Shown here piece by piece: positions 1 through 64,000 of a DNA stretch of 64,000 nucleotides. This stretch comes from an uncultured Eubacteriales bacterium. Its GTDB lineage: Bacteria; Bacillota; Clostridia; Lachnospirales; Lachnospiraceae. Each line of letters opens with the position of its first letter. The stretch's first letter is position 1. The DNA is taken from positions 1 through 64,000 of the forward strand of contig CASFBK010000001.1 of the NCBI GenBank assembly GCA_949292785.1. The letters run 5' to 3'. The notes under the pieces are model-generated. The model worked only from the letters and a program-made list of their open reading frames with translations, did no database searches and was not told the DNA's origin. The translations under genes were made by a program, and so were the position numbers.

Positions 1-39
1 GAATATATGAAAGGACACACAGAGAAGCGGAGCTTTTGG

Positions 40-76
40 CAAGTTAAAACGGGGAGAAATTTCTCATTTTAACTTG
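40..76. repeat. Inverted repeat, possible hairpin
   Basis: A 10-base arm, CAAGTTAAAA at 40-49, is repeated in inverted form as TTTTAACTTG at 67-76. A second palindrome, GAGAAATTTCTC, sits between them at 54-65. No T-run follows, so it is not a standard terminator. It could be the end of an upstream gene region, an operator or an RNA hairpin. Nothing else is supported between 77 and 198. Confidence 0.4.
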
Positions 77-198
77 TACTAAATCTTGACAGAGGACCAT
101 GAAAATTACGCAAAGGATTAAGTAGAGCATTTAGATAGACTAAAGTAGTGTGAAATTATGGGTTTACAATTTGTATATTCATTTTTTTATAACTAATA

Positions 199-228
199 TT
201 GACATACCACCCTGTGGGGTGGTATAAT
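199..228 (+). promoter_or_regulatory. Promoter with palindromic operator in the spacer
   Basis: A perfect -35 box TTGACA (199-204) and a perfect -10 box TATAAT (223-228) are separated by 18 bases. The spacer is filled by a near-perfect palindrome, ATACCACCC-TGTG-GGGTGGTAT (204-225), a 9-base arm each side of a 4-base centre. A G/C-rich tract flanked by TA ends, placed between the boxes, is the layout of CsoR/RcnR-type metal-sensing repressor operators. That family link is inferred, and no such regulator is in view. The promoter would drive the gene at 281. Confidence 0.7.
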
Positions 229-280
229 AAAATCATAGTAAAGGAAACGAAACAATAAGCTAAAAATAGGAGGAAAAAGA

Positions 281-535
281 ATGAATAACATAGTGAAAAA
301 GGCATATGAAATGCAGGAAGAAGAATACAAGGGATATATCCCAGAATTAGAAGAAGGGGAAATATGCGAGATTAATGATGTATGGGATGGAAATGGAGAT
401 ATTAAGGAAATAGGAACATCTTATAGTTATCAACTTACAGATACAGATTGGATAAACTATGAATGGGAAGTATTAGAGGAAAAAGAAGAAGAATTAGATA
501 CGGTAATTAAAATAAATAAAATTGAGTTGTTATAA
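281..535 (+). CDS. Hypothetical acidic protein, 84 aa
   Basis: Unrecognised small protein. It starts at ATG behind a good ribosome site (AGGAGG, 8 bases before the start) and is the first gene after the promoter at 199-228. The product is very acidic, with Glu-rich stretches near both ends, and has aromatic residues (Trp, Tyr) scattered through the middle. There is no signal peptide or membrane segment. It ends 11 bases before the next gene, so the two are probably co-transcribed. Similar short acidic proteins are common in conjugative elements and prophages, but no function can be assigned. Confidence 0.6.
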   Translation: MNNIVKKAYEMQEEEYKGYIPELEEGEICEINDVWDGNGDIKEIGTSYSYQLTDTDWINYEWEVLEEKEEELDTVIKINKIELL

Positions 536-546
536 GGAGAAGAATA

Positions 547-1554
547 ATGATACAACAGGCAATAGAAATGATTGGATCAGATAATATTGAGAACGTGGCT
601 TTAAATTGCCATAAAGCCATGCGTGGGTGTTATGTAATTGTTTCCGATAATAGGGATTACAAGATTATAAATGAAAGGAGGGTAGACTTTAATTCAAAAT
701 ATGCGGGAATGGATTTTTATAGTTCACTTATTAGTGTTAATAAGCCAATCGCAAGCAAGCTGATACAGAGCAATAACTATTTTACATTTTTTTGCAGAAA
801 CACAGAAAAATTGACCAGTGAAGATATAGAAAAATATTATGAGAAGCTGGAGATTCCAGAAAAATATAAATGGTTCTGTGAATGGATAAAAGACAATATA
901 AAAAGATTGGGAAAAGAGCATAAAGGGGAAATTATAAAGGTATTTTTTTCGGGAACTCGTGAAGAATATAGGAAACTGGGGATGAAATATTGGATGGAAA
1001 AAGCTATTTCCTATACAAAATATAGTAATGAATTAGGTGCACCGTATGGAATATCCGTGAGCGCAAAAAAACCATATTCAATATCGAGAGTATCTGCACC
1101 TCTTTATACAAAAGAAGAATGTCTGAAAGTAAAATTTTTTTATGATATATTAAAAGGGCTTTTAAGAAGGGGATATAATTATCTTTATATTGACGATAAA
1201 GGTATTTACCCGGCAAATAAAGATATTCCTCCAACAAAACACAGGATACTTGGTGGGATTTTTTTTGCATTTACAATGGATTCTAAAGGACAGATAATAA
1301 TACAAGATATGGAATCTGTGATAAACTACAACAGGTTTTTAATTGAAAATAGAAAAGAAAATGAAACAGGAAAGAACAGGATAAGGGAGATAAGAGAAGA
1401 AAAGGGAATGAGTAGAGCTGAATTAGCAAGAAAATCTGGGGTTCCACTTCGTACTTTGGAAAATTGGGAATATCAGATAAAACAGCCTACTGATGTAAAG
1501 CAACTGGATAAAGTGGCGAGAGTATTAGAGGTACTAATAGAAGATTTGATTTAG
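547..1554 (+). CDS. Hypothetical protein with C-terminal XRE helix-turn-helix
   Basis: A 335-residue protein in two parts. Residues 1 to about 275 match no family I recognise; the region is rich in Lys, Tyr and Phe. Residues from about 279 to the end form a lambda-repressor-type (XRE) helix-turn-helix: IREIREEKGMSRAELARKSG is followed by a recognition-helix segment with RTLENWE. The domain sits at the C-terminus, whereas small phage repressors carry it at the N-terminus. The start ATG has the ribosome site AAGGAGA. The layout suggests a DNA-binding protein whose N-terminal half senses or acts on something, possibly controlling the element; that is inference. Confidence 0.65.
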   Translation: MIQQAIEMIGSDNIENVALNCHKAMRGCYVIVSDNRDYKIINERRVDFNSKYAGMDFYSSLISVNKPIASKLIQSNNYFTFFCRNTEKLTSEDIEKYYEKLEIPEKYKWFCEWIKDNIKRLGKEHKGEIIKVFFSGTREEYRKLGMKYWMEKAISYTKYSNELGAPYGISVSAKKPYSISRVSAPLYTKEECLKVKFFYDILKGLLRRGYNYLYIDDKGIYPANKDIPPTKHRILGGIFFAFTMDSKGQIIIQDMESVINYNRFLIENRKENETGKNRIREIREEKGMSRAELARKSGVPLRTLENWEYQIKQPTDVKQLDKVARVLEVLIEDLI

Positions 1555-1651
1555 TTCGGCTTCACAAATAACAGTATAAATGGAATAAATTACCAGTGAA
1601 AGGTAAATTATGGAGGTGTATAATTAAAAATAAGGAAGGAGTGAATGATAT

Positions 1652-2062
1652 ATGTACGATATTAGAAACCTAAAAAAAGGAGATATATTTTATGAGGTTT
1701 ACGAAGGTTCGACTATATTGAAATGTAGAGTGACGGGAGAGAAGGTAAAAAGTAAATCTGAACCGCCTGTAGAAAATATGGTAGTAGAATGGAAAACAGT
1801 GTGGGATAAAAGAGAAGAATTTTTTAGGACAGGATTAAAAGAACCGGCAGAACATGAGTATTATTTTGACAATGAAAAAGAGGCTAGAGAATATTATAAT
1901 AAAAGTATTGAAAAGTTAGGAGAAGGGCTTGATAATATAGAAATTTTATTGCGACGGCTATATGAAAAAGCATACGGAGAAGATAATACAATGGAGAGCT
2001 TTCTTTTTGCTATGGCGATAGAAAAATACATAGGAAGTTTGAAAGAAAAAAAGGATGTTTAG
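1652..2062 (+). CDS. Hypothetical protein, 136 aa
   Basis: Unrecognised soluble protein starting at ATG behind GGAAGGAGTGA. The N-terminal third is probably a small beta-barrel (KKGDIFYEVYEG, then KCRVTGEK). The C-terminal half is charged and helical (EAREYYNKSIEKLGEGLDNI). No signal peptide, transmembrane segment or metal-binding motif is visible. It lies between the XRE protein and a cysteine-rich micro-ORF and uses the same A/T-rich codons as its neighbours. Function unknown; likely accessory cargo. Confidence 0.55.
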   Translation: MYDIRNLKKGDIFYEVYEGSTILKCRVTGEKVKSKSEPPVENMVVEWKTVWDKREEFFRTGLKEPAEHEYYFDNEKEAREYYNKSIEKLGEGLDNIEILLRRLYEKAYGEDNTMESFLFAMAIEKYIGSLKEKKDV

Positions 2063-2143
2063 GTGTATTGACACAAGAATTACCTTATGTCAAAATATAT
2101 ATGAAATAGTTGTCATGGATAATATAAAGAAAGTGGTGAAAAA

Positions 2144-2305
2144 ATGAATGCACCAGTCAATAAAAAATGTGAAAAATGTACAGAATTTATAGGAGGGCAG
2201 AAGTGTCAATGTAAAACATGTGCAATAAATGATATTTGTGAAATGGCGCAGGATGAGAATTGCGCTATAAATCTGGTATGTCAGAGATATGTGGAAAGAA
2301 GATAG
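2144..2305 (+). CDS. Small cysteine-rich protein, 53 aa
   Basis: A short reading frame starting at ATG 2144 and stopping at TAG 2303-2305. The product has 8 cysteines in 53 residues, at positions 9, 12, 21, 23, 26, 32, 40 and 46. The N-terminal part reads CEKCTEF then KCQCKTC, a spacing suited to zinc or iron-sulfur binding. The upstream ribosome site is weak (AAGTGGTGA). The cysteine regularity and the fit between the neighbouring genes argue for a real gene. It could be a small zinc-ribbon or metal-chelating protein. I do not recognise the family. Confidence 0.5.
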   Translation: MNAPVNKKCEKCTEFIGGQKCQCKTCAINDICEMAQDENCAINLVCQRYVERR

Positions 2306-2326
2306 AATAAGGTTGGAGGAATTTTA

Positions 2327-2536
2327 ATGACGAAGAAAGAAGCTGCTGTGATAGAAACATATACGGGAATAGCAATGTTATCTGGAGAGAATAGAGCGAT
2401 AGTAGATAATTACCATGAAGAATTAATGGGAAGAAAGATATTTACACATGAATACGGTAATCCGGAGATGCTGAAAAAGTTAAGAGAACTAAGTAAGACA
2501 GAATTTATGGAAATATGCAAAAACTTGACAGATTAG
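2327..2536 (+). CDS. Small conserved protein of mobile elements, 69 aa
   Basis: A 69-residue protein starting at ATG behind GGAGG. The sequence begins MTKKEAAVIETYTGIAML and contains a motif around residues 33-45 (EELMGRKIFTHEY). From memory this pattern recurs in small proteins of Firmicutes prophages and conjugative elements, where no function is established; no search was possible. It is the last gene of the accessory block and is followed at once by a strong terminator. Confidence 0.6.
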   Translation: MTKKEAAVIETYTGIAMLSGENRAIVDNYHEELMGRKIFTHEYGNPEMLKKLRELSKTEFMEICKNLTD

Positions 2537-2539
2537 AAA

Positions 2540-2575
2540 AAAATAAAAGTCACATTCCTGTGACTTTTATTTTTG
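2540..2575. terminator. Bidirectional terminator
   Basis: A 15-base perfect stem (AAAATAAAAGTCACA with its complement) and a 4-base TTCC loop, with an A-run on the left and a T-run on the right. It can end transcription from the accessory genes on the + strand and from the cotJ genes on the - strand. Confidence 0.85.
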
Positions 2576-2593
2576 GGTTTATTATGGATAACA

Positions 2594-2800
2594 TCAGCGC
2601 GCAAGCTCTTCCGTTCCGATATCGGTAAGCAGCCCGGCAACTTCTTTGTAAGGCATGGTATAACGCTGGGACAGATAACGCATAGATGCTGCCAGCTCTC
2701 CATCCGGACCACCGAACTGACTGATAATGACCTGTGCTATCTGCGGGTTAGTCTGAGTAATATTTACCGGATATTGTAATCGTTTTTCATAATTCCACAT
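2594..2800 (-). pseudogene. cotJC: Truncated spore coat protein CotJC (N-terminal third)
   Basis: The ATG at 2800 overlaps the cotJB stop (TAATG) and has a good AAGGAGG site inside cotJB. The 68-residue product starts MWNYEKRLQYPVN and contains GGPDGELAASMRYLSQRY and LLTDIGTEELA, the standard N-terminus of CotJC, a manganese-catalase-like coat protein. Family members are about 190-200 residues. Here the frame stops after GTEELAR, where others continue with a His-containing helix. Most metal ligands and the C-terminal two thirds are missing. The break coincides with the edge of the AT-rich accessory block, so an insertion is the likely cause. The fragment is unlikely to be functional unless the insert excises. 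Confidence 0.8.
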
Positions 2801-3075
2801 TAGCAGTAACCTCCTTCCCAAGGCATAGGCTGGGTAGACCACAGCCATTTCTGATCCGGCATGGCGGTGTCTATGGTAAGAGGTCCGTAAAGCTGTTCAT
2901 ATTCCGCTAATGCTCTGGTACGTGCCTCACGAAAATGGTTAAAGTAGGCAATCGCATCCTGATCCGTAGGATGGGTGTCCAGATAAAGAATAATATCATT
3001 TACAGCAAAGCTTACCATATTAATCCATTGAAATAATTTAATCTGTTCCATTTGATTTCCTGGGGTTCCTCTCAT
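2800..3075 (-). CDS. cotJB: Spore coat protein CotJB
   Basis: Product of 91 residues with the CotJB signature: FAVNDIILYLDTHPTDQDAI, then YEQLYGPLTID and a Trp-rich end (QKWLWSTQPMPWEGG). CotJB is a structural inner-coat component of the endospore, made with CotJA and CotJC. I start it at ATG 3075, which overlaps the cotJA stop as ATGA and has GGGAGG nine bases upstream. A TTG three codons earlier is in frame but lies too close to that ribosome site. The 1-base junction with cotJC shows translational coupling. Confidence 0.9.
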   Translation of the reverse strand: MRGTPGNQMEQIKLFQWINMVSFAVNDIILYLDTHPTDQDAIAYFNHFREARTRALAEYEQLYGPLTIDTAMPDQKWLWSTQPMPWEGGYC

Positions 3076-3356
3076 CGTGGACAACCTCCCTTCCCATAAA
3101 ATGGTTTATTTAATTCCGGGAAGATAGTTCCGTATTGAAGCGCTTTGTCTGGCTCATAGACTTCACGGAAATATTGCCACGGAACATATGCCATAGCTAC
3201 GGGCATATCTGATAGTGGGTCAGCGTTCCTGTTGCAGGAGCGGGGCATAGGAGAACGCATAGCAGCAGTGCGTGGTCTCTGGTAAGGCGCAGGCTGAATC
3301 GGTGTGTTGTTATTACAGCCGCATTCACTGGTAGGTGTATAATTACAATTTCCCAT
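3072..3356 (-). CDS. cotJA: Spore coat associated protein CotJA
   Basis: A 94-residue protein. The last 40 residues carry the CotJA core: MAYVPWQYFREVYEPDKALQ, then GTIFPELNKPFYGKGG. The N-terminus is a low-complexity, Cys/Asn/Pro/Arg-rich extension. CotJA is the first protein of the cotJ operon and is needed for assembly of the coat layer that includes CotJC. The start ATG has AAAGGA eight bases upstream. I could not identify a confident sigma-E promoter in the 190 bases upstream. The operon shows the host makes spores, or descends from a spore former. Confidence 0.9.
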   Translation of the reverse strand: MGNCNYTPTSECGCNNNTPIQPAPYQRPRTAAMRSPMPRSCNRNADPLSDMPVAMAYVPWQYFREVYEPDKALQYGTIFPELNKPFYGKGGCPR

Positions 3357-3469
3357 GATGGTATCCTTTCATATTTCGTTGTTTATATATAAATATGAAA
3401 AAAAGAAAAATGTGTTATCAATGCATAAAAAGAGAATATTCCATATCGTATTTTTATGCAGAGTTTCTA

Positions 3470-3498
3470 TTGATAATGATTCTCAATTATCGTATAAT
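3470..3498 (+). promoter_or_regulatory. feoAB promoter overlapped by a Fur box
   Basis: A -35 box TTGATA (3470-3475) and a -10 box TATAAT (3493-3498) with a 17-base spacer. Overlapping the -35 and spacer, TGATAATGATTCTCA (3471-3485) matches the 7-1-7 Fur consensus TGATAATNATTATCA at all but one defined position, and the dyad continues to 3491. Repression by Fe(II)-Fur would fit the ferrous iron transporter that follows. Confidence 0.8.
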
Positions 3499-3545
3499 TT
3501 TTTGGTAAGAAAAAGAAACTATAGTTATAGGGATGAGGAAAAAAC

Positions 3546-3797
3546 ATGACGATTTTAGAAGGAACGGTCAGAGAAAACTATATCGTGACAGACATCCGCA
3601 TGGAAGAAAATATCACGAGACGTTTAGAGGCGCTGGGAATCAATAGCGGCACGCACTTAAAATTGATGAATCGTAAGAAAAATGGAACGGTAATTATAAA
3701 GGTCAGAGGAACACGATGGGCAGTAGGAAGAGACATTGCAGTTGGGATTGAAGTGACACCCGGGGAAATGGAGGAAAACATTCATGGAAGCCATTAG
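3546..3797 (+). CDS. feoA: Ferrous iron transport protein A
   Basis: An 83-residue SH3-like protein of the FeoA family, with the pattern RRLEALGINSGTHLKLMNRK followed by a GTVIIKVRGTRWAVGRDIA strand region. FeoA is a small cytoplasmic partner needed for FeoB-driven Fe(II) uptake. It overlaps the start of feoB by 14 bases, which implies coupled translation. Expression is probably Fur-controlled from the site at 3470-3498. The C-terminus is slightly extended and acidic. No feoC follows. Confidence 0.93.
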   Translation: MTILEGTVRENYIVTDIRMEENITRRLEALGINSGTHLKLMNRKKNGTVIIKVRGTRWAVGRDIAVGIEVTPGEMEENIHGSH

Positions 3798-5769
3798 GGT
3801 AGGTTTTGTAGGCAATCCAAACTGTGGAAAGACTACACTTTTTAATGCATATACGGGAGCAAATTTAAAGGTAGCCAACTGGCCCGGAGTTACGGTAGAG
3901 CGAGTAGAAGGAGAGACTGCTTATAAAGGACAACCATTAAAATTAATTGATTTGCCCGGAATATACAGTCTTACTTCTTATTCCATCGAAGAAAAAGTAT
4001 CACGAAAATGTATTATGAATAATGAAGTAGATGTCATTATCAATGTGGTAGATGCATCTGCTTTGGAAAGAAATCTTTATTTGACCATGCAGCTTTTGGA
4101 ATTAGGAAAGCCTGTGATTCTGGCATTAAATATGATGGATATTGTAGAAGAACGGGGAATGGAAATTGATTTACATCGTTTGCCGGAAATGCTTGGTGGA
4201 ATTCCGGTGGTTCCGGTATCTGCAAGAAAACGAACCGGGCTTGACGTATTGATGCATGCGGTAGTCCATCACTATGAAGAAAAGCATAAACCGGATGTGG
4301 TACGGTATCAGAAATATTTGGAAGAAAAGATTGCAGTGCTGGCACAAAAAGTAGAAGAAACCTATGGAATAAAAGAAAATCAGCGGTGGTATGCAATTAA
4401 GCTGTTGGCAAATGATGAGGAGATTCAGAAGGAATATCCCATTGATGATAGTGAAATACTGGACCGCAGCTATGAAAAGGATATTATCAATCAAAAATAT
4501 GATTACATAGAGGAAATCATAGAAGATACCTTGTTTTACAAATCGGAAAAGTCTGCTTTTACCGATAAAGTAGACGAAGTGCTCACCCATCCATTTTGGG
4601 GCATGCCTATTTTTTTCGGTGTTATGGCAGTGGTATTTTTCCTGACCTTTTTTGTGGGAGATGCATTAAAGGGTGTATTTGAAATTGCACTGGACAATAT
4701 TTCTAATGGAGCCTTGCAGCTGTTAGAGCAATTAAAGGTAGCACCGTGGCTGACTTCTCTGATTGTAGACGGAATTATTGCCGGAGTAGGCGGTATTTTA
4801 ACCTTTTTGCCGAACATATTCATTTTGTTTCTGGCGTTAGCATTTTTAGAGGACAGCGGGTATATGGCAAGAGTTGCCTATGTGATGGACGGATTAATGG
4901 GGCGTTTAGGGTTATCCGGAAAAGCATTTCTTCCGATGGTATTAGGGTTTGGATGTACCGTTCCGGCAATCATGGCAACCCGTGCACTGGAAAAGGAAAA
5001 GGACAGAAGAAGAACCATTCTTATTACGCCATTTATGTCCTGTTCTGCAAGACTTCCGATTTATGTACTATTTGCAGAGATGTTTTTTGGAAATTATGCT
5101 ATGTTAGCAGCCTTTTCCATGTATATCATCGGAATGGTGGCAGCAATCGTGGTAGCCCTTGTGATTCACAGGGTAGAGACTCATACTGCACATCAAAATT
5201 TATTGATAGAGCTGCCGGAGTATAAGACACCCAATGCCAGAACAATCGCCGTATATGTGTGGGAGAAGGTAAAGGATTATCTGACTAAGGCGGGAACCAC
5301 GATTTTTGTAGCCTCTATTATCATCTGGTTTTTATTAAATTTCGGTATACATGGTATGGTAAGCGATGTATCTGACAGCTTTGGCGCTATCTTAGGACAT
5401 TGGATGGAACCGATTTTAGCCCCGGCAGGATTGGGGATGTGGCAGATAGGAGTAGCATTGATTTCCGGTATTTCTGCAAAGGAAGTAGTTGTGTCCAGCT
5501 TCTGCGTTCTGTTTGGAATCGGAAATGCCAATTCTGCTGCAGGAATGATGACGTTGACCAGTCAGCTTGCAGAGGTAGGATTTGGACCGCTGAATGCGTA
5601 TTGTATGATGATATTTTGTCTGTTATATGTGCCCTGTGCAGCAACCATCGGAACCATAAAAAAGGAGACATATTCCTGGAAGTTCACGTTGAAGATGATA
5701 TTATTTCAGATTTTGACTGCATGGTGCGTTTCCACATTAGTATATCAAATCGGGTCACGTTTGATATAG
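3784..5769 (+). CDS. feoB: Ferrous iron transport GTPase FeoB
   Basis: A 661-residue inner-membrane Fe(II) transporter with an N-terminal G domain. Visible GTPase motifs: G1 GNPNCGKT (10-17), the G2 threonine at 37 in WPGVTVE, G3 DLPG (56-59), G4 NMMD (116-119) and a G5-like SARK near 148. A helical GDI region follows. From about residue 265 on come several hydrophobic segments, including two gate-type repeats (GYMARVAYVMDGLMGRLGLSG; GISAKEVVVSS). It is shorter than the E. coli protein (773) but usual for Firmicutes. The start ATG lies within feoA behind GGAGG. Uptake of ferrous iron suits an anaerobe and the iron-rich hydrogenase encoded next. Confidence 0.97.
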   Translation: MEAIRVGFVGNPNCGKTTLFNAYTGANLKVANWPGVTVERVEGETAYKGQPLKLIDLPGIYSLTSYSIEEKVSRKCIMNNEVDVIINVVDASALERNLYLTMQLLELGKPVILALNMMDIVEERGMEIDLHRLPEMLGGIPVVPVSARKRTGLDVLMHAVVHHYEEKHKPDVVRYQKYLEEKIAVLAQKVEETYGIKENQRWYAIKLLANDEEIQKEYPIDDSEILDRSYEKDIINQKYDYIEEIIEDTLFYKSEKSAFTDKVDEVLTHPFWGMPIFFGVMAVVFFLTFFVGDALKGVFEIALDNISNGALQLLEQLKVAPWLTSLIVDGIIAGVGGILTFLPNIFILFLALAFLEDSGYMARVAYVMDGLMGRLGLSGKAFLPMVLGFGCTVPAIMATRALEKEKDRRRTILITPFMSCSARLPIYVLFAEMFFGNYAMLAAFSMYIIGMVAAIVVALVIHRVETHTAHQNLLIELPEYKTPNARTIAVYVWEKVKDYLTKAGTTIFVASIIIWFLLNFGIHGMVSDVSDSFGAILGHWMEPILAPAGLGMWQIGVALISGISAKEVVVSSFCVLFGIGNANSAAGMMTLTSQLAEVGFGPLNAYCMMIFCLLYVPCAATIGTIKKETYSWKFTLKMILFQILTAWCVSTLVYQIGSRLI

Positions 5770-5888
5770 GGTGTACATTATTGAATACATAGAAAAAACC
5801 CCTTGTAAAAGAGGGCTCTGTATGTTAAATTATAAGCGAAAACAAGAGTTTAAAATTAAAATAAAATTTAAATTACAGGAGGTTACAG

Positions 5889-7391
5889 ATGAGAGGAATT
5901 GATACTCCAGTAAACCAGTTGAGAAAACAGGTTTTTGTAGAAGTAGCAAAGGTTGCGTATGATTCTGACAACATCAACAATGACATTGAAGCAATCCCTT
6001 ACAAAATTACACCGGGGGATGAACCACGTTTTCGTGAAAGTATTTATCGGGAGCGTGCCATTGCATCTGAAAGAGTACGTCTTGCAATGGGTATGTCTTT
6101 AAGACCACAGGATAAGCCGGTACATATTACAGATGGTGTAGAGGAAAGTAATATTTCTGAGAAATACTATGAGCCGCCTCTGATGCAGGTCATTCCTTCC
6201 GCATGTAATTTTTGTGATGATAATAAATACGAAGTCAGCAATATGTGTCAGGGCTGTATTGCACATCCATGTATGGAAGTCTGTCCAAAGGGAGCAATCT
6301 CTCAGATAAATGGTCATGCAGTCATTGACCAGAGCAAATGTATCAAATGTGGTAAATGTAAGGCTGCCTGTCCATATGATGCCATTGCCAAAAAAGAGCG
6401 TCCATGTTCTAAGGCTTGTGGAGTGAAAGCTATTGAGACAGATGAGCAGGGAAGAGCAAAGATTAATATTGATAAGTGCGTTTCCTGTGGTCAGTGTATG
6501 GTAAGCTGTCCGTTCGGAGCGATAGCAGATAAATCCCAGATTTTCCAGCTGATTCGCTGTATGAAAGAGGGGGGCAAGGTAATTGCAGAGGTTGCACCGG
6601 CATATGTAGGACAGTTTGGTCCAAATGCTACCCCGGCACGTGTAAAAGCAGCATTGCTGCAGTTAGGATTTTCAGAAGTACATGAAGTTGCATTAGGAGC
6701 AGATATTGGAGCAGTAGCAGAAGCGCATCATTATGCAAATCATGTAGCAACCGGCGAGCTTCCGTTCCTTCTGACCTCCTGTTGTCCGGCATGGTCTATG
6801 CTTGCAAAGACACAGTTCCCGGATATGATTGAAAGTGTATCTTCTGAGCTGACACCGATGGTTGCGACTGCAAGAAGCATCAAGAAGAAAGAGCCGGATG
6901 CGCATGTGGTATTTATCGGACCTTGTGCTGCTAAGAAATTAGAGGCAATGAGAACAAGTGTCCGCAGTGACGTTGACTTTGTTATTACTTTTGAAGAGTT
7001 AGACGCTATGTTTGCGGCAAAGGGTATTGACCCACAGACCATAGAAGAAGCAGGCTCTATGCATGATGCGACCGGAGCAGGTCGTGGTTACGCAGTAGCC
7101 GGTGGTGTTGCCAAGGCAGTTACAGAGTGCGTCAAGGAATATTACCCGGATGTTGAGGTAAAGATTGAGCACGTAGAAGGTCTTGCAGAGTGTAAGAAGA
7201 CATTGATGCTTGCAAAGGCTGGTAAGATGAACGGATGCCTGATTGAAGGTATGGGATGTCCGGGTGGATGTGTTGCCGGAGCAGGTACCAACATTCCAAT
7301 CAATAAGGCTAAGATGGAAGTAGATAAGGCTGTTAAGGCTTCCAGTAAGTCCTTGCCATCGAGAGAATTAAGGGAGATTGAATTAGATTAA
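5889..7391 (+). CDS. Monomeric [FeFe] hydrogenase (group B type)
   Basis: A 500-residue iron-only hydrogenase. The three H-cluster motifs are present: L1 TSCCPAW (296-302), L2 GPCAAKK (344-350) and L3 EGMGCPGGC (453-461). Upstream lie cysteine clusters for accessory [4Fe-4S] centres: CNFCDDNK with CQGCIAHPCMEVC (106-132), then CIKCGKCKAAC (151-161) and CVSCGQCMVSC (197-207). The arrangement, with no 2Fe-2S plant-ferredoxin N-terminus, fits the group B/ferredoxin-linked hydrogenases of gut clostridia. The enzyme would reoxidise ferredoxin by making H2 in the cytoplasm. The start ATG has CAGGAGG seven bases upstream. The gene stands alone; no HydE/F/G maturases are in the window. No confident promoter was found in the 119-base gap after feoB. 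Confidence 0.93.
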   Translation: MRGIDTPVNQLRKQVFVEVAKVAYDSDNINNDIEAIPYKITPGDEPRFRESIYRERAIASERVRLAMGMSLRPQDKPVHITDGVEESNISEKYYEPPLMQVIPSACNFCDDNKYEVSNMCQGCIAHPCMEVCPKGAISQINGHAVIDQSKCIKCGKCKAACPYDAIAKKERPCSKACGVKAIETDEQGRAKINIDKCVSCGQCMVSCPFGAIADKSQIFQLIRCMKEGGKVIAEVAPAYVGQFGPNATPARVKAALLQLGFSEVHEVALGADIGAVAEAHHYANHVATGELPFLLTSCCPAWSMLAKTQFPDMIESVSSELTPMVATARSIKKKEPDAHVVFIGPCAAKKLEAMRTSVRSDVDFVITFEELDAMFAAKGIDPQTIEEAGSMHDATGAGRGYAVAGGVAKAVTECVKEYYPDVEVKIEHVEGLAECKKTLMLAKAGKMNGCLIEGMGCPGGCVAGAGTNIPINKAKMEVDKAVKASSKSLPSRELREIELD

Positions 7392-7401
7392 TACGAATAA
7401 C

Positions 7402-7528
7402 AAAAAAGGGACTGTAAAAAACTCCCTTAAAAGAAAAATCGCTTAGACCGTGAGGTCTAGGCGATTTTTTTGTATAATAAGTTATGCGACTAACTAATAA
7501 TCAACAATAATTATGCAGCCCCTTTTTT
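7402..7528. repeat. Short element with inverted ends (possible MITE or IS remnant)
   Basis: The gap between the hydrogenase and cutC has imperfect inverted ends. AAAAAAGGGACTG (7402-7414) at the left matches CAGCCCCTTTTTT, read on the other strand, at 7516-7528, with one mismatch. The arms enclose the hairpin at 7434-7470 and a TATAAT-like box near 7475. The right arm runs to the first base of the cutC stop codon. Such a layout resembles a miniature inverted-repeat element or an insertion-sequence remnant. There is no reading frame inside. Confidence 0.4.
7434..7471. terminator. Strong hairpin terminator
   Basis: AAAAATCGCTTAGACC (7434-7449) pairs with GGTCTAGGCGATTTTT (7454-7469) around a 4-base GTGA loop, followed by a T-run. 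With A-runs before and T-runs after, it can work in both directions, for the hydrogenase gene and the convergent cutC gene. Confidence 0.85.
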
Positions 7529-8277
7529 CACTCAGAAAATACATTCTTTGCTTTTTTAATTTCTTCACGGCTGGTCTGATAAACAAGATATTCAGAAAAG
7601 CCTGGAAGCCCCATACTTACATGAGGATTGCGGTATTCCATAACGCTGTCTAATTCCGTTTTTCCAGACATATGGAAGGCATGAACAGAGGTATCATTTA
7701 ACAGTGTACGGATGGTATCTGCCTGAATTCCACTGCCTGCCATTATGGTGATTCCAAGTTCTGCCGCCTGAGAGGAAAGTTCTTTTAGAGTCTCAATGCC
7801 TTCTAGGGCAGTATTGGAAAGACCGGAGGTGAGGATTGTGTGAAAACCAAGAGAAGCTGCGGTATGAAGCGCCTCAGAACCGTCACGGCACATGTCAAAG
7901 GCACGGTGCAGGGTGCGGTGCATATTGCCGGAACAGGTCAGCATCTGAGAGAGAAATTCCGAATCCAGAGTGCCATCCGGGCGCAGGGCTCCGATTACAA
8001 TCCCGTCAGCTCCTTTCCGTTCAAATTGTCTGATATCGTATAGTAACATTTCTTTTTCAAAATTATCATAGCAGAAATCACCGAAACGGGGGCGAAGCAG
8101 TACATGAATGGGAATGGATACTGCTTTTTTTACTTCATGGAACAGCGAAAGTGGCGGGGTTGTTCCACCGATAATGAGATTTGCACATAGTTCCAGACGG
8201 TCTGCGCCGCCTTTTTCTGCAGCAATGGCGGAAGCTACAGAATCCACACAACATTCTAAAATGTAATTTGCTTTCAT
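7528..8277 (-). CDS. cutC: Copper homeostasis protein CutC family
   Basis: A 249-residue TIM-barrel protein with CutC signatures: ILECCVDSVASAIAAEKGGADRLELCANL at the start (residues 6-34), then IHVLLRPRFGDFCY and GIVIGALRPDGTLD, HRAFDM, and a C-terminal IMAGSGI loop. CutC proteins were linked genetically to copper tolerance in E. coli, but the biochemical role is unsettled. The start ATG lies behind AAGGAGG. It is divergent from natA and convergent with the hydrogenase, and appears to be a single-gene unit. Confidence 0.92.
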   Translation of the reverse strand: MKANYILECCVDSVASAIAAEKGGADRLELCANLIIGGTTPPLSLFHEVKKAVSIPIHVLLRPRFGDFCYDNFEKEMLLYDIRQFERKGADGIVIGALRPDGTLDSEFLSQMLTCSGNMHRTLHRAFDMCRDGSEALHTAASLGFHTILTSGLSNTALEGIETLKELSSQAAELGITIMAGSGIQADTIRTLLNDTSVHAFHMSGKTELDSVMEYRNPHVSMGLPGFSEYLVYQTSREEIKKAKNVFSE

Positions 8278-8427
8278 AAAAAACCTCCTTTTTTATTTAT
8301 TGTAACATATTTTGTGTGAAATGGTGTAATCTTATGTTGAAACTGCCAAATATAGGCTTTTATTATGCTGTTATGCATGAAATAATTAGAATAATAATAA
8401 AAAATATATAATAAAAGGAAAAATCCC

Positions 8428-8456
8428 TTGACAAAGTAGACTGATTGTATTATTGT
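8428..8456 (+). promoter_or_regulatory. Promoter of the ABC exporter operon
   Basis: TTGACA at 8428-8433 and TATTGT at 8451-8456 with a 17-base spacer, 42 bases before the natA-like start codon. Confidence 0.65.
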
Positions 8457-8497
8457 GTTAAAAGAATAGTACAAAAGGAGAGGAAAGGAAGGTAGTT

Positions 8498-9280
8498 ATG
8501 AAAGAATTATTACAGGTACAGAATCTGAAAAAAACTTTTAAAGTTTCTGCCAAACAGCAGAAGGTTCAAAAAACAAAAGAAAGAATTAAAGTAGCTGTAG
8601 AACAGTTATCTTTTACCGCGTATGAGGGAGAGGTGTTTGGACTTTTAGGACCGAACGGAGCAGGAAAGACCACAACATTGCGAATGATGGCAACTTTGTT
8701 AAAGCCGGATGAAGGCGATGTTTTAGTAGCTGGTACCAGTGTAGTAAAGAATCCGGATGTTGTTCGTGGAAAAATCGGATTTCTTACCAGTGAATTGAAA
8801 TTAGAAGAGTTTTTTACTCCGAATTATTTGTTTGATTTCTTTTCTGAACTTTATGGAGTAGATAAGGAAACAACGGCAAAAAGAAAAAAAGAATTATTTG
8901 ATAAGTTTGAAATTTCTAAATTTGCAGAAGTAAAGGTAGCTGATTTGTCTACCGGAATGAAGCAGAAGGTATCCTTAGTAATTTCCATTGTACATGATCC
9001 GGATATTATTATCTTTGATGAACCTACCAATGGTCTGGATGTATTGACCGCAAAAGTGGTAACAGACTTTTTACTGGAATTAAAGGAACAGGGAAAGACC
9101 ATTATTGTGTCCACACATATTTTCAGCCTGATTGAGAAAATCTGTGACAGAGTCGGAATTATTATTGATGGAACGATGGTAGTCTGTGATACATTAGAAA
9201 ATATAACAGCAGAGAAATGTTTAGAAGAGAAGTTCTTTGACATTTATGCAGAAAGAGCAGGTGAATCCAATGAAAAATAA
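8498..9280 (+). CDS. ABC transporter ATP-binding protein (NatA-like)
   Basis: A 260-residue ATPase with Walker A GPNGAGKT (51-58), signature LSTGMKQ (150-156), Walker B IIIFDEP (170-176) and the switch His in STHIFS. Ahead of the Walker A motif is a Lys/Gln-rich insert (residues 17-32) not usual in the family. It pairs with the permease encoded next, overlapping it by 11 bases. The NatA/NatB type exports Na+ in Bacillus, but many relatives move drugs or lipids, so the substrate is open. The start ATG has GGAAGG upstream. Confidence 0.9.
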   Translation: MKELLQVQNLKKTFKVSAKQQKVQKTKERIKVAVEQLSFTAYEGEVFGLLGPNGAGKTTTLRMMATLLKPDEGDVLVAGTSVVKNPDVVRGKIGFLTSELKLEEFFTPNYLFDFFSELYGVDKETTAKRKKELFDKFEISKFAEVKVADLSTGMKQKVSLVISIVHDPDIIIFDEPTNGLDVLTAKVVTDFLLELKEQGKTIIVSTHIFSLIEKICDRVGIIIDGTMVVCDTLENITAEKCLEEKFFDIYAERAGESNEK

Positions 9281-10457
9281 TATAGTAGCAGTAATGAAAA
9301 AAGAGTTTACCCGCTTCTTTTCGGATAAGAGAATGGTACTTACTACGATTCTGCTGCCGGGACTTATGATTTACTTTTTGTATAGTTTTATGGGAAGTGG
9401 TTTCAGTTCACAGTTTGAACAGACAGAAGACTTTAAGCCTAAGGTATATGTGGAAAATCTGCCGGAATCCGTGAAAACAATCGTAGAGCAGGAAAATATT
9501 ATGGAGCTTACAGAGGTTTCCGATAAGGAGACAGCGGATATTCTGGAAAATATAAAGAATGGGGAAGAAGACTATAATTTATTAGCTGTTTTCCCGGAAG
9601 GATTTGATGAAAAAATTGCAGCCTATGATGCGCAGAGTGGTGAGAAAGCACCGAATGTAGAGCTGTATTATAATTCCACAGAAACAGATTCTAGTTCCGC
9701 TTATAGCATGATGGCAAGTGTATTGGATGCGATAGAGTCCTCCATGGCAAATAAGTTCGATATTAATGCAGGAGATGGCAGCTATGATTTGGCATCCGAC
9801 GAAGATATGACGGCTATGATGTTTTCTATGATGCTGCCGATGCTTCTGATTTTATTCTTGTTCAGTGGATGTATGGCGGTAGCACCGGAATCCATTGCAG
9901 GTGAAAAAGAGCGTGGAACCATTGCAACACTTTTGGTAACACCGATGAAGCGTAGCCATCTTGCATTTGGTAAGATTTTAAGTTTAAGTGTCATTGCAAT
10001 TTTAAGCGGATGCTCCAGCTTCCTTGGAACCATGCTGTCACTGCCAAAGCTTATGGGTGGTAGTGAGGGAATGAATGCAAGTGTATATAGTTTGCAGGAT
10101 TATGTATTGTTATTCCTTATCATCATTTCCACTGTTATGGTGATTATTTCCATCATATCCATCGTTTCTGCATTTGCAAAGAGTGTAAAGGAAGCAACTG
10201 GATGGATTACGCCGATTATGCTGATTTCCATGCTGGTTGGTATTACATCCATGATTGATAGTCTCTGTAAGACCGAACCGGTATTTTATCTGATTCCGAT
10301 TTACAATAGTGTACAGTGTATGAATGGTATTTTTGCATTGAATATGAATACTACCAACATTATTGTAACGGTAATTGCGAACTTCTGTTATGCTGGATTA
10401 GGAGTATTTGCACTGACTAAGATGTTCAATAGTGAAAAAGTTATGTTCGCAAAATAA
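9270..10457 (+). CDS. ABC transporter permease (NatB/ABC-2 type)
   Basis: A 395-residue ABC-2 permease. An N-terminal membrane helix (residues 22-40) is followed by an extracellular domain of about 140 residues, then five or six helices towards the end, and the motif ESIAGEKERGTIATLL that marks NatB/YhaP-type exporters. I start it at ATG 9270, behind AGGTG and inside the end of the ATPase gene; in-frame codons further upstream have no ribosome site. Together with the ATPase it forms a two-gene export unit ended by the terminator at 10491. Substrate unknown (Na+ export in the Bacillus prototype). Confidence 0.9.
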   Translation: MKNNIVAVMKKEFTRFFSDKRMVLTTILLPGLMIYFLYSFMGSGFSSQFEQTEDFKPKVYVENLPESVKTIVEQENIMELTEVSDKETADILENIKNGEEDYNLLAVFPEGFDEKIAAYDAQSGEKAPNVELYYNSTETDSSSAYSMMASVLDAIESSMANKFDINAGDGSYDLASDEDMTAMMFSMMLPMLLILFLFSGCMAVAPESIAGEKERGTIATLLVTPMKRSHLAFGKILSLSVIAILSGCSSFLGTMLSLPKLMGGSEGMNASVYSLQDYVLLFLIIISTVMVIISIISIVSAFAKSVKEATGWITPIMLISMLVGITSMIDSLCKTEPVFYLIPIYNSVQCMNGIFALNMNTTNIIVTVIANFCYAGLGVFALTKMFNSEKVMFAK

Positions 10458-10490
10458 GAATAAAAAATAAAAAAGGCAGAATAATGATAG

Positions 10491-10530
10491 AAAAGAGTTT
10501 CTTAATCTTAGGATTGAGAGACTCTTTTTA
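10491..10530 (+). terminator. Terminator after the ABC exporter
   Basis: AAAAGAGTTTCTTAATC (10491-10507) pairs with GATTGAGAGACTCTTTT (10512-10528) over a TTAG loop, with two G-T wobbles, and ends in a T-run. Confidence 0.85.
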
Positions 10531-10584
10531 TATGATAAAAATAATAGGCTTAAAATAGATAGAAAGTGGAAAAGAGGAACTAGC

Positions 10585-11949
10585 ATGGAATCAATCTGGA
10601 AACAGCAGATAGAATTACCCCAGAGAAGTATGTTGCAGGAAGATATTCATATCAAAAATGTAGTGATTGGAGCCGGAATGGCAGGGCTTTTAACTGCCTA
10701 TCTGTTACAGGAGCAGGGGCAGGAGGTCGTGGTATTAGAGGCGAATACAATAGCATCCGGTCAGACAGGGCACACCACAGCAAAAATTACTTCCCAACAC
10801 AATCTGATATATGCATATTTGATTGAAAAGTTTGGAGAAGAAAAAGCGTTACAGTATGGAAGGGCAAATGAAAAGGCGATTCAGGAATATGAAAGAATCA
10901 TTCAGAAAGAAAAAATCAAATGTCATTTCCGCCGCTGTTCTGCTTATTTGTATACAGAACAGCCGGAAAAAGTCACAGAACTGGAAAACGAGGTACAGGC
11001 AGCAAGGCTCTGCGGAATCGAGGCGGACTTTACAAAAGAAACAGAGCTGCCCTTTCCGGTAGCTGGGGCAGTGAGATTTCACAATCAGGCGCAGTTTCAT
11101 CCTCTGGAATTTGTAAAAAAGATTTCTGAAAAGCTTACGATTTATGAACATTCCAGGGTGGTGCGGTTAGAGGACCACTGTGTATTTACGGAACATGGTA
11201 TGGTGGAGGCAGAGCATGTAATATTCGCTTGCCACTATCCATGGATTCTGACGCCGGGCTATTATTTTCTGCGGATGCATCAGGAACGCAGTTATGTATT
11301 GGCTCTGGAAGTAGAAAAAAGCATGGGAGGGATGTACCTTGGCGTAGATGCGGAAGGCTGTTCTTTTCGGGGAATGGAAGAGAACGGAAAGCATATGCTG
11401 CTTTTCGGAGGCGGAAGTCATCGCACCGGAGAGAATATAGAGGGCGGAAAATATCAGATGTTGCGGAATCGGGCAGAACAGTGGTATCCGGACAGTAAGG
11501 AACGGGCCCACTGGTCAGCACAGGATTGTATGCCTTTAGATAAGATTCCATATATCGGATATTTTTCTTCAGATATCCCTAATTGGTATGTGGCGACCGG
11601 ATTTGGAAAGTGGGGAATGTCCAGTTCTATGGTTGCAGCGGAGATTATTACAGATATGATTCTGGGACTGGAAAACGAAAATGAAGAGGTATTTGCACCA
11701 CAGCGTTTTCCGGTTACGGCAATGTCCGGCAATCTGGCAGAAAATACAGCAAAATCGGTAAAAGGACTGTCAAAGCAGCTGCTTACTGCCCAGGAGGTTC
11801 CCTCTAAATGCAGTCACATGGGATGCAAATTGGAAAAAAATGCTGACGAAGGAACCTGGGAGTGCCCTTGTCATGGTTCCGGATTTTCAGCAGAGGGAAA
11901 ATTGCTACGGGGACCGGCGCAGGAAAATCTTGGAATGTATCACTCTTGA
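10585..11949 (+). CDS. FAD-dependent oxidoreductase with Rieske [2Fe-2S] domain
   Basis: A 454-residue two-domain protein. Residues 25-60 hold a dinucleotide fold (VVIGAGMAGLLTAYLL, then VVVLEA), the FAD site of the DAO/glycine-oxidase superfamily. SGQTGHTTAKIT follows, typical of this group. The last 50 residues are a Rieske domain: CSHMGC with first ligands Cys and His, and CPCHGSGF with the second pair. Such proteins are widespread in Firmicutes, but their substrate is not known. The Rieske part ends soon after the second ligand pair, shorter than in longer relatives of about 500 residues. No partner gene is adjacent. Confidence 0.88.
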   Translation: MESIWKQQIELPQRSMLQEDIHIKNVVIGAGMAGLLTAYLLQEQGQEVVVLEANTIASGQTGHTTAKITSQHNLIYAYLIEKFGEEKALQYGRANEKAIQEYERIIQKEKIKCHFRRCSAYLYTEQPEKVTELENEVQAARLCGIEADFTKETELPFPVAGAVRFHNQAQFHPLEFVKKISEKLTIYEHSRVVRLEDHCVFTEHGMVEAEHVIFACHYPWILTPGYYFLRMHQERSYVLALEVEKSMGGMYLGVDAEGCSFRGMEENGKHMLLFGGGSHRTGENIEGGKYQMLRNRAEQWYPDSKERAHWSAQDCMPLDKIPYIGYFSSDIPNWYVATGFGKWGMSSSMVAAEIITDMILGLENENEEVFAPQRFPVTAMSGNLAENTAKSVKGLSKQLLTAQEVPSKCSHMGCKLEKNADEGTWECPCHGSGFSAEGKLLRGPAQENLGMYHS

Positions 11950-11974
11950 AATAAGAACATATGTTTGATATAAT
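11946..11974 (+). promoter_or_regulatory. rarA promoter
   Basis: TTGAAA (11946-11951) and a perfect TATAAT (11969-11974), 17 bases apart. The -35 box overlaps the stop codon of the preceding oxidoreductase gene. Confidence 0.85.
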
Positions 11975-12007
11975 GAGGATATCAGGAAAATGAAAGGAGG
12001 ACTTTTC

Positions 12008-13333
12008 ATGGAACAGATGTCCTTATTTGATAATAGAAAAGAATATGCACCATTGGCAAGCAGGCTTCGCCCGGAAAGTCTTTCCGATTTTATCGGACAG
12101 GAACATCTTCTTGGACAGGGGAAAATGCTGCGTCAGATTATAGAGAGAGACCAGATATCATCCATGATTTTCTGGGGACCGCCCGGAGTAGGCAAGACAA
12201 CACTTGCCAGCATTATTGCCGGATGCACCAAGGCAGAGTTTATTAATTTCAGTGCGGTTACCAGTGGCATTAAGGAGATAAAGGAAGTGATGGCACAGGC
12301 AGAGAATGCCAGAAAACTGGGCGTTCGCACGGTAATGTTTGTTGACGAGATACATCGGTTTAATAAAGCACAGCAGGATGCATTCTTACCATTTGTAGAG
12401 AAGGGAAGTATTCTTCTCATTGGCGCTACCACGGAGAATCCTTCTTTCGAAATTAATGCGGCGCTTTTATCTCGTTGCAGAGTGTTTGTCTTAAAAGCAC
12501 TTACGGAGGAAAATTTAGTACAGCTATTGAAAAATGCCATAAAAGCTCCGGCAGGCTTTGGCAATCAGACCATTCATATAACAGAGGAACAGCTTTTGGC
12601 AATCGCTAAGGTGGCGAACGGAGATGCAAGGACAGCCTTAAATACATTGGAAATGGCGGTGTTGAACGGCGAGCTTGCGCCCGATGCTTCCGTTACCGTG
12701 ACAAATGAAGGGTTAGAGCAGTGTATTAACAGAAAGTCTCTCCTTTATGACAAAAATGGAGAGGAGCATTACAATCTGATTTCCGCCCTGCACAAGTCTA
12801 TGCGTAATTCTGACCCTGACGCTGCAATCTACTATATGCAGCGAATGTTAGAGAGCGGAGAAAATCCCCTCTATATTGCAAGGCGATTAATACGCTTTGC
12901 CAGTGAGGATATAGGAATGGCAGACAGTGGAGCCTTGCAGGTGGCGATTGGGGCATATCAGGCATGTCATTTTAATGGGATGCCTGAGTGTGATGTAAAT
13001 CTGGCACATGCAGTAACTTATCTTTCCATGGCGCCAAAGTCTAATGCACTTTATGTAGCCTGTGAGGAAGCAAAGAAAGATATTCGAACCAGGCGTACTG
13101 ACCCGGTACCGCTCCAGATTTGTAATGCCCCCACGAAGCTGATGGAAGAGCTTGCGTATGGAAAGGGCTACGAGTATGCGCACGATTATGAGAATAAACT
13201 GACCCGTATGCAATGCCTGCCGGATGCCCTGGCAGACCGGAGATATTACCGGCCTACCAGTCAGGGGAAGGAACGGGAGGTAAAAGAGCGGTTAGAAGAG
13301 ATACGGGAGTGGAAAAAGGAGAAGGAGAAGTAG
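12008..13333 (+). CDS. rarA: Replication-associated recombination protein A (AAA+ ATPase)
   Basis: A 441-residue RarA/MgsA/WRNIP1 family ATPase. It has Walker A GPPGVGKTT near residue 59, Walker B FVDEIHRF near 115, sensor motif GATTENPSF, and the arginine-finger LLSRC. The C-terminal half is the tetramerisation domain (DPDAAIYYMQRMLESGENP, then RRLIRFASEDIG). RarA acts at stalled or gapped replication forks together with SSB. I start it at ATG 12008, because the bases just upstream (AAAGGAGG) form its ribosome site; an ATG at 11990 would place that site inside the coding region. Confidence 0.95.
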   Translation: MEQMSLFDNRKEYAPLASRLRPESLSDFIGQEHLLGQGKMLRQIIERDQISSMIFWGPPGVGKTTLASIIAGCTKAEFINFSAVTSGIKEIKEVMAQAENARKLGVRTVMFVDEIHRFNKAQQDAFLPFVEKGSILLIGATTENPSFEINAALLSRCRVFVLKALTEENLVQLLKNAIKAPAGFGNQTIHITEEQLLAIAKVANGDARTALNTLEMAVLNGELAPDASVTVTNEGLEQCINRKSLLYDKNGEEHYNLISALHKSMRNSDPDAAIYYMQRMLESGENPLYIARRLIRFASEDIGMADSGALQVAIGAYQACHFNGMPECDVNLAHAVTYLSMAPKSNALYVACEEAKKDIRTRRTDPVPLQICNAPTKLMEELAYGKGYEYAHDYENKLTRMQCLPDALADRRYYRPTSQGKEREVKERLEEIREWKKEKEK

Positions 13334-13344
13334 GATGGAAACGC

Positions 13345-13373
13345 TTGTCAAATTTTAACTGCTGGTATATAAT
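13345..13373 (+). promoter_or_regulatory. gltX promoter
   Basis: TTGTCA (13345-13350) and TATAAT (13368-13373), 17 bases apart, in the gap between rarA and gltX. Confidence 0.8.
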
Positions 13374-13431
13374 AGCACATAGCGGTTTACTCCGAGAATA
13401 AGTAGAAATGGAAGATAGAAGGAGACAAGTT

Positions 13432-14907
13432 ATGAGTAAAGTAAGAACAAGATACGCACCAAGCCCAACCGGAAAAATGCATGTGGGAAATCTGCGTTCC
13501 GCTTTGTATGAGTTTTTGATTGCAAAGCACGCAGGTGGAGATTTCATGCTTCGCATAGAAGATACCGACCAGGAACGTTTTGTAGAAGGAGCTACGGAAA
13601 TTATTTACCGTACTCTGGAAGAAACAGGATTAAAGCACGATGAAGGACCTGATAAGGATGGCGGAGTCGGTCCTTATATTCAGAGTGAGCGTATGAAGAC
13701 CGGAATCTATATGAAATATGCCAAGGAACTGGTAGAAAAGGGCGAGGCGTATTACTGTTTCTGCGATAAAGAGCGTTTGGAATCCTTAAAAACAGAAGTT
13801 ATTGAAGGCAAGGAAATTATGATGTATGATAAGCACTGTCTGCATCTTTCTAAGGAAGAGATAGAAGCAAATCTGGCAGCGGGAAAGCCGTTTGTCATTC
13901 GTCAGAATATTCCGAAGGAAGGAACCACTACCTTCCATGATGAGCTTTACGGAGACATCACCGTAGAGAATGCCGAGTTAGACGATATGATTCTGATTAA
14001 GTCTGACGGATATCCTACGTATAATTTTGCAAATGTAGTAGACGACCATACCATGAATATCACTCATGTAGTAAGAGGAAATGAATACTTATCTTCTTCT
14101 CCAAAGTATCAGCGCCTGTATGATGCATTTGGCTGGGAATCCCCGGTTTATATTCATTTACCTTTGATTACAGACGAAAATCACAAGAAGCTTTCTAAGA
14201 GAAGCGGACATGCATCCTTTGAAGATTTAATTGAGCAGGGATTTTTAACAAAGGCAGTCGTAAACTACATTGCACTGCTTGGATGGAGCCCGGAAGACAA
14301 CCGGGAGATTTTCTCTTTGGATGAATTAATCAAAGAATTTGATTATCATAGAATCAGCAAGTCTCCGGCAGTATTTGACATTGTAAAATTAAAATGGATG
14401 AATGGAGAATACTTAAAAGCCATGGACTTCGAGGAGTTCTATCAAAAGGCAGAGCCTTATATCAGGGAAACAGTTACGAAAGATTATGATTTAAGAAAGA
14501 TTGCCCAGATGGTAAAGACCAGAATCGAAATTTTCCCGGATATTGCAGACCACGTAGACTTCTTTGAGGCAGTACCGGATTATGATATTTCCATGTACGC
14601 TCATAAGAAAATGAAGACTACACCGGAGTCTTCTTTAGAAGTGTTAAAGGAACTGCTCCCGCGCTTCGAAGCACAGGAGGATTACTCCAATGATGCACTG
14701 TATGAAGTACTTTGTAAATATGTAGAAGAAAAAGGCTGCAAGAACGGATATGCGATGTGGCCGGTACGTACTGCGGTTTCCGGAAAACAGATGACTCCGG
14801 GCGGTGCCACCGAGATTATGGAAGTACTGGGAAAGGAAGAATCCGTAGCACGTCTTAAGGCAGCTATCGCCAAGCTGGAAGCGGAGATTCCTGCACAGGA
14901 AGCCTAA
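13432..14907 (+). CDS. gltX: Glutamate-tRNA ligase
   Basis: A 491-residue class I aminoacyl-tRNA synthetase that charges tRNA-Glu (and often tRNA-Gln in Firmicutes, for later amidation). The first ATP motif appears as [11 protein letters not shown] near residues 10-20 (HIGH variant HVGN), and the KMSKS loop as KKLSKRSG near 250. The C-terminal half is the helical anticodon-binding region. The chosen ATG at 13432 has GAAGGAG upstream; an ATG eight codons earlier lacks one. It is 16 bases ahead of the helicase gene and probably co-transcribed with it. Confidence 0.96.
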
Positions 14908-14923
14908 TTGGAAGGATTACTAT

Positions 14924-16774
14924 ATGAGTTTTAACCCATCTCAGACAGAGGCTGTCGGACATGGAACCGGACCAATGCTGGTATTGGCTGGTCCCGGGTC
15001 CGGCAAGACCCTTGTCATCACAGAACGAACGAAAAATTTAATTGTCAGTCAGGGCGTAGACCCGTCTCGAATTCTTGTTATCACTTTTACCAAGGCAGCA
15101 GCAACTGAAATGAAGGAGCGTTTTTTTCGATTAATGGGAGGAAAAAAATATCCCGTTACGTTTGGGACCTTTCATGCAGTATTTTTCAGTATCTTAAAAC
15201 ATGCATATGGATTTCATGCAGGAAATATCATAAAGGAAGAACAGCGCTTTGCCCTGATGCGGGAAATTATCACAAAAATGCATCTGGAATATGAAGACGA
15301 AAATGAATTTATCGGAGATATTTTAGGAGAAATCAGTCTGGTGAAGAATTCAGGAATTCCATTGGAGCATTATTATTCTAAGAACTGCGGAAAAGAATTT
15401 TTTGAACAGATTTATCAGAGCTATGAGGGAAGGATGCGTCAGAACCGTCTCATTGACTTCGATGATATGCTGGTATACTGTTATGAGCTGTTCGCACAGC
15501 GAAAGGATATTTTAGCGGCGTGGCAGAAGAAATTTCAATATATTTTGATTGACGAATTTCAGGATATTAATAAAATACAGTTTGATATTGTAAAAATGCT
15601 GGCAGAACCAGAGAACAATTTGTTTATCGTTGGAGATGATGACCAGTCTATTTATCGTTTTCGTGGGGCAAAACCAGAAATTATGCTTGGATTTGAGCAG
15701 GCATATCCGCAGGCAAAGCGAATTCTTTTAGATGTGAATTATCGTTCCGGCAAAGAAATCGTAGAAGCATCTCTTCGGTTCATCGCTCATAACGAAGCAA
15801 GATTTCCGAAAGTGATACAGCCCTATCGAAAAAGTACGAAAGGAGTGTGTTATCAGGTCTATGAAAATCAACAGGAAGAGAGCAGGGCAATTATTCGTAA
15901 TATCTTAGAAGAGTGCGAAAAAGGACGCAGCTATAATGATTTTGCTATTTTGTTCCGTACCAACACCCAGCCGAGAATTCTGATGGAACAGTTGATGACA
16001 TATAATATTCCGTTTCGTACCAGAGATAATATTCCGAATCTCTACGAACACTGGATTACCAGAGACATATTGACCTACATAAGGCTTGCCATGGGAAGCC
16101 GGGAGCGGCGCGATATTCTTCAGATTATGAATCGCCCTAAGAGGTATATCACCAGGGAAAGTGTAGACGAAGAGACCATCGCCTTGGATGCATGGGCAGA
16201 ATATTTTTATGAAAAGAAGCAGCCCTGGGTGGCAGAGCGCATTGAGCAGTTGGAGGCAGATTTAAGAGTTTTAAGCAGAATATCACCTTATGCATCAATT
16301 AATTATATCCGTCATGCAATCGGATATGAGGATTACTTAAAAGAATACGCAGATTATCGGAGAATCAGTGAAGATAATCTGATAGAGATATTGGATGAAT
16401 TACAGGATTCCTCTCGGGCGTTCAAGACCTATGGGGAATGGTTTGACCATATGGATGCTTACACAGAAGAATTAAAGGAACAGAAACGCCAGCAGGAGAT
16501 GTTGACCGATTGTGTTTCCCTAACTACTCTGCATAGCTCTAAAGGACTAGAATATCCCATTGTATATCTGCTGGACGTAAATGAGGAAATCATGCCCTAT
16601 AAAAAGGCTGTCTTAGATGCAGATTTACAGGAAGAACGTAGAATGTTTTATGTAGGTATCACTCGGGCAAAAGAAGCCCTGTATGTAAACAGTGTGAAAA
16701 CATACAATGGAAAAGACGTGGAAATCTCACGGTTTGTGGAGGAAATGTCAGAGAAAAAAATGGCAGAAGAATGA
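14924..16774 (+). CDS. UvrD/Rep-family ATP-dependent DNA helicase
   Basis: A 616-residue superfamily 1A 3'-5' helicase. Motifs in order: Walker A AGPGSGKT (22-29), Ia ITFTKAAATEM, II DEFQDIN, III GDDDQSIYRFRGA, IV DVNYRSG, V TLHSSKGLEY, VI EERRMFYVGITRAKEALY. It is shorter than PcrA/UvrD (about 720-740) because it lacks most of the C-terminal extension and has compact 2B insertions. It is therefore a second, short helicase of the family rather than clearly PcrA. A role in repair or in resolving replication blocks is inferred. Start ATG behind GGAAGGA. Confidence 0.92.
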   Translation: MSFNPSQTEAVGHGTGPMLVLAGPGSGKTLVITERTKNLIVSQGVDPSRILVITFTKAAATEMKERFFRLMGGKKYPVTFGTFHAVFFSILKHAYGFHAGNIIKEEQRFALMREIITKMHLEYEDENEFIGDILGEISLVKNSGIPLEHYYSKNCGKEFFEQIYQSYEGRMRQNRLIDFDDMLVYCYELFAQRKDILAAWQKKFQYILIDEFQDINKIQFDIVKMLAEPENNLFIVGDDDQSIYRFRGAKPEIMLGFEQAYPQAKRILLDVNYRSGKEIVEASLRFIAHNEARFPKVIQPYRKSTKGVCYQVYENQQEESRAIIRNILEECEKGRSYNDFAILFRTNTQPRILMEQLMTYNIPFRTRDNIPNLYEHWITRDILTYIRLAMGSRERRDILQIMNRPKRYITRESVDEETIALDAWAEYFYEKKQPWVAERIEQLEADLRVLSRISPYASINYIRHAIGYEDYLKEYADYRRISEDNLIEILDELQDSSRAFKTYGEWFDHMDAYTEELKEQKRQQEMLTDCVSLTTLHSSKGLEYPIVYLLDVNEEIMPYKKAVLDADLQEERRMFYVGITRAKEALYVNSVKTYNGKDVEISRFVEEMSEKKMAEE

Positions 16775-16796
16775 TGTGGATTTTCAAAGCTATGTA

Positions 16797-16805
16797 TGTT
16801 ATACT
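16797..16805 (+). promoter_or_regulatory. Extended -10 promoter candidate
   Basis: TGTTATACT: a TATACT -10 box (16800-16805) with an upstream TG. No good -35 box is seen. It lies 86 bases before the coiled-coil gene at 16891; a short GTGCTT-AAGCAC hairpin sits between them near 16831. Confidence 0.45.
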
Positions 16806-16890
16806 GTATCTACAATACGAAAGATAAAGGTGCTTATGGAAGCACAGAGAATAGAACCCCTAATTGCCAGCACAAATTAAGGAGGTAACT

Positions 16891-17121
16891 ATGACAGATA
16901 GTGAAAAAATTGATTTGATTTTGAACCATATGCAAAAGATGAATGAGCGAATGGACAAGATGGACGAGCGAATGGATACAATAGAATCACAGATAAAGCA
17001 GACAGAACGTGTATTAAAGAACGAAATTCGAAATAGTGAGAACCTGATTCTGGATGAAGTGGAGCGAGTACATAAGATTCTGGAAAAGCACCAGAAGGAC
17101 GACAGTAAACATATTGCATAG
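16891..17121 (+). CDS. Small coiled-coil protein, 76 aa
   Basis: A 76-residue, almost wholly helical protein with heptad repeats (NHMQKMNERMDKMDERMD, then IESQIKQTERVL). The start ATG at 16891 follows an ideal AAGGAGG; an in-frame TTG 27 bases upstream is much less likely. Short Met/Lys/Asp-rich coiled coils of this sort are common in Lachnospiraceae and have no known role. It is flanked by its own promoter candidate and a terminator, so it is a single-gene unit. Confidence 0.75.
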   Translation: MTDSEKIDLILNHMQKMNERMDKMDERMDTIESQIKQTERVLKNEIRNSENLILDEVERVHKILEKHQKDDSKHIA

Positions 17122-17131
17122 TGGAAATAGG

Positions 17132-17176
17132 AAAGGGATATACACCAGATAATATAGGTGTATGTCCCTTTTTTGA
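17132..17176 (+). terminator. Terminator after the coiled-coil gene
   Basis: AAAGGGATATACACC (17132-17146) pairs with GGTGTATGTCCCTTT (17157-17171) across a 10-base loop and is followed by T residues. Confidence 0.8.
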
Positions 17177-17192
17177 AAAAAATGTGTAATGG

Positions 17193-17519
17193 TTAATCCA
17201 TATCATCAAATGCTTCTTCATCTAAAAGCTCGTCAAAGCGGTCAGCAACAGCCTCATATTCGTCATCATCTTCAATGTTTTCAAGAGAAGGATTTCCCTC
17301 TTCATCTTCAAAATAACGGTAAATATAAACTTCTCCGTCTTCGTTTCCCTCACCATTTTCATCCAGAGGGAGCAGTGCGATATAGTTTTGCTCTCCCACA
17401 TCAAAAATAGTAAGAATCGCACATTCTACATCGGAACCATCATCTAACGACAGGGTGACGCGCATATCGGAGCCGTCGTCTTCTGGAATAGCATTTGCCT
17501 TATTTGGATTCTCGTTCAT
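17193..17519 (-). CDS. DUF1292 family protein (YrzB-like)
   Basis: A 108-residue, highly acidic protein of the DUF1292/YrzB family: VECAILTIFDVGEQNYIALL and a strand with GEVYIYRYFEDEEGNPSLENI, ending in an Asp/Glu-rich tail (DELLDEEAFDDMD). Function unknown. In many Firmicutes this family sits beside the yrzL-yrrK-yrzB genes; here it is alone. Start ATG behind AATGAGGT. The gap to the HD-GYP gene on the same strand is filled by the fold-back element at 17562-17766. Confidence 0.88.
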   Translation of the reverse strand: MNENPNKANAIPEDDGSDMRVTLSLDDGSDVECAILTIFDVGEQNYIALLPLDENGEGNEDGEVYIYRYFEDEEGNPSLENIEDDDEYEAVADRFDELLDEEAFDDMD

Positions 17520-17561
17520 ATAAAATACCTCATTCTTTCATACTAATTGCATTTTTATATA

Positions 17562-17766
17562 ATGATGTTAGGGTCAAAAGGTATTTTGCCCCTAACTGAT
17601 GCCAACAGATTGCTTCATTGCTACGCAATTCCCACAATCCTACAAACATTCGGAATCCGCTCATTTACTGTGTAAATGGCTACTTCCTCATGTTAGTCGG
17701 GGCATAAGTTCTAAAGTCGTATTGTGCAAGCACAACGGCTTTATGACCTTTTGACCCTGGCATCAT
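17562..17766. repeat. Fold-back repeat element, about 205 bp
   Basis: The ends are 21-base inverted repeats that match at 19 positions: ATGATGTTAGGGTCAAAAGGT at 17562-17582, complemented at 17746-17766. Just inside, CCCCTAAC near 17590 pairs imperfectly with GTTAGTCGGGG near 17693. Smaller hairpins lie inside: CATTTAC-TGT-GTAAATG near 17664, and TTGTGC-AA-GCACAA near 17722. No reading frame is present. The right arm covers the stop codon of the HD-GYP gene. It looks like a non-autonomous repeat (MITE-like) or a large structured RNA hairpin that may end transcription both ways. Confidence 0.65.
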
Positions 17767-18863
17767 ATAATTGCCTGAATATAAAGTTCAGGATGCTTTG
17801 TTAAATCAATATACTCATTGGTCATGGTATGTATCACCGGTCGGGAAAGGGATTTCTGATTCATAAGGACAATCTTTCCGCAGGTGCCGTCATTTAGCAA
17901 TACACTATTGCAGATATAGGTATCCACAATACGGTTTAAAAAAGTAAGAATATATCTGGAATCATACTTGGTAAGACCTTCTCTTTCAAAAGTGGCAATT
18001 ACCTCGAAGGGGCAGAGTCCCTTTCGGTAACAGCGATTGGCAGTCATAGCATCGTAGACGTCTGCGATAGCAATAATCTTAGCAAAGTCATCAATCTCTT
18101 CATCTTTTAATCCCATAGGATATCCGGTACCGTCACAACGTTCATGATGCATCAGGGCTGCACGGATGACACGCTTGTCCAAAGGCTGCGTTTCCAAAAT
18201 CTCAGCACCATAGCGAGCGTGCTTTTTTACTTCCTCATACTCATCAGGTGTAAGCAGGGAAGGCTTTTTAATAATTTCCGGTGAAATCATACATTTACCG
18301 ATATCATGAAGTAGTCCGGCAAGTGTCAGAACTTCCAAATCCTCTTCTGATAATCCAACCCATTCCCCAAGCATACGTGCAATTAAGGCAACATTCAGAC
18401 AATGAGCATAGGTAGAGTCATCAATCTCACGCATGTTATGCAGCATATCAAAAATAGATAGCGTAGTCATATTGTTCTGGTACAGACTGCCGACCTGATC
18501 CAGTAGAGAAGCGGTATCGACCGGAACATTTTTCTTAAGCAAATCATTCATGGACTGCTGTAAAAGCTTTACCTTTTTTCCATAGTCAATCTTAAAAATA
18601 TGGAAGGATTTGCTGCGGCGGATTTTTTGAGAATAAGAAATAATTTCTTCGTGCTCATTATCAGAAAGTTCTTCCATGGCAGAATCCCGTATTTCTTCTT
18701 CCGGAATGATGGCAACCCATTGAATGCCATAAAATTCCAGACGGGAAATCTGTTGTACCGTTAGAATGGAATGTTCTGGAAGAATTAACTGTCCCGTGGC
18801 ACTATAGACAGGAGCAGCAGTAAACATTCCCGGTTTTACATCAGTAATTGCTGTTTTCGTCAT
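17763..18863 (-). CDS. HD-GYP domain protein, probable cyclic-di-GMP phosphodiesterase
   Basis: A 366-residue cytoplasmic protein. Residues 1 to about 130 resemble the N-terminal part often found ahead of HD-GYP domains (MTKTAITDVKPGMFTAAPVY). The HD-GYP domain spans roughly 135-310, with HD at 186-187 (LLHDIGK) and the full HHERCDGTGYP signature (239-249), so metal-binding and GYP motifs are intact. Enzymes of this group hydrolyse c-di-GMP to pGpG or GMP. There is no receiver or membrane domain. Its likely downstream reader in this window is the PilZ protein at 63 kb. Start ATG behind GGGGTG. Confidence 0.9.
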   Translation of the reverse strand: MTKTAITDVKPGMFTAAPVYSATGQLILPEHSILTVQQISRLEFYGIQWVAIIPEEEIRDSAMEELSDNEHEEIISYSQKIRRSKSFHIFKIDYGKKVKLLQQSMNDLLKKNVPVDTASLLDQVGSLYQNNMTTLSIFDMLHNMREIDDSTYAHCLNVALIARMLGEWVGLSEEDLEVLTLAGLLHDIGKCMISPEIIKKPSLLTPDEYEEVKKHARYGAEILETQPLDKRVIRAALMHHERCDGTGYPMGLKDEEIDDFAKIIAIADVYDAMTANRCYRKGLCPFEVIATFEREGLTKYDSRYILTFLNRIVDTYICNSVLLNDGTCGKIVLMNQKSLSRPVIHTMTNEYIDLTKHPELYIQAII

Positions 18864-18948
18864 ATGAATACACCCCGATTCCTCATTTAATATATAATTC
18901 TAGTCATTTTTATCATAACATAACCAGAAAAAAAATACTATATTTTTA

Positions 18949-18976
18949 TTGACAAAGTAGTATTTTGTGATATACT
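18949..18976 (+). promoter_or_regulatory. Fatty-acid operon promoter
   Basis: TTGACA (18949-18954) and TATACT (18971-18976) with a 16-base spacer, 49 bases upstream of acpP. Confidence 0.8.
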
Positions 18977-18990
18977 TTGACTATCAAACT
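18974..18990. promoter_or_regulatory. FabT-like operator overlapping the fab promoter
   Basis: ACTTTGA-CTA-TCAAACT is a near-palindrome that overlaps the -10 box and probable transcription start. Its core, TTTGANNNTCAAA, matches the operator of FabT, the MarR-type repressor of fatty-acid synthesis in streptococci. No fabT gene is present in the operon. Repression by an acyl-ACP-bound FabT homologue encoded elsewhere is inferred. Confidence 0.6.
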
Positions 18991-19024
18991 ATTTGCAAAT
19001 CAAAATATAAAGGAGATTACAGAC

Positions 19025-19255
19025 ATGTTAGAAAAAATGAAAGAAATTATTGCAGAACAGTTAAGCACAGAGGCAGCAGATATTACAATGGAGACTTCTT
19101 TTAAGGAAGATTTAGGAGCAGACTCCCTGGATTTATTTGAACTGGTTATGGCATTGGAAGATGAGTATTCTGTAGAAATTCCTTCCGAAGACTTAGAAAA
19201 ACTGCTTACTGTAGGAGATGTCGTTAATTACTTAAAAGATAAAGGTGTAGAATAA
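19025..19255 (+). CDS. acpP: Acyl carrier protein
   Basis: A 76-residue four-helix acidic protein. The phosphopantetheine attachment serine is residue 34 in the motif LGADSLD. ACP carries the growing acyl chain to every enzyme of this operon. I start it at ATG 19025, which has AAAGGAG nine bases upstream; an earlier in-frame codon at 18977 overlaps the promoter. It is the first gene of the operon, and fabK follows after two bases. Confidence 0.96.
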
Positions 19256-19257
19256 AA

Positions 19258-20199
19258 ATGAAAACAAGAATCACAGAACTATTACAAATAGAATATCCGA
19301 TTATTCAGGGTGGTATGGCATGGGTAGCAGAACACAATCTGGCTGCTGCCGTATCACAGGCAGGAGGCCTTGGAATCATTGGTGCCGCCAATGCGCCGGC
19401 AGAATGGGTCAGAGAAGAAATACATAAGGCAAGAGCAATAACAGATAAGCCAATCGGTGTCAATGTCATGTTATTAAGTCCTTACGCAGACGAGGTGGCC
19501 CGTGTACTGGTAGAAGAAAAGATTCCGGTGATTACCACAGGAGCGGGAAACCCGGGAAAATACATGGAAATGTGGAAAAGTAATGGAAGTAAAGTGATTC
19601 CCGTAGTAGCAAGCGTAGCATTGGCAAGAATGATGGAAAAAGGCGGCGCAGATGCCGTGGTCGCAGAAGGAACGGAATCTGGTGGACATATTGGCGCAGC
19701 CACCACCATGACCTTAGTACCGCAGGTAGTGGATGCGGTAAATATTCCTGTTATCGCAGCAGGCGGCATCGGTGATGGAAGAGGAATGGCAGCAGCTCTT
19801 ATGCTGGGAGCCGAAGCTGTTCAGTTAGGAACCAGATTTGTAGTAGCCAAAGAATCCATCTGTCATCAGAATTATAAAGACAGAGTCATCAAGGCAAAGG
19901 ATATTGATTCTGCTGTTACAGGCAGAAGTCATGGACATCCGATTCGTCAGCTGAGAAACCAGATGACCAAGGAATACCTGAAGAAAGAACAGGAAGGAGC
20001 TCCATTTGAGGAATTGGAACTTTTGACCGTTGGAGCTTTAAGAAATGCTGTTGTAGACGGTGATGTAAAGAATGGTACCGTTATGGCAGGACAGATTGCA
20101 GGAATGATTAAAAAGGAACAGACCTGTATGGAAATGATAGAAGAAATTATGGCAGAAGCAAAAAATTTGCTACAAGGAGCAGGAGCACGTTATGAGTAA
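19258..20199 (+). CDS. fabK: Enoyl-ACP reductase II (FMN-dependent)
   Basis: A 313-residue TIM-barrel flavoprotein of the FabK/nitronate monooxygenase superfamily. It opens with IEYPIIQGGMAWVAEHNLAAAVS, has the FMN-phosphate regions TESGGHIG and IAAGGIGDGRGMAAAL, and the C-terminal TGRSHGHPIR segment. FabK reduces trans-2-enoyl-ACP in the last step of each elongation cycle and replaces FabI; it is the usual enzyme in triclosan-resistant Firmicutes. Position next to acpP and fabD supports FabK rather than a nitronate oxidase. It overlaps fabD by 8 bases. Confidence 0.94.
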   Translation: MKTRITELLQIEYPIIQGGMAWVAEHNLAAAVSQAGGLGIIGAANAPAEWVREEIHKARAITDKPIGVNVMLLSPYADEVARVLVEEKIPVITTGAGNPGKYMEMWKSNGSKVIPVVASVALARMMEKGGADAVVAEGTESGGHIGAATTMTLVPQVVDAVNIPVIAAGGIGDGRGMAAALMLGAEAVQLGTRFVVAKESICHQNYKDRVIKAKDIDSAVTGRSHGHPIRQLRNQMTKEYLKKEQEGAPFEELELLTVGALRNAVVDGDVKNGTVMAGQIAGMIKKEQTCMEMIEEIMAEAKNLLQGAGARYE

Positions 20200-21112
20200 A
20201 ATTGCATTTGTTTTCCCGGGACAGGGAGCACAGTATACCGGAATGGGCAAGGATTTTTACGAAAATTTTGACCGGGCAAAGGAAGTATTTGCAGTTGCAA
20301 ATAAAGTGTCCGGCATGTCCATGGAAGAACTGATTTTTCAGGAAAATGAGAAACTTCATATTACAAAATATACTCAGGTAGCAATGCTGACAGTAGAACT
20401 TGCAATTTTAAAAGTATTGCAGGAAAAGGGAATACGGTCAGAGGTAAATGCAGGCTTAAGTCTGGGAGAGTATGGTGCGCTTGTGGCATCCGGAGTGATG
20501 TCTGTACATGATGCACTGGAATTGGTAGTAAAGCGTGGTGCTTTCATGCAAGAAGCAGTTCCTACCGGAGGAGCTATGACGGCAGTCATGGGACTTTCTA
20601 ATGATATCATTGAAAAAGTCTGTAGCGAAACCGAAGGAGTTGTATCCGTTGCCAATTATAACTGCCCGGGACAGACCGTAATTACCGGAGAAGTAGATGC
20701 GGTAAACAGAGCGGCAGAGAGCTTAAAGGAAGCAGGCGCAAAGCGTTGTATTCCATTAAAGGTCAGCGGACCGTTTCACTCTAAGATGTTAGAAGAAGCA
20801 GGAAAGAAACTGGCAGAAGAACTGGAAAAAGCAGAAATACAGGAAATCGAAGTACCATATATTACAAATGTTACTGCTGATTATGTGACAGATAAAAATC
20901 AGGTAAAGGATTTATTAGAACAGCAGATTTCTTCCTCTGTACGTTGGCAGCAGAGCGTAGAACGGATGGTGCGTGACGGTGTAGACATTTTTATTGAGAT
21001 TGGTCCAAAGAAGACATTGACCGGCTTTTTAAAGAAAATCGCACCGGAAGCAACCGGATATAACGTAGAAACCATAGCAGACTTAGAAAAAATAATAGAG
21101 GTATTGGGATGA
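20192..21112 (+). CDS. fabD: Malonyl-CoA:ACP transacylase
   Basis: A 306-residue acyltransferase. The nucleophile serine is residue 90 in GLSLGEY, where the more usual form is GHSLGEY. The catalytic His is about residue 196 in GPFHSKML, and the start [14 protein letters not shown] is typical. It moves malonyl from CoA to ACP for FabF. It overlaps fabK by 8 bases and fabG by 4, which points to coupled translation. Confidence 0.95.
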
Positions 21113-21852
21113 GTTTAAAAGGAAAAACAGCACTGGTAACAGGTGCTTCCCGTGGAATTGGAAAGGAAATTGCAAAAACACTGGCAGCGGAAGGTGCTTA
21201 TGTGGTTGTAAACTATAACGGCTCAAAAGAGGCGGCAGATAAAGTAGTAGCAGAAATATGTGAACAGGGCGGGGCAGCAGAAAGCTATGGCTGTAATGTT
21301 TCTGATTTTTCTGCTGTAGAAGCGATGATAAAAGATATCATAGAAAAGCAGGGAAAGCTTGATATTTTGGTAAATAATGCCGGAATTACCAGAGATAACC
21401 TGATTATGAAGATGAAGGAAGAGGATTTCGACAGCGTGCTTGCAATTAACTTAAAGGGCACCTTTAATACGGCAAAGCATGTGGCAAGACAGATGTTGAA
21501 ACAAAAGTCCGGATGTATCATAAATATTTCTTCTATTTCCGGTGTGATGGGAAATGCAGGTCAGGCAAACTACGCAGCATCAAAAGCCGGAGTAATCGGG
21601 CTTACCAAGTCACTGGCAAGAGAACTGGCATCCAGAGAAATTCGTGTCAACGCCGTTGCACCTGGATTTATTGAAACAGATATGACAGAGCAGCTTTCTG
21701 AATCTGTGATTGAAGCAGGAAAGGCACAAATTCCTTTCGGAAGATTTGGAAATCCAAAGGAAGTTGCCAATGCAGTGAAGTTTCTGGCATCCGATGATGC
21801 GTCCTATATTACCGGTCAGGTACTACATGTAGACGGCGGTATGGGAATGTAA
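21109..21852 (+). CDS. fabG: 3-oxoacyl-ACP reductase
   Basis: A 247-residue short-chain dehydrogenase. The NADPH-binding motif is TGASRGIG (11-18). NNAG lies at 89-92 and the catalytic residues Ser 142 and YAASK (Tyr 155, Lys 159) are in place. The C-terminus ([16 protein letters not shown]) is characteristic of FabG. It carries out the NADPH-dependent reduction of 3-ketoacyl-ACP. ATGA overlap with fabD. Confidence 0.96.
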
Positions 21853-21889
21853 GGTAGACAGGCAAAACAGAGAGAACAGGAGAGATTTC

Positions 21890-23125
21890 ATGAAGCGAGT
21901 TGTAGTAACCGGTATGGGAGCAATTACTCCAATCGGATTAAGTGTAGAAGAATTCTGGGATGGAATCCATCAGGGGAAAATCGGGTTCAGTGAGATTACC
22001 CAGTTTGATACTACAGAGTATAAAGTAAAGATTGCAGGAAATGTGAAAGGGTTTGAGGGAAAGAACTATATGGACCCGAAGTCTGCAAGACGTATGGAAT
22101 TGTTCAGTCAGTATGCAGTAGCAGCAACCAAAGAAGCATTAGAACAGTCAGGGCTTGACATGGAGCAGGAAGACCCTTACCGGGTAGGCTGTGCCATTGG
22201 CTCCGGAATCGGAAGCCTTCAGGCAATGGAAAGAGAACACAAAAAGCTGTTAGAAAAGGGACCGGGCAGAATCAATCCGTTGATGGTTCCACTGATGATT
22301 ACCAACATGGCAGCAGGAAATGTAGCAATTCAGTTCGGATTAAAAGGAAAAAGCCTGAATGTAGTAACTGCCTGTGCAACAGGAACCAATTCCATCGGAG
22401 AAGCATATCGCTCCATTCAGTGTGGAGAAGCAGATGTCATGGTGGCAGGAGGAACGGAAAGTTCTGTTACACCTGTGGGAGTAAGCGGTTTTACTGCACT
22501 GACAGCGTTATCTACCAGTAATGATGTAACACGTTGTTCTATCCCTTTTGATAAGGACAGAAGCGGATTCGTTATGGGAGAAGGTTCCGGAGTTGTTGTT
22601 TTAGAAGAACTGGAACATGCGAAAAAGCGCGGTGCAAAGATTTTAGCAGAAATTGTTGGATATGGATGTACCAACGATGCTTATCATATTACCTCTCCGG
22701 CAGAGGATGGTATGGGAGCTGCAACAGCAATGAAGAATGCAGTGGCAGAAGCAGGAATTGCGCCGGAAGAAGTGGAATATATTAATGCCCATGGAACTGC
22801 AACACATCACAATGACCTGTTCGAGACCAGAGCCATTAAAATTGCGTTCGGAGAACATGCTTATAATATGAAGATAAATTCCACCAAGTCTATGATTGGA
22901 CATTTATTAGGAGCGGCAGGAGCAGTTGAATTTATTGCCTGTGTGCTTCAGTTGAATCATGACTATATCCATCAGACGGTCGGATTAGAACATCCGGATG
23001 AAGAACTTGATTTGGATTATGTTCAGGGAAAAGGAATTGATAAGAAGTTTAATTATGCTTTAACAAATTCACTTGGATTTGGCGGACACAATGCCAGCCT
23101 GCTTGTGAAGAAATATGAGGAGTAA
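21890..23125 (+). CDS. fabF: 3-oxoacyl-ACP synthase II
   Basis: A 411-residue condensing enzyme of the KAS I/II type. Catalytic residues are Cys 162 in TACATGTN, His 301 in AHGTATHHND and His 338 in STKSMIGHLLGAAG, the Cys-His-His triad of FabF. It elongates acyl-ACP with malonyl-ACP. Start ATG behind AGGAG, 37 bases after fabG. The initiating enzyme FabH (Cys-His-Asn triad) is not in this cluster. Confidence 0.96.
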   Translation: MKRVVVTGMGAITPIGLSVEEFWDGIHQGKIGFSEITQFDTTEYKVKIAGNVKGFEGKNYMDPKSARRMELFSQYAVAATKEALEQSGLDMEQEDPYRVGCAIGSGIGSLQAMEREHKKLLEKGPGRINPLMVPLMITNMAAGNVAIQFGLKGKSLNVVTACATGTNSIGEAYRSIQCGEADVMVAGGTESSVTPVGVSGFTALTALSTSNDVTRCSIPFDKDRSGFVMGEGSGVVVLEELEHAKKRGAKILAEIVGYGCTNDAYHITSPAEDGMGAATAMKNAVAEAGIAPEEVEYINAHGTATHHNDLFETRAIKIAFGEHAYNMKINSTKSMIGHLLGAAGAVEFIACVLQLNHDYIHQTVGLEHPDEELDLDYVQGKGIDKKFNYALTNSLGFGGHNASLLVKKYEE

Positions 23126-23129
23126 GACC

Positions 23130-23585
23130 ATGGAATTTGAACAGCTTATAACATTGATTACAGCAGTATCGGATTCTGAACTTACCCGTTTTTCCTATGA
23201 GGAAAACGGCACGGTAATTCAGATGAGAAAAGAAAAGGAACAAAAACTGGTAACGGTAAACGGAGTACCTCAGGAGCTTCCTGTGCTGATGGAACAGAGT
23301 GCAGGACAGGGCGCAGGGCAGAATACAGGGAAAGAGACAGAAAATGTTTCCGGAAATGTAGTATCGTCCCCGCTGGTAGGAACCTTTTATGCATCTTCCT
23401 CTCCGGAGGCAGAGCCTTTTGTTAAGGTGGGAGATTCTGTGAAAAAGGGTCAGGTACTTGGAATTGTAGAAGCAATGAAGCTAATGAATGAAATTGAAAG
23501 CGAGTATGATGGCATTGTAAAACAGATTCTGGTATCCAATGAAGATGTGATTGAGTATGGACAGCCAATGTTTGTCATCGGTTAG
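23130..23585 (+). CDS. accB: Biotin carboxyl carrier protein of acetyl-CoA carboxylase
   Basis: A 151-residue protein with an N-terminal helical segment, a Gln/Gly-rich linker (residues 55-75) and a C-terminal biotinyl domain. The biotinylated lysine is residue 117 in EAMKLMN, a normal variant of EAMKM. BCCP carries the carboxyl group between AccC and AccDA. I start it at ATG 23130, behind GAGGAG and 4 bases after the fabF stop. Confidence 0.95.
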
Positions 23586-23596
23586 GAGGAAGCAGC

Positions 23597-24025
23597 ATGT
23601 CATTAATGGGAACAAAGGAAATCATGGAAATCATACCTCATCGTCAGCCTTTTTTGCTGATTGATACCATAGAAGAGTTAGAACCGGGAAAAAGAGCGGT
23701 TGCGAAAAAATGTGTCAGCTACAATGAACCGTTTTTTAACGGACATTTTCCGGGGGAACCAGTCATGCCGGGAGTGTTGATTGTAGAAGCACTGGCGCAG
23801 GCAGGTGCCGTTGCTATTTTAAGTCAGCCGGAATTTAAGGGAAAGACTGCTTATTTTGGAGCAATTAACAGTGCGAAATTCAAACAGAAGGTAGTACCGG
23901 GAGACGTATTAATGCTGGAGCTTGAGATTATCAAGCAGAAGGGACCGGTCGGTGTCGGAAAAGCAACGGCAACCGTAGATGGAAAAGTAGTAACACAGGC
24001 AGAACTTACCTTTGCAATAGGCTAA
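23597..24025 (+). CDS. fabZ: 3-hydroxyacyl-ACP dehydratase
   Basis: A 142-residue hot-dog-fold dehydratase. The motif [22 protein letters not shown] holds the catalytic His 50 and Glu 64; [11 protein letters not shown] at the start is typical. It dehydrates 3-hydroxyacyl-ACP to trans-2-enoyl-ACP for FabK. Start ATG with AGGAGGA upstream, 11 bases after accB. No fabA or fabM is in the cluster, so how unsaturated fatty acids are made is not shown. Confidence 0.96.
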
Positions 24026-24052
24026 TGGGTAAAAGTTAAAGGAGCACTTAAC

Positions 24053-25393
24053 ATGTTTCAAAAAATATTAATTGCAAATCGTGGAGAAATTGCAGTAAGA
24101 ATTATACGAGCATGCCGCGAAATGGGAATTCTTTCCGTAGCAGTTTATTCAGAGGCAGACCGGGATGCGCTTCATACACAGCTTGCAGACGAGGCAGTCT
24201 GTATTGGAAAGGCAGCATCTTCTGACAGTTATTTAAATATGGAGCGAATCCTCAGTGCAGCTATTGCAACAAAGGCGCAAGCGATTCATCCGGGATTTGG
24301 CTTTTTGTCAGAAAATGAGCACTTTGCAGATATGTGTGAGAACTGCGGCATTGTCTTTATTGGACCCTCCGGCAGTCTGATTGGAAAGATGGGAAACAAA
24401 TCTCAGGCGAGAAAGACTATGATGGAGGCAGGAGTGCCGGTAGTTCCGGGAACAAAGGAACCGGTATTTACTCCGGAGGAAGGCGCTAAAATCGCAGCAG
24501 AAATTGGATATCCGGTTATGATTAAGGCTTCTTCCGGCGGCGGTGGCAAGGGAATGCGTATTGCCATAGACCCGGAGAACTTTGAAACAAATTTTAAACT
24601 GGCGCAGCAGGAGTCTGTAAATTCCTTCGGGGATGACACCATGTATATTGAAAAATATATTGAGGAGCCGAGACATATTGAGTTTCAGATTCTGGCAGAT
24701 AAGTTTGGAAATGTGATTCAGTTAGGAGAAAGAGACTGTTCCATTCAAAGACGTCACCAAAAGATGATAGAAGAATCTCCTTGTGCAGTCATGGACGAGG
24801 AATTGCGGAAACGTATGGGTGATACCGCTGTGCTTGCAGCGAAAGCAGCAAATTACGAAAACGCGGGAACCATAGAGTTTCTTTTAGATAAGCACAAAAA
24901 TTTTTACTTTATGGAAATGAACACCAGAATCCAGGTAGAGCATCCGGTAACAGAGATGGTGACAGGAATTGACCTGGTAAAAGAACAGATACGAATCGCG
25001 GCAGGGGAACATTTGCGGATTCGTCAGGAGGATGTAGTATTGCGTGGTCATGCCATTGAATGCCGTATTAATGCGGAAAATCCGGAAAAGAACTTTATGC
25101 CATGTCCGGGAACCATTGAAGAACTGCATTTTCCGGGAGGAAACGGAGTGCGGATTGAGTCAGCCCTTTATAATGGGTATACCATACCGGCATATTATGA
25201 TTCTATGGTGGCAAAAGTAATTGTCCATGGAGAAAATCGTATGGATGCCATACGCAAGATGCAGAGTGCATTAGGAGAAGTGGTGGTAGAAGGGATTGTG
25301 ACCAACCTGGATTTTGAGTATGATATTTTAAATCATCCGGTGTTTGTGTCGGGAAAGACCAATACACATTTTATTCCGGACTATTTTGAATGA
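24053..25393 (+). CDS. accC: Biotin carboxylase subunit of acetyl-CoA carboxylase
   Basis: A 446-residue ATP-grasp enzyme. It begins FQKILIANRGEIAVRIIRA, has the glycine-rich ATP loop KASSGGGGKGMR, the catalytic-site segment ERDCSIQRRHQKMIEESPC and EMNTRIQVEHPVTEMVTG, and ends with the small C-terminal domain. It carboxylates biotin on AccB using ATP and bicarbonate. Usual length for the family. AAAGGAG site before the ATG. Confidence 0.97.
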   Translation: MFQKILIANRGEIAVRIIRACREMGILSVAVYSEADRDALHTQLADEAVCIGKAASSDSYLNMERILSAAIATKAQAIHPGFGFLSENEHFADMCENCGIVFIGPSGSLIGKMGNKSQARKTMMEAGVPVVPGTKEPVFTPEEGAKIAAEIGYPVMIKASSGGGGKGMRIAIDPENFETNFKLAQQESVNSFGDDTMYIEKYIEEPRHIEFQILADKFGNVIQLGERDCSIQRRHQKMIEESPCAVMDEELRKRMGDTAVLAAKAANYENAGTIEFLLDKHKNFYFMEMNTRIQVEHPVTEMVTGIDLVKEQIRIAAGEHLRIRQEDVVLRGHAIECRINAENPEKNFMPCPGTIEELHFPGGNGVRIESALYNGYTIPAYYDSMVAKVIVHGENRMDAIRKMQSALGEVVVEGIVTNLDFEYDILNHPVFVSGKTNTHFIPDYFE

Positions 25394-25415
25394 TTTGGCA
25401 GGAAGGTGAAAAGAC

Positions 25416-27092
25416 ATGCTGAAATTTAAGAAAACAAACTATATTGCAGTACAGAGTGCGGAGCCTCAGGTACCGGAAGGACTATGGATAAAATGTGAAG
25501 CATGCGGTGAGTTGCTCTATAAGGAAGATGTAAAGGCAAATCGCTATGTTTGTTATAAATGTGGAAAATATTTTCGTCTTACTACAAGAAAACGCCTTCG
25601 TATGGTAGCAGATAAAGGCAGTTATGAAAAATGGGAAGAAGGAATAGAAAACGAGAATCCGCTGGATTATCCGGATTATCAGGAGAAGATAGCAAGTTTA
25701 AAGGAACGTTTAAAAATAGATGAAGCAGTAACCTGCGGAAAATGTACGATTCATGGGGAAGAAGCGGTAGTATGCGTTTGTGATGGAAGATTTTTGATGG
25801 GAAGCATGGGTTATGTTGTTGGAGAAAAAATCACAAGAGCAGTAGAACGTGCTACCAAAGAGCGGCTTCCGGTTATTATATTTACCTGTTCCGGTGGGGC
25901 AAGAATGCAGGAGGGTATGGTATCCTTAATGCAGATGGCAAAGACTTCGGCAGCATTAAAGCGTCATTCTGAGGCAGGACTTTTGTACATTTCTGTATTG
26001 ACTGACCCCACCACCGGCGGAGTAACAGCAAGCTTTGCAATGCTTGGGGATATTATTTTAGCAGAGCCGGGGGCACTGGTAGGATTTGCAGGACCAAGAG
26101 TCATTGAGCAGACCATTCGCCAGAAATTGCCGGAAGGATTTCAAAGGGCAGAATTCTTAGTAGAGCATGGCTTAATTGATGATATTGTGGAAAGAGAAGA
26201 GCTAAAAGATACCTTAGCAAAGCTCATTGTGATGCATCGTCCGGTAAAGAAGACGGAAGCGCTGATTCCGAATCGGAGAAAAGAAGTAGAAAAAGAAAAG
26301 ATTCAGGAAAATGTAACTGCCTGGGACAGAGTGCTGCGGGCAAGAGATGCTGCAAGACCCGTTGCCATGGATTATATTCAGGAGATTTTTACAGACTTTA
26401 TGGAATTTCATGGAGACCGTCACTCCGGAGATGATGGAGCTGTTGTAGGCGGAATTGCATATCTGGATGGATGTCCTGTTACGGTCATCGGACAGCAGAA
26501 GGGAAAGAACACCAAGGAGAATCTGGTGCGTAACTTTGGTATGATGTCGCCGGAAGGCTATCGTAAGGCATTGCGTCTGATGAAGCAGGCGGAAAAGTTC
26601 AATCGCCCGATTATTTGTTTTGTAGACACGCCGGGAGCATTTTGCGGTATGGAAGCGGAAGAACGGGGACAGGGAGAAGCGATTGCAAGAAACCTGTTCG
26701 AGATGTCTGATTTGACCGTTCCTGTCTTAAGCATTGTGATAGGAGAAGGCGGAAGCGGTGGAGCGCTTGCATTGGCTGTTGGAAACGAAGTATGGATGAT
26801 GGAAAATGCGACTTATACCATTCTGTCACCGGAAGGCTTTGCATCGATTCTCTGGAAAGATGCTTCAAAAGCCCCAAAAGCAGCAGAAGTAATGCGCGTT
26901 ACTGCAAAAGATTTAAAGGAACTTGGTATTATTGAAAAAATTATTTCAGAGCCAGAGCCTGCAAATCCGCAGAATGTAGAAGGTATCGCAGCAGAAATGC
27001 AGGAAGAAATCCGCAGATTTCTTCATAAGTATCTGGATATGGGAAAAGAGGAGCTGGCAAATCAGCGTTATGAAAGATTTCGTAGAATGTAG
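25416..27092 (+). CDS. accDA: Fused acetyl-CoA carboxylase carboxyltransferase beta-alpha subunits
   Basis: A 558-residue fusion. Residues 1 to about 285 are the beta subunit (AccD): a four-cysteine zinc ribbon (CEACGELL, then CYKCGKYF) and the crotonase-fold core with [10 protein letters not shown] and [16 protein letters not shown]. Residues from about 290 to the end are the alpha subunit (AccA): [13 protein letters not shown], then [26 protein letters not shown] and [14 protein letters not shown]. In most bacteria these are two genes that form an alpha2beta2 complex. Here a single frame with no stop between the halves fixes a 1:1 ratio. It transfers the carboxyl from biotin to acetyl-CoA, making malonyl-CoA for FabD. 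Confidence 0.95.
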
Positions 27093-27109
27093 AAAGAAAG
27101 GAATCATAA

Positions 27110-28171
27110 ATGAGCAGCTTGGTAATTGGAGATTTAGTGGCAAAAATCCCTGTGATACAGGGCGGCATGGGCGTAGGTGTGAGCTTGTCTAATTTAGCAG
27201 GAAATGTGGCAAAGTGCGGAGGAATTGGTATTATTTCTACAGCCCAGATAGGTTATCAGGAAGAGGGATGGGAGGAACATCCCATCGAAACCAATTTAAA
27301 GGCAATCGAAAAACATATAAAACGGGCAAAAGAAATTGCCCAGGGGGGCATCGTGGGCGTGAATATCATGGTTGCCACCAAAAAGTACGAAGAATACGTC
27401 AAGGCAGCCGTTAAGGCAGGGGTAGACCTGATTATATCCGGTGCAGGACTTCCTACCATGCTTCCGGCATTGGTAGAAAAATCCAAAACAAAGATTGCAC
27501 CGATTGTGTCTTCGATTAAATCAGCCACAGTCATATGTAAGCTGTGGGACCGCAAATATAAGCGGTGTCCGGATATGGTAGTCATAGAAGGACCAAAGGC
27601 GGGCGGTCATCTGGGATTTTCTTATGATGAATTAAAAGAAATTACCAAGGAACAGTATGAGAAAGAGATTCAGGGAATTATTCAGGTAGTTGACGAGTAT
27701 CGCAAGAAATATAACACCCCGATACCGGTAATAACGGCAGGTGGTATTTATGATGTAGAGGATATGAAACATGCCATGGAACTTGGCGTAGACGGAGTTC
27801 AGGTGGCTACCAGATTTGTTACTACTTATGAATGTGATGCCAGCGACGCCTATAAGCAGGCATATATTAATGCAAAAAAAGAGGATATTGAGATTGTAAA
27901 AAGTCCGGTTGGAATGCCGGGAAGAGCAATTCGCAATGAATTTATTGAAAAGGCAGAAGAAGGGCGTACCAAGGTAACAAAATGCCATCAATGCTTAGAA
28001 CGTTGTAATCAGAAGGATATCCCATATTGCATTACAGATGCTTTGATTAATGCAGCAAAAGGAAAAATTTCAGACGGACTGCTTTTTTGCGGAGAAAATG
28101 CATGGAGAGCAAAGAAGCTGGAACATGTTTCTGACATTATGGAAGAATTCGGAAGCTATATGACTGTTTAG
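27110..28171 (+). CDS. FabK-like / nitronate monooxygenase family flavoprotein
   Basis: A 353-residue flavin TIM barrel related to FabK but longer, with IPVIQGGMGVGVSLSNLAGNVA at the start, the FMN regions GPKAGGHLGFS and PVITAGGIYDVEDMKHAME. It differs by a C-terminal extension with four cysteines, C-X2-C-X3-C-X7-C (CHQCLERC, then IPYC), that could bind a metal or an iron-sulfur cluster. It lies 17 bases after accDA, with a ribosome site, so it is probably the last gene of the fatty-acid operon. It could be a second enoyl reductase, a fatty-acid-related oxidoreductase or a nitronate-detoxifying enzyme; the sequence does not decide. Confidence 0.82.
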   Translation: MSSLVIGDLVAKIPVIQGGMGVGVSLSNLAGNVAKCGGIGIISTAQIGYQEEGWEEHPIETNLKAIEKHIKRAKEIAQGGIVGVNIMVATKKYEEYVKAAVKAGVDLIISGAGLPTMLPALVEKSKTKIAPIVSSIKSATVICKLWDRKYKRCPDMVVIEGPKAGGHLGFSYDELKEITKEQYEKEIQGIIQVVDEYRKKYNTPIPVITAGGIYDVEDMKHAMELGVDGVQVATRFVTTYECDASDAYKQAYINAKKEDIEIVKSPVGMPGRAIRNEFIEKAEEGRTKVTKCHQCLERCNQKDIPYCITDALINAAKGKISDGLLFCGENAWRAKKLEHVSDIMEEFGSYMTV

Positions 28172-28209
28172 GGAAAGAAAATATTTGTAGAATCAGCTTT
28201 TCAATAGTG

Positions 28210-28241
28210 CCCAGGGAAAACTCGTTTTCCCTGGGTATTTT
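28210..28241 (+). terminator. Terminator of the fatty-acid operon
   Basis: CCCAGGGAAAAC (28210-28221) pairs perfectly with GTTTTCCCTGGG (28224-28235) around a 2-base loop, followed by TATTTTGTG. Confidence 0.85.
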
Positions 28242-28348
28242 GTGTGGTATTAGTCAATGCCGACATGGCGGTATGCCTTTTAGGCACAACTTTCATACAA
28301 AATGCAAAAACTTAAGGAAAAATAAGGCTTTTTTTCTGAAGCGGAAAT

Positions 28349-28357
28349 TGGTATAAT
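28349..28357 (+). promoter_or_regulatory. Extended -10 promoter candidate
   Basis: TGGTATAAT, a perfect -10 (28352-28357) with an upstream TG and no clear -35 box, 31 bases before the GH13-like gene. The rest of the 28242-28348 gap holds only a small TGCC-TTTT-AGGCA hairpin near 28275. Confidence 0.6.
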
Positions 28358-28387
28358 AAAAAGGAAAGTGAAAATCAGGAGGCATGT

Positions 28388-30310
28388 ATGAAATTTCAAA
28401 TCTGTACCGGAAAGTATGAAACATTTGGCGTAACAAAAGAGAAGGACATCCTTTCATTTTCCTTACAGGCAGGGGAAAAAGCCACCTGTAACTTATTGTT
28501 ATATCCAAAGGGAGAGGAAAAAGCATTCAAAATTCCAATGGAACGGCATAAGATATATCGTACTGTTTATACCGTTGGAATTCAGGGCATTCATTGGCAG
28601 GAATATGATTATAACTTTGAAATAGATGGCAGAGAGGGCTTAGACCCTTATGCCCGAAAAATCATCGGAAGAGAAGTATGGGCGGAGGAAGACCGCAGAC
28701 CGGAGGAAGAACTGCCGGAGGCATTCGTTCCGGAAAAGATAAAAAAACAGCGGGAACTGCATAAGAGAAAGAAACAGAAGGAAATAAAAAGTGGATTTTA
28801 TTTTTCGGATTTTCAGTGGAAAAGTGATGAGAATCCGAGAATCCCAAAGGAAGATATGGTGATTTATAAGCTTCATGCCAGAGGATTTACCATGGGATTA
28901 AAGACAGAAAACGCCCAGAAGGGCACCTTTGGAATGATAGAGCGAAAGCTTACATATTTAAAGGAATTAGGTGTCACAAGTCTGCTGTTTCTTCCGGTGT
29001 ATGAATTTGAAGAGTTTTTGCGCTTAGATGAAAGTAAAAGAGAAGAACACCCGGCAAATCTGATTAATTACTGGGGATATACGACGGGGAATTATTTTGC
29101 GCCTAAGGCGTCTTATCTTGGGAGCGAAAATAATCCGGATGAATTAAAAAGACTGATACGAAAGATGCATCAGATGGGAATGGAATTCATGGCGGAGTTC
29201 TATTTTGATGAAAAAATAAATCCGCATTTAATCATTGATGTAATGCGTTATTGGAAGCGGGAATATCATGTGGATGGCTTTCGGGTCATTGGCAACTTTC
29301 AAGTGGCAGAGCTGTTGGCAAAGGATGCTTTGTTAAGCGGCTGCAAATTGTTTTTTGAAGGATTTCCGGAAGAACTGGCAGCTGCACCGGACCGTTTGGG
29401 ACCAGAGCTGTTTACTTACAATGATGCTTTTATGTATCAGGTACGCCGGCTTTTGAACCATCAGGGTGGAAATATCTATGAGTTTGCGTGTCAGATGAAG
29501 CGGCAGCAGGAGCATCAGGGATTCGTGAATTTTGTGGCAGAAAACAACGGATTTACGCTGTGGGATACCTTTTCTTATGGGAAAAAGCATAATGAGGATA
29601 ATCAGGAAGAAAACCGGGATGGAAGTGACTGGAACTACAGCAGTAACAGTGGACAGGAAGGAAATGCAAGGAAAAGAGAAATTCTGAAGCTGCGAAAACA
29701 AAAGACAAGGAATGCACTGGCTGCTACCGTATTTTCCCAGGGAATTCCCCTCATCTGGATGGGAGATGAATGTGAGAATACCCAAAATGGGAATAATAAT
29801 GCGTATTGCCAGGATAACGAAATCGGGTGGAAAGATTGGAAGAATACCAAATCCAGCCGGGAGCTGATAACCTATCTTAAGAAAATTTTAGAGCTTCGAA
29901 AAGCCTATCCGGTGCTTCGTAGTCCCAAGCCCTATCAGATGATGGACTATGAGAATCATGGTTATCCGGATTTGTCTTATCACAGTGAGGCAGGCTGGCA
30001 GATGGATTTTGACCGGAATCGGGGATTTATTGGGATGTTCTACTGTGGAGCGTATGGAGGAGAAGAACATTTGTATATTGCATACAATTTCCAGAATATA
30101 CCACAGAAGATGGCATTGCCGAGAGAAATCGCATGGCAGGTTGTATTTGATACCCAGAGAGAAGTCCTTAAAAAGGACATTATAATAGGTGAAATTATGA
30201 TAGAGGCCCAGTCAATCTTATTGCTTGCAGGAAAAGAAAAGACGGGAAAAGAGAAGACAGGAAAAAAGAAGACGGAGAAGAAGGATGGAAAAGTCTCAAA
30301 TCGGAATTAG
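28388..30310 (+). CDS. GlgX/isoamylase-like GH13 protein with degenerate active site
   Basis: A 640-residue protein organised like bacterial debranching enzymes: an N-terminal beta domain (1 to about 140), a GH13 barrel with YKLHARGFTM and LGVTSLLFLPVYEFEE, the GlgX-type insert HNEDNQEENRDGSDWNYSSN, and IPLIWMGDE. The catalytic signatures are altered. Where family members have GFRxD, this one has DGFRVIG, so Ile 301 stands at the nucleophile Asp. The HDG motif is replaced by NNG (Asn 387 for the third acid). The conserved region I (VxNHT) is replaced by EFYFDEK. Only the general acid Glu 324 looks kept. It is probably not a standard glycosidase; binding of alpha-glucan or a scaffold role is possible. 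The tail is a Lys-rich repeat (GKEKTGKEKTGKKKT). Start ATG behind CAGGAGG. Confidence 0.85.
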   Translation: MKFQICTGKYETFGVTKEKDILSFSLQAGEKATCNLLLYPKGEEKAFKIPMERHKIYRTVYTVGIQGIHWQEYDYNFEIDGREGLDPYARKIIGREVWAEEDRRPEEELPEAFVPEKIKKQRELHKRKKQKEIKSGFYFSDFQWKSDENPRIPKEDMVIYKLHARGFTMGLKTENAQKGTFGMIERKLTYLKELGVTSLLFLPVYEFEEFLRLDESKREEHPANLINYWGYTTGNYFAPKASYLGSENNPDELKRLIRKMHQMGMEFMAEFYFDEKINPHLIIDVMRYWKREYHVDGFRVIGNFQVAELLAKDALLSGCKLFFEGFPEELAAAPDRLGPELFTYNDAFMYQVRRLLNHQGGNIYEFACQMKRQQEHQGFVNFVAENNGFTLWDTFSYGKKHNEDNQEENRDGSDWNYSSNSGQEGNARKREILKLRKQKTRNALAATVFSQGIPLIWMGDECENTQNGNNNAYCQDNEIGWKDWKNTKSSRELITYLKKILELRKAYPVLRSPKPYQMMDYENHGYPDLSYHSEAGWQMDFDRNRGFIGMFYCGAYGGEEHLYIAYNFQNIPQKMALPREIAWQVVFDTQREVLKKDIIIGEIMIEAQSILLLAGKEKTGKEKTGKKKTEKKDGKVSNRN

Positions 30311-30944
30311 TGGTTTTGCCCTGAAATGGATTGCAATTATTACTATGGTAATTGATCATGTGGGAGCTGTTCTGTACCCGCAGCATCTTTTTTTGCGTAT
30401 CATCGGAAGAATAGCATTTCCCATTTTTTGTTTTCTGCTGGTGGAAGGAGCCCTGCATACCCACAATATCCGTAGATATGAAGGCAGGTTATTGGGATTT
30501 GCACTTATATCAGAGCTGCCCTTTGACCTGGTATTTTACGGCAGGGTGACTATGGAGCACCAGAACGTCTTTTTTACGCTTCTTATTGGTTTACTCATGT
30601 TAGATATCATGAACCGTAAAAAAAACACGATTTACCCCTTTTTAGCGTTTTTGGGGGCTATATTTTTGGCAGAGGTACTGTCTGTAGATTATGGGGCAGG
30701 AGGAATATTATTTATTTTGTGCTTCTATTTCCTGTATGAAAGAAGAATTTTAAAGCAGGCAGCATTTATTGGAATGAATATTTTATATTTCGGCATGGGA
30801 GTTCAGGCATATGCAGGTCTGGCGGCAATTCCTATGCTGTTATATAATGGAAAACGCGGAAAGAGGATGAAGTATCTTTTTTATGTGATTTATCCGCTTC
30901 ATTTATTGATTTTATATGTAATTATTAAGTTTATTCGAGTATAG
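30285..30944 (+). CDS. TraX family membrane protein
   Basis: A 219-residue polytopic membrane protein of the TraX family. It opens ISGFALKWIAIITMVIDHVGAVLYP, has RIIGRIAFPIFCFLLVEGA and about seven hydrophobic segments, and ends YPLHLLILYVIIKF. TraX acetylates F-pilin in conjugative plasmids, but chromosomal homologues in Firmicutes have no conjugation genes nearby and unknown substrates; an acyl-transfer role is inferred. I start it at ATG 30285, 26 bases inside the end of the preceding gene, so translation is probably coupled. No other transfer gene is near. Confidence 0.82.
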   Translation: MEKSQIGISGFALKWIAIITMVIDHVGAVLYPQHLFLRIIGRIAFPIFCFLLVEGALHTHNIRRYEGRLLGFALISELPFDLVFYGRVTMEHQNVFFTLLIGLLMLDIMNRKKNTIYPFLAFLGAIFLAEVLSVDYGAGGILFILCFYFLYERRILKQAAFIGMNILYFGMGVQAYAGLAAIPMLLYNGKRGKRMKYLFYVIYPLHLLILYVIIKFIRV

Positions 30945-30955
30945 GAGTGAAATAC

Positions 30956-31495
30956 ATGAAAGCCTGGCAGCATTTTAAGACCATCAATCATCATAAGTTT
31001 CTGGTTATGAAGGGGTGTTTTCGTGTAGGACTTTATAAACAGGGACTGCTGCATGATTTATCAAAATATTCTCCTACGGAATTTCTGGTAGGATGCAGGT
31101 ATTATCAGGGGACTGCCAGTCCGAACAACCGGGAGCGGGAAGCAAAGGGGTATTCCAGTGCCTGGCTGCATCATAAGGGCAGGAACAAGCACCATCTGGA
31201 ATACTGGATTGACTATGGCGTTGGAACCGATAAGACCATGGTAGGTATGAAAATGCCCCTAAAGTACGTGGTGGAGATGTTTATTGACCGGGTATCCGCT
31301 TCTAAGAATTATCAAAAGGAAAAATATACAGACGAAAGTCCATGGAAATATTACGAAAAAGGCAGAGGGAATTATATGATACATCCGGATACACAGAAGC
31401 TGTTAGAAAAGCTTCTGCGGATGTTGGCAGAAGAAGGGGAAGATAAGACCTTTTCCTACATTAAGAATGTTTTATTAAAACAAAAGGATTATTAA
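30956..31495 (+). CDS. DUF5662 family protein
   Basis: A 179-residue soluble protein of the DUF5662 type: WQHFKTINHHKFLVMKGCF, then LLHDLSKYSPTEF and WLHHKGRNKHHLEYW. The His/Asp-rich pattern (HDLSK, HHxxxxHH) looks like an HD-like metal site and suggests a hydrolase, but the family is uncharacterised. I take ATG 30956, behind TAGGAG, over the GTG at 30947. It follows traX by 11 bases and is probably in the same transcript. It faces the convergent DUF4250 gene, whose stop lies 4 bases away. Confidence 0.75.
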   Translation: MKAWQHFKTINHHKFLVMKGCFRVGLYKQGLLHDLSKYSPTEFLVGCRYYQGTASPNNREREAKGYSSAWLHHKGRNKHHLEYWIDYGVGTDKTMVGMKMPLKYVVEMFIDRVSASKNYQKEKYTDESPWKYYEKGRGNYMIHPDTQKLLEKLLRMLAEEGEDKTFSYIKNVLLKQKDY

Positions 31496-31499
31496 AAAA

Positions 31500-31679
31500 T
31501 TATATAAATTGGTTTTTGCTGGCATCGTAGACATAGTCGATGGATGCCAGGGTATCAGTCAGTTCCGGAATAGAGATGTCAAGACTTTTTCCCAGTTCTT
31601 CTAAGTCGGGATAGAAATCCCGCAGCTGCGTGTTGATATAGCTTAAGAGAATGACAGGGTCTTTTGGTATTTGATTCAT
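31500..31679 (-). CDS. DUF4250 family small protein, 59 aa
   Basis: A 59-residue protein starting at ATG 31679 on the - strand behind GGAGGT. It has the DUF4250 pattern: PKDPVILLSYINTQLRD, a Leu/Asp-rich helix, and TLASIDYVYDASKNQFI at the end. The family is common in Lachnospiraceae and has no known function. The gene has its own promoter (31719-31747) and is oriented away from sigK. Confidence 0.85.
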   Translation of the reverse strand: MNQIPKDPVILLSYINTQLRDFYPDLEELGKSLDISIPELTDTLASIDYVYDASKNQFI

Positions 31680-31718
31680 AAGTTACCTCCATACAAAAAT
31701 CATTTGTCACGTATGCAT

Positions 31719-31747
31719 AGTATACTCCTGCCGGAGATAGTTTTCAA
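31719..31747 (-). promoter_or_regulatory. Promoter of the DUF4250 gene
   Basis: On the - strand, TTGAAA (31747-31742) and TATACT (31724-31719) are 17 bases apart, 40 bases before the DUF4250 start codon. Confidence 0.75.
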
Positions 31748-31832
31748 GAAAACAAAAGAATTTCAGAGTGGAAAGGCACTTCAAAGCCAGATTTTTCATA
31801 GAATGTAATAAATCAGCTTAGAGGTGCTTTTT

Positions 31833-32456
31833 TTGAAAACTTTTTTAATGCCGTTAAATGCAGAGGAGGAAACATACTATCTGAAAAAAATGAAAGAGGG
31901 CGACCTTGAAGCTAAAAATACCCTGATTGAGCGCAATTTAAGACTGGTAGCACATATTGCCAAGAAATATCAGAATTCAGATGAGGATATGGAAGACTTG
32001 ATTTCCATTGGAACCATTGGTTTGATTAAGGCGGTATCTACCTTTAACAATGAGCGGGGGAATCGTTTGGCAACCTACGCAGCACGCTGTATTGATAATG
32101 AACTCCTGATGTATTTTCGCGGGAAAAAGAAAACTTCAAGAGACGTATCCTTGTATGAGCCTATTGGAACGGATAAAGAAGGCAATCAGATTAATCTCAT
32201 GGATGTGGTGGAAAGTCAGGAGCGGGATATTTTTGAAACCATTGAATTAAAAGGAAACAGCAGAAAAATCTATGAGATGATTCCGAAAGTATTAGGGAGT
32301 CGGGAGCGGGAAATTATTGAACTGCGGTATGGGCTCTATAATAAAAAGCCGGTGACACAGCGGGAAATCGCAGATAAAATGGGGATTTCACGTTCTTATG
32401 TCAGCCGGATTGAAAAGCGGGCGTTAGAAAAGCTGCGAAACTGTTTTGAAGAGTAA
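31833..32456 (+). CDS. sigK: RNA polymerase sporulation sigma factor SigK-like
   Basis: A 207-residue sigma-70 family factor with region 2 (LIERNLRLVAHIAKKY, then DLISIGTIGLIKAVSTF and YAARCIDNELLMYFR) and region 4 (SREREIIELRYGL, ITQREIADKMGISRSYVSR-like). It matches sporulation sigma K/E proteins, and the N-terminus MKTFLMPLNAEEETYYL is that of clostridial SigK without the Bacillus pro-sequence. I start it at TTG 31833, with GAGGTG just upstream; a GTG at 31824 would destroy that site. The gene is continuous; no intervening element interrupts it. SigK directs late mother-cell genes, including coat genes. Confidence 0.88.
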   Translation: MKTFLMPLNAEEETYYLKKMKEGDLEAKNTLIERNLRLVAHIAKKYQNSDEDMEDLISIGTIGLIKAVSTFNNERGNRLATYAARCIDNELLMYFRGKKKTSRDVSLYEPIGTDKEGNQINLMDVVESQERDIFETIELKGNSRKIYEMIPKVLGSREREIIELRYGLYNKKPVTQREIADKMGISRSYVSRIEKRALEKLRNCFEE

Positions 32457-32565
32457 GTGATGGAAAGCATTGCAAAAAGGGAGGAAGCATGATATGATAC
32501 AATTATCTTTTTATCTTAGGGCAGTTCGCCCATGATTCCCGTAAGCTGGCACAAAGGAGGTATTT

Positions 32566-34107
32566 GTGTACAGTATAGTATCTACCGCAAGTGTAAGCGG
32601 AATAGAGAGTATTTTAGTGCAGGTAGAAGCAGATGTCTGCGATGGTATGCCTGTATTTGAAATGGTAGGAGAACTTTCTACCGAAGTAAGAGAGTCGAAA
32701 GAGCGTATTCGGGCAGCGATTCGCAATACCGGAATCCGGCTGGCGCCCAAACGGATTACCGTGAATCTGTATCCGGCAGATTTACGAAAAAGCGGTACCG
32801 GATTTGATTTGCCCATTGCTTTGGCAGTGTTAGCGGCATATGGGCATATTTCGGCGTCGCATCTGGAAGAAACGGTATTTGCAGGAGAAGTCAGCCTGAA
32901 TGGAAGCATACATTCGATTGAAGGTGTGCTTCCTATGGCAATCGCAGCAAGAGAAGCCGGAAAAAAGAGAATTTGTATCCCTGAGGCAAACGTAAAAGAA
33001 GCGGCATTGGTAAAGGATATTGCCATATTGCCTGCAAAGAATCTGGGACAGGTTATTGAGATGCTGCAAAGCACAGAGCCTTTGCCATCTGTTTCTTATA
33101 ATATAGAAGAAACAGGATTAGAACGGACAGAAGGAGAGTATGATTTTAACAAAATAAAAGGGCAGAAGGTGTTAAAAAGAGTGTGCGAAATCGCTGCGGC
33201 AGGAAGACATAATCTGTTGATGTTGGGACCTCCTGGCGGTGGAAAAACTGCTGCAGCCAGGGCAATTCCCGGGATTCTGCCGGAGCTTTCCGAAAAAGAG
33301 GCATTAGAGCTTGCCAGAATTTACAGTGTCAGTGGATTATTTGGGAAACGTGAGAATAATCTGAAGGAAAGACCCTTTTGTCATCCTCATCATACGATTA
33401 CCGTGGCAGGGATGGCAGGAGGAGGACGGATTCCAAAGCCCGGTGAAATCAGCCTTGCCCATAATGGTGTGCTGTTTTTAGATGAAATGACAGAGTTTCA
33501 GAAAAATGCCCTTGAAGTGCTGCGTCAGCCCTTAGAAGAGGGGAAGATACATTTGGTACGAAATAACGGGACTTATTCTTACCCGGCAGATATTATGCTG
33601 GTGGCAGCCATGAATCCCTGTAATTGCGGATATTATCCTAATCGCAACAAATGTACCTGTACACCGACCATGATACGCCGTCATCTCCAGAAAATCAGCC
33701 GTCCCCTTCTGGACCGAATCGACCTGTGCGTTGAAGTGCAAAAACCCGGAATACAGGAGCTGACAGGGCAGGGAAAGGAAGAAGCGTCCAATGTAATCTG
33801 TCAGCGGGTAAAAGAAGTGCAAAAGATACAAGCAGAGCGGTACGGACAGAATAACATTTACTATAACAGCAGGATTCCCACAGAGCAGATAGAACAGTTT
33901 TGTCCCATGGAGCCGGAGGCGGGCGCCATGTTGGCAGAAGCCTTTGAGTCCTTGGAATTAAGCGTAAGAGGTTATTATAAAATAATACGGGTGGCAAGAA
34001 CCATTGCCGACTTAGAAGGTCAGGAAATCATCCGCTGTGAACATGTTGCAGAGAGCCTGATGTATCGAAATATTGACGGAAGGGGATGGACAGGCAATGA
34101 TGTATAA
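32566..34107 (+). CDS. comM: ComM/YifB family Mg-chelatase-like ATPase
   Basis: A 513-residue protein with an N-terminal Lon-protease-like fold (MYSIVSTASVSGIESILVQV; YPADLRKSGTGFDLPIALAVL) and an AAA+ core. Walker A is GPPGGGKT (221-228), Walker B is LFLDEMTEF, followed by an MNPCNCGYYP segment with a Cys cluster and a C-terminal Mg-chelatase-associated domain. ComM is a branch-migration helicase that helps integrate DNA during natural transformation. GTG start at 32566 behind AAAGGAGG. It overlaps dprA by 11 bases, a pairing that fits DNA-uptake recombination. Confidence 0.93.
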   Translation: MYSIVSTASVSGIESILVQVEADVCDGMPVFEMVGELSTEVRESKERIRAAIRNTGIRLAPKRITVNLYPADLRKSGTGFDLPIALAVLAAYGHISASHLEETVFAGEVSLNGSIHSIEGVLPMAIAAREAGKKRICIPEANVKEAALVKDIAILPAKNLGQVIEMLQSTEPLPSVSYNIEETGLERTEGEYDFNKIKGQKVLKRVCEIAAAGRHNLLMLGPPGGGKTAAARAIPGILPELSEKEALELARIYSVSGLFGKRENNLKERPFCHPHHTITVAGMAGGGRIPKPGEISLAHNGVLFLDEMTEFQKNALEVLRQPLEEGKIHLVRNNGTYSYPADIMLVAAMNPCNCGYYPNRNKCTCTPTMIRRHLQKISRPLLDRIDLCVEVQKPGIQELTGQGKEEASNVICQRVKEVQKIQAERYGQNNIYYNSRIPTEQIEQFCPMEPEAGAMLAEAFESLELSVRGYYKIIRVARTIADLEGQEIIRCEHVAESLMYRNIDGRGWTGNDV

Positions 34108-35182
34108 AAGATGGCTCGGAGGAATCTTAGGCATATCCGCAGCAAAGAAAATAGCTTTAGAAGAACTTGCGGGACATGCAGGGGAAGTATACCGTATGGG
34201 AGAAAATAATCTCAAAAAAATAAACTTTCTAACAGAAAAGGAATGTGACATATTAATAGAAGGTAAAAAAGAAAATCCTGCGCAATTAGAAGAGGAGCAG
34301 GAGAAAAAAGGAATTGCATTTGTCACTTTTCGGGAAAAGGTCTATCCACAGATGCTGAAATATATTTATCAGGCGCCCTACGGACTTTATTATCGCGGAA
34401 ATTTGCCGGAGGGAACAAGCAGGACCGTAGCAATCGTGGGGGCGCGTAATTGCTCGGAATATGGAAGAAGTGTTGCCAAAAATACCGCTTACATGTTAGC
34501 AAAGTCAGGGGTCGGAGTCATTAGCGGAATGGCATTGGGCATTGACGGAGCCGCTCAGGCAGGTGCCCTGCAGGCACAGGGGGCAACCTATGGGGTATTA
34601 GGATGCGGCGTCGATATCTGTTATCCGAAGCAGAACCAAAGTCTCTATGAAAAAATACCGGAAAAAGGCGGAATTATCAGTGAATACAGACCCGGTACCA
34701 CGCCAAGACCGGTCTTTTTCCCATGTAGAAATCGAATTATCAGTGGAATGGCAGATATTGTGATTGTGGTGGAGGCAAGAAAAAAGAGTGGTTCCCTGAT
34801 TACCGCAGATTTTGCACTGGAACAGGGAAAAGAAATTTATGCAGTACCGGGACGTCTGGGAGATAAGCTTAGCGAAGGCGCCAACCATTTGATTTGGCAG
34901 GGGGCAGGGGTTTTTTTAGGTGTGGAAGAACTGCTGAAAGAAATGAATATTTTGACGGACAGAAAGGAAGAATCTTCAAAAAAAATAGGAAAGACACTTG
35001 AAAATTTGGAGAGGTTGGTGTATAGTTGTGTGGATTTAACCCCGAGAAATCTGGAAGAGTTAATGAGAAATACCGGTCTTTCCTTAGGTGAGTTAATCCA
35101 AACACTCAATACCTTAAGGGAAATGGGCTTTATTTCGGAAGTATATAAAAATTATTTTATCCGAACAGATATTACAGTTTGA
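34097..35182 (+). CDS. dprA: DNA processing protein DprA (Smf)
   Basis: A 361-residue DprA protein. The Rossmann-like core shows VAIVGARNCSEYGRSVA, then GVISGMALGIDGAAQAGAL and PVFFPCRNRIISGMADIVIVVEA, followed by SGSLITADFALEQGKEIYAVPG. The last 60 residues form a winged-helix-like domain. DprA loads RecA on incoming single strands during transformation. The start is ATG 34097 (another ATG follows directly) behind AAGGGGA, inside the end of comM. Its neighbour topA follows at 36 bases, as in B. subtilis smf-topA. Confidence 0.94.
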   Translation: MMYKRWLGGILGISAAKKIALEELAGHAGEVYRMGENNLKKINFLTEKECDILIEGKKENPAQLEEEQEKKGIAFVTFREKVYPQMLKYIYQAPYGLYYRGNLPEGTSRTVAIVGARNCSEYGRSVAKNTAYMLAKSGVGVISGMALGIDGAAQAGALQAQGATYGVLGCGVDICYPKQNQSLYEKIPEKGGIISEYRPGTTPRPVFFPCRNRIISGMADIVIVVEARKKSGSLITADFALEQGKEIYAVPGRLGDKLSEGANHLIWQGAGVFLGVEELLKEMNILTDRKEESSKKIGKTLENLERLVYSCVDLTPRNLEELMRNTGLSLGELIQTLNTLREMGFISEVYKNYFIRTDITV

Positions 35183-35217
35183 ATCAGTGATGGGGAAATA
35201 GTTGAAGGAGCAGACAC

Positions 35218-37293
35218 ATGGCGAAATATCTTGTAATTGTGGAATCACCGGCCAAGGTGAAGACAATTAAAAAATTTTTAGGGAAAAATTATGAAGTAGC
35301 AGCATCGAACGGACATGTAAGAGACTTGCCCAAAAGTCAGTTGGGAATTGATGTAGAGCATGATTATGAGCCGAAATACATTACCATTCGTGGGAAGGGA
35401 GACATTTTGGCGAATCTGCGCAAGGAAGTAAAAAAGGCAGATAAAATCTATCTGGCGACGGACCCTGACCGTGAAGGAGAAGCTATTTCCTGGCATTTAT
35501 CTAAGGCATTGAAGCTGGATGAAAAGAAACAGGTGTATCGTATCAGCTTTAACGAAATTACCAAGAATGCGGTAAAGGCGTCCTTAAAGCAGGCAAGAGA
35601 AATTGATATGAATCTGGTAGATGCCCAGCAGGCAAGACGTATGCTGGACCGTATGGTGGGATACCGCATCAGTCCGCTTCTGTGGGCGAAAGTAAAACGT
35701 GGGCTAAGTGCCGGACGTGTGCAGTCTGTGGCACTCCGTATTATCTGTGACAGAGAAGAAGAAATCAGTGCATTCATTCCGGAAGAATACTGGAGTCTGG
35801 AAGCCCAGTTTGCCATTCCGGGGGAAAAGAAGCTGTTAAATGCAAAGTTTTACGGAAATGAAAAAGGGAAAATGACCATTCGTTCCAGAGAAGAGCTGGA
35901 ACAGATTTTGGAAAGTCTGAAAAAAGAAGATTATCAAGTATTAGATGTAAAAAAAGGAGAACGTGTGAAAAAAGCGCCGTTGCCTTTTACCACCAGTACC
36001 TTACAACAGGAAGCGGCAAAGGCATTGAATTTCTCCACACAAAAGACCATGCGTCTGGCGCAGCAGTTGTATGAAGGAATTGATATCAAAGGGCAGGGAA
36101 CGGTAGGTCTCATTACTTATCTGAGAACCGATTCTGTCCGTATTTCCGAGGAAGCAGATATTGCAGCAAGAGAATATATCCGTGAAGCTTATGGAGAAAA
36201 ATACACTTCCGGTAAAGACGAAGGCACCAAAAAGTCCGGGGCAAAGATACAGGATGCCCATGAGGCGATTCGACCTTCCGATATCACCAGAACGCCGGTC
36301 ATGGTAAAAGAATCCTTAAGCCGCGACCAGTTCCGCTTATATCAGCTGATATGGAATCGTTTCGCTGCGAGCCGCATGAGCAGCGCTGTATACGAAACCA
36401 CGTCCATCAAGATAGGAGCAGGAGAGTACCGCTTCCATGTGTCTGCTTCCAAGGTAGTGTTTGAAGGATTTATGTCAGTCTACACCAGCGAGGATGACGA
36501 AAAGGGAGAAAATAATATTTTGTTAAAATCCGTGGACACCAATACAAAGCTGAGTTTAAAAGAATTAGAAGAAAAACAGCACTTCACCCAGCCGCCGGCA
36601 CACTTTACGGAAGCATCCCTGGTAAAGACACTGGAAGAACTGGGGATCGGACGTCCAAGTACCTATGCACCAACCATTACAACACTTTTAGGCAGACGTT
36701 ACATCGTAAAGGAAAATAAGAACCTCTACATCACAGAGTTAGGAGAAGCGGTCAACAATATTATGACAGAAGCGTTCCCGTCCATTGTAGATGAGAGATT
36801 TACTGCAAATATGGAATCTCTTCTGGATAAAGTGGCAGAAGGAAGTATCCCATGGAAAACAGTTGTAAGCAATTTCTATCCGGATTTAGAGCAGGCGGTG
36901 CAGGCAGCAGAAAAAGATTTGGAAAAAGTAAAGATTGAGGATGAAGTAACCGATGTTATCTGTGACTTATGTGGCAGAAACATGGTAGTAAAATATGGTC
37001 CTCACGGAAAGTTCCTGGCGTGTCCGGGATTTCCGGATTGCAGAAATACCAAGCCATATTTAGAAAAAATCGGCGTAAGCTGCCCGAAGTGCGGTAAGGA
37101 AGTAGTATTAAAGAAAACCAAAAAAGGCAGAAAATATTATGGATGTGAGGCAAATCCGGAATGTGACTTTATGTCATGGCAGAAGCCTTCTAAGGAAAAG
37201 TGTCCGGAATGTGGCGGTTACATGGTAGAAAAAGGAAATAAACTGGTATGTGCCGATAATCAGTGTGGATTTGTGAAAGAAAAGCAAAAATAG
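35218..37293 (+). CDS. topA: DNA topoisomerase I
   Basis: A 691-residue type IA topoisomerase that relaxes negative supercoils. The TOPRIM domain is at the start (YLVIVESPAKVKTI; TDPDREGEAISWHL at 81-94). The active-site Tyr is residue 301 in GLITYLRTDS. The C-terminus carries three Cys4 zinc ribbons, at about 580-610 (CDLCGRN), 626-655 (CPKCGKEV) and 661-685 (CPECGGYM). Start ATG behind GAAGGAG. The order dprA-topA-codY matches Bacillus, except that trmFO, xerC, hslV and hslU, which lie between topA and codY there, are absent. Confidence 0.97.
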   Translation: MAKYLVIVESPAKVKTIKKFLGKNYEVAASNGHVRDLPKSQLGIDVEHDYEPKYITIRGKGDILANLRKEVKKADKIYLATDPDREGEAISWHLSKALKLDEKKQVYRISFNEITKNAVKASLKQAREIDMNLVDAQQARRMLDRMVGYRISPLLWAKVKRGLSAGRVQSVALRIICDREEEISAFIPEEYWSLEAQFAIPGEKKLLNAKFYGNEKGKMTIRSREELEQILESLKKEDYQVLDVKKGERVKKAPLPFTTSTLQQEAAKALNFSTQKTMRLAQQLYEGIDIKGQGTVGLITYLRTDSVRISEEADIAAREYIREAYGEKYTSGKDEGTKKSGAKIQDAHEAIRPSDITRTPVMVKESLSRDQFRLYQLIWNRFAASRMSSAVYETTSIKIGAGEYRFHVSASKVVFEGFMSVYTSEDDEKGENNILLKSVDTNTKLSLKELEEKQHFTQPPAHFTEASLVKTLEELGIGRPSTYAPTITTLLGRRYIVKENKNLYITELGEAVNNIMTEAFPSIVDERFTANMESLLDKVAEGSIPWKTVVSNFYPDLEQAVQAAEKDLEKVKIEDEVTDVICDLCGRNMVVKYGPHGKFLACPGFPDCRNTKPYLEKIGVSCPKCGKEVVLKKTKKGRKYYGCEANPECDFMSWQKPSKEKCPECGGYMVEKGNKLVCADNQCGFVKEKQK

Positions 37294-37315
37294 TGTGATA
37301 ATATTAGAAAACTTA

Positions 37316-37344
37316 TTGAATTTCTGCGCAAAAGATGGTAAAAT
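37316..37344 (+). promoter_or_regulatory. codY promoter
   Basis: TTGAAT (37316-37321) and TAAAAT (37339-37344), 17 bases apart. Just downstream is a 14-base palindrome, AACTTTTAAAAGTT (37352-37365), in the likely 5' leader, which could be a regulatory site. Confidence 0.75.
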
Positions 37345-37391
37345 ACAAAAAAACTTTTAAAAGTTGTGAATGTTAAGTTAGGAGGTAGATT

Positions 37392-38180
37392 ATGAGCGTT
37401 CAGTTGTTGGATAAGACAAGAAAAATAAATAAACTGTTGCACAATAATAACTCCTCGAAAGTGGTCTTTAATGATATTTGTAAAGTATTGACGGAGATTC
37501 TTGATTCCAATATTTTAGTTATAAGTAAAAAAGGAAAAGTGCTGGGTACCAGCAGCTGCGAAGGAACCGAGGAAATTACGGAATTGATTGCTGACGAGGT
37601 TGGAGGATTTATTGATCCGTTATTGAATGAACGTCTTCTTGGGATTTTGTCGACCAAAGAAAATGTAAATCTGGAGACATTAGGATTTGTATCGGATGAT
37701 GTAAAGAAATATCGTGCAATCATCACACCTATCGATATTGCCGGTGAACGTCTCGGGACTCTTTTTGTATATCGTCTGGAAAAACAGTACGATATCGATG
37801 ATATTATCTTGAGTGAATATGGGACTACGGTAGTAGGATTGGAAATGATGCGTTCTGTAAATGAAGAGAGCGCAGAAGAGAGCCGTAAGGTTCAAATTGT
37901 TCGTTCCGCAATCAGCACCTTGTCTTTTTCCGAATTGGAAGCTATTACTCATATTTTTGATGAAATGGATGGGAAAGAGGGAATTTTGGTGGCAAGTAAG
38001 ATTGCAGACAGAGTTGGAATTACCAGAAGCGTCATCGTCAACGCACTTCGTAAGTTTGAAAGCGCAGGTGTCATTGAATCACGTTCTTCCGGAATGAAAG
38101 GAACCTATATCAAGGTGTTGAATGATGTAGTGTTCGACGAACTGGAAAAGGTCAAAAAGCAGAATATGAAACATAATTAG
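37392..38180 (+). CDS. codY: GTP- and branched-chain-amino-acid-sensing regulator CodY
   Basis: A 262-residue global repressor. The N-terminal GAF domain (residues 1-155) senses Ile/Leu/Val. The C-terminal winged helix-turn-helix has the almost invariant ASKIADRVGITRSVIVNALR motif (about 206-225) followed by KFESAGVIESRS. CodY, bound to GTP and branched-chain amino acids, represses stationary-phase genes; in B. subtilis it represses the fla/che operon that follows it. Its position directly before flgB is conserved. Start ATG behind AGGAGG, with its own promoter and terminator. Confidence 0.97.
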   Translation: MSVQLLDKTRKINKLLHNNNSSKVVFNDICKVLTEILDSNILVISKKGKVLGTSSCEGTEEITELIADEVGGFIDPLLNERLLGILSTKENVNLETLGFVSDDVKKYRAIITPIDIAGERLGTLFVYRLEKQYDIDDIILSEYGTTVVGLEMMRSVNEESAEESRKVQIVRSAISTLSFSELEAITHIFDEMDGKEGILVASKIADRVGITRSVIVNALRKFESAGVIESRSSGMKGTYIKVLNDVVFDELEKVKKQNMKHN

Positions 38181-38192
38181 TACACTAAACCG

Positions 38193-38227
38193 GAGATTTA
38201 TAGCATAGCTGTAAATCTCTTTTTTTA
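38193..38227 (+). terminator. Terminator between codY and the flagellar operon
   Basis: AGATTTATAGC (38194-38204) pairs with GCTGTAAATCT (38208-38218), followed by CTTTTTTT. It separates codY from fla/che transcription. Confidence 0.85.
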
Positions 38228-38290
38228 TGGCCATACAACTCCATACCCTGAATATGGAAAAATGTATGGAGTTCCATAGTAGATATGGAG
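38226..38290. repeat. Cluster of TATGG half-sites upstream of flgB
   Basis: Several copies of TATGG or its complement lie in 65 bases: the palindrome TATGGCCATA (38226-38235), TCCATA near 38240, ATATGGA near 38252, TATGGA-GT-TCCATA (38265-38278) and ATATGGAG near 38284. AACTCCATA (38237-38245) is also the inverted partner of TATGGAGTT (38265-38273). This could be a multi-site operator, or a looped RNA if read through. The regulator is not known. Confidence 0.5.
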
Positions 38291-38385
38291 AAACGGATGA
38301 TGTATAATTTTTACCGCAAATTGTATATTATTCGACAAAAAACTACAATATCATGTAAAAAAAGATAAAAATAGCCAAAAAATGC

Positions 38386-38414
38386 TTGTAAAATTGTATA
38401 GATAAATTTATAAT
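38386..38414 (+). promoter_or_regulatory. Promoter of the flagellar/chemotaxis operon
   Basis: TTGTAA (38386-38391) and a perfect TATAAT (38409-38414) with a 17-base spacer, 42 bases before flgB. It is a sigma-A-type promoter, as expected for an early flagellar operon; no sigma-D (sigma-28) box was seen. Confidence 0.8.
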
Positions 38415-38455
38415 AAAATACAGTAGATGTTACTTAGGACGAAAGGAGCAATAGG

Positions 38456-38845
38456 ATGTTTAGCAGTGATATATACAATTATATTAATGTTATGGATAAA
38501 GCAGCAGATGCCACATGGTTGAGACAGACTGCGATTAGTAATAATATTGCCAATCAAGATACCCCGGGGTATAAGCGCCAGGATGTTGATTTTGAAGGAA
38601 CATTAGAGCGGGAACTGAATAAGTCAAAATATACATCATTAGACAGCAAAGTAAAGAATCTTCATATGAATCATTTGAATGTGGAGACCTACACGGATTC
38701 AGCAAATTATTCTTACCGTTTGGACGAGAATAATGTAGACCCGGAACAGGAATACGTAGAACTTGCTTCTGCGCAGATTCGATATAATGCGCTGATTGAC
38801 AGCATGAGCAGTGAATATGCAAGAATCAAGAGCGTTATTAAGTAG
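38456..38845 (+). CDS. flgB: Flagellar basal-body rod protein FlgB
   Basis: A 129-residue proximal rod protein. The rod signature ISNNIANQDTPGYKRQDVDF (about 27-46) is present, and the C-terminal helix pairs with the N-terminal one. It is exported without a cleaved signal by the flagellar type III apparatus. It is the first gene of the operon. Start ATG behind AAAGGAG. Confidence 0.96.
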   Translation: MFSSDIYNYINVMDKAADATWLRQTAISNNIANQDTPGYKRQDVDFEGTLERELNKSKYTSLDSKVKNLHMNHLNVETYTDSANYSYRLDENNVDPEQEYVELASAQIRYNALIDSMSSEYARIKSVIK

Positions 38846-38886
38846 AAGATAATTTAAGACCATATAAAGTTTGGGAGGAATGAACT

Positions 38887-39327
38887 ATGTCATTATTTCA
38901 GTCTTTTAATATTAATGCATCTGGTATGACTGCTCAGCGTTTTCGTATGGATGTTATTTCTCAAAACGTTGCCAATGTAAATACCACGAGAACAGAAGAT
39001 GGAACTCCATATAGAAGAAAGGTTGTCAGCTTTGCAGAAAAAGATGTGACTCCTTTTAGCAAGGTGCTGAATAATACCAGAGAAGCTTATCTGGGAAATG
39101 GAGTGAAAGTGTATAGCGTAAGCGAAGATACAGAATCTGATTATATTAAGAAATACGACCCGTCTCATCCGGATGCGGATGCAGATGGGTATGTGTCATA
39201 TCCGAATGTGAATATCGTGACGGAAATGACGAATATGATTGATGCGAGCCGTTCCTATGAAGCGAATGTAACCGCATTTCAGACCAGCAAGGCAATCGCC
39301 TTGAAAGGACTTGAATTAGGAAAATAA
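38887..39327 (+). CDS. flgC: Flagellar basal-body rod protein FlgC
   Basis: A 146-residue proximal rod protein with FNINASGMTAQRFRMDVIS and QNVANVNTTRT near the N-terminus, and the C-terminal helix with MTNMIDASRSYEANVTAF. It assembles with FlgB, FliE and FlgF/G into the rod. Start ATG behind GGGAGGA. Confidence 0.96.
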   Translation: MSLFQSFNINASGMTAQRFRMDVISQNVANVNTTRTEDGTPYRRKVVSFAEKDVTPFSKVLNNTREAYLGNGVKVYSVSEDTESDYIKKYDPSHPDADADGYVSYPNVNIVTEMTNMIDASRSYEANVTAFQTSKAIALKGLELGK

Positions 39328-39347
39328 TAGTTAAGGAGGCAGTCTAG

Positions 39348-39659
39348 ATGGATATATCATCATTAACAGGAATAGATTCCAGTTATATTAAGAATGCTGC
39401 AATTGAGAGTAATAATCTTAAGACGGAGGATACAAGCTTTAGCAGTGTACTTCAGTCCGCGAAGGATATGTTGAATGAGACCAGTGAATTACAGAATGCG
39501 GCAGAAGAAGCAGAAATGCAGTTTATGTTAGGATATGCAACCAACACCCATGATTTGCAGGCTGCTCAGGAAAAGGCAGATATTGCACTGAATTATACGA
39601 TTGCGGTGCGTGACAGAATGCTGGAAGCATATAAAGAAATTATGAATATGCAGATTTAG
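39348..39659 (+). CDS. fliE: Flagellar hook-basal body complex protein FliE
   Basis: A 103-residue helical protein joining the MS ring to the rod. The C-terminal half shows the FliE pattern: DLQAAQEKADIALNYTIAVR followed by DRMLEAYKEIMNMQI. Start ATG, with AAGGAGG upstream. Order flgB-flgC-fliE-fliF as in B. subtilis. Confidence 0.94.
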   Translation: MDISSLTGIDSSYIKNAAIESNNLKTEDTSFSSVLQSAKDMLNETSELQNAAEEAEMQFMLGYATNTHDLQAAQEKADIALNYTIAVRDRMLEAYKEIMNMQI

Positions 39660-39690
39660 GTTACGTGAGTAAATTGAGTAGGAGAAACAA

Positions 39691-41298
39691 ATGGATAAGA
39701 TAAAAGAAATTCCGAAAAAAATACTGGAGTGGTGGAATAAGTTTTCTGTAAAGCAAAAAACCCTGATTGCCAGTATTGCGGTGTTTGTTGTAATAGGATT
39801 AGTGATTGTGGGAAAGATTGTTACCACTCCCACTATGGTAACGATACAGGAATGCGAGAATACGAAGGAGGCAGGAGAGGTAAAGGACCTGCTGACCAGT
39901 GAAGGTATTGATTATAAAGTATCGGATGACGGGCTGGTATTTCAGGTTGCTGCTAAGGATCAGGCGAATGCTGCGATTTTATTAGGTGAAAACGGAATTC
40001 CTGCGGCTACATATGATTTGGATAATGTATTTGACGGAGGTTTCAGTCAGACAGAAGCAGACAAGTCAAAGAAATACCAACTATACTTAGAAGAACAGAT
40101 TGGAGAACAGCTTCAGCAGCTGGATTCTGTAAAATCAGCAACGGTAAAACTGAATATGCCGGTAGACGATGGAACGATTCTGGCAAGCGAACAGGATACA
40201 TATGCAGCTATCACATTGGCATTAAGCGATAAGAATGCAATAGACGAAGAAACGGCAGCCGGACTTGCAAAATGGATAGCGACAGCGATTGGAAACGATG
40301 ATACCAATAGTGTTTCTATTATGGACACGGCAGGAAATATGCTGTTTATGGGAGCGGATTCCGGAAGCTCTTTGGGAACAGCGACCTCGCAGCTCTCTTA
40401 TCAAAATAAAGCAGAGAACATGGTGAAATCCAAGGTAAAAGAAGTTGTTCTTGGCACCAGTGTTTACGACAATGTATCTGTTGCACCAAATCTGGTTATG
40501 AGCTTTGACCAGACAAATACAACAGACCATCAGTATTATACGGAGGACGGAGCGGAACACGGTCCGATTGATTCGGAAAGCAATTATGAACAAAATACCA
40601 CTGGCGGAGTAGGCGGTGTGCCCGGAACGGATTCCAATGGTGATGATACTACTTATGTAATGGAAGATAGTTCTGTGACGGAATCTACGACTACAGATCA
40701 GACCAGACAATATAAGACAAGCGAAAGAATTACGGATACCACAGGTGGAATCGGAAATGTAGATTATGATGCATCTTCCCTGACTTTGGTAGCTACACAG
40801 TATCATATTTATGATGAAGACGCGTTGCGTGCAAGCGGTCAGCTGGATGACATGACCTTTGACGAATTTGTAGCTGAAAACCGTGATAAGGTGAAACTGG
40901 ATGTTGACCAGGATTTTGTGGAGATGGTAGCCCGTGCTACTGGATTTTCGGAAGATAATATTAAAATTGTTGCATACGAAGTACCATTCTTTAATTATTC
41001 GGATAGCAGCGATAAGGGCGTTATGGATTATCTTCCATTAATTATAGCAGTAGCAATTATGCTGATGCTTGGATATGTAGTATTCCGCAGTACAAGAAAA
41101 GAACAGTTAGGAGAAGTAGAACCGGAGCTTTCCGTGGAATCTTTGCTTTCTTCTACGAAAGAAGCACAGGAAACACTGGAAGATATTGGATTTGCAGAGA
41201 AGTCTGAAACCCGTGTTTTGATAGAAAAATTTGTGGATGAGAATCCGGAGGCGGCAGCTTCGCTGCTTAGAAACTGGCTGAACGAGGAGTGGGAATAG
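39691..41298 (+). CDS. fliF: Flagellar M-ring protein FliF
   Basis: A 535-residue membrane ring protein. A membrane helix lies at about 26-47. The first ring-building motif region (VKDLLTSEGIDYKVSDDGLVFQV) follows, with EEQIGEQLQQLDSVKSATVKLNMP. A low-complexity Thr/Ser/Asp-rich stretch is in the periplasm-facing part (about 285-350). A second membrane helix near residue 455 precedes the FliG-binding C-terminus. It forms the MS ring on which the motor is built. Confidence 0.95.
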   Translation: MDKIKEIPKKILEWWNKFSVKQKTLIASIAVFVVIGLVIVGKIVTTPTMVTIQECENTKEAGEVKDLLTSEGIDYKVSDDGLVFQVAAKDQANAAILLGENGIPAATYDLDNVFDGGFSQTEADKSKKYQLYLEEQIGEQLQQLDSVKSATVKLNMPVDDGTILASEQDTYAAITLALSDKNAIDEETAAGLAKWIATAIGNDDTNSVSIMDTAGNMLFMGADSGSSLGTATSQLSYQNKAENMVKSKVKEVVLGTSVYDNVSVAPNLVMSFDQTNTTDHQYYTEDGAEHGPIDSESNYEQNTTGGVGGVPGTDSNGDDTTYVMEDSSVTESTTTDQTRQYKTSERITDTTGGIGNVDYDASSLTLVATQYHIYDEDALRASGQLDDMTFDEFVAENRDKVKLDVDQDFVEMVARATGFSEDNIKIVAYEVPFFNYSDSSDKGVMDYLPLIIAVAIMLMLGYVVFRSTRKEQLGEVEPELSVESLLSSTKEAQETLEDIGFAEKSETRVLIEKFVDENPEAAASLLRNWLNEEWE

Positions 41299-41301
41299 AA
41301 A

Positions 41302-42315
41302 GTGGCAGGTAAAACAGAAGAATTTAATGGAATTCAGAAAGCGGCAATATTGTTGATTACATTAGGACCAGAAAAGTCAGCATCTATTTTTAAGCATCTG
41401 AAAGAAGAAGAAATTGAAGAATTGACATTAGAGATTGCCAATACCAGAAGTGTGGCTCCTCAGACCAAGGAAGATATTTTAAATGAGTTTTATCAGGTAT
41501 GTTTGGCGCAACAGTATATTGCAGAGGGTGGTATTGGTTATGCAAAAGAACTGTTGGAAAAAGCATTAGGCGAAGAAAAGGCGCAGAGTGTAATTTCCAA
41601 ATTGACAGCGTCCTTGCAGGTTCGTCCGTTTGAATTTGTGCGTAAGACAGAACCGAGCCAGTTACTGAACTTTATTCAGGATGAACATCCTCAGACGATT
41701 GCAATGATTTTGTCTTATTTGTCCGCCGGACAGGCAGCGATGATTATTGGTGCGTTGCCGCCGGAAAAACAGGCAGATGTAGCAAAACGTATTGCGTTGA
41801 TGGACAGAACATCACCGGATGTTATTAAGGAAGTGGAAAGAGTATTGGAAAGAAAACTTTCTTCTTTGGTAAATCAGGATTACACCATTGTTGGTGGCGT
41901 GGATGCCATTGTTGGTATTTTGAATACGGTAGACCGTGCAACGGAAAAACATATTATGGAATCTCTGGAAATTGAAGAACCTGAATTGGCAGATGAAATC
42001 CGTAAGAAGATGTTCGTATTTGAAGATATTCTTCTTCTGGATGACAGAGCAATCCAGCGTGTGCTTCGTGATGTAGATAACAATGATTTAGGCGTTGCGT
42101 TAAAAGCGGCAAATGAAGAAGTACAGAATGTTATCTTTAAGAATATGTCCAAACGTCTGGCTGCCATGATTAAGGAAGATATGGAATTCATGGGACCGGT
42201 TCGTATGAAGGATGTAGAAGAAGCACAGCAGAAGATTGTTGGTATTATCCGTAAGCTGGAAGATTCAGCAGAAATCGTAATCTCCAGAGGTGGAGGTGAC
42301 GAGATCGTTGTCTAA
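41302..42315 (+). CDS. fliG: Flagellar motor switch protein FliG
   Basis: A 337-residue switch protein with FNGIQKAAILLITLGPEKSA at the N-terminus, the middle EHPQTIAMILSYL segment, and the C-terminal torque domain with MFVFEDILLLDDRAIQRVLR, which holds the charged residues that face MotA. GTG start at 41302, 3 bases after fliF. It overlaps the start of fliH by 8 bases. Confidence 0.97.
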   Translation: MAGKTEEFNGIQKAAILLITLGPEKSASIFKHLKEEEIEELTLEIANTRSVAPQTKEDILNEFYQVCLAQQYIAEGGIGYAKELLEKALGEEKAQSVISKLTASLQVRPFEFVRKTEPSQLLNFIQDEHPQTIAMILSYLSAGQAAMIIGALPPEKQADVAKRIALMDRTSPDVIKEVERVLERKLSSLVNQDYTIVGGVDAIVGILNTVDRATEKHIMESLEIEEPELADEIRKKMFVFEDILLLDDRAIQRVLRDVDNNDLGVALKAANEEVQNVIFKNMSKRLAAMIKEDMEFMGPVRMKDVEEAQQKIVGIIRKLEDSAEIVISRGGGDEIVV

Positions 42316-43120
42316 TTTGTATAAGCAAAGATACGTGGTGACGGATGGAAGTAATACCAGAATTATTAATTCCAATGCACTGGTAGAAGAAAAATTAGGA
42401 GAACTGGCAAGACAGGCACAGTTGCAGAGACAGCCGGATGAAGATGGATTTGTGGCAGGAATCAATATGGAAGCAGTAGAAGTGATTCCAAAGGAAGAAA
42501 CCATATCCATGGAAGAAATGTTGGAGCAGAAAGCAGCAGAAGCAAAAGAGATTCTTGAAAGTGCTAACAGTCAGGCGGAAGCGGTTGTGGCTTCGGCAAA
42601 TGAGCAGGCAGAGGCAATACGTCAGCAGGCGAAAGAAGAAGGCTATCAACAAGGGCTTTTGGAAGGAAGACAAAAGGCACAGGAAGAAGCAGAAGAGCTT
42701 CGCCAACAGATTGATGACGAGAGAAAGTCAATGCAGGAAGTGTATCAGCAACAGTTAGAAGAATTAGAGCCGAAATTAGTAGATGTTGTCGCGGATGTAT
42801 TTGAACATGTATTCCATGTACAATTTGATGACAAAAAGGAAATCCTGATTTATCTGATACAAAATACAATTTTGGGAATTGAAGATGCAAAGGAATTTCA
42901 GATAAAAGTAGGAATTGAAGACTTTCATTTTCTGGAGAAGCATAAACAGGAGATTCAGGAAAAGGTAGGACAATCTGTAAAAATAGAACTTATGGCAGAT
43001 GCCGGTATGAAGGATGGGCAATGTGTCATAGAAACAGATTCCGGTGTTTTTGACTGTGGAAGAGATGTTCAGTTGGAAAACTTGATTAAGGCATTACGTT
43101 CATTAAGTTTGCGAGGATAG
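42308..43120 (+). CDS. fliH: Flagellar assembly protein FliH
   Basis: A 270-residue protein. Long charged coiled-coil segments (AKEILESANSQAEAVVASAN; GYQQGLLEGRQKAQEEAEEL) precede a C-terminal domain that binds the export ATPase (VVADVFEHVFHVQFDDKKEI). FliH regulates and anchors FliI. I start it at TTG 42308 (MSNLYKQRYVV), with GGAGGTGA nine bases upstream; a GTG 18 bases earlier is part of that ribosome site. Confidence 0.88.
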   Translation: MSNLYKQRYVVTDGSNTRIINSNALVEEKLGELARQAQLQRQPDEDGFVAGINMEAVEVIPKEETISMEEMLEQKAAEAKEILESANSQAEAVVASANEQAEAIRQQAKEEGYQQGLLEGRQKAQEEAEELRQQIDDERKSMQEVYQQQLEELEPKLVDVVADVFEHVFHVQFDDKKEILIYLIQNTILGIEDAKEFQIKVGIEDFHFLEKHKQEIQEKVGQSVKIELMADAGMKDGQCVIETDSGVFDCGRDVQLENLIKALRSLSLRG

Positions 43121-43125
43121 ATAAC

Positions 43126-44430
43126 GTGAGATACAATATCGAAAAATATCGTCAGTTGACAGAAGAAAAATTTTACAGAAACCTTGGTAAAGTAGTGAAA
43201 ATTGTAGGTCTTACCATAGAATCCGTAGGACCTAGTGCAAAATTAAATGATCTGTGCCGCATTATTATCGACCCCAAAGAGGATGTTTCCGTAATGGCGG
43301 AGGTAGTTGGATTTCGAGATAAACGTTTGCTCCTTATGCCTTACGATAGTGTGGAGGGCTTAGGAGTGGGATGTATCGTAGAAAATACGGGGCATCCTTT
43401 ATCTGTTTCTGTGGGAGAAGAATTGTTGGGACATACCGTAGATGGTATGGGAAGACCTACCGATATAGAAGAACTCATTACAAGGGAGGAATATCCGGTA
43501 GAGGCAGCGCCCCCTGACCCTATGGCAAGAAAAATTATTGATGAAGTGCTACCTCTTGGAGTAAAGGCAGTGGATGGTCTTATCACTGTTGGAAAGGGGC
43601 AGAGAATCGGAATCTTCGCCGGTTCCGGTGTTGGAAAGAGTACACTGCTTGGTATGTTTGCACGTAATACCAAAGCTGATATAAATGTAATAGCACTGAT
43701 TGGAGAACGTGGCCGTGAGGTGCGGGAATTTATTGAACGGGATATGGGAGAAGAAGGAATGAAACGTTCCGTTGTGGTAGTAGCGACTTCTGACCGTCCT
43801 GCCCTTATTAGAAATAAGGCGGCAAAAACAGCAACAGCCATTGCAGAGTATTTTAGAGACCAGGGAAAAGATGTACTTTTAATGATGGACTCCCTGACGC
43901 GTTTTTCCATGGCGCAAAGAGAAATTGGACTTGCTTCCGGAGAACCTCCGGTTACAAGAGGATATCCGCCAAGTGTATATTCCGAAATGCCTAAGCTTTT
44001 GGAACGTGCCGGTAATTCGGACAAAGGCTCTATTACCGGATTGTACACGGTTTTGGTAGATGGTGATGACTTCAACGAGCCGATTACCGATACGGCGAGA
44101 AGTATTTTAGATGGACATATTATGCTGAATCGTAAGCTCGCCCATAAGAATCATTATCCGGCGATTGATGTATTGCAGAGTATTTCCCGTGTTATGAGCT
44201 CTATTGTAGATGCGGAGCATAAAGAAGCGGCAGGCAAATTGAAAAATGTGCTTGCGACTTATCAGGAAGCAGAAGATTTGATTAATATCGGAGCGTATAA
44301 AAAAGGCTCCAACAGCAATATTGATTATGCGATTGAAAAAATAGATGCTGTAAATGAATTTTTAATGCAGGAAACCTATGATAAGTTTTCTTTTGAAGAG
44401 ATATTAGAGAGGTTAGAAGCGCTATTTTAA
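43126..44430 (+). CDS. fliI: Flagellum-specific ATP synthase FliI
   Basis: A 434-residue export ATPase of the F1-beta type. Walker A is GSGVGKST (166-173), Walker B LLMMDSLTRF, with the family motifs GERGREVREFIERD and GSITGLYTVLVDGDD. It energises release of substrates and chaperones at the type III export gate together with FliH and FliJ. GTG start at 43126, 5 bases after fliH. Confidence 0.96.
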   Translation: MRYNIEKYRQLTEEKFYRNLGKVVKIVGLTIESVGPSAKLNDLCRIIIDPKEDVSVMAEVVGFRDKRLLLMPYDSVEGLGVGCIVENTGHPLSVSVGEELLGHTVDGMGRPTDIEELITREEYPVEAAPPDPMARKIIDEVLPLGVKAVDGLITVGKGQRIGIFAGSGVGKSTLLGMFARNTKADINVIALIGERGREVREFIERDMGEEGMKRSVVVVATSDRPALIRNKAAKTATAIAEYFRDQGKDVLLMMDSLTRFSMAQREIGLASGEPPVTRGYPPSVYSEMPKLLERAGNSDKGSITGLYTVLVDGDDFNEPITDTARSILDGHIMLNRKLAHKNHYPAIDVLQSISRVMSSIVDAEHKEAAGKLKNVLATYQEAEDLINIGAYKKGSNSNIDYAIEKIDAVNEFLMQETYDKFSFEEILERLEALF

Positions 44431-44446
44431 AAGCAGGGAATGATGT

Positions 44447-44896
44447 ATGGCAAAGTTTACATATAAGATGCAAAATATTCTTGATATTAAATATAAACTG
44501 GAAACCCAGGCGAAGACTTCTTTTTCGATAGCGGCAGCCAATTTGAACCGGGAAGAGGAAAAACTGGTGGAACTCAATCTGCGAAAGCGGGGCTATGAGA
44601 ATGAGGCAAGAAAACTGGTAGCAGATAAGCTTGATTTTCAGGCAATTAAAGTAAATCGGGCAGCCATTGAGAATATGAAAGGAGCCATACGAAGCCAGAC
44701 ATTGGCAGTACAAGTAGCTCAGAGAAATTTAGAAAGTGCCAGAAAGCATTTGCAGGAAGTAATGACAGAACGAAAGACGCATGAAAAGTTGAAAGAAAAA
44801 GCTTTTGATGAATTTAAGAAAGAAATTGAAAAAGACGAAAGCAAGGTAGTGGATGAACTGGTAAGTTTTACTCACAATCATGCAGAGAATGAATAG
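44447..44896 (+). CDS. fliJ: Flagellar export protein FliJ
   Basis: A 149-residue, almost entirely coiled-coil protein rich in Lys, Glu and Ala (NILDIKYKLETQAKTSFS; LEKESEQ-like heptads). FliJ is the central stalk of the export ATPase, corresponding to the gamma subunit of F1. Identification rests on length, coiled-coil nature and position between fliI and motE/fliK. Confidence 0.88.
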   Translation: MAKFTYKMQNILDIKYKLETQAKTSFSIAAANLNREEEKLVELNLRKRGYENEARKLVADKLDFQAIKVNRAAIENMKGAIRSQTLAVQVAQRNLESARKHLQEVMTERKTHEKLKEKAFDEFKKEIEKDESKVVDELVSFTHNHAENE

Positions 44897-44908
44897 GTGG
44901 TGAACAGC

Positions 44909-45748
44909 ATGGCAGCAGAAGAGATGATGGAACAGGAAGAGAACGTTTTAGATAAGAAGGCAGAAAAGAAAGCCGCCAGGGCAATCAAGAAGGAAAAAAA
45001 GCAGGCAAAGAAAAAAACAAAGGAAGAGCAGAGTGCAGAAGAAGAATCCGGTGGAAGCCGTCTTGCAGTGATAGCAGTCACCATTGCTTTTATTGCTGTC
45101 TGGCTTGGGATTCTGGCATTGGTGATTAAAGCCGATATTGGTGGGTTTGGTTCCACTGTGTTGCAGCCAATCTTAAAGGATGTTCCGTATGTCAATAAGA
45201 TTCTTCCGGAGACAAAAGAGCAGGATGCGGTAGATGCTCAGTACCCATATACCACATTGGATGAAGCGATTGCAAGAATCAAGGAATTAGAGCTTCAGTT
45301 GGCGGATGCGCAGTCGCAGGGCAATGCATCATCGGACCAGGTGGCAGAATTAGAAGCAGAAATTGCAAGATTGAAAGAATTTGAAGAACAGCAGGTAGCC
45401 TTTGAAGAAGAAAAGACGAAATTCTACCAGGAGGTTGTATTCGGAGATGGAGCACCTGATATAAGTGAATATAGAGCTTATTATGAAAGTATAGACCCTG
45501 CCAATGCAGAGATTTTGTATAAACAGGTAATAGAGCAGGAAGAGGAAGATACACAGATTAAGGAGTATGCAGATACCTATGCCGAGATGAAGCCAAAACA
45601 GGCGGCGGCTATTATGGAGCAGATGACAGATAATCTGGAACTGGTAGCGAAGATTTTGAAAAACATGGATACTTCGTCAAGAGGCGCTATTCTTGGAGCC
45701 ATGGATTCGGAGGTAGCAGCCCGAATCACCAAAATCATGGAGCCTTAA
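44909..45748 (+). CDS. MotE/YlxF-like membrane protein with MgtE-N-type domain
   Basis: A 279-residue protein. An acidic and then Lys-rich N-terminus (1-50) precedes one membrane helix (about 52-73), a coiled coil (EAIARIKELELQLADAQSQG; VAELEAEIARLKEFEEQQ) and a C-terminal MgtE_N-like domain (YADTYAEMKPKQAAAIMEQM; AKILKNMDTSSRGAIL). B. subtilis ylxF has the same layout and operon position, between fliJ and fliK. MotE of other bacteria is a related chaperone for MotC. The start ATG 44909 follows AGGTGGTGA. Confidence 0.82.
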   Translation: MAAEEMMEQEENVLDKKAEKKAARAIKKEKKQAKKKTKEEQSAEEESGGSRLAVIAVTIAFIAVWLGILALVIKADIGGFGSTVLQPILKDVPYVNKILPETKEQDAVDAQYPYTTLDEAIARIKELELQLADAQSQGNASSDQVAELEAEIARLKEFEEQQVAFEEEKTKFYQEVVFGDGAPDISEYRAYYESIDPANAEILYKQVIEQEEEDTQIKEYADTYAEMKPKQAAAIMEQMTDNLELVAKILKNMDTSSRGAILGAMDSEVAARITKIMEP

Positions 45749-45784
45749 GAATAAATTAAAGTACAAAAGAAAGGAGGAGAAGCG

Positions 45785-47278
45785 GTGACAGAAAACAAGA
45801 TTTCACAATTATCGGCGTTATTGCAGGGAATGCAGGAAATGTCTTCCACAGCGGAAACGTCAAAGAAGACAGAAAACGTATTTGGGGCAATGTTAAGTCA
45901 GACTGCCAGCAGTGGTTATGAGAAGCGGGATTCCTGGACACAGCAGATTGGAAAATCATCCAATTTGTCGGAAAGTAATCAGATGGTATACGAAAAGGAA
46001 GCTGCAAAAAACAACTTTAAAGATACCAGTTTTGTGAAAGAAAGCAATAAAGATATTACCAGTAAGTTTCCGGATGATACAAAAGAACAGCTGGAGACAA
46101 CAACAGCGGAAGTAAAAGAAGTATTAGAAGAAAAACTGGATGTTTCCGAAGAAGAACTGGTTCAGGCAATGGAAGAGCTTGGAATTACCATATTAGATTT
46201 GGCAGACCCAACGAAGGTAACGCAACTGGTAATGGAACTGACAGGAAGTCAGGATGCCAGTGAATTGTTGTTAAATCCGGATTTTCAGACATTGATGTCA
46301 GAGGTGACAGAGCTTTTGGGACAGTTGGCAGAAGGTTTGAATCTTGCACCGGAGGAAATGCAGCAATTATCAGAGCAGCTGTCAGAACTACAACAGAACA
46401 TGACTATGGAAGAAGTGACAGAACAGCCTCAGTCAGAAAATGTTTCCGTAAATACAGAAGTACAGCCGGAAACAGAAATGCAGGATAATGTGGTGCTTAC
46501 AGAAGCAAAGGAAACAGAAGTGCAAGACGGACGTAAGACAGAAGAAACGGTTGTTTCAGATACTGCAAAGCAGGCAGAAGAAGCGGATGAACAGACAATG
46601 ATAAAACAGACGGAAGACGTGACACAAGAGCAGTCTGGAGAAGAAGCAAAGAAGGATACCTCCAATCAGCAAAAAACAGAGCTGCCGGAGACAACTGCTA
46701 AGTCGCAGACTGGGACAAAGAGTAGTCCACAGGAACAGGTAAGCTTCCAGACTACGACACAGACCATAAATAATGGTCAGACCGTTGAAGTTGTTCAGAC
46801 AGTCACACAGTCACAGATTGATGTAGAAAGCATTCTGCGTCAGATTAGCCAGATGACCAGAATCAGTGTTACGCAGGCACAGTCATCCATTGAAATGCAA
46901 TTAAATCCGGAAAATCTGGGTAAAGTTTATTTGCAGGTTGTTTCTAAGGCAGGTGCGATTACCGCACAGATTGCGGCACAGAATGAAGCAGTAAAAGAAG
47001 TAATAGAAAGTCAGATTGCAGTCTTAAAGGAAAACATGAACCAGCAGGGCATGAAAGTAGAAGCAATCGAAGTAACTGTTGCAAGTCACGAATTTGAACG
47101 AAACTTAGAAGAAAATCAGGATAATCCGGCAAAAGAGCAGCAGGAAGCAGAAAAGCCATCCAGAAGAAGCATTAATTTAAATCAGTTGGATGAACTAGAA
47201 GGACTGATGTCCGAAGAAGAAGCATTAGTAGCAAAAATTATGCAGGAAAACGGAAACAGCGTAAACTTAACTGCATAG
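45785..47278 (+). CDS. fliK: Flagellar hook-length control protein FliK
   Basis: A 497-residue secreted ruler protein. The first 370 residues are low-complexity, Glu/Thr/Gln-rich and poorly conserved, as is normal for the ruler. The C-terminal domain (about 375-450) has the FliK hallmark SIEMQLNPENLGKVYLQVVS and KAGAITAQIAAQN. It measures the hook and switches export specificity through FlhB. GTG start at 45785, behind AAGGAGGAG. Confidence 0.92.
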   Translation: MTENKISQLSALLQGMQEMSSTAETSKKTENVFGAMLSQTASSGYEKRDSWTQQIGKSSNLSESNQMVYEKEAAKNNFKDTSFVKESNKDITSKFPDDTKEQLETTTAEVKEVLEEKLDVSEEELVQAMEELGITILDLADPTKVTQLVMELTGSQDASELLLNPDFQTLMSEVTELLGQLAEGLNLAPEEMQQLSEQLSELQQNMTMEEVTEQPQSENVSVNTEVQPETEMQDNVVLTEAKETEVQDGRKTEETVVSDTAKQAEEADEQTMIKQTEDVTQEQSGEEAKKDTSNQQKTELPETTAKSQTGTKSSPQEQVSFQTTTQTINNGQTVEVVQTVTQSQIDVESILRQISQMTRISVTQAQSSIEMQLNPENLGKVYLQVVSKAGAITAQIAAQNEAVKEVIESQIAVLKENMNQQGMKVEAIEVTVASHEFERNLEENQDNPAKEQQEAEKPSRRSINLNQLDELEGLMSEEEALVAKIMQENGNSVNLTA

Positions 47279-47291
47279 GAAAGGAGAACAT

Positions 47292-48011
47292 ATGGCAATA
47301 ATACAAGCTGTTCAAGATGGAAAAGTAGTTGACACCTCAGCATCAACACAATCTTTGTCCTCTACAACAAGTAAAGACAACAGCTCTTTGGATAAGGAGG
47401 CGTTCTTGCAGTTACTGGTGGCACAGATGAAATATCAGGACCCATTAGAGCCAACCTCTAACACAGAGTATATTTCACAGTTAGCAACCTTCTCATCATT
47501 AGAAGAGATGCAGAACTTAAATTCCACCATGGAGGCTTCCCAGGCAACTAATCTGGTAGGCAAAACGGTTATTATGAAAGTAACTCAGGCAAGCGGTGAG
47601 ACTACATATGTAACCGGTCAGGTGGATTATATTGTACGTGAGAACGGCAATACATATCTTTCTGTAAATAATGGACTGTATTCCCTGGATGATTTGGATA
47701 CGGTTGTAAATGAAGAGTATTTAGAAGCAACAAATGCAGCGACTGCATTCCAGTATGTAATAGCCAAACTACCAACGGTAAAACAGCTTACTGTATCTGA
47801 CAAGGACAGGGTAGAAGCGGCACGTGAGTTCTACGAGAGCCTGACAGATTACCAGAAGCAGTATATTGCAAACAATGTAGATAGTTCATATCTGGAAAAG
47901 TTAGAAGCATTGGAAGAAGAATTAAAAGTATTGCTTGGAAATACCGACACAGATAATAATAACGGTGGCGATACCGACACGGATGGAACAACCTCAGGAG
48001 AAACAGCATGA
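47292..48011 (+). CDS. flgD: Flagellar hook capping protein FlgD with C-terminal extension
   Basis: A 239-residue hook-cap scaffold. The N-terminal FlgD core is clear: FLQLLVAQMKYQDPLEP with EYISQLATFSSLEEMQNLN (about 38-77), then a short beta region (90-145). The C-terminus is unusual. Residues about 152-212 (LPTVKQLTVSDKDRVEAARE, then YESLTDYQKQYI) look like a three-helix repeat module common in Firmicutes surface proteins, and an Asp/Thr/Gly/Asn tail follows (217-239). FlgD caps the growing hook and is discarded. The tail is encoded by short GATACCGACAC-type repeats. Confidence 0.9.
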   Translation: MAIIQAVQDGKVVDTSASTQSLSSTTSKDNSSLDKEAFLQLLVAQMKYQDPLEPTSNTEYISQLATFSSLEEMQNLNSTMEASQATNLVGKTVIMKVTQASGETTYVTGQVDYIVRENGNTYLSVNNGLYSLDDLDTVVNEEYLEATNAATAFQYVIAKLPTVKQLTVSDKDRVEAAREFYESLTDYQKQYIANNVDSSYLEKLEALEEELKVLLGNTDTDNNNGGDTDTDGTTSGETA

Positions 48012-48044
48012 GGAAGCATGGAAGCTTAGAATGGAGAGATTACT

Positions 48045-48443
48045 ATGAACAAGATTTCAAATCAATTCTCTTCTATTGAACAGGTAACAGACCAGTATCT
48101 GAAAAAAGGAGCCGCAAGTTCCATAAATAATACTTCGGAATTATCCTTTGAAGAAATATTAAAACAGAAAAAGGCTGTTAGTGAGAGTTCTGCACTGAAG
48201 TTTTCAAAGCATGCATCAATGCGCCTGCAAAGTAGGAATATAGAACTTTCTACAGAGCAGAAAGAACGTTTGGAAACAGGAGCAGAAAAGGCAGAAGCGA
48301 AGGGAATGAAGGAATCCCTTGTGATTGTAGATTCGTATTCATTTATTGTAAACGTACCCAGTAAGACGGTGGTAACAGCAATGGATAGAAGCGAGTCGGA
48401 AGAAAACATTTACACAAATATTGATGGCGCTGTAATTATATAG
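48045..48443 (+). CDS. Flagellar operon protein (TIGR02530 family)
   Basis: A 132-residue protein of the flagellar-operon family found next to flgD in Firmicutes. The core motif is FSKHASMRLQSRNIELSTEQ (about 54-73), followed by LVIVDSYSFIVNVPSKTVVTAMDR. Function is not established; a rod/hook assembly role is assumed from the invariant location between flgD and flgE. Start ATG at 48045. Confidence 0.88.
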   Translation: MNKISNQFSSIEQVTDQYLKKGAASSINNTSELSFEEILKQKKAVSESSALKFSKHASMRLQSRNIELSTEQKERLETGAEKAEAKGMKESLVIVDSYSFIVNVPSKTVVTAMDRSESEENIYTNIDGAVII

Positions 48444-48518
48444 CCGGACCGTAAGGAAGCTAAGGTCTTTGAATGACAGAGAAGACCATACAGCGTAAAA
48501 TTAGGAGGTCATTTCACT

Positions 48519-50117
48519 ATGATGAGATCATTGTATTCTGGTGTATCAGGATTAAAAACACACCAGACAAAAATGGATGTAATTGGTAACAATATTGCAA
48601 ACGTAAACACAGTTGCTTTTAAATCATCCTCAACAACATTTAGCGAGATTATGTATCAGACAACTTCAAGTGCATCTGGAGCAACCCAGACAAAGGGTGG
48701 TATTAATGCAAAGCAGATTGGTCTTGGTGTTACAATGGGGTCTACTTCTGTAAATATCACATCTCCAGGAGCAACTCAGACAACCGGTGATGCATTTGAC
48801 TTAAAGATTACAGGAGACAGTTTCTTTATTGTAAGCAATGGTACAGAAAATCTCTTTACCAAAGCAGGAGCCTTTTATATTGATGGAGCAGGAAACCTTG
48901 CAACTAAGGCAAATGGATATAACGTTATGGGATGGCAGGTAGACCCAACCACTGGTGAAATTAGAAAAGATACCGTATCCGCTCTTAGAATCATGCAGGA
49001 AAGCAACTTGACTTCCGACCCGGAAGCAACAACAGAAGCAACCTGTGGTGGTGTTCTGGATGCAAATAATACCAATATCAACAGTGCAGACGGTTATATC
49101 ATGAACCTGAACTTCTATGATGCATTGGGATATAGCTATACTGCAAAGTTCGCAGTTAAGACAGTAAATGCAGATACAAAAACATATACCGTAGAACTTT
49201 CAGATGTTTTGGATTCCAACAATCATTCTATTTTGACGGATTATTTAAACGGTGGCGGAACCATGACAGATGTATTTGGTAATCCGACCACTACCACACA
49301 TACCTATAGTCTGGTAGCTGGATTTACTTATACAGGAGGCGTATTCAGTGATGCCAATGGTGATGCGCTGACATATGATGCAGCAAATCAGAAGTATGTT
49401 ACTGCAGGTGGTACAGAATACACAGTAGCAACCATGTTTGGATTGAGTGATGCAGAGGCACAGAACTATACAGAAGCAGGTGTTACAGATGATGGTGCTG
49501 GAAATATTACTTACAGCTATGACACAACATCTTATACATATGAGCTGGATTTTGATGAAAACTCAGGTTTATTTAACTATATCGGAGCACCTGGCGGAGA
49601 GAGCGTGCTTTTGAAAATGAGCGCATTAGGCGGCAACTTTGAAAATATCAATGTAGACTTTACAACTGTAAAGAACATGGATAATTCCGGAAAGTGTACC
49701 ATGGATATTGATACCGGTAATGTAAATGACAGTACACTTGGAAAAGGTAAGAAATTAGGTGCATTGACTGGATTACAGGTTGCTGAAAACGGTGAGATTT
49801 ACGGAAGCTATGACAATGGTAATACCGTATTATTAGGACAGATTGCAGTTGCAGTATTCTCTAATCCGTCCGGTTTGGAAAAGATGGGAGATAACTGCTA
49901 CAAGACCACATTAAACTCCGGTGAATTCGATGGAATTGGACAGGATATTACAGCAGATGGCGGCAAGATGAACAGCGGTGTTCTGGAAATGTCTAACGTA
50001 GACTTGTCTACTGAGTTTACAGAAATGATTACTACTCAGAGAGGTTTCCAGGCAAACTCCAGAATCATTACAACATCAGATACTCTTCTGGAAGAACTGA
50101 TTAACCTGAAACGTTAA
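48519..50117 (+). CDS. flgE: Flagellar hook protein FlgE
   Basis: A 532-residue hook protein. N-terminal rod/hook signature: MMRSLYSGVSGLKTHQTKMD, then IGNNIANVNTVAFKSS. The conserved C-terminus is LSTEFTEMITTQRGFQANSR. The middle (about 150-400) is a large, Thr/Asp/Gly-rich, surface-exposed region, longer than in compact hooks. FlgE polymerises into the universal joint beneath the filament. Start ATG behind AGGAGG. Confidence 0.95.
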   Translation: MMRSLYSGVSGLKTHQTKMDVIGNNIANVNTVAFKSSSTTFSEIMYQTTSSASGATQTKGGINAKQIGLGVTMGSTSVNITSPGATQTTGDAFDLKITGDSFFIVSNGTENLFTKAGAFYIDGAGNLATKANGYNVMGWQVDPTTGEIRKDTVSALRIMQESNLTSDPEATTEATCGGVLDANNTNINSADGYIMNLNFYDALGYSYTAKFAVKTVNADTKTYTVELSDVLDSNNHSILTDYLNGGGTMTDVFGNPTTTTHTYSLVAGFTYTGGVFSDANGDALTYDAANQKYVTAGGTEYTVATMFGLSDAEAQNYTEAGVTDDGAGNITYSYDTTSYTYELDFDENSGLFNYIGAPGGESVLLKMSALGGNFENINVDFTTVKNMDNSGKCTMDIDTGNVNDSTLGKGKKLGALTGLQVAENGEIYGSYDNGNTVLLGQIAVAVFSNPSGLEKMGDNCYKTTLNSGEFDGIGQDITADGGKMNSGVLEMSNVDLSTEFTEMITTQRGFQANSRIITTSDTLLEELINLKR

Positions 50118-50136
50118 GTTTTAGCTTATTAATACG

Positions 50137-50175
50137 ACATTTTGGGGAATTATATGACAATATTCCCCAAAATGT
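50137..50175 (+). other. Intergenic RNA hairpin between flgE and flbD
   Basis: A perfect 14-base stem: ACATTTTGGGGAAT (50137-50150) pairs with ATTCCCCAAAATGT (50162-50175) across an 11-base loop. It has no following T-run, so it is probably not a simple terminator. It could be a processing or stabilising hairpin for the highly needed flgE message, or a partial attenuator. Confidence 0.75.
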
Positions 50176-50183
50176 GGTATAAT
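50175..50183 (+). promoter_or_regulatory. Internal extended -10 promoter candidate
   Basis: TGGTATAAT begins at the last base of the hairpin stem. A weak -35, ATGACA (50154-50159), lies in the loop, 18 bases upstream. It could start a secondary transcript for flbD-motAB and the distal operon. Confidence 0.45.
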
Positions 50184-50262
50184 GGCGTCAGACTATTATA
50201 CCGCCCGAATGGGTATAGGTGACCATACCATATTGCGGAGCAATACTTAAGGGGTGAGTTCT

Positions 50263-50493
50263 ATGATTGAAGTGACAAAACTAAATGGAAGTAAGGTTCT
50301 GATAAATGCAGAATTAATCGAATCGGTGGAGGAAACACCGGATACTGTCATTTCTTTTGTTACCGGAAAGAAGATAATTGTAAAAGAAAGTAGACAAGAG
50401 ATTAAAAATTTAGTAATATTATATAAGAGAGATTTTATGGCAACTGGACTTGGATGGCTAAGACCGGAAGAGGAAAAAGAACAGTTGGAATGA
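50263..50493 (+). CDS. flbD: FlbD family flagellar protein
   Basis: A 76-residue protein with the small FlbD/YlzI pattern: IEVTKLNGSKVLINAELIES, then VEETPDTVISFVTGKKIIVK. Found between flgE and fliL or motA in many Firmicutes and needed for motility in some; molecular role unsettled. I start it at ATG 50263, behind GGGGTGAG. Confidence 0.9.
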   Translation: MIEVTKLNGSKVLINAELIESVEETPDTVISFVTGKKIIVKESRQEIKNLVILYKRDFMATGLGWLRPEEEKEQLE

Positions 50494-50560
50494 GGAGTCA
50501 GGGAGTGGATTTCTCGTAGAAAAAGAATAATTTCAAGGACGAAAAGGGCAGGTGGCTAAG

Positions 50561-51358
50561 TTGGATATAGCATCTTTAGTAGGATTTATATTAGGTGTTG
50601 GAATGTTTGTTTTTGGCGTCATCACTGGTGATGAGGGTGTCGCTGCGTTAGGTAACTTTTTTCATTTACCGTCTATATTGATTACCATTGGAGGTTCTCT
50701 GGCAGGTGTTCTTGCATCACACAAGCTGGAAGATGCCATTAAGGGATTCCAGGGATTCACAAAGATTTTTAAAGAGACAAAGACGGATGTTGGTGAAGTA
50801 ATTAAGAATATTATTGATTTATCGAATATAGCAAGAAAGGAAGGACTCCTTGCACTGGAAGAGGCTGCAAATGGAATCGAGGACGAATTCCTGAAAAAAG
50901 GTGTTATGCTTGTTGTTGATGGTACGGATCCGGAACTGGTAAGAGGTATTTTGGAGACAGATTTGACCTGTATCGAGACAAGACATAAGAAAGTAATCGG
51001 ATTCTGGCAGAAATGGGCAGAATTAGGACCTGCTTGGGGTATGATTGGTACCTTGATTGGTTTGATCAATATGTTAAAGACAATGAGTGATCCATCTACA
51101 GTAGGACCAAACATGGCGACAGCTTTGATTACTACATTGTATGGTTCCTTATTGGCAAACTGGATGTGTACTCCGGTTGCTAATAAATTAAGTGTTAATA
51201 ATGATATGGAAATCATGGTTAAGGAAGTTACCGTGGAAGGACTGTTATCGATTCAGGCAGGAGAAAATCCACGTGTAATTGAAGAGAAGCTGAAGTCTTT
51301 CCTGTCTCCAAAGATGCGAGAAAGCATGGCTGAGGAACGGGCCGGAGGTGAATTATAG
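50561..51358 (+). CDS. motA: Flagellar motor stator protein MotA
   Basis: A 265-residue stator protein with four membrane helices: near the start (DIASLVGFILGVGMFVFGVI), FFHLPSILITIGGSLAGVLA, and two late ones around WAELGPAWGMIGTLIGLINM and TALITTLYGSLLANWMCTP. The cytoplasmic loop with charged residues contacts FliG. I prefer TTG 50561, behind AGGTG, over the GTG at 50552, which would lie within that ribosome site. motAB sit inside the fla operon here; in B. subtilis they are elsewhere. Confidence 0.92.
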   Translation: MDIASLVGFILGVGMFVFGVITGDEGVAALGNFFHLPSILITIGGSLAGVLASHKLEDAIKGFQGFTKIFKETKTDVGEVIKNIIDLSNIARKEGLLALEEAANGIEDEFLKKGVMLVVDGTDPELVRGILETDLTCIETRHKKVIGFWQKWAELGPAWGMIGTLIGLINMLKTMSDPSTVGPNMATALITTLYGSLLANWMCTPVANKLSVNNDMEIMVKEVTVEGLLSIQAGENPRVIEEKLKSFLSPKMRESMAEERAGGEL

Positions 51359-52182
51359 TGGCTAGAAAGAAAAAGGAAGAGCCCAAAGGCGGCGGTGCTA
51401 GTTGGATGAATACCTTTGCAGACTTAATGAATCTGTTATTGTGTTTCTTCGTAATGCTTTTTGCTATGTCTACGGTGGATGCTGAAAAGTTTGAAGCCCT
51501 GGCAGCTTCCTTACAGAGCAGTTTTAGTATATTCCCTTCTGGTGGCGCTTCTGTGGGAGATGGTTTGATGGTATCTTCCGGAGTAAATCAGTTGGAGTTC
51601 CTGGATACCTATTATAATCAGGGAGCGAATTCTTCCAGTGAGGAAGAGGGCGACGAACAGAATACGGAGCAGGATACAGAACAGGACTTGAAGGAAGAAT
51701 ATGAAGAGGCGGCTTTAGAAGAGTCAGAGAAGATGGCGGAAGAAATTGAGAAGCGGTTAGAGGAATTACAGATTGCTGACCAGGTAGAAGTTGAAGCGAA
51801 TGCACAATATGTGATGCTGACTTTGAACGGAGCGTTGTTGTTTGATACCGGAAAGTCAGAGATTCGTGAAGAAGCACTGCCATTGGTGGATAAGCTTTCT
51901 GCGATATTGCAGAGCTATGACAGCAACCGTATTTATATTGAAGGACATACGGATAATGTTCCAATACATAATGACAAGTATGAAAATAATGATATTTTGT
52001 CTTCTTATCGAGCACATTCTGTTAAGGACTATGTATTATCAAAAACATCGTTGGATCCAGCTAAAATTAGGGCAACCGGATGTGGGGAATATAATCCTAT
52101 CGCAGACAATTCTACTCCGGAGGGAAGAGCAAGGAACCGAAGAGTGGAAATAAAAATATATAATTCCTATAATTCTAATTAG
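51358..52182 (+). CDS. motB: Flagellar motor stator protein MotB
   Basis: A 274-residue stator protein. One N-terminal membrane helix holds the proton-binding Asp (MNTFADLMNLLLCFFVMLFA), then a long Glu/Asp-rich linker (about 95-130), then an OmpA-like peptidoglycan-binding domain with IYIEGHTDNVPIHND and RAHSVKDYVL, GRARNRRVEI. The acidic linker is longer than usual. GTG start at 51358, overlapping the motA stop by one base. Confidence 0.94.
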   Translation: MARKKKEEPKGGGASWMNTFADLMNLLLCFFVMLFAMSTVDAEKFEALAASLQSSFSIFPSGGASVGDGLMVSSGVNQLEFLDTYYNQGANSSSEEEGDEQNTEQDTEQDLKEEYEEAALEESEKMAEEIEKRLEELQIADQVEVEANAQYVMLTLNGALLFDTGKSEIREEALPLVDKLSAILQSYDSNRIYIEGHTDNVPIHNDKYENNDILSSYRAHSVKDYVLSKTSLDPAKIRATGCGEYNPIADNSTPEGRARNRRVEIKIYNSYNSN

Positions 52183-52196
52183 AAAGGAAAGACAGT

Positions 52197-52709
52197 ATGA
52201 AAAAGAATTTAATGAGTGTTTTGATTATGACATTGGTACTTGTGAATCTGATTTTGACAGTGATTCTTATGATTTCTATTGTACCACAGTCGAAGAAAGC
52301 CAACGAATTGATTACCAAGGTGTGTTCAGCCATTGATTTAGAGCTGGAAAGTGGTAAGAATGAGGGCGATATCAATGTTCCTATGGACCAGATTGAAGAA
52401 GTAAAGATATCTGATGGAGAGAAAATGACAATCAATCTGAAGAGCACAGATGGCAAGGACCATTTTGTGATGATGTCAGTTTCTATCGTGTTAGATACCA
52501 AAAACGAAGATTATACGGATTCAACAGTTATCACTGATAAAGAAGGAATTATCAAAGATGAAATCAATAAGATTGTTTCCAGTCATACCATTGATGATAT
52601 GAGAGAGGATACAAGAGGAGTACAGAATGAGATTTTAAAGAAATTAAAAGACATGTACGATTCTGATTTCATTATAAGTGTTGCTTTCTCGGATATTCAA
52701 TATCAATAA
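52197..52709 (+). CDS. fliL: Flagellar basal body-associated protein FliL
   Basis: A 170-residue single-pass membrane protein. The N-terminal helix (residues 3-24, MSVLIMTLVLVNLILTVILM) is followed by a domain with VSIVLDTKNEDY and RGVQNEILKKLKDMYD near the end. FliL binds stators and stabilises them. It lies between motB and fliM, as expected. Confidence 0.88.
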   Translation: MKKNLMSVLIMTLVLVNLILTVILMISIVPQSKKANELITKVCSAIDLELESGKNEGDINVPMDQIEEVKISDGEKMTINLKSTDGKDHFVMMSVSIVLDTKNEDYTDSTVITDKEGIIKDEINKIVSSHTIDDMREDTRGVQNEILKKLKDMYDSDFIISVAFSDIQYQ

Positions 52710-52749
52710 AGATATATAAAGTAGTATAAATGTCAGGTGGTGAAAGAAA

Positions 52750-53730
52750 ATGGGAGAGGTCTTATCGCAAAATGAAATAGACAGTCTGCTGAATGCCCTC
52801 AGTAATGGAGAGCTGGATGTAGACGAGATGAAAGATACCGGAGAAAAACAGGTAAAAAATTACGATTTTGCAAGACCTGCGAAGTTTTCCAAAGAACATC
52901 TTAGAACAATGGAAATTATTTTTGAGCATTATGGGCGGTTGTTGTCTACGAATCTTCCAGTATACTTAAGAAAAAATATCCAGGTCGAGGTGATGAATTC
53001 AGAAGCAGTTACTTATTCTGAATTTTCCAATGCCTTGTCGAATCCGGTGATTCTTGGAATTGTAAACTTTGCGCCGATGCCGGGAAATATTATTGTAGAA
53101 TTGGCATCGAATTTAGGATATGCGATGGTAGACCGTATGCTGGGTGGAGCCGGAGTTCCGTTAGAACGTACCAGAGATTTTTCAGAGATTGAGTTACTGA
53201 TTATAGAAAGAATCATGAATGTATGTATCAATCTTTTGAGAGAACCATGGGAGAATGTTACAGATATTCATCCGCGGCTGGAACGAATTGAGACGAATTC
53301 ACAGTTTGCACAGATTATTTCACCAAGTGAAATGATAGCGATTATTACCATTAATCTGAAAATTGGAGATGTGGAAGGCTTGATGAACATTTGTCTTCCG
53401 TACATGACATTGGAAGATGTTATGGATAAATTAAATACGAAATACTGGTACTCTTCCATGCAGGAACGGGATGAAAAGGAATATACAGAAGCCATTGAGG
53501 CGATGATTTCCAAAGCTCCGGTACCGGTAAAAGCGGTATTGGGCAACAGCAGTATTTCTGTGAATGATTTTATCAATCTTCAGGTGGGAGATATCATCCG
53601 GCTGGATACGAAAGTAGAACAGGAACTGGATGTATACGTTGGTAATATTAAGAAGTTTACTGCTCTTCCCGGTGCTTCGGGAGAACAATATGCAGTAAGA
53701 GTTACATCAGTAATCAGAGAGGAGCAGTGA
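52750..53730 (+). CDS. fliM: Flagellar motor switch protein FliM
   Basis: A 326-residue switch protein. The N-terminal CheY-P-binding peptide LSQNEIDSLLNAL is at residues 5-17. The middle CheC-like domain and the C-terminal SpoA domain (VNDFINLQVGDIIRL) follow. It passes chemotactic signals from CheY-P to FliG. Start ATG behind AGGTGGTGA. Confidence 0.96.
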   Translation: MGEVLSQNEIDSLLNALSNGELDVDEMKDTGEKQVKNYDFARPAKFSKEHLRTMEIIFEHYGRLLSTNLPVYLRKNIQVEVMNSEAVTYSEFSNALSNPVILGIVNFAPMPGNIIVELASNLGYAMVDRMLGGAGVPLERTRDFSEIELLIIERIMNVCINLLREPWENVTDIHPRLERIETNSQFAQIISPSEMIAIITINLKIGDVEGLMNICLPYMTLEDVMDKLNTKYWYSSMQERDEKEYTEAIEAMISKAPVPVKAVLGNSSISVNDFINLQVGDIIRLDTKVEQELDVYVGNIKKFTALPGASGEQYAVRVTSVIREEQ

Positions 53731-53734
53731 GAAA

Positions 53735-54880
53735 ATGGATGGTGTTTTATCACAAGAAGAAATTGAGGCACTGTTGAGCAACGATGCCAATGATGATGCC
53801 GTGAAGATGGCAGAAGATAATGAAAATGGGTTGACACCGGATGAAATAGATGCAATCGGAGAAATTTCCAATATTAGTATGGGAACTGCCGCTACAACAT
53901 TATTTTCACTGGTGAACCGTAAAGTTGAAATATCAACTCCGGTAGTTTCGTTTGTCAACTGGGAAGATATTGTAGAGGCATATGAAAAGCCGTGTGTGTT
54001 TATACGAATTGCTTATACCATGGGATTAGACGGAAGTAATCTGTTGGTCTTGAAAGAAAGAGATGTTAAGATTATTACCGATTTGATGATGGGAGGCGAC
54101 GGTACTAATACAGAAGGCGAATTAGGAGAATTGCATTTAAGCGCTATCAGTGAGGCAATGAATCAGATGATGGGGTCAGCAGCTACTTCATTATCATCCA
54201 TGCTGAATAAGATGATAGATATCAGCCCACCAAGTGCAGATTTGGTCGATTTGAAAGGTTCTGTAGATGAAGCAGAAATTGCAGAATTTTTAACTAGACA
54301 ATTTGTAAAAGTTTCTTTTAAAATGGAAATTGGTGATTTGGTTAATAGTGAGATTATGCAGTTGTTCCCATTCTCATTCGCAAAGGAAATGTGCGCAGGA
54401 GTTGCAAAGACGATGGAAGAGGATGTTTCTACTACGGAAGCAGCACAGCAGACAGCGCCGCAGCCAGTGCCACAACCGGCACCGCAGGCAGAGCCACAGC
54501 CACAGATGCAGCCGATGATGGGACAGCCAATGATGGGAGCGCCTATGAATAATATGACACAACAGATGTATACACAACAGCCGGTAAATGTACAGCCGGC
54601 ACAGTTCCAGGCATTTGCCGGAGATTTCAATCCGGTTACACAGCAGGAGAACATAGGATTGATTATGGATGTACCGCTGGAAGTAACGGTGGAACTGGGA
54701 AGAACAAGTAAGTCTATCCAGGATATTCTGGAATTTGCACCGGGTACAATCATAGAATTAAATAAGATTGCCGGGGAACCTATTGATGTGCTGGTAAACG
54801 GAAAGTATATTGCCAAAGGCGAAGTAGTAGTAATTGAAGAAAGCTTTGGTATCCGTATTACAGAGATAATAAATAATTAA
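53735..54880 (+). CDS. fliY: Flagellar motor switch phosphatase FliY
   Basis: A 381-residue FliN homologue with extra domains. The N-terminal FliM-like peptide LSQEEIEALLSN comes first, then a CheC-type phosphatase domain with two helices of the D/S-x3-E-x2-N form (DAIGEISN and SAISEAMN), so both active sites look intact. A Pro/Gln/Met-rich linker (about 235-300) is followed by the C-terminal FliN/SpoA domain (VELGRTSKSIQDILEFAPGT). It forms the C ring and removes phosphate from CheY-P. Confidence 0.95.
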   Translation: MDGVLSQEEIEALLSNDANDDAVKMAEDNENGLTPDEIDAIGEISNISMGTAATTLFSLVNRKVEISTPVVSFVNWEDIVEAYEKPCVFIRIAYTMGLDGSNLLVLKERDVKIITDLMMGGDGTNTEGELGELHLSAISEAMNQMMGSAATSLSSMLNKMIDISPPSADLVDLKGSVDEAEIAEFLTRQFVKVSFKMEIGDLVNSEIMQLFPFSFAKEMCAGVAKTMEEDVSTTEAAQQTAPQPVPQPAPQAEPQPQMQPMMGQPMMGAPMNNMTQQMYTQQPVNVQPAQFQAFAGDFNPVTQQENIGLIMDVPLEVTVELGRTSKSIQDILEFAPGTIIELNKIAGEPIDVLVNGKYIAKGEVVVIEESFGIRITEIINN

Positions 54881-54919
54881 AAATAAAATTTAGAAAAAAG
54901 ATGTTAAGGAGAGAAACAG

Positions 54920-55282
54920 ATGGCAAAGAGTATCTTAATTTGTGATGATGCAGCATTTATGCGAATGATGATTAAAGACATTTTAACAAAAAGTGGTTAT
55001 GAAATCGCAGGAGAAGCTGAAAATGGAGCAAAAGCAGTAGAAAAGTATAATGAAACAAAACCGGATTTGGTACTGATGGATATCACTATGCCGGAAAAAG
55101 ATGGAATCCAGGCTTTGAAAGAAATTAAAGCAGGCGATCCTTCTGCTGCAGTTATTATGTGTTCCGCAATGGGACAGCAGGCAATGGTTATTGAAGCAAT
55201 TCAGTCTGGCGCAAAGGATTTTATTGTAAAGCCATTCCAGGCAGAGCGCGTATTAGAAGCCGTAAAAAAAGTAGTGGGCTAA
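54920..55282 (+). CDS. cheY: Chemotaxis response regulator CheY
   Basis: A 120-residue single receiver domain. Acid pocket Asp 9-Asp 10, phosphorylated Asp 54 (VLMDITMP), Ser 82 and Lys 104 (IVKPF). CheY-P binds FliM to set motor direction. It lies between fliY and fliO, exactly as in B. subtilis. Start ATG with AAGGAGA upstream. Confidence 0.96.
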   Translation: MAKSILICDDAAFMRMMIKDILTKSGYEIAGEAENGAKAVEKYNETKPDLVLMDITMPEKDGIQALKEIKAGDPSAAVIMCSAMGQQAMVIEAIQSGAKDFIVKPFQAERVLEAVKKVVG

Positions 55283-55283
55283 T

Positions 55284-55661
55284 ATGATTTTACTTGAAAT
55301 ATCTTCGGGATGGGAAAGTTTTTTTCAGTTAATTGGCGTATTGCTTATATTCTTGTTTGTACTGGTGATTACATACTTTACAACAAAATGGATTGCAGGT
55401 TACCAAAAGGGAGCCATGTACAACAAGAATATAAAGGTCATTGAGACTTTCCGAGTGAATAATAATAAGTTTATTCAGATTATTCAGATTGGAGAAAAGT
55501 ATCTGGCAATTTCTGTGTGCAAAGATACCATTAATGTATTGACAGAATTGACAGAAGAGCAGTTGACATGGCGTCCGTCGGAAGAGGAGAAGCCCGCTGC
55601 CAAGACTCCAAACTTTCAGGAGATTTTTGAAAAACTGAAGGGAAAATTCCCTGGGAAGTAG
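55284..55661 (+). CDS. fliO: Flagellar export protein FliO (FliZ)
   Basis: A 125-residue membrane protein with one N-terminal helix (about 13-34, FFQLIGVLLIFLFVLVITYF) and a basic cytoplasmic part with IKVIETFRVNNNKFIQIIQI. It scaffolds assembly of the FliP ring in the export gate. The start lies 2 bases after cheY. Confidence 0.85.
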   Translation: MILLEISSGWESFFQLIGVLLIFLFVLVITYFTTKWIAGYQKGAMYNKNIKVIETFRVNNNKFIQIIQIGEKYLAISVCKDTINVLTELTEEQLTWRPSEEEKPAAKTPNFQEIFEKLKGKFPGK

Positions 55662-55671
55662 GCAAAGTTTT

Positions 55672-56553
55672 ATGAAAAAGCTGAAAAAAATATATTGTGG
55701 AACTTCCTTCGCGTTTGGAACGATTACTTTGATTATGGCATTGGTTTTATGTCTGGGGCAGAATGTACATGCGACAGAAGCAAATCAGAATTTGACCAAT
55801 CAGACGACAGATGAAGTGGGACAGCTAGATGATGCAACACAGTCCGGAGCACAGGAAGCAACAACGGATAACACCAATGGGATTCATGTGACCTGGAATA
55901 ACGAAGATGGAGATTTCTCTGGAAATTTAAGAATATTGCTGGTGCTTACGGTGATTTCCCTGGCACCATCAATTCTGATTATGTTGACATCGTTTACCAG
56001 AATTATTATTGTGCTGCACTTTGTAAGAAATGCTGTTGGTACTCAGACAGCACCGCCGAATCAGGTGTTAATTGGATTGGCTTTGTTTTTGACATTGTTC
56101 ATTATGAATCCGATTTTTACAGAGATTAATGAGAATGCAATCAAGCCTTTTGATGCAGGAGAGATTTCACAGGAAGAAGCCATAGAAACAGGCTTAATGC
56201 CCTTGAGAAAATTTATGTATGAACAGACTCAGACAAAGGATTTGAGATTGTTTTGTGAAATCGCAGGAGTAGATGATGTAGATATTACGAATGAAACGGA
56301 AGTGTATCAGATTTCCATGAGCATCGTCATTCCAAGTTTTATTTTAAGTGAACTGCGAACTGCATTTATTATGGGATTTTTAATTTATATACCGTTTATC
56401 GTAATTGATATGGTAGTGGCATCCGTACTTATGTCCATGGGTATGATGATGTTGCCGCCAACGACGATTTCCCTGCCGTTTAAGGTATTATTATTTGTAC
56501 TTGCAGATGGATGGGATTTGGTAATTGGCAGTTTGGTAAAGACATTTTATTGA
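55672..56553 (+). CDS. fliP: Flagellar export gate protein FliP
   Basis: A 293-residue gate protein. A cleavable-type signal sequence is at residues 1-35 (LIMALVLCLGQNVHA). A Thr/Gln-rich segment is followed by the FliP core: LTVISLAPSILIMLTSFTRI, then PPNQVLIGLALFLTLFIM and the end ISLPFKVLLFVLADGWDLVI. It forms the export pore with FliQ and FliR. Confidence 0.96.
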   Translation: MKKLKKIYCGTSFAFGTITLIMALVLCLGQNVHATEANQNLTNQTTDEVGQLDDATQSGAQEATTDNTNGIHVTWNNEDGDFSGNLRILLVLTVISLAPSILIMLTSFTRIIIVLHFVRNAVGTQTAPPNQVLIGLALFLTLFIMNPIFTEINENAIKPFDAGEISQEEAIETGLMPLRKFMYEQTQTKDLRLFCEIAGVDDVDITNETEVYQISMSIVIPSFILSELRTAFIMGFLIYIPFIVIDMVVASVLMSMGMMMLPPTTISLPFKVLLFVLADGWDLVIGSLVKTFY

Positions 56554-56569
56554 GTAGAGGTGGAAGCAT

Positions 56570-56842
56570 ATGATTACAGAAGGACAGGTAATAGATATAG
56601 CAAAAGAGGCGCTGTATCTCATTATAAAAACGTCAGCACCCCTGCTTTTGATTTCCTTAATAATTGGGTTGATTGTCAGTATTTTCCAGACAGTCACTTC
56701 TATTCAGGAACAAACATTGACATTCGTTCCAAAGATAATAGCAGTTTTCTTAGGAATTATGTTAGTCGGAGGATGGATGTTAGAAAATATGACAGGCTTT
56801 ATGACGGAATTATGGAGTAATTTCAGCCTGTATTTACGATAG
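56570..56842 (+). CDS. fliQ: Flagellar export gate protein FliQ
   Basis: A 90-residue protein with two membrane helices: AKEALYLIIKTSAPLLLISL and KIIAVFLGIMLVGGWMLENM, with QEQTLTFVPK between them. Typical FliQ length and motif. Start ATG 17 bases after fliP, behind AGAGGTGG. Confidence 0.95.
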   Translation: MITEGQVIDIAKEALYLIIKTSAPLLLISLIIGLIVSIFQTVTSIQEQTLTFVPKIIAVFLGIMLVGGWMLENMTGFMTELWSNFSLYLR

Positions 56843-56853
56843 GTTGAATAAAT

Positions 56854-57636
56854 ATGGTAAACTATGAGTTTTCATTATATACATTTGAATATTTTCTGAT
56901 GATATTGGTAAGGGTTGCATCATTTGTATTTATTGCTCCTTTTTTTGGAATGAATAACACCCCGAACCGTGTGAAAATTGGATTGTCGGTGTTTACATCC
57001 ATTATTTTGTATCAAGTGTTGATGCCGAAGAATCCACTGGAATATTCCGGAGTAATAGAGTTCGCCATCATCGTCTTGAAGGAAGGAATTACAGGATTGC
57101 TCATTGGATTTGCAGCAAATATTTGTAATTCCATTGTTTTATTATCAGGTAAAATTATTGATATGGAAATAGGTCTCGCTATGATGGATATATTTGATCC
57201 ATCTTCTAATCAGCAGGTTGCTATTACCGGTCAATTTTATAATTATTTAATTATGATGTTATTGATAGTAACAAATATGCATCATTATATTTTAAGAGCA
57301 TTGATTGATTCTTTTCAAGTTGTTCCTGTAAATGGTGCTGTTTTTCAATGGGATCATTTGCTGGAAACCATGATAACTTATATGGCAGATTTAATGGTAA
57401 TTGGTTTTCGAATTGTATTGCCGGTTTTTGCTGTCAGTATGATTTTAAACTGTATTCTTGGAGTAATGGCGAAGGTGGCACCGCAGATGAATATGTTTGC
57501 AGTAGGTATTCAGTTAAAGATATTGTTGGGATTTACGATTATGTTTCTGACCATTAGTTTATTGCCAAGTATTTCAAATGCTGTTTTTAGAGAAATGAAG
57601 AAAATGATAGTTTCAATAATTGAAGGAATGTATTAG
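56854..57636 (+). CDS. fliR: Flagellar export gate protein FliR
   Basis: A 260-residue membrane protein with about six helices. Signature parts are APFFGMNNTPNRVKIGLS near the start and GLLIGFAANICNSIVLLSGK in the middle, ending APQMNMFAVGIQLKILLGF. It completes the FliPQR gate. Separate from flhB, unlike some clostridia where the two are fused. Confidence 0.95.
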   Translation: MVNYEFSLYTFEYFLMILVRVASFVFIAPFFGMNNTPNRVKIGLSVFTSIILYQVLMPKNPLEYSGVIEFAIIVLKEGITGLLIGFAANICNSIVLLSGKIIDMEIGLAMMDIFDPSSNQQVAITGQFYNYLIMMLLIVTNMHHYILRALIDSFQVVPVNGAVFQWDHLLETMITYMADLMVIGFRIVLPVFAVSMILNCILGVMAKVAPQMNMFAVGIQLKILLGFTIMFLTISLLPSISNAVFREMKKMIVSIIEGMY

Positions 57637-57637
57637 T

Positions 57638-58765
57638 GTGGAAGAAAAACAATGTTTTTTCCTGGAGTATAATCTTCAGTGGTTTGCAAAAGACGGGGAA
57701 GGCGGAGAAAAGACGGAACCGGCTACCGCTAAGAAATTAAAAGATGCCAGAGATGAAGGACAGGTTGCCAAGAGCAAGGAATTAAGTGCTGCTATTGATT
57801 TGATTGCATTGTTTTTGGTATTGAAAATATTTATTTCTTATATAGGGGAAAATCTTTTGAGTATATTCCGGGTAATCTATAATAAAATACCGGATATTAT
57901 AAATGACAGTGCAGGAGGAATGTCTATTTTTTCTGCCACAACTGTAGTAAATAATGTAATGCTTGTTATTTTAAAGATTTTGGCACCGGTATTTATTGTA
58001 GGTATCATGGGCTGTATTTTGATTAACATCTTTCAGGTAGGCTGGAAGGTGACTACGAAGCCTATGAAGCCAAAAGCAAGCAAGATAAATCCTTTAAGTG
58101 GATTTAAGAGAATTTTTTCCAAAGATTCCCTGTTTGAATTGGTAAAATCAATTGCTAAAATTGCAGTGATTACATATGTAGCATATACATCCATCAAGGG
58201 TCATCAGAATGAATTGTTTTTATTATATGATATTCCTTTGCTGCAGGTTATCCTTTTGGTAGGAACCATTGTCATTGATGCAGGAATTCAAATTTCACTG
58301 GTCTATCTGGTCGTTGGTATCGTGGATTGGTTATACCAGAAACATAAGTTTAAAGAAGATATGAAGATGACCAAGCAGGAAGTAAAGGATGAATATAAGA
58401 ATACGGAAGGAAATCCGGAAATAAAGGGACGTCAGCGTTCGAAGATGCGTGAAGTATCTCAGAGACGTATGATGCAGAATCTTCCCACGGCAGATGTAGT
58501 TATTACCAACCCGACGCACTTGTCTGTGGCAATTAAGTATGATGCGGAACAAAATTCTGCTCCGGTCGTGATTGCAAAGGGAGAAGATTTCCTTGCCATG
58601 AAAATTCGTGAAATAGCGAAAGAAAATCATATTGAAATTGTAGAAAACAAGCCTTTGGCACGAATGCTCTATGCCAATGTAGATGTTGGAGCAGAGGTTC
58701 CGCCAGAGTTATATCAGGCAGTAGCAGAGGTATTAGCTTTTGTATACAGTCTGAAGAATAAATAA
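57638..58765 (+). CDS. flhB: Flagellar export switch protein FlhB
   Basis: A 375-residue membrane protein with four helices and a C-terminal cytoplasmic domain. The autocleavage motif NPTH is at about 291-294, followed by LSVAIKYD. The N-terminus has the LQWFAKDGEGGEKTEPAT form common in this family. It switches export from hook to filament proteins with FliK. I start it at GTG 57638, with GAAGGA upstream, 1 base after the fliR stop. An in-frame TTG at 57620 lies inside fliR. Confidence 0.94.
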   Translation: MEEKQCFFLEYNLQWFAKDGEGGEKTEPATAKKLKDARDEGQVAKSKELSAAIDLIALFLVLKIFISYIGENLLSIFRVIYNKIPDIINDSAGGMSIFSATTVVNNVMLVILKILAPVFIVGIMGCILINIFQVGWKVTTKPMKPKASKINPLSGFKRIFSKDSLFELVKSIAKIAVITYVAYTSIKGHQNELFLLYDIPLLQVILLVGTIVIDAGIQISLVYLVVGIVDWLYQKHKFKEDMKMTKQEVKDEYKNTEGNPEIKGRQRSKMREVSQRRMMQNLPTADVVITNPTHLSVAIKYDAEQNSAPVVIAKGEDFLAMKIREIAKENHIEIVENKPLARMLYANVDVGAEVPPELYQAVAEVLAFVYSLKNK

Positions 58766-58783
58766 CTGAGAATAAATAACTGA
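58756..58783 (+). repeat. 14-base tandem duplication at the flhB stop codon
   Basis: GAATAAATAACTGA occurs twice in direct tandem (58756-58769 and 58770-58783). The first copy includes the flhB stop codon TAA. It does not change the protein. Confidence 0.8.
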
Positions 58784-58820
58784 GAAAACATAATTTGGAG
58801 AAACTTAAGGAGGAAGTAGC

Positions 58821-60857
58821 ATGAAAAAGGCAGATTTGGGAATTGCATTATATATATTGGCAGCCGTCATTTTCTTTATTATTCCCATTCCCTCTATCTT
58901 ATTAGATGTCATGCTGGCATTCAATATTGCCATTGCACTGGTGATATTACTAAATGCATTATTTGTAAAAGAAGTGTTGGACATGTCCTTTTTCCCGACA
59001 CTATTGTTATTTACCACTATTTTTAGAATATCGTTGAACGTTTCATCCACCCGTTTGATTTTAAATACGGGAAATCCGGGAAATGTAGTTAGTACGTTTG
59101 GTCAATTCGTCGGTGGAAATAATTTAATTATTGGTGCGATTATATTCGTTATTTTATTGATTATTCAGTTCGTAGTAATCAACAAAGGTTCTGAGCGAGT
59201 GGCAGAAGTAACAGCCAGATTTACATTGGATGCAATGCCTGGTAAGCAGATGGCAATTGATGCAGATTTGAATACCGGTATCATCAGTGAAAAGCAGGCG
59301 AGAGAACGCCGTGAGAAAATACAGCAGGAGTCCAGCTTCTTTGGAGCCATGGATGGTGCTACTAAGTATGTAAAGGGAGATGCTATGGCAGGTCTTATTA
59401 TCACCTTTATTAACTTGGTTGGTGGTACAGCCATGGGAATGATTAATCAGGGACTTGGTTTTGGGGATGCCATCAGTCAGTATGGTATTCTTACCATTGG
59501 TGATGGTCTCTCCAGTCAGATTCCTTCTTTGCTGATTTCTCTGTCAACCGGTATTCTGGTCACAAAAGCTTCCAAGGAAGCTGATTTCAGTGACGTGTTG
59601 GTAAAACAGCTGTTTGGAATCCCAAAGGTGCTTTACATTGTAGGTGTAGTACTGATTTTCCTTGGAATTACCACACCTCTGGACTGGAAACTGTTCCTTG
59701 CGCTGGGAGCTGCTTTTCTTGTGACCGGTAGAAGCGTAGAAAATAATCTGGGAATTGAGGCTATTGAAGAAGAGGTGGATACGGCAGAAAATCAGGCAGA
59801 AGAGATTCGCAAGCCTGAAAATGTGGTATCTTTGCTGCAGGTTGACCCGATTGAACTGGAATTTGGTTATGGTATTATTCCATTGGCGGATGTAAGTCAG
59901 GGCGGAGACCTGTTAGACCGTGTGGTTATGATACGACGTCAGATTGCCTTGGAGCTTGGTATGGTAGTGCCTATTATTCGTCTGCGCGATAATATCCAGC
60001 TCAATCCGAATCAGTATATTATCAAAATCAAGGGAATTCAGGTAACAGAGGGTGAGATTCTGTTCGACCACTATATGGCAATGAACCCGGGATTTGTAGA
60101 AGAAGAGATATCCGGTATTCCAACCTTTGAACCTTCTTTCCATCTGCCGGCACTCTGGATTACAGAAAGTCAGCGGGAGCGTGCAGAAAGCTTAGGATAT
60201 ACTGTAGTTGATCCGCCTTCTATTATTGCAACGCATTTAACAGAGGTAATAAGAAACCACGTTGACGAATTACTGACGAAGCAGGATGTACAGAACCTGA
60301 TTAATAATATCAAGGAAAGCAATCCGGTTCTTATCGACGAACTGGTACCAAAATTGCTTGGAGTTGGTGAGATTCAGAAAGTATTGCAGAATCTGCTGCG
60401 CGAAGGAATCTCTATTCGTGATTTGCTTACTATTCTTGAAACACTGGCAGATCATGCGGCAACTACCAGAGATACGGATGTATTAACAGAGTATGCAAGA
60501 CAGAGCCTGAAGCGGGCGATTTCCAGCAAATATTTCCCTGCCAACGAAGTTACCAGCGTAGTGACGCTGGATCCGAAGATAGAGCAGGAAATTATGGCTT
60601 CTGTAAAACAGACCGAGCAGGGCGCATACCTGACACTGGATCCGGAAAAGACCAAGGCAATTATGGCTTCTTTGGAAACAGAAATTGCAAAATTAGAGAA
60701 TCTTGGCAAAAATGCAATTATTATTACATCGCCAATCGTGCGTATGTATTTTAAGAAACTGACAGAAGATTATTTTAAAGACTTAATTGTTGTTTCCTAC
60801 AATGAGGTAGAGTCTAACATTGAATTACAATCAGTAGGGATGGTGAGCCTTTCATGA
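58821..60857 (+). CDS. flhA: Flagellar export protein FlhA
   Basis: A 678-residue export protein. The first 310 residues hold about eight membrane helices with the highly conserved FHIPEP-type cytoplasmic loop (VAEVTARFTLDAMPGKQMAIDADLN) and QSSFFGAMDGATKYVKGDA. The C-terminal half is the substrate/chaperone docking domain. Start ATG behind AAGGAGGA. It overlaps flhF by 4 bases. Confidence 0.97.
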   Translation: MKKADLGIALYILAAVIFFIIPIPSILLDVMLAFNIAIALVILLNALFVKEVLDMSFFPTLLLFTTIFRISLNVSSTRLILNTGNPGNVVSTFGQFVGGNNLIIGAIIFVILLIIQFVVINKGSERVAEVTARFTLDAMPGKQMAIDADLNTGIISEKQARERREKIQQESSFFGAMDGATKYVKGDAMAGLIITFINLVGGTAMGMINQGLGFGDAISQYGILTIGDGLSSQIPSLLISLSTGILVTKASKEADFSDVLVKQLFGIPKVLYIVGVVLIFLGITTPLDWKLFLALGAAFLVTGRSVENNLGIEAIEEEVDTAENQAEEIRKPENVVSLLQVDPIELEFGYGIIPLADVSQGGDLLDRVVMIRRQIALELGMVVPIIRLRDNIQLNPNQYIIKIKGIQVTEGEILFDHYMAMNPGFVEEEISGIPTFEPSFHLPALWITESQRERAESLGYTVVDPPSIIATHLTEVIRNHVDELLTKQDVQNLINNIKESNPVLIDELVPKLLGVGEIQKVLQNLLREGISIRDLLTILETLADHAATTRDTDVLTEYARQSLKRAISSKYFPANEVTSVVTLDPKIEQEIMASVKQTEQGAYLTLDPEKTKAIMASLETEIAKLENLGKNAIIITSPIVRMYFKKLTEDYFKDLIVVSYNEVESNIELQSVGMVSLS

Positions 60858-62095
60858 CAATAAAGAAATTTCAGGGGAAAACGGAAGAAGAAGCGACGTT
60901 AAAGGCGAAGCAGGAATTTGGGGCAGGAACAGTTATTATGAATGTAAAAGAAGTGAAGCCTAAAGGACTGTTTAAGGCATTTAAAAGCAGTACATACGAA
61001 GTTACCGCTGCAATGGAAGAAAAGGAAAAGACAGTTCTCCCAAGAGCGCAGGAGGTACCAAAGCCCGGGAAAATAGATTTTTCTGCGGATGAAACGATTC
61101 AGATTCCACGACCGGAACTGCAAAGAGAAGAAAAGTCTGCAAACGAAACTGTAATTGTAGAAAATTTGATAAATCAAACGAAAAAAGATGTAGTAGAAAA
61201 TAATCTGGAAGAAAAGCTAGAAAGCCTTCAGAATTTTTTAGAGAAAAAGCTTGCCCCGGAAGAGCCTAAGGAGGAAGAACCGGAGCCGGAACCAGAGGGA
61301 GAAGGCTTTAAGTTCTTAAAGATGATTTACAGTGTTCTACTGGAAAATGAAGTAGACGAAAAATATGTAAATCAGATTATGGATGAAGTAGAGACGGTAT
61401 GGAAAAATGGTTCCAGTGTAGACCATATGTTATCCAGTATCTATCAGAAAATGATACTGAAATTCGGTCAGCCACAGCCAATAGAATTAACGGAAAATAA
61501 ACCGAAACTGGTCTTTTTTGTAGGACCTACCGGAGTAGGTAAGACCACAACGATTGCTAAAATTGCCTCCAGATTCAAGGTAGAAAAAGGCAAGAAGGTT
61601 GCATTGATGACAGCAGACACCTATCGTATTGCTGCGGCAGAACAGCTCCGCACTTATGCGAATATTCTGGACACTCCAATTAAAGTCGTATATTCACCGG
61701 ACGAATTGAATGATACATTGAAGGAATGGAAGGAGTATGACCTGATATTGGTAGATACTGCAGGACTTTCCCATAAGAACGAAGAGCAGCGTAATGATAC
61801 CAAAAATCTTATCACAGGAGTATCAGAAGAATACGAAAAGGAAATCTATTTAGTATTAAGCGCTACAACGAAATATCGTGATTTAAAAGAAATTTCAGAC
61901 GCCTATAAAGAAGACTTTAACTTTAAACTGATATTTACGAAGTTAGATGAAACTACCTGCTATGGAAATATCCTGAATATGAAACTGTATACCGGGGCTG
62001 ATTTATCTTATGTAACATGTGGTCAGAATGTGCCGGAGGATATTGAAATTTTCAATATGCAGAAAAACGTAAAGATTCTGCTTGGAGGAAAATAG
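60854..62095 (+). CDS. flhF: Flagellar biosynthesis GTPase FlhF
   Basis: A 413-residue SRP-type GTPase. Residues 1-60 form the basic N-domain (VKEVKPKGLFKAFKSSTYEV), residues 60-150 a variable Glu/Pro-rich part, and the NG domain follows, with GPTGVGKT (224-231), DTYRIAAAEQLRTYA, DTAGLSHKN and TKLDET. FlhF, with FlhG, sets flagellar site and number. Normal length. Confidence 0.94.
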   Translation: MTIKKFQGKTEEEATLKAKQEFGAGTVIMNVKEVKPKGLFKAFKSSTYEVTAAMEEKEKTVLPRAQEVPKPGKIDFSADETIQIPRPELQREEKSANETVIVENLINQTKKDVVENNLEEKLESLQNFLEKKLAPEEPKEEEPEPEPEGEGFKFLKMIYSVLLENEVDEKYVNQIMDEVETVWKNGSSVDHMLSSIYQKMILKFGQPQPIELTENKPKLVFFVGPTGVGKTTTIAKIASRFKVEKGKKVALMTADTYRIAAAEQLRTYANILDTPIKVVYSPDELNDTLKEWKEYDLILVDTAGLSHKNEEQRNDTKNLITGVSEEYEKEIYLVLSATTKYRDLKEISDAYKEDFNFKLIFTKLDETTCYGNILNMKLYTGADLSYVTCGQNVPEDIEIFNMQKNVKILLGGK

Positions 62096-62098
62096 TTT

Positions 62099-62977
62099 AT
62101 GGATCAGGCAGAACAGTTAAGAAATATAGTGAAACAGAAAAATCAGCGATTTATTCCAACTGCAAGGGTGATTACTGTTACCAGCGGAAAAGGGGGAGTT
62201 GGAAAGTCAAATGTAGCGGTAAATATGGCAGTCCAGATGCGAAAACGTGGAAAAAGAGTGATAATCATTGATGCAGACTTTGGGCTGGCAAACGTAGAGG
62301 TTATGTTCGGGGCTATTCCCAAATATAATTTTAGCGATTTAATCTACCGTGGAAAGAATATTCGTGATATTATAACGTTAGGACCGATGGAAATTGGATT
62401 TATATCCGGCGGTTCCGGCATTGCAGGTGTGAATAATCTGACAAAAGAACAAATTGCGTATCTGATTAATAGTATGAAGGAACTAGATCAGATGGCAGAT
62501 GTTATCATCATAGATACGGGCGCGGGAATTGCGGACAGTGTTTTGGAATTTGTACTGGCAAGTCCTGAAATTGTCTTAGTTACTACACCGGAGCCAAGTT
62601 CGCTTACAGATTCTTATTCCTTGTTAAAAGCGTTATATCGAAGCCCCAAATTTCAGTGGGAAGGTAAGAAAATCAAGGTGGTTTCCAATCGCGCGGCGTC
62701 AGTAGAAGAGGGAGCAGCTGTATATGAAAAGCTAAATACAGTGGTAGCACAATTTTTAGATGGAAGTCTGGAATATTTAGGAATGCTTCCACAGGATGGA
62801 ATGTTAGAAAAGGCAGTAAGACAGCAAAAGCCGGTTACCCTTTCCTATCCGGAGGCAAAAGTATCGAAAGCCTTTGAAGCATTAACAGAAAGTTTACTGG
62901 AAGAGAAAGAAGTTCAATTCCAGATGAAACGGGGAATTGCACAACTGTTTTCCAGTTTGATTCATAAAAGAAAGTAA
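62099..62977 (+). CDS. flhG: MinD-like ATPase FlhG (YlxH)
   Basis: A 292-residue ParA/MinD-type ATPase. The deviant Walker A is SGKGGVGKS (29-37), and DADFGLANVEVMFG and IIDTGAGIADSVLEF follow. The N-terminus (QAEQLRNIVKQKN) carries the DQAxxLR motif that activates FlhF. A C-terminal basic helix is likely membrane-binding. Start ATG 3 bases after flhF. Confidence 0.94.
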   Translation: MDQAEQLRNIVKQKNQRFIPTARVITVTSGKGGVGKSNVAVNMAVQMRKRGKRVIIIDADFGLANVEVMFGAIPKYNFSDLIYRGKNIRDIITLGPMEIGFISGGSGIAGVNNLTKEQIAYLINSMKELDQMADVIIIDTGAGIADSVLEFVLASPEIVLVTTPEPSSLTDSYSLLKALYRSPKFQWEGKKIKVVSNRAASVEEGAAVYEKLNTVVAQFLDGSLEYLGMLPQDGMLEKAVRQQKPVTLSYPEAKVSKAFEALTESLLEEKEVQFQMKRGIAQLFSSLIHKRK

Positions 62978-62992
62978 GAATAGAGGTGCAAA

Positions 62993-63730
62993 ATGGGTTC
63001 CAATATCGTAAATATAGGAGATAAAATTGATATCCGGATATTACAGCAGGCAGAACAGGAAAAGACAGAAGCAGTGATAGCGAAAGTTTATAAGAGCCGT
63101 GTACAGGATATAAAACCCAATGGCTTATTGGAAATATCTATGCCTATGGATGCCGGTAAAATGGTGTTGCTTTCCGCAGGAATTCGATATGAATGCATTT
63201 TTTATACCAGAAATGGTCTTTATCGGTGTGTCACACAGGTGAAAGAACGCTATAAGGTCGAAGGGTTGTATATGCTTTTGATGGAGCCAAAGAGTCCCAT
63301 GGAAAAGTTTCAGCGAAGAGAGTATTTTCGTTTTGAGTGCGCTATGGATATAGATTACTGTAAGATTACAGAAGAAGAGGCTAAGATAGAGGACATAGAG
63401 GAGCTCAAACGGAATTACCCAAAATCACAGGAAGAAGCTGGGATGAGTCAGGGAATCGCGGTAGATTTAAGCGGTGGCGGAATACGTTTTGTGGCAGAGG
63501 AAGAAGGGCAAAAGGGGAAATACCTTTTAGTCAGTATTTTCCTGCGAAGTGTAGATGTGAATCAACTGATAGAGGTTGCCGGACGGGTACTTTCCTGTAG
63601 ACAGATAGAAGGAATCCATGGGAAAAAATATGAATATCGGGTACAATTTTTAACCAGAGATCAGAAGAAACGAGAAACAATTATAAAATATATTTTTGAG
63701 CAGGAACGCAAAAACAGGCAAAAAGGATGA
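62993..63730 (+). CDS. PilZ domain c-di-GMP receptor, YcgR-like flagellar brake
   Basis: A 245-residue two-domain protein. Residues 1 to about 100 form the YcgR-type N-terminal domain (VNIGDKIDIRIL). The PilZ domain follows, with RxxxR (R109-R113 in QRREYFR) and DLSGGG (158-163) of the D/NxSxxG motif, so c-di-GMP binding looks intact. YcgR proteins slow the motor when c-di-GMP is high. Its place between flhG and cheB has no counterpart in the B. subtilis operon. Confidence 0.88.
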   Translation: MGSNIVNIGDKIDIRILQQAEQEKTEAVIAKVYKSRVQDIKPNGLLEISMPMDAGKMVLLSAGIRYECIFYTRNGLYRCVTQVKERYKVEGLYMLLMEPKSPMEKFQRREYFRFECAMDIDYCKITEEEAKIEDIEELKRNYPKSQEEAGMSQGIAVDLSGGGIRFVAEEEGQKGKYLLVSIFLRSVDVNQLIEVAGRVLSCRQIEGIHGKKYEYRVQFLTRDQKKRETIIKYIFEQERKNRQKG

Positions 63731-63734
63731 TAGT

Positions 63735-64000
63735 ATGAAGAAGAATATTTTGGTCGTTGATGACTCTGCACTCATGAGAAGGGTTATATGTGATATAATC
63801 AACACAGATAGTATATTTCAGGCAACGGATGTATGCCGGGATGGTCTGGAAGCGTATGAGAAGTTAAAGACAACAAAATATGATGCGGTTGTCTTAGATG
63901 TAAATATGCCAAGGATGGATGGTCTGGAATTACTGGAAAAACTGCAACAAGAGCATATCAGCGCTACCGTTATTATGGTAAGTACAACTACTACCGCAGA
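63735..64000 (+). CDS. cheB: Chemotaxis methylesterase CheB, partial (N-terminus)
   Basis: The reading frame runs off the window end after 88 codons. It encodes a receiver domain: VVDDSALMRR with Asp 9-Asp 10, phosphorylated Asp 55 (VVLDVNMPRMDGLELL) and the start of the MVSTTT loop. The SALMRR motif and the position after flhG match CheB, whose methylesterase domain would lie beyond the window; a lone CheY-like protein is not excluded. Start ATG 63735 follows AGGATGA. Confidence 0.82.
   Translation, partial: MKKNILVVDDSALMRRVICDIINTDSIFQATDVCRDGLEAYEKLKTTKYDAVVLDVNMPRMDGLELLEKLQQEHISATVIMVSTTTTA

Follow-up and report, generated by a model that had tools for sequence, protein, structure and literature searches.

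Several mobile elements that interrupt sporulation genes have been described. In Clostridioides difficile the skin element lies in sigK and is served by the recombinase CD1231 and the directionality factor CD1234 (PMC5025042). SPbeta in spsM of Bacillus subtilis, vfbin in spoVFB and vrin in spoVR (PMC4191935) and the gin element in gerE (PMC5595907) are further insertions into sporulation genes for which excision in sporulation has been reported; the cotJC elements treated here share with them the interruption itself and differ in target genes and hosts, and the terms cotJ and cotJC are absent from the main texts of both papers. The yin element of Clostridium botulinum, located in yabG, is like the cotJC elements a serine recombinase element in a clostridial sporulation gene; its ends carry a 14-bp repeat and inverted repeats, its excised circle was demonstrated, and it is described, unlike the cotJC elements, from one strain and one site (PMC10747680, in the text of which cotJ does not occur). 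Heterocyst interruption elements resemble them in that genes of a terminal cell (e.g. nifD) are cut at several fixed positions, although in another phylum, development and set of genes; 10 of 87 interrupted genes there hold multiple elements, and nifD up to four (PMC4874684), a precedent by which multiple splitting alone is not new to biology. Prophage phi027 of C. difficile R20291 is likewise located at a cotJC-like catalase gene, but that gene is described as a 678-bp bacterial gene downstream of attR, adjacent to the prophage and unsplit (PMC11222575). This was the nearest case found; within the literature searched, neither an element inside cotJC nor a coat gene split repeatedly at multiple sites was reported.

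The window, i.e. the whole stretch of DNA that was analyzed, comprises 64,000 nucleotides from an uncultured member of the Lachnospiraceae (genome G000), and its position 1 is base 1 of contig C1. Near this edge lies a cotJ cluster on the minus strand, in which cotJA (3072..3356, PF11007) and cotJB (2800..3084, PF12652) are whole and stand upstream of a truncated cotJC (2594..2800). The cotJC 5' part is coded from 2800 to 2597 and consists of 68 codons followed by a stop (2594-2596); its translation ends ...DIGTEELAR and matches positions 1-68 of the 284 in Pfam Mn_catalase (PF05067, E 3e-21). With PF05067, PF12652 and PF11007 all present, the gene was assigned to the CotJC spore-coat manganese catalase, i.e. 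a manganese catalase domain within a cotJABC cluster. The sigma-K-like promoter ahead of cotJA was exact in 16 of the 17 genus genomes examined; the exception was the window genome, where only a near match (3384..3418, minus strand) falling short of the strict pattern was found. A preliminary description of this DNA had reported a cotJC frame broken after GTEELA beside an AT-rich block, and both observations hold: GC was 0.316-0.323 in 1-kb segments starting at 1, 501, 1001 and 1501, versus 0.379-0.455 in segments starting from 2001 onwards, as far as 8000.

The same description attributed the break to an inserted element and looked to the left for the remainder of the gene and a recombinase. 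No sequence lies further left in contig C1, since the window begins at contig base 1. The cotJC 3' part was instead located on contig C11 (C11:87063-87470), on the same strand and matching Mn_catalase profile positions 64-198, and the sought recombinase, of the serine type, adjoins it there. The window genome has no Mn_catalase match other than these two cotJC parts; the break was therefore taken to be an att junction and not a chance stop. An 8-bp core, GCAAGCTC, at 2601..2608 is common to C11:87463-87470; a short shared core had been correctly anticipated, but near 2590-2602, just left of its actual position. Joining the two parts in silico at this core yielded a single gene of 199 codons with 93% identity to an intact relative. 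The attachment-site arm ATTATGGATAACA at 2581..2593 has its exact inverse, TGTTATCCATAAT, at L007:4484-4496, the other element end, so that the inverted arms at the element ends measure 13 bp. In the closed genome of a relative, G005, the empty site was found: cotJC is whole and flanked by the same neighbours on both sides, which confirms an insertion and runs counter to the possibility that related strains carry the same short gene with no insertion boundary.

The insertion point lies at codons 65-67. Positions 1..2600 form the low-GC right end of the element, the remainder with the recombinase end occupies C11:87471-102888, and the flanks of these two portions are joined in G005. These portions give the element a minimum length of about 18.0 kb, with an assembly gap inside it between C11 and C1; an inverted repeat at 1..108 shared with the right end of C11 (105/108 identical, first 99 exact) is the probable cause of the contig break. 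Five open reading frames lie on the plus strand of the right end. Those of 84 aa (281..535) and 136 aa (1652..2062) had no Pfam or PHROGs match and that of 53 aa (2144..2305) had no Pfam match; the 335-aa product (547..1554) carries a C-terminal HTH regulator domain (HTH_3, E 1.2e-9) and matches phage regulator families, and the 69-aa product (2327..2536) is a DUF7736 protein (PF24875, E 1.3e-9; phrog_13999 and phrog_23870, phage families of unknown function). The large serine recombinase on C11 has an intact frame of 545 aa, resolvase (PF00239), recombinase (PF07508) and zinc-ribbon (PF13408) domains each at or above cut-off, and a match to the phrog_95 integrase (E 3.5e-96). No phage head, tail or packaging genes were detected among the element proteins scanned, a subset of the ORFs of an element with an assembly gap. 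Separately, a viral contig (L162) was observed to encode a tail protein and to have a cotJC piece flanked by two recombinases.

The element resembles skin in interrupting the coding region of a sporulation gene, which in the case of cotJC would be a mother-cell gene, in possessing its own large serine recombinase directly adjoining the 3' part of the gene, and in direct repeats whose recombination would restore the frame. Skin targets sigK at one site, whereas cotJC is the target of many elements, of many lineages and at many sites; excision and the directionality factor have been demonstrated for skin (PMC5025042), whereas for the cotJC elements excision is proposed here.

cotJC is a recurrent target of mobile elements across the class Clostridia, in four regions of the gene and by several recombinase lineages. 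It was located in two or three pieces in 17 of the 29 genomes of the genus, with one side only in 3 more; beyond the genus, pieces were found in no fewer than 28 additional genera of the same family as well as in further families of the class. The four regions (six cores) encode conserved motifs, some genes hold two or three insertions, and recombinase lineage largely tracks the insertion site. None of the 15 genomes of the genus in which both halves of a codon-65 split are present has a second cotJC. Multiple matches to the control gene spoIVA were seen in 4 of 161 genomes, and sigK was undivided in 27 of the 29 genus genomes. One apparent split (G065, two side-by-side matches) was put down to a frameshift, and G333, with overlapping matches side by side, was left out of the split counts. 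Relatives of the window recombinase at loci L051-L061 had no cotJC piece within the stretch examined, and this recombinase family therefore probably has other targets as well.

We consider it probable that these elements behave like skin and exit cotJC in the mother cell, where the gene would be rebuilt during sporulation; developmental control of this kind had been raised as a possibility for the window element in the preliminary description. In the window genome, a large serine recombinase would have inserted the element of at least 18 kb into cotJC; during sporulation the recombinase, together with a directionality factor produced in the mother cell alone, would excise it and rebuild the gene. 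The spore would keep the interrupted cotJC and the element, because it is the mother cell that dies, and a gene such as cotJC would offer an element a safe home, any requirement for it being confined to that terminal cell. Counting against this reading, although the same holds for skin (PMC5025042), the recombinase genes showed no mother-cell promoter beyond chance: sigma-K-like promoters preceded 1 of 37 (0.96 by chance) and sigma-E-like promoters 0 of 37 (0.38 by chance). The left part of the window element had 4 sigma-K-like matches (two overlapping) against 2.5 expected, no sigma-E-like match against 0.2 expected, and 7 SpoIIID-like boxes against 2.8 expected; the right part had no match of these three kinds. 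A directionality factor was sought among genes shared by site-2A elements, and these comprised only a 63-aa HTH gene (in G000 and G008, and matched weakly at two further loci) and a 67-aa gene (in G000, G008, G031 and G055), the product of which had no match among 50,697 phage records. Both are candidates only and lack a clear promoter.

Less likely is that cotJC is merely a conserved landing site, permanently broken by the elements, with a dispensable coat enzyme and with insertions replaced before either half has decayed. Type B recombinases barely differ between species whose cotJC genes have reached saturation at synonymous positions; type B insertions may therefore be young, with no time yet for decay, and a search of 29 assemblies for the type B attP pattern of an excised circle found none. 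The joined gene of G194 (185 codons, 43% identity) has a degraded appearance, stop codons are present in fragments from G018 and G020, no Mn_catalase match exists in 98 of the 250 family genomes, and C. difficile catalase mutants are described as having a mild phenotype (PMC11222575). The state of the genes nonetheless speaks against permanent breakage. Of 43 joined genes, 38 gave stop-free frames of 198-213 codons, with the caveat that the register of a reference gene guided the joining, and within the genus the median dN/dS was 0.022 for split and intact pairs alike. Even pieces as short as 30-40 codons remain in frame in G192, G139, G394 and G428, and site-2A recombinases are ancient and far apart in sequence (about 40-45% identity between genera), yet the surrounding cotJC is in most cases undecayed. 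From this conservation and the frequency of splitting elsewhere, we infer added weight for mother-cell excision.

The open frames kept in both parts could also mean that each part is produced on its own and that the resulting polypeptides assemble into a working enzyme, but this is very improbable: cut places vary, several genes are in three or four pieces, some of them of 30-40 codons, and the 3' parts had no conserved start of their own in the junctions listed. An assembly or binning artefact can be dismissed, since, although the parts in the window genome are on different contigs and many relatives are draft genomes, the junctions lie inside contigs with recombinases adjoining, split genes occur in the single-contig genomes G394 (three pieces inside 16 kb), G441 and G306, and G005 has the empty site.

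With excision from the mother cell as the favoured reading, the split cotJC genes extend what is known of sporulation intervening elements, which in the cited papers concern one gene each in one or few species; cotJC is a shared target across many spore-formers. Gene callers will list it as absent or truncated in split genomes. The elements supply a collection of serine integrases in which lineage reveals the target site, and many natural replicates of how elements come to target terminal-cell genes; they also allow one to ask in what order several excisions within a single gene take place, and whether spore quality and transmission are under the control of elements. On balance, we lean towards the view that cotJC of the Clostridia is a gene in mobile pieces: the DNA of its conserved enzyme motifs would be a point of convergence for six or more integrase specificities, as many as three of them in a single gene, and production of the coat enzyme would need several separate mother-cell excisions. 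This would be a form of bacterial DNA splicing, and through it the protection of gut spores against oxidative damage may be gated.

The genome under study (G000, an uncultured Lachnospiraceae member) is assembled in 30 contigs of 3.65 Mb in all, and the window opens at the first base of its contig (C1, CASFBK010000001.1). In the window, cotJA and cotJB are whole and cotJC stops after 68 codons, all on the minus strand; GC is ~0.32 to the left of the break point, where two of the five listed element ORFs were recognisable, one as an HTH regulator and the other as a DUF7736 protein. A genome search returned two Mn_catalase matches only: the 5' part in the window (profile 1–68) and, on a second contig (C11), a 3' part on the same strand at 87111–87476 (profile 64–198). 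The 3' part adjoins a gene for a large serine recombinase of 545 aa with three diagnostic domains (C11:87496–89133). The preliminary description had proposed an element that breaks this spore-coat gene and is perhaps excised in the mother cell, and the break itself was borne out at both cotJC junctions: GCAAGCTC is present at each, bordered on the element side by a 13-base arm, the arms of the two junctions being exact inverses of each other, and the gene rejoined there has 199 codons and 93% identity to an intact gene of the genus.

The facing contig ends, both inside the element, carry an inverted repeat (window 1–108 and C11:102781–102888, or 19781–19888 of the C11 locus L007; 105/108 identical, first 99 exact), which probably caused the contig break between C11 and C1. 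A segment between the two repeat copies is possibly absent from the assembly, and the element is at least 18.0 kb long (15.4 kb on C11 and 2.6 kb in the window). In the single-contig relative G005, one intact cotJC lies between the left-hand genes of C11 and the right-hand genes of C1, order kept; this locus is the empty site, and its gene order supports C11 and C1 being neighbours.

A Mn_catalase match was found in 28 of the 29 genus genomes (none in G024). Both halves of a cotJC split near codon 65 were located in 15/29, and where these share a contig they lie ~18 kb (G015), 33 kb (G003), 40 kb (G006), 72 kb (G004) and 80 kb (G025) apart. In G007 and G028 the cut is near codon 175, with the tail located elsewhere (for G007 from the pieces alone), and G004 and G006 carry both splits and hence three pieces. 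One side only was found in G011, G017 and G022, and nothing but a stop-containing fragment in G018; the gene is intact in G001, G002, G005, G009, G014, G016 and G020.

Across the family, 152/250 genomes had a match, a denominator that takes in other Mn catalases and makes any split rate rough. Thirty-seven with odd summary rows were re-searched and pieces were fetched from 33. In at least 28 besides G000, two or more pieces fit at codons 29–32, 60–68 or 133–136; codon-175 splits outside the re-searched set would have escaped detection. For G221 no middle piece was located; G085, G201, G235 and G255 showed one side only, and a contig edge truncates the gene in G039. G192 and G176 have a full-length Mn_catalase gene in addition to the split cotJC, and so a back-up copy. 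In G088 the 3' part occurs in two near-identical copies ~3.5 kb apart (L121:1164–1586 and 4704–5126), as if insertion had copied the attachment region. In the class set, 136/196 genomes had a match, 26 candidates were re-searched and 10 fetched; in all 10 the pieces meet at the family's codons, several of them with short runs in common, and G441 with an overlay that is blurred. cotJC is in three pieces in G394 (one contig) and G428, and in four pieces on three contigs in G414, from another family of the same order.

The cut places are labelled sites 1, 2A, 2B, 2C, 3 and 4 (six cores in four regions). cotJC matches were also found in 10/21 viral loci: contigs L162 and L164 carry codons 63–136 between a site-2A-like and a site-3-like recombinase, and L173 and L174 a piece from codon 30 on, between a site-1-like and a site-2C-like recombinase. 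In L162 (9968–13653) the two large serine recombinases are convergent around a 222-bp cotJC piece, and a tail protein is encoded in one flank; at least one neighbour therefore resembles a prophage.

As a control, the longer sporulation gene spoIVA gave 161 matches in the same 250 family genomes (158 above cut-off), four genomes (G125, G133, G219, G232) giving multiple matches; sigK gave one match above cut-off in 27/29 genus genomes. Junction runs in common had a median of 5 bases over 62 joins (shifted control mean, 2.5); 41 of the 62 exceeded their own 95th percentile and the run was short in the other 21. Serine integrases should need just two bases in common. Joined genes had 198–213 codons in 38/43 cases, with an open frame partly built in by the use of a reference gene's register; G125, G139 and G087 exceeded this range, G194 and G126 fell below it (in G126 owing to a contig edge at the 5' end), and the G269 join was imprecise.

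Recombinases clustered by cotJC site, with 15 label changes against a shuffled mean of 31.3 (0/200 shuffles as low), in a quick tree of 48 proteins of at least 400 aa that carried long-branch warnings and site labels set by eye. Sites 1 (2 rows, support 100), 3 (6 rows, 100) and 4 (2 rows, 99) each formed one branch, and the four rows of site 2C had support 92; the ten of site 2A fell inside a 13-row branch (100) with three rows of unlabelled site, and site 2B needed five changes, two due to second recombinases within the same elements. In class genomes the best-matching representative fitted the site at 11/13 recombinase-bearing junctions, the misses being site 1 in G394 and G428. The cut positions encode FGGPDGE, DIGTEELAH, DLAAEQKAR and HFQRFGEG, which presumably hold metal ligands; CotJC aligned to solved manganese catalases over residues 4–177 (6j42) and 1–175 (1jku). 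The simplest reading is that the integrases target the DNA that is most conserved.

Scanned proteins of the G000 element included one SSB-like, one ParA, one ParB-like and two HTH regulators. A cation P-type ATPase, three TerD-like ORFs and a PspA-like ORF follow one another on C11 (L007:14551–19691), a stress-related cargo that is unusual in a gene-intervening element; the TerD domain was found in the one scanned of the three similar ORFs, and the PspA-like match was below its cut-off. Four genes of the G000 element had counterparts in the fetched pieces of the G008 element: those for the recombinase (75% identity), for a 63-aa HTH protein (74%), for a 67-aa protein (76% over 46 aa) and, as a weak match, for a repressor (36%), a lower bound since the G008 element is also incomplete. 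A small protein with a KIxIHDD motif is found in four site-2A elements (G000, G008, G031, G055; L007:7376–7579, L028:8531–8716, L108, L111), had no match among 50,697 phage records, and is a candidate early gene or directionality factor. A 639-aa ORF that we take to resemble a ribosomal-protection (tetracycline resistance) protein occurs in two site-2B elements, one in G025 (L019:11459–13378) and one in G012 (L021:5796–7715).

Whole sigK and spoIVA are retained in G000, making its sporulation plausible. A sigma-K-like promoter precedes cotJA in 16/17 genomes examined, G000 having a near match only; upstream of 37 recombinases such promoters were no commoner than chance. In C. difficile, according to PMC5025042, the recombinase is constitutive and mother-cell control sits on the directionality factor, so this null result speaks neither for nor against excision. 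That cotJC is instead dispensable seems unlikely, and draws some support from the phi027 prophage paper (PMC11222575), where that prophage adjoins a CotJC-like gene, beside it and not inside. Median whole-gene dN/dS in the genus was 0.022 for split and 0.022 for intact pairs, from just 73/120 and 14/21 pairs respectively because synonymous sites are near saturation.

In the part of the literature searched, no paper describing an element within cotJC was found. Such an insertion is of the skin-like, gene-intervening kind already known, and heterocysts provide known cases of genes interrupted more than once (cyanobacterial survey, PMC4874684); what appears to be new is that cotJC is the target, how many sites and lineages are involved, and how widely the splits occur.
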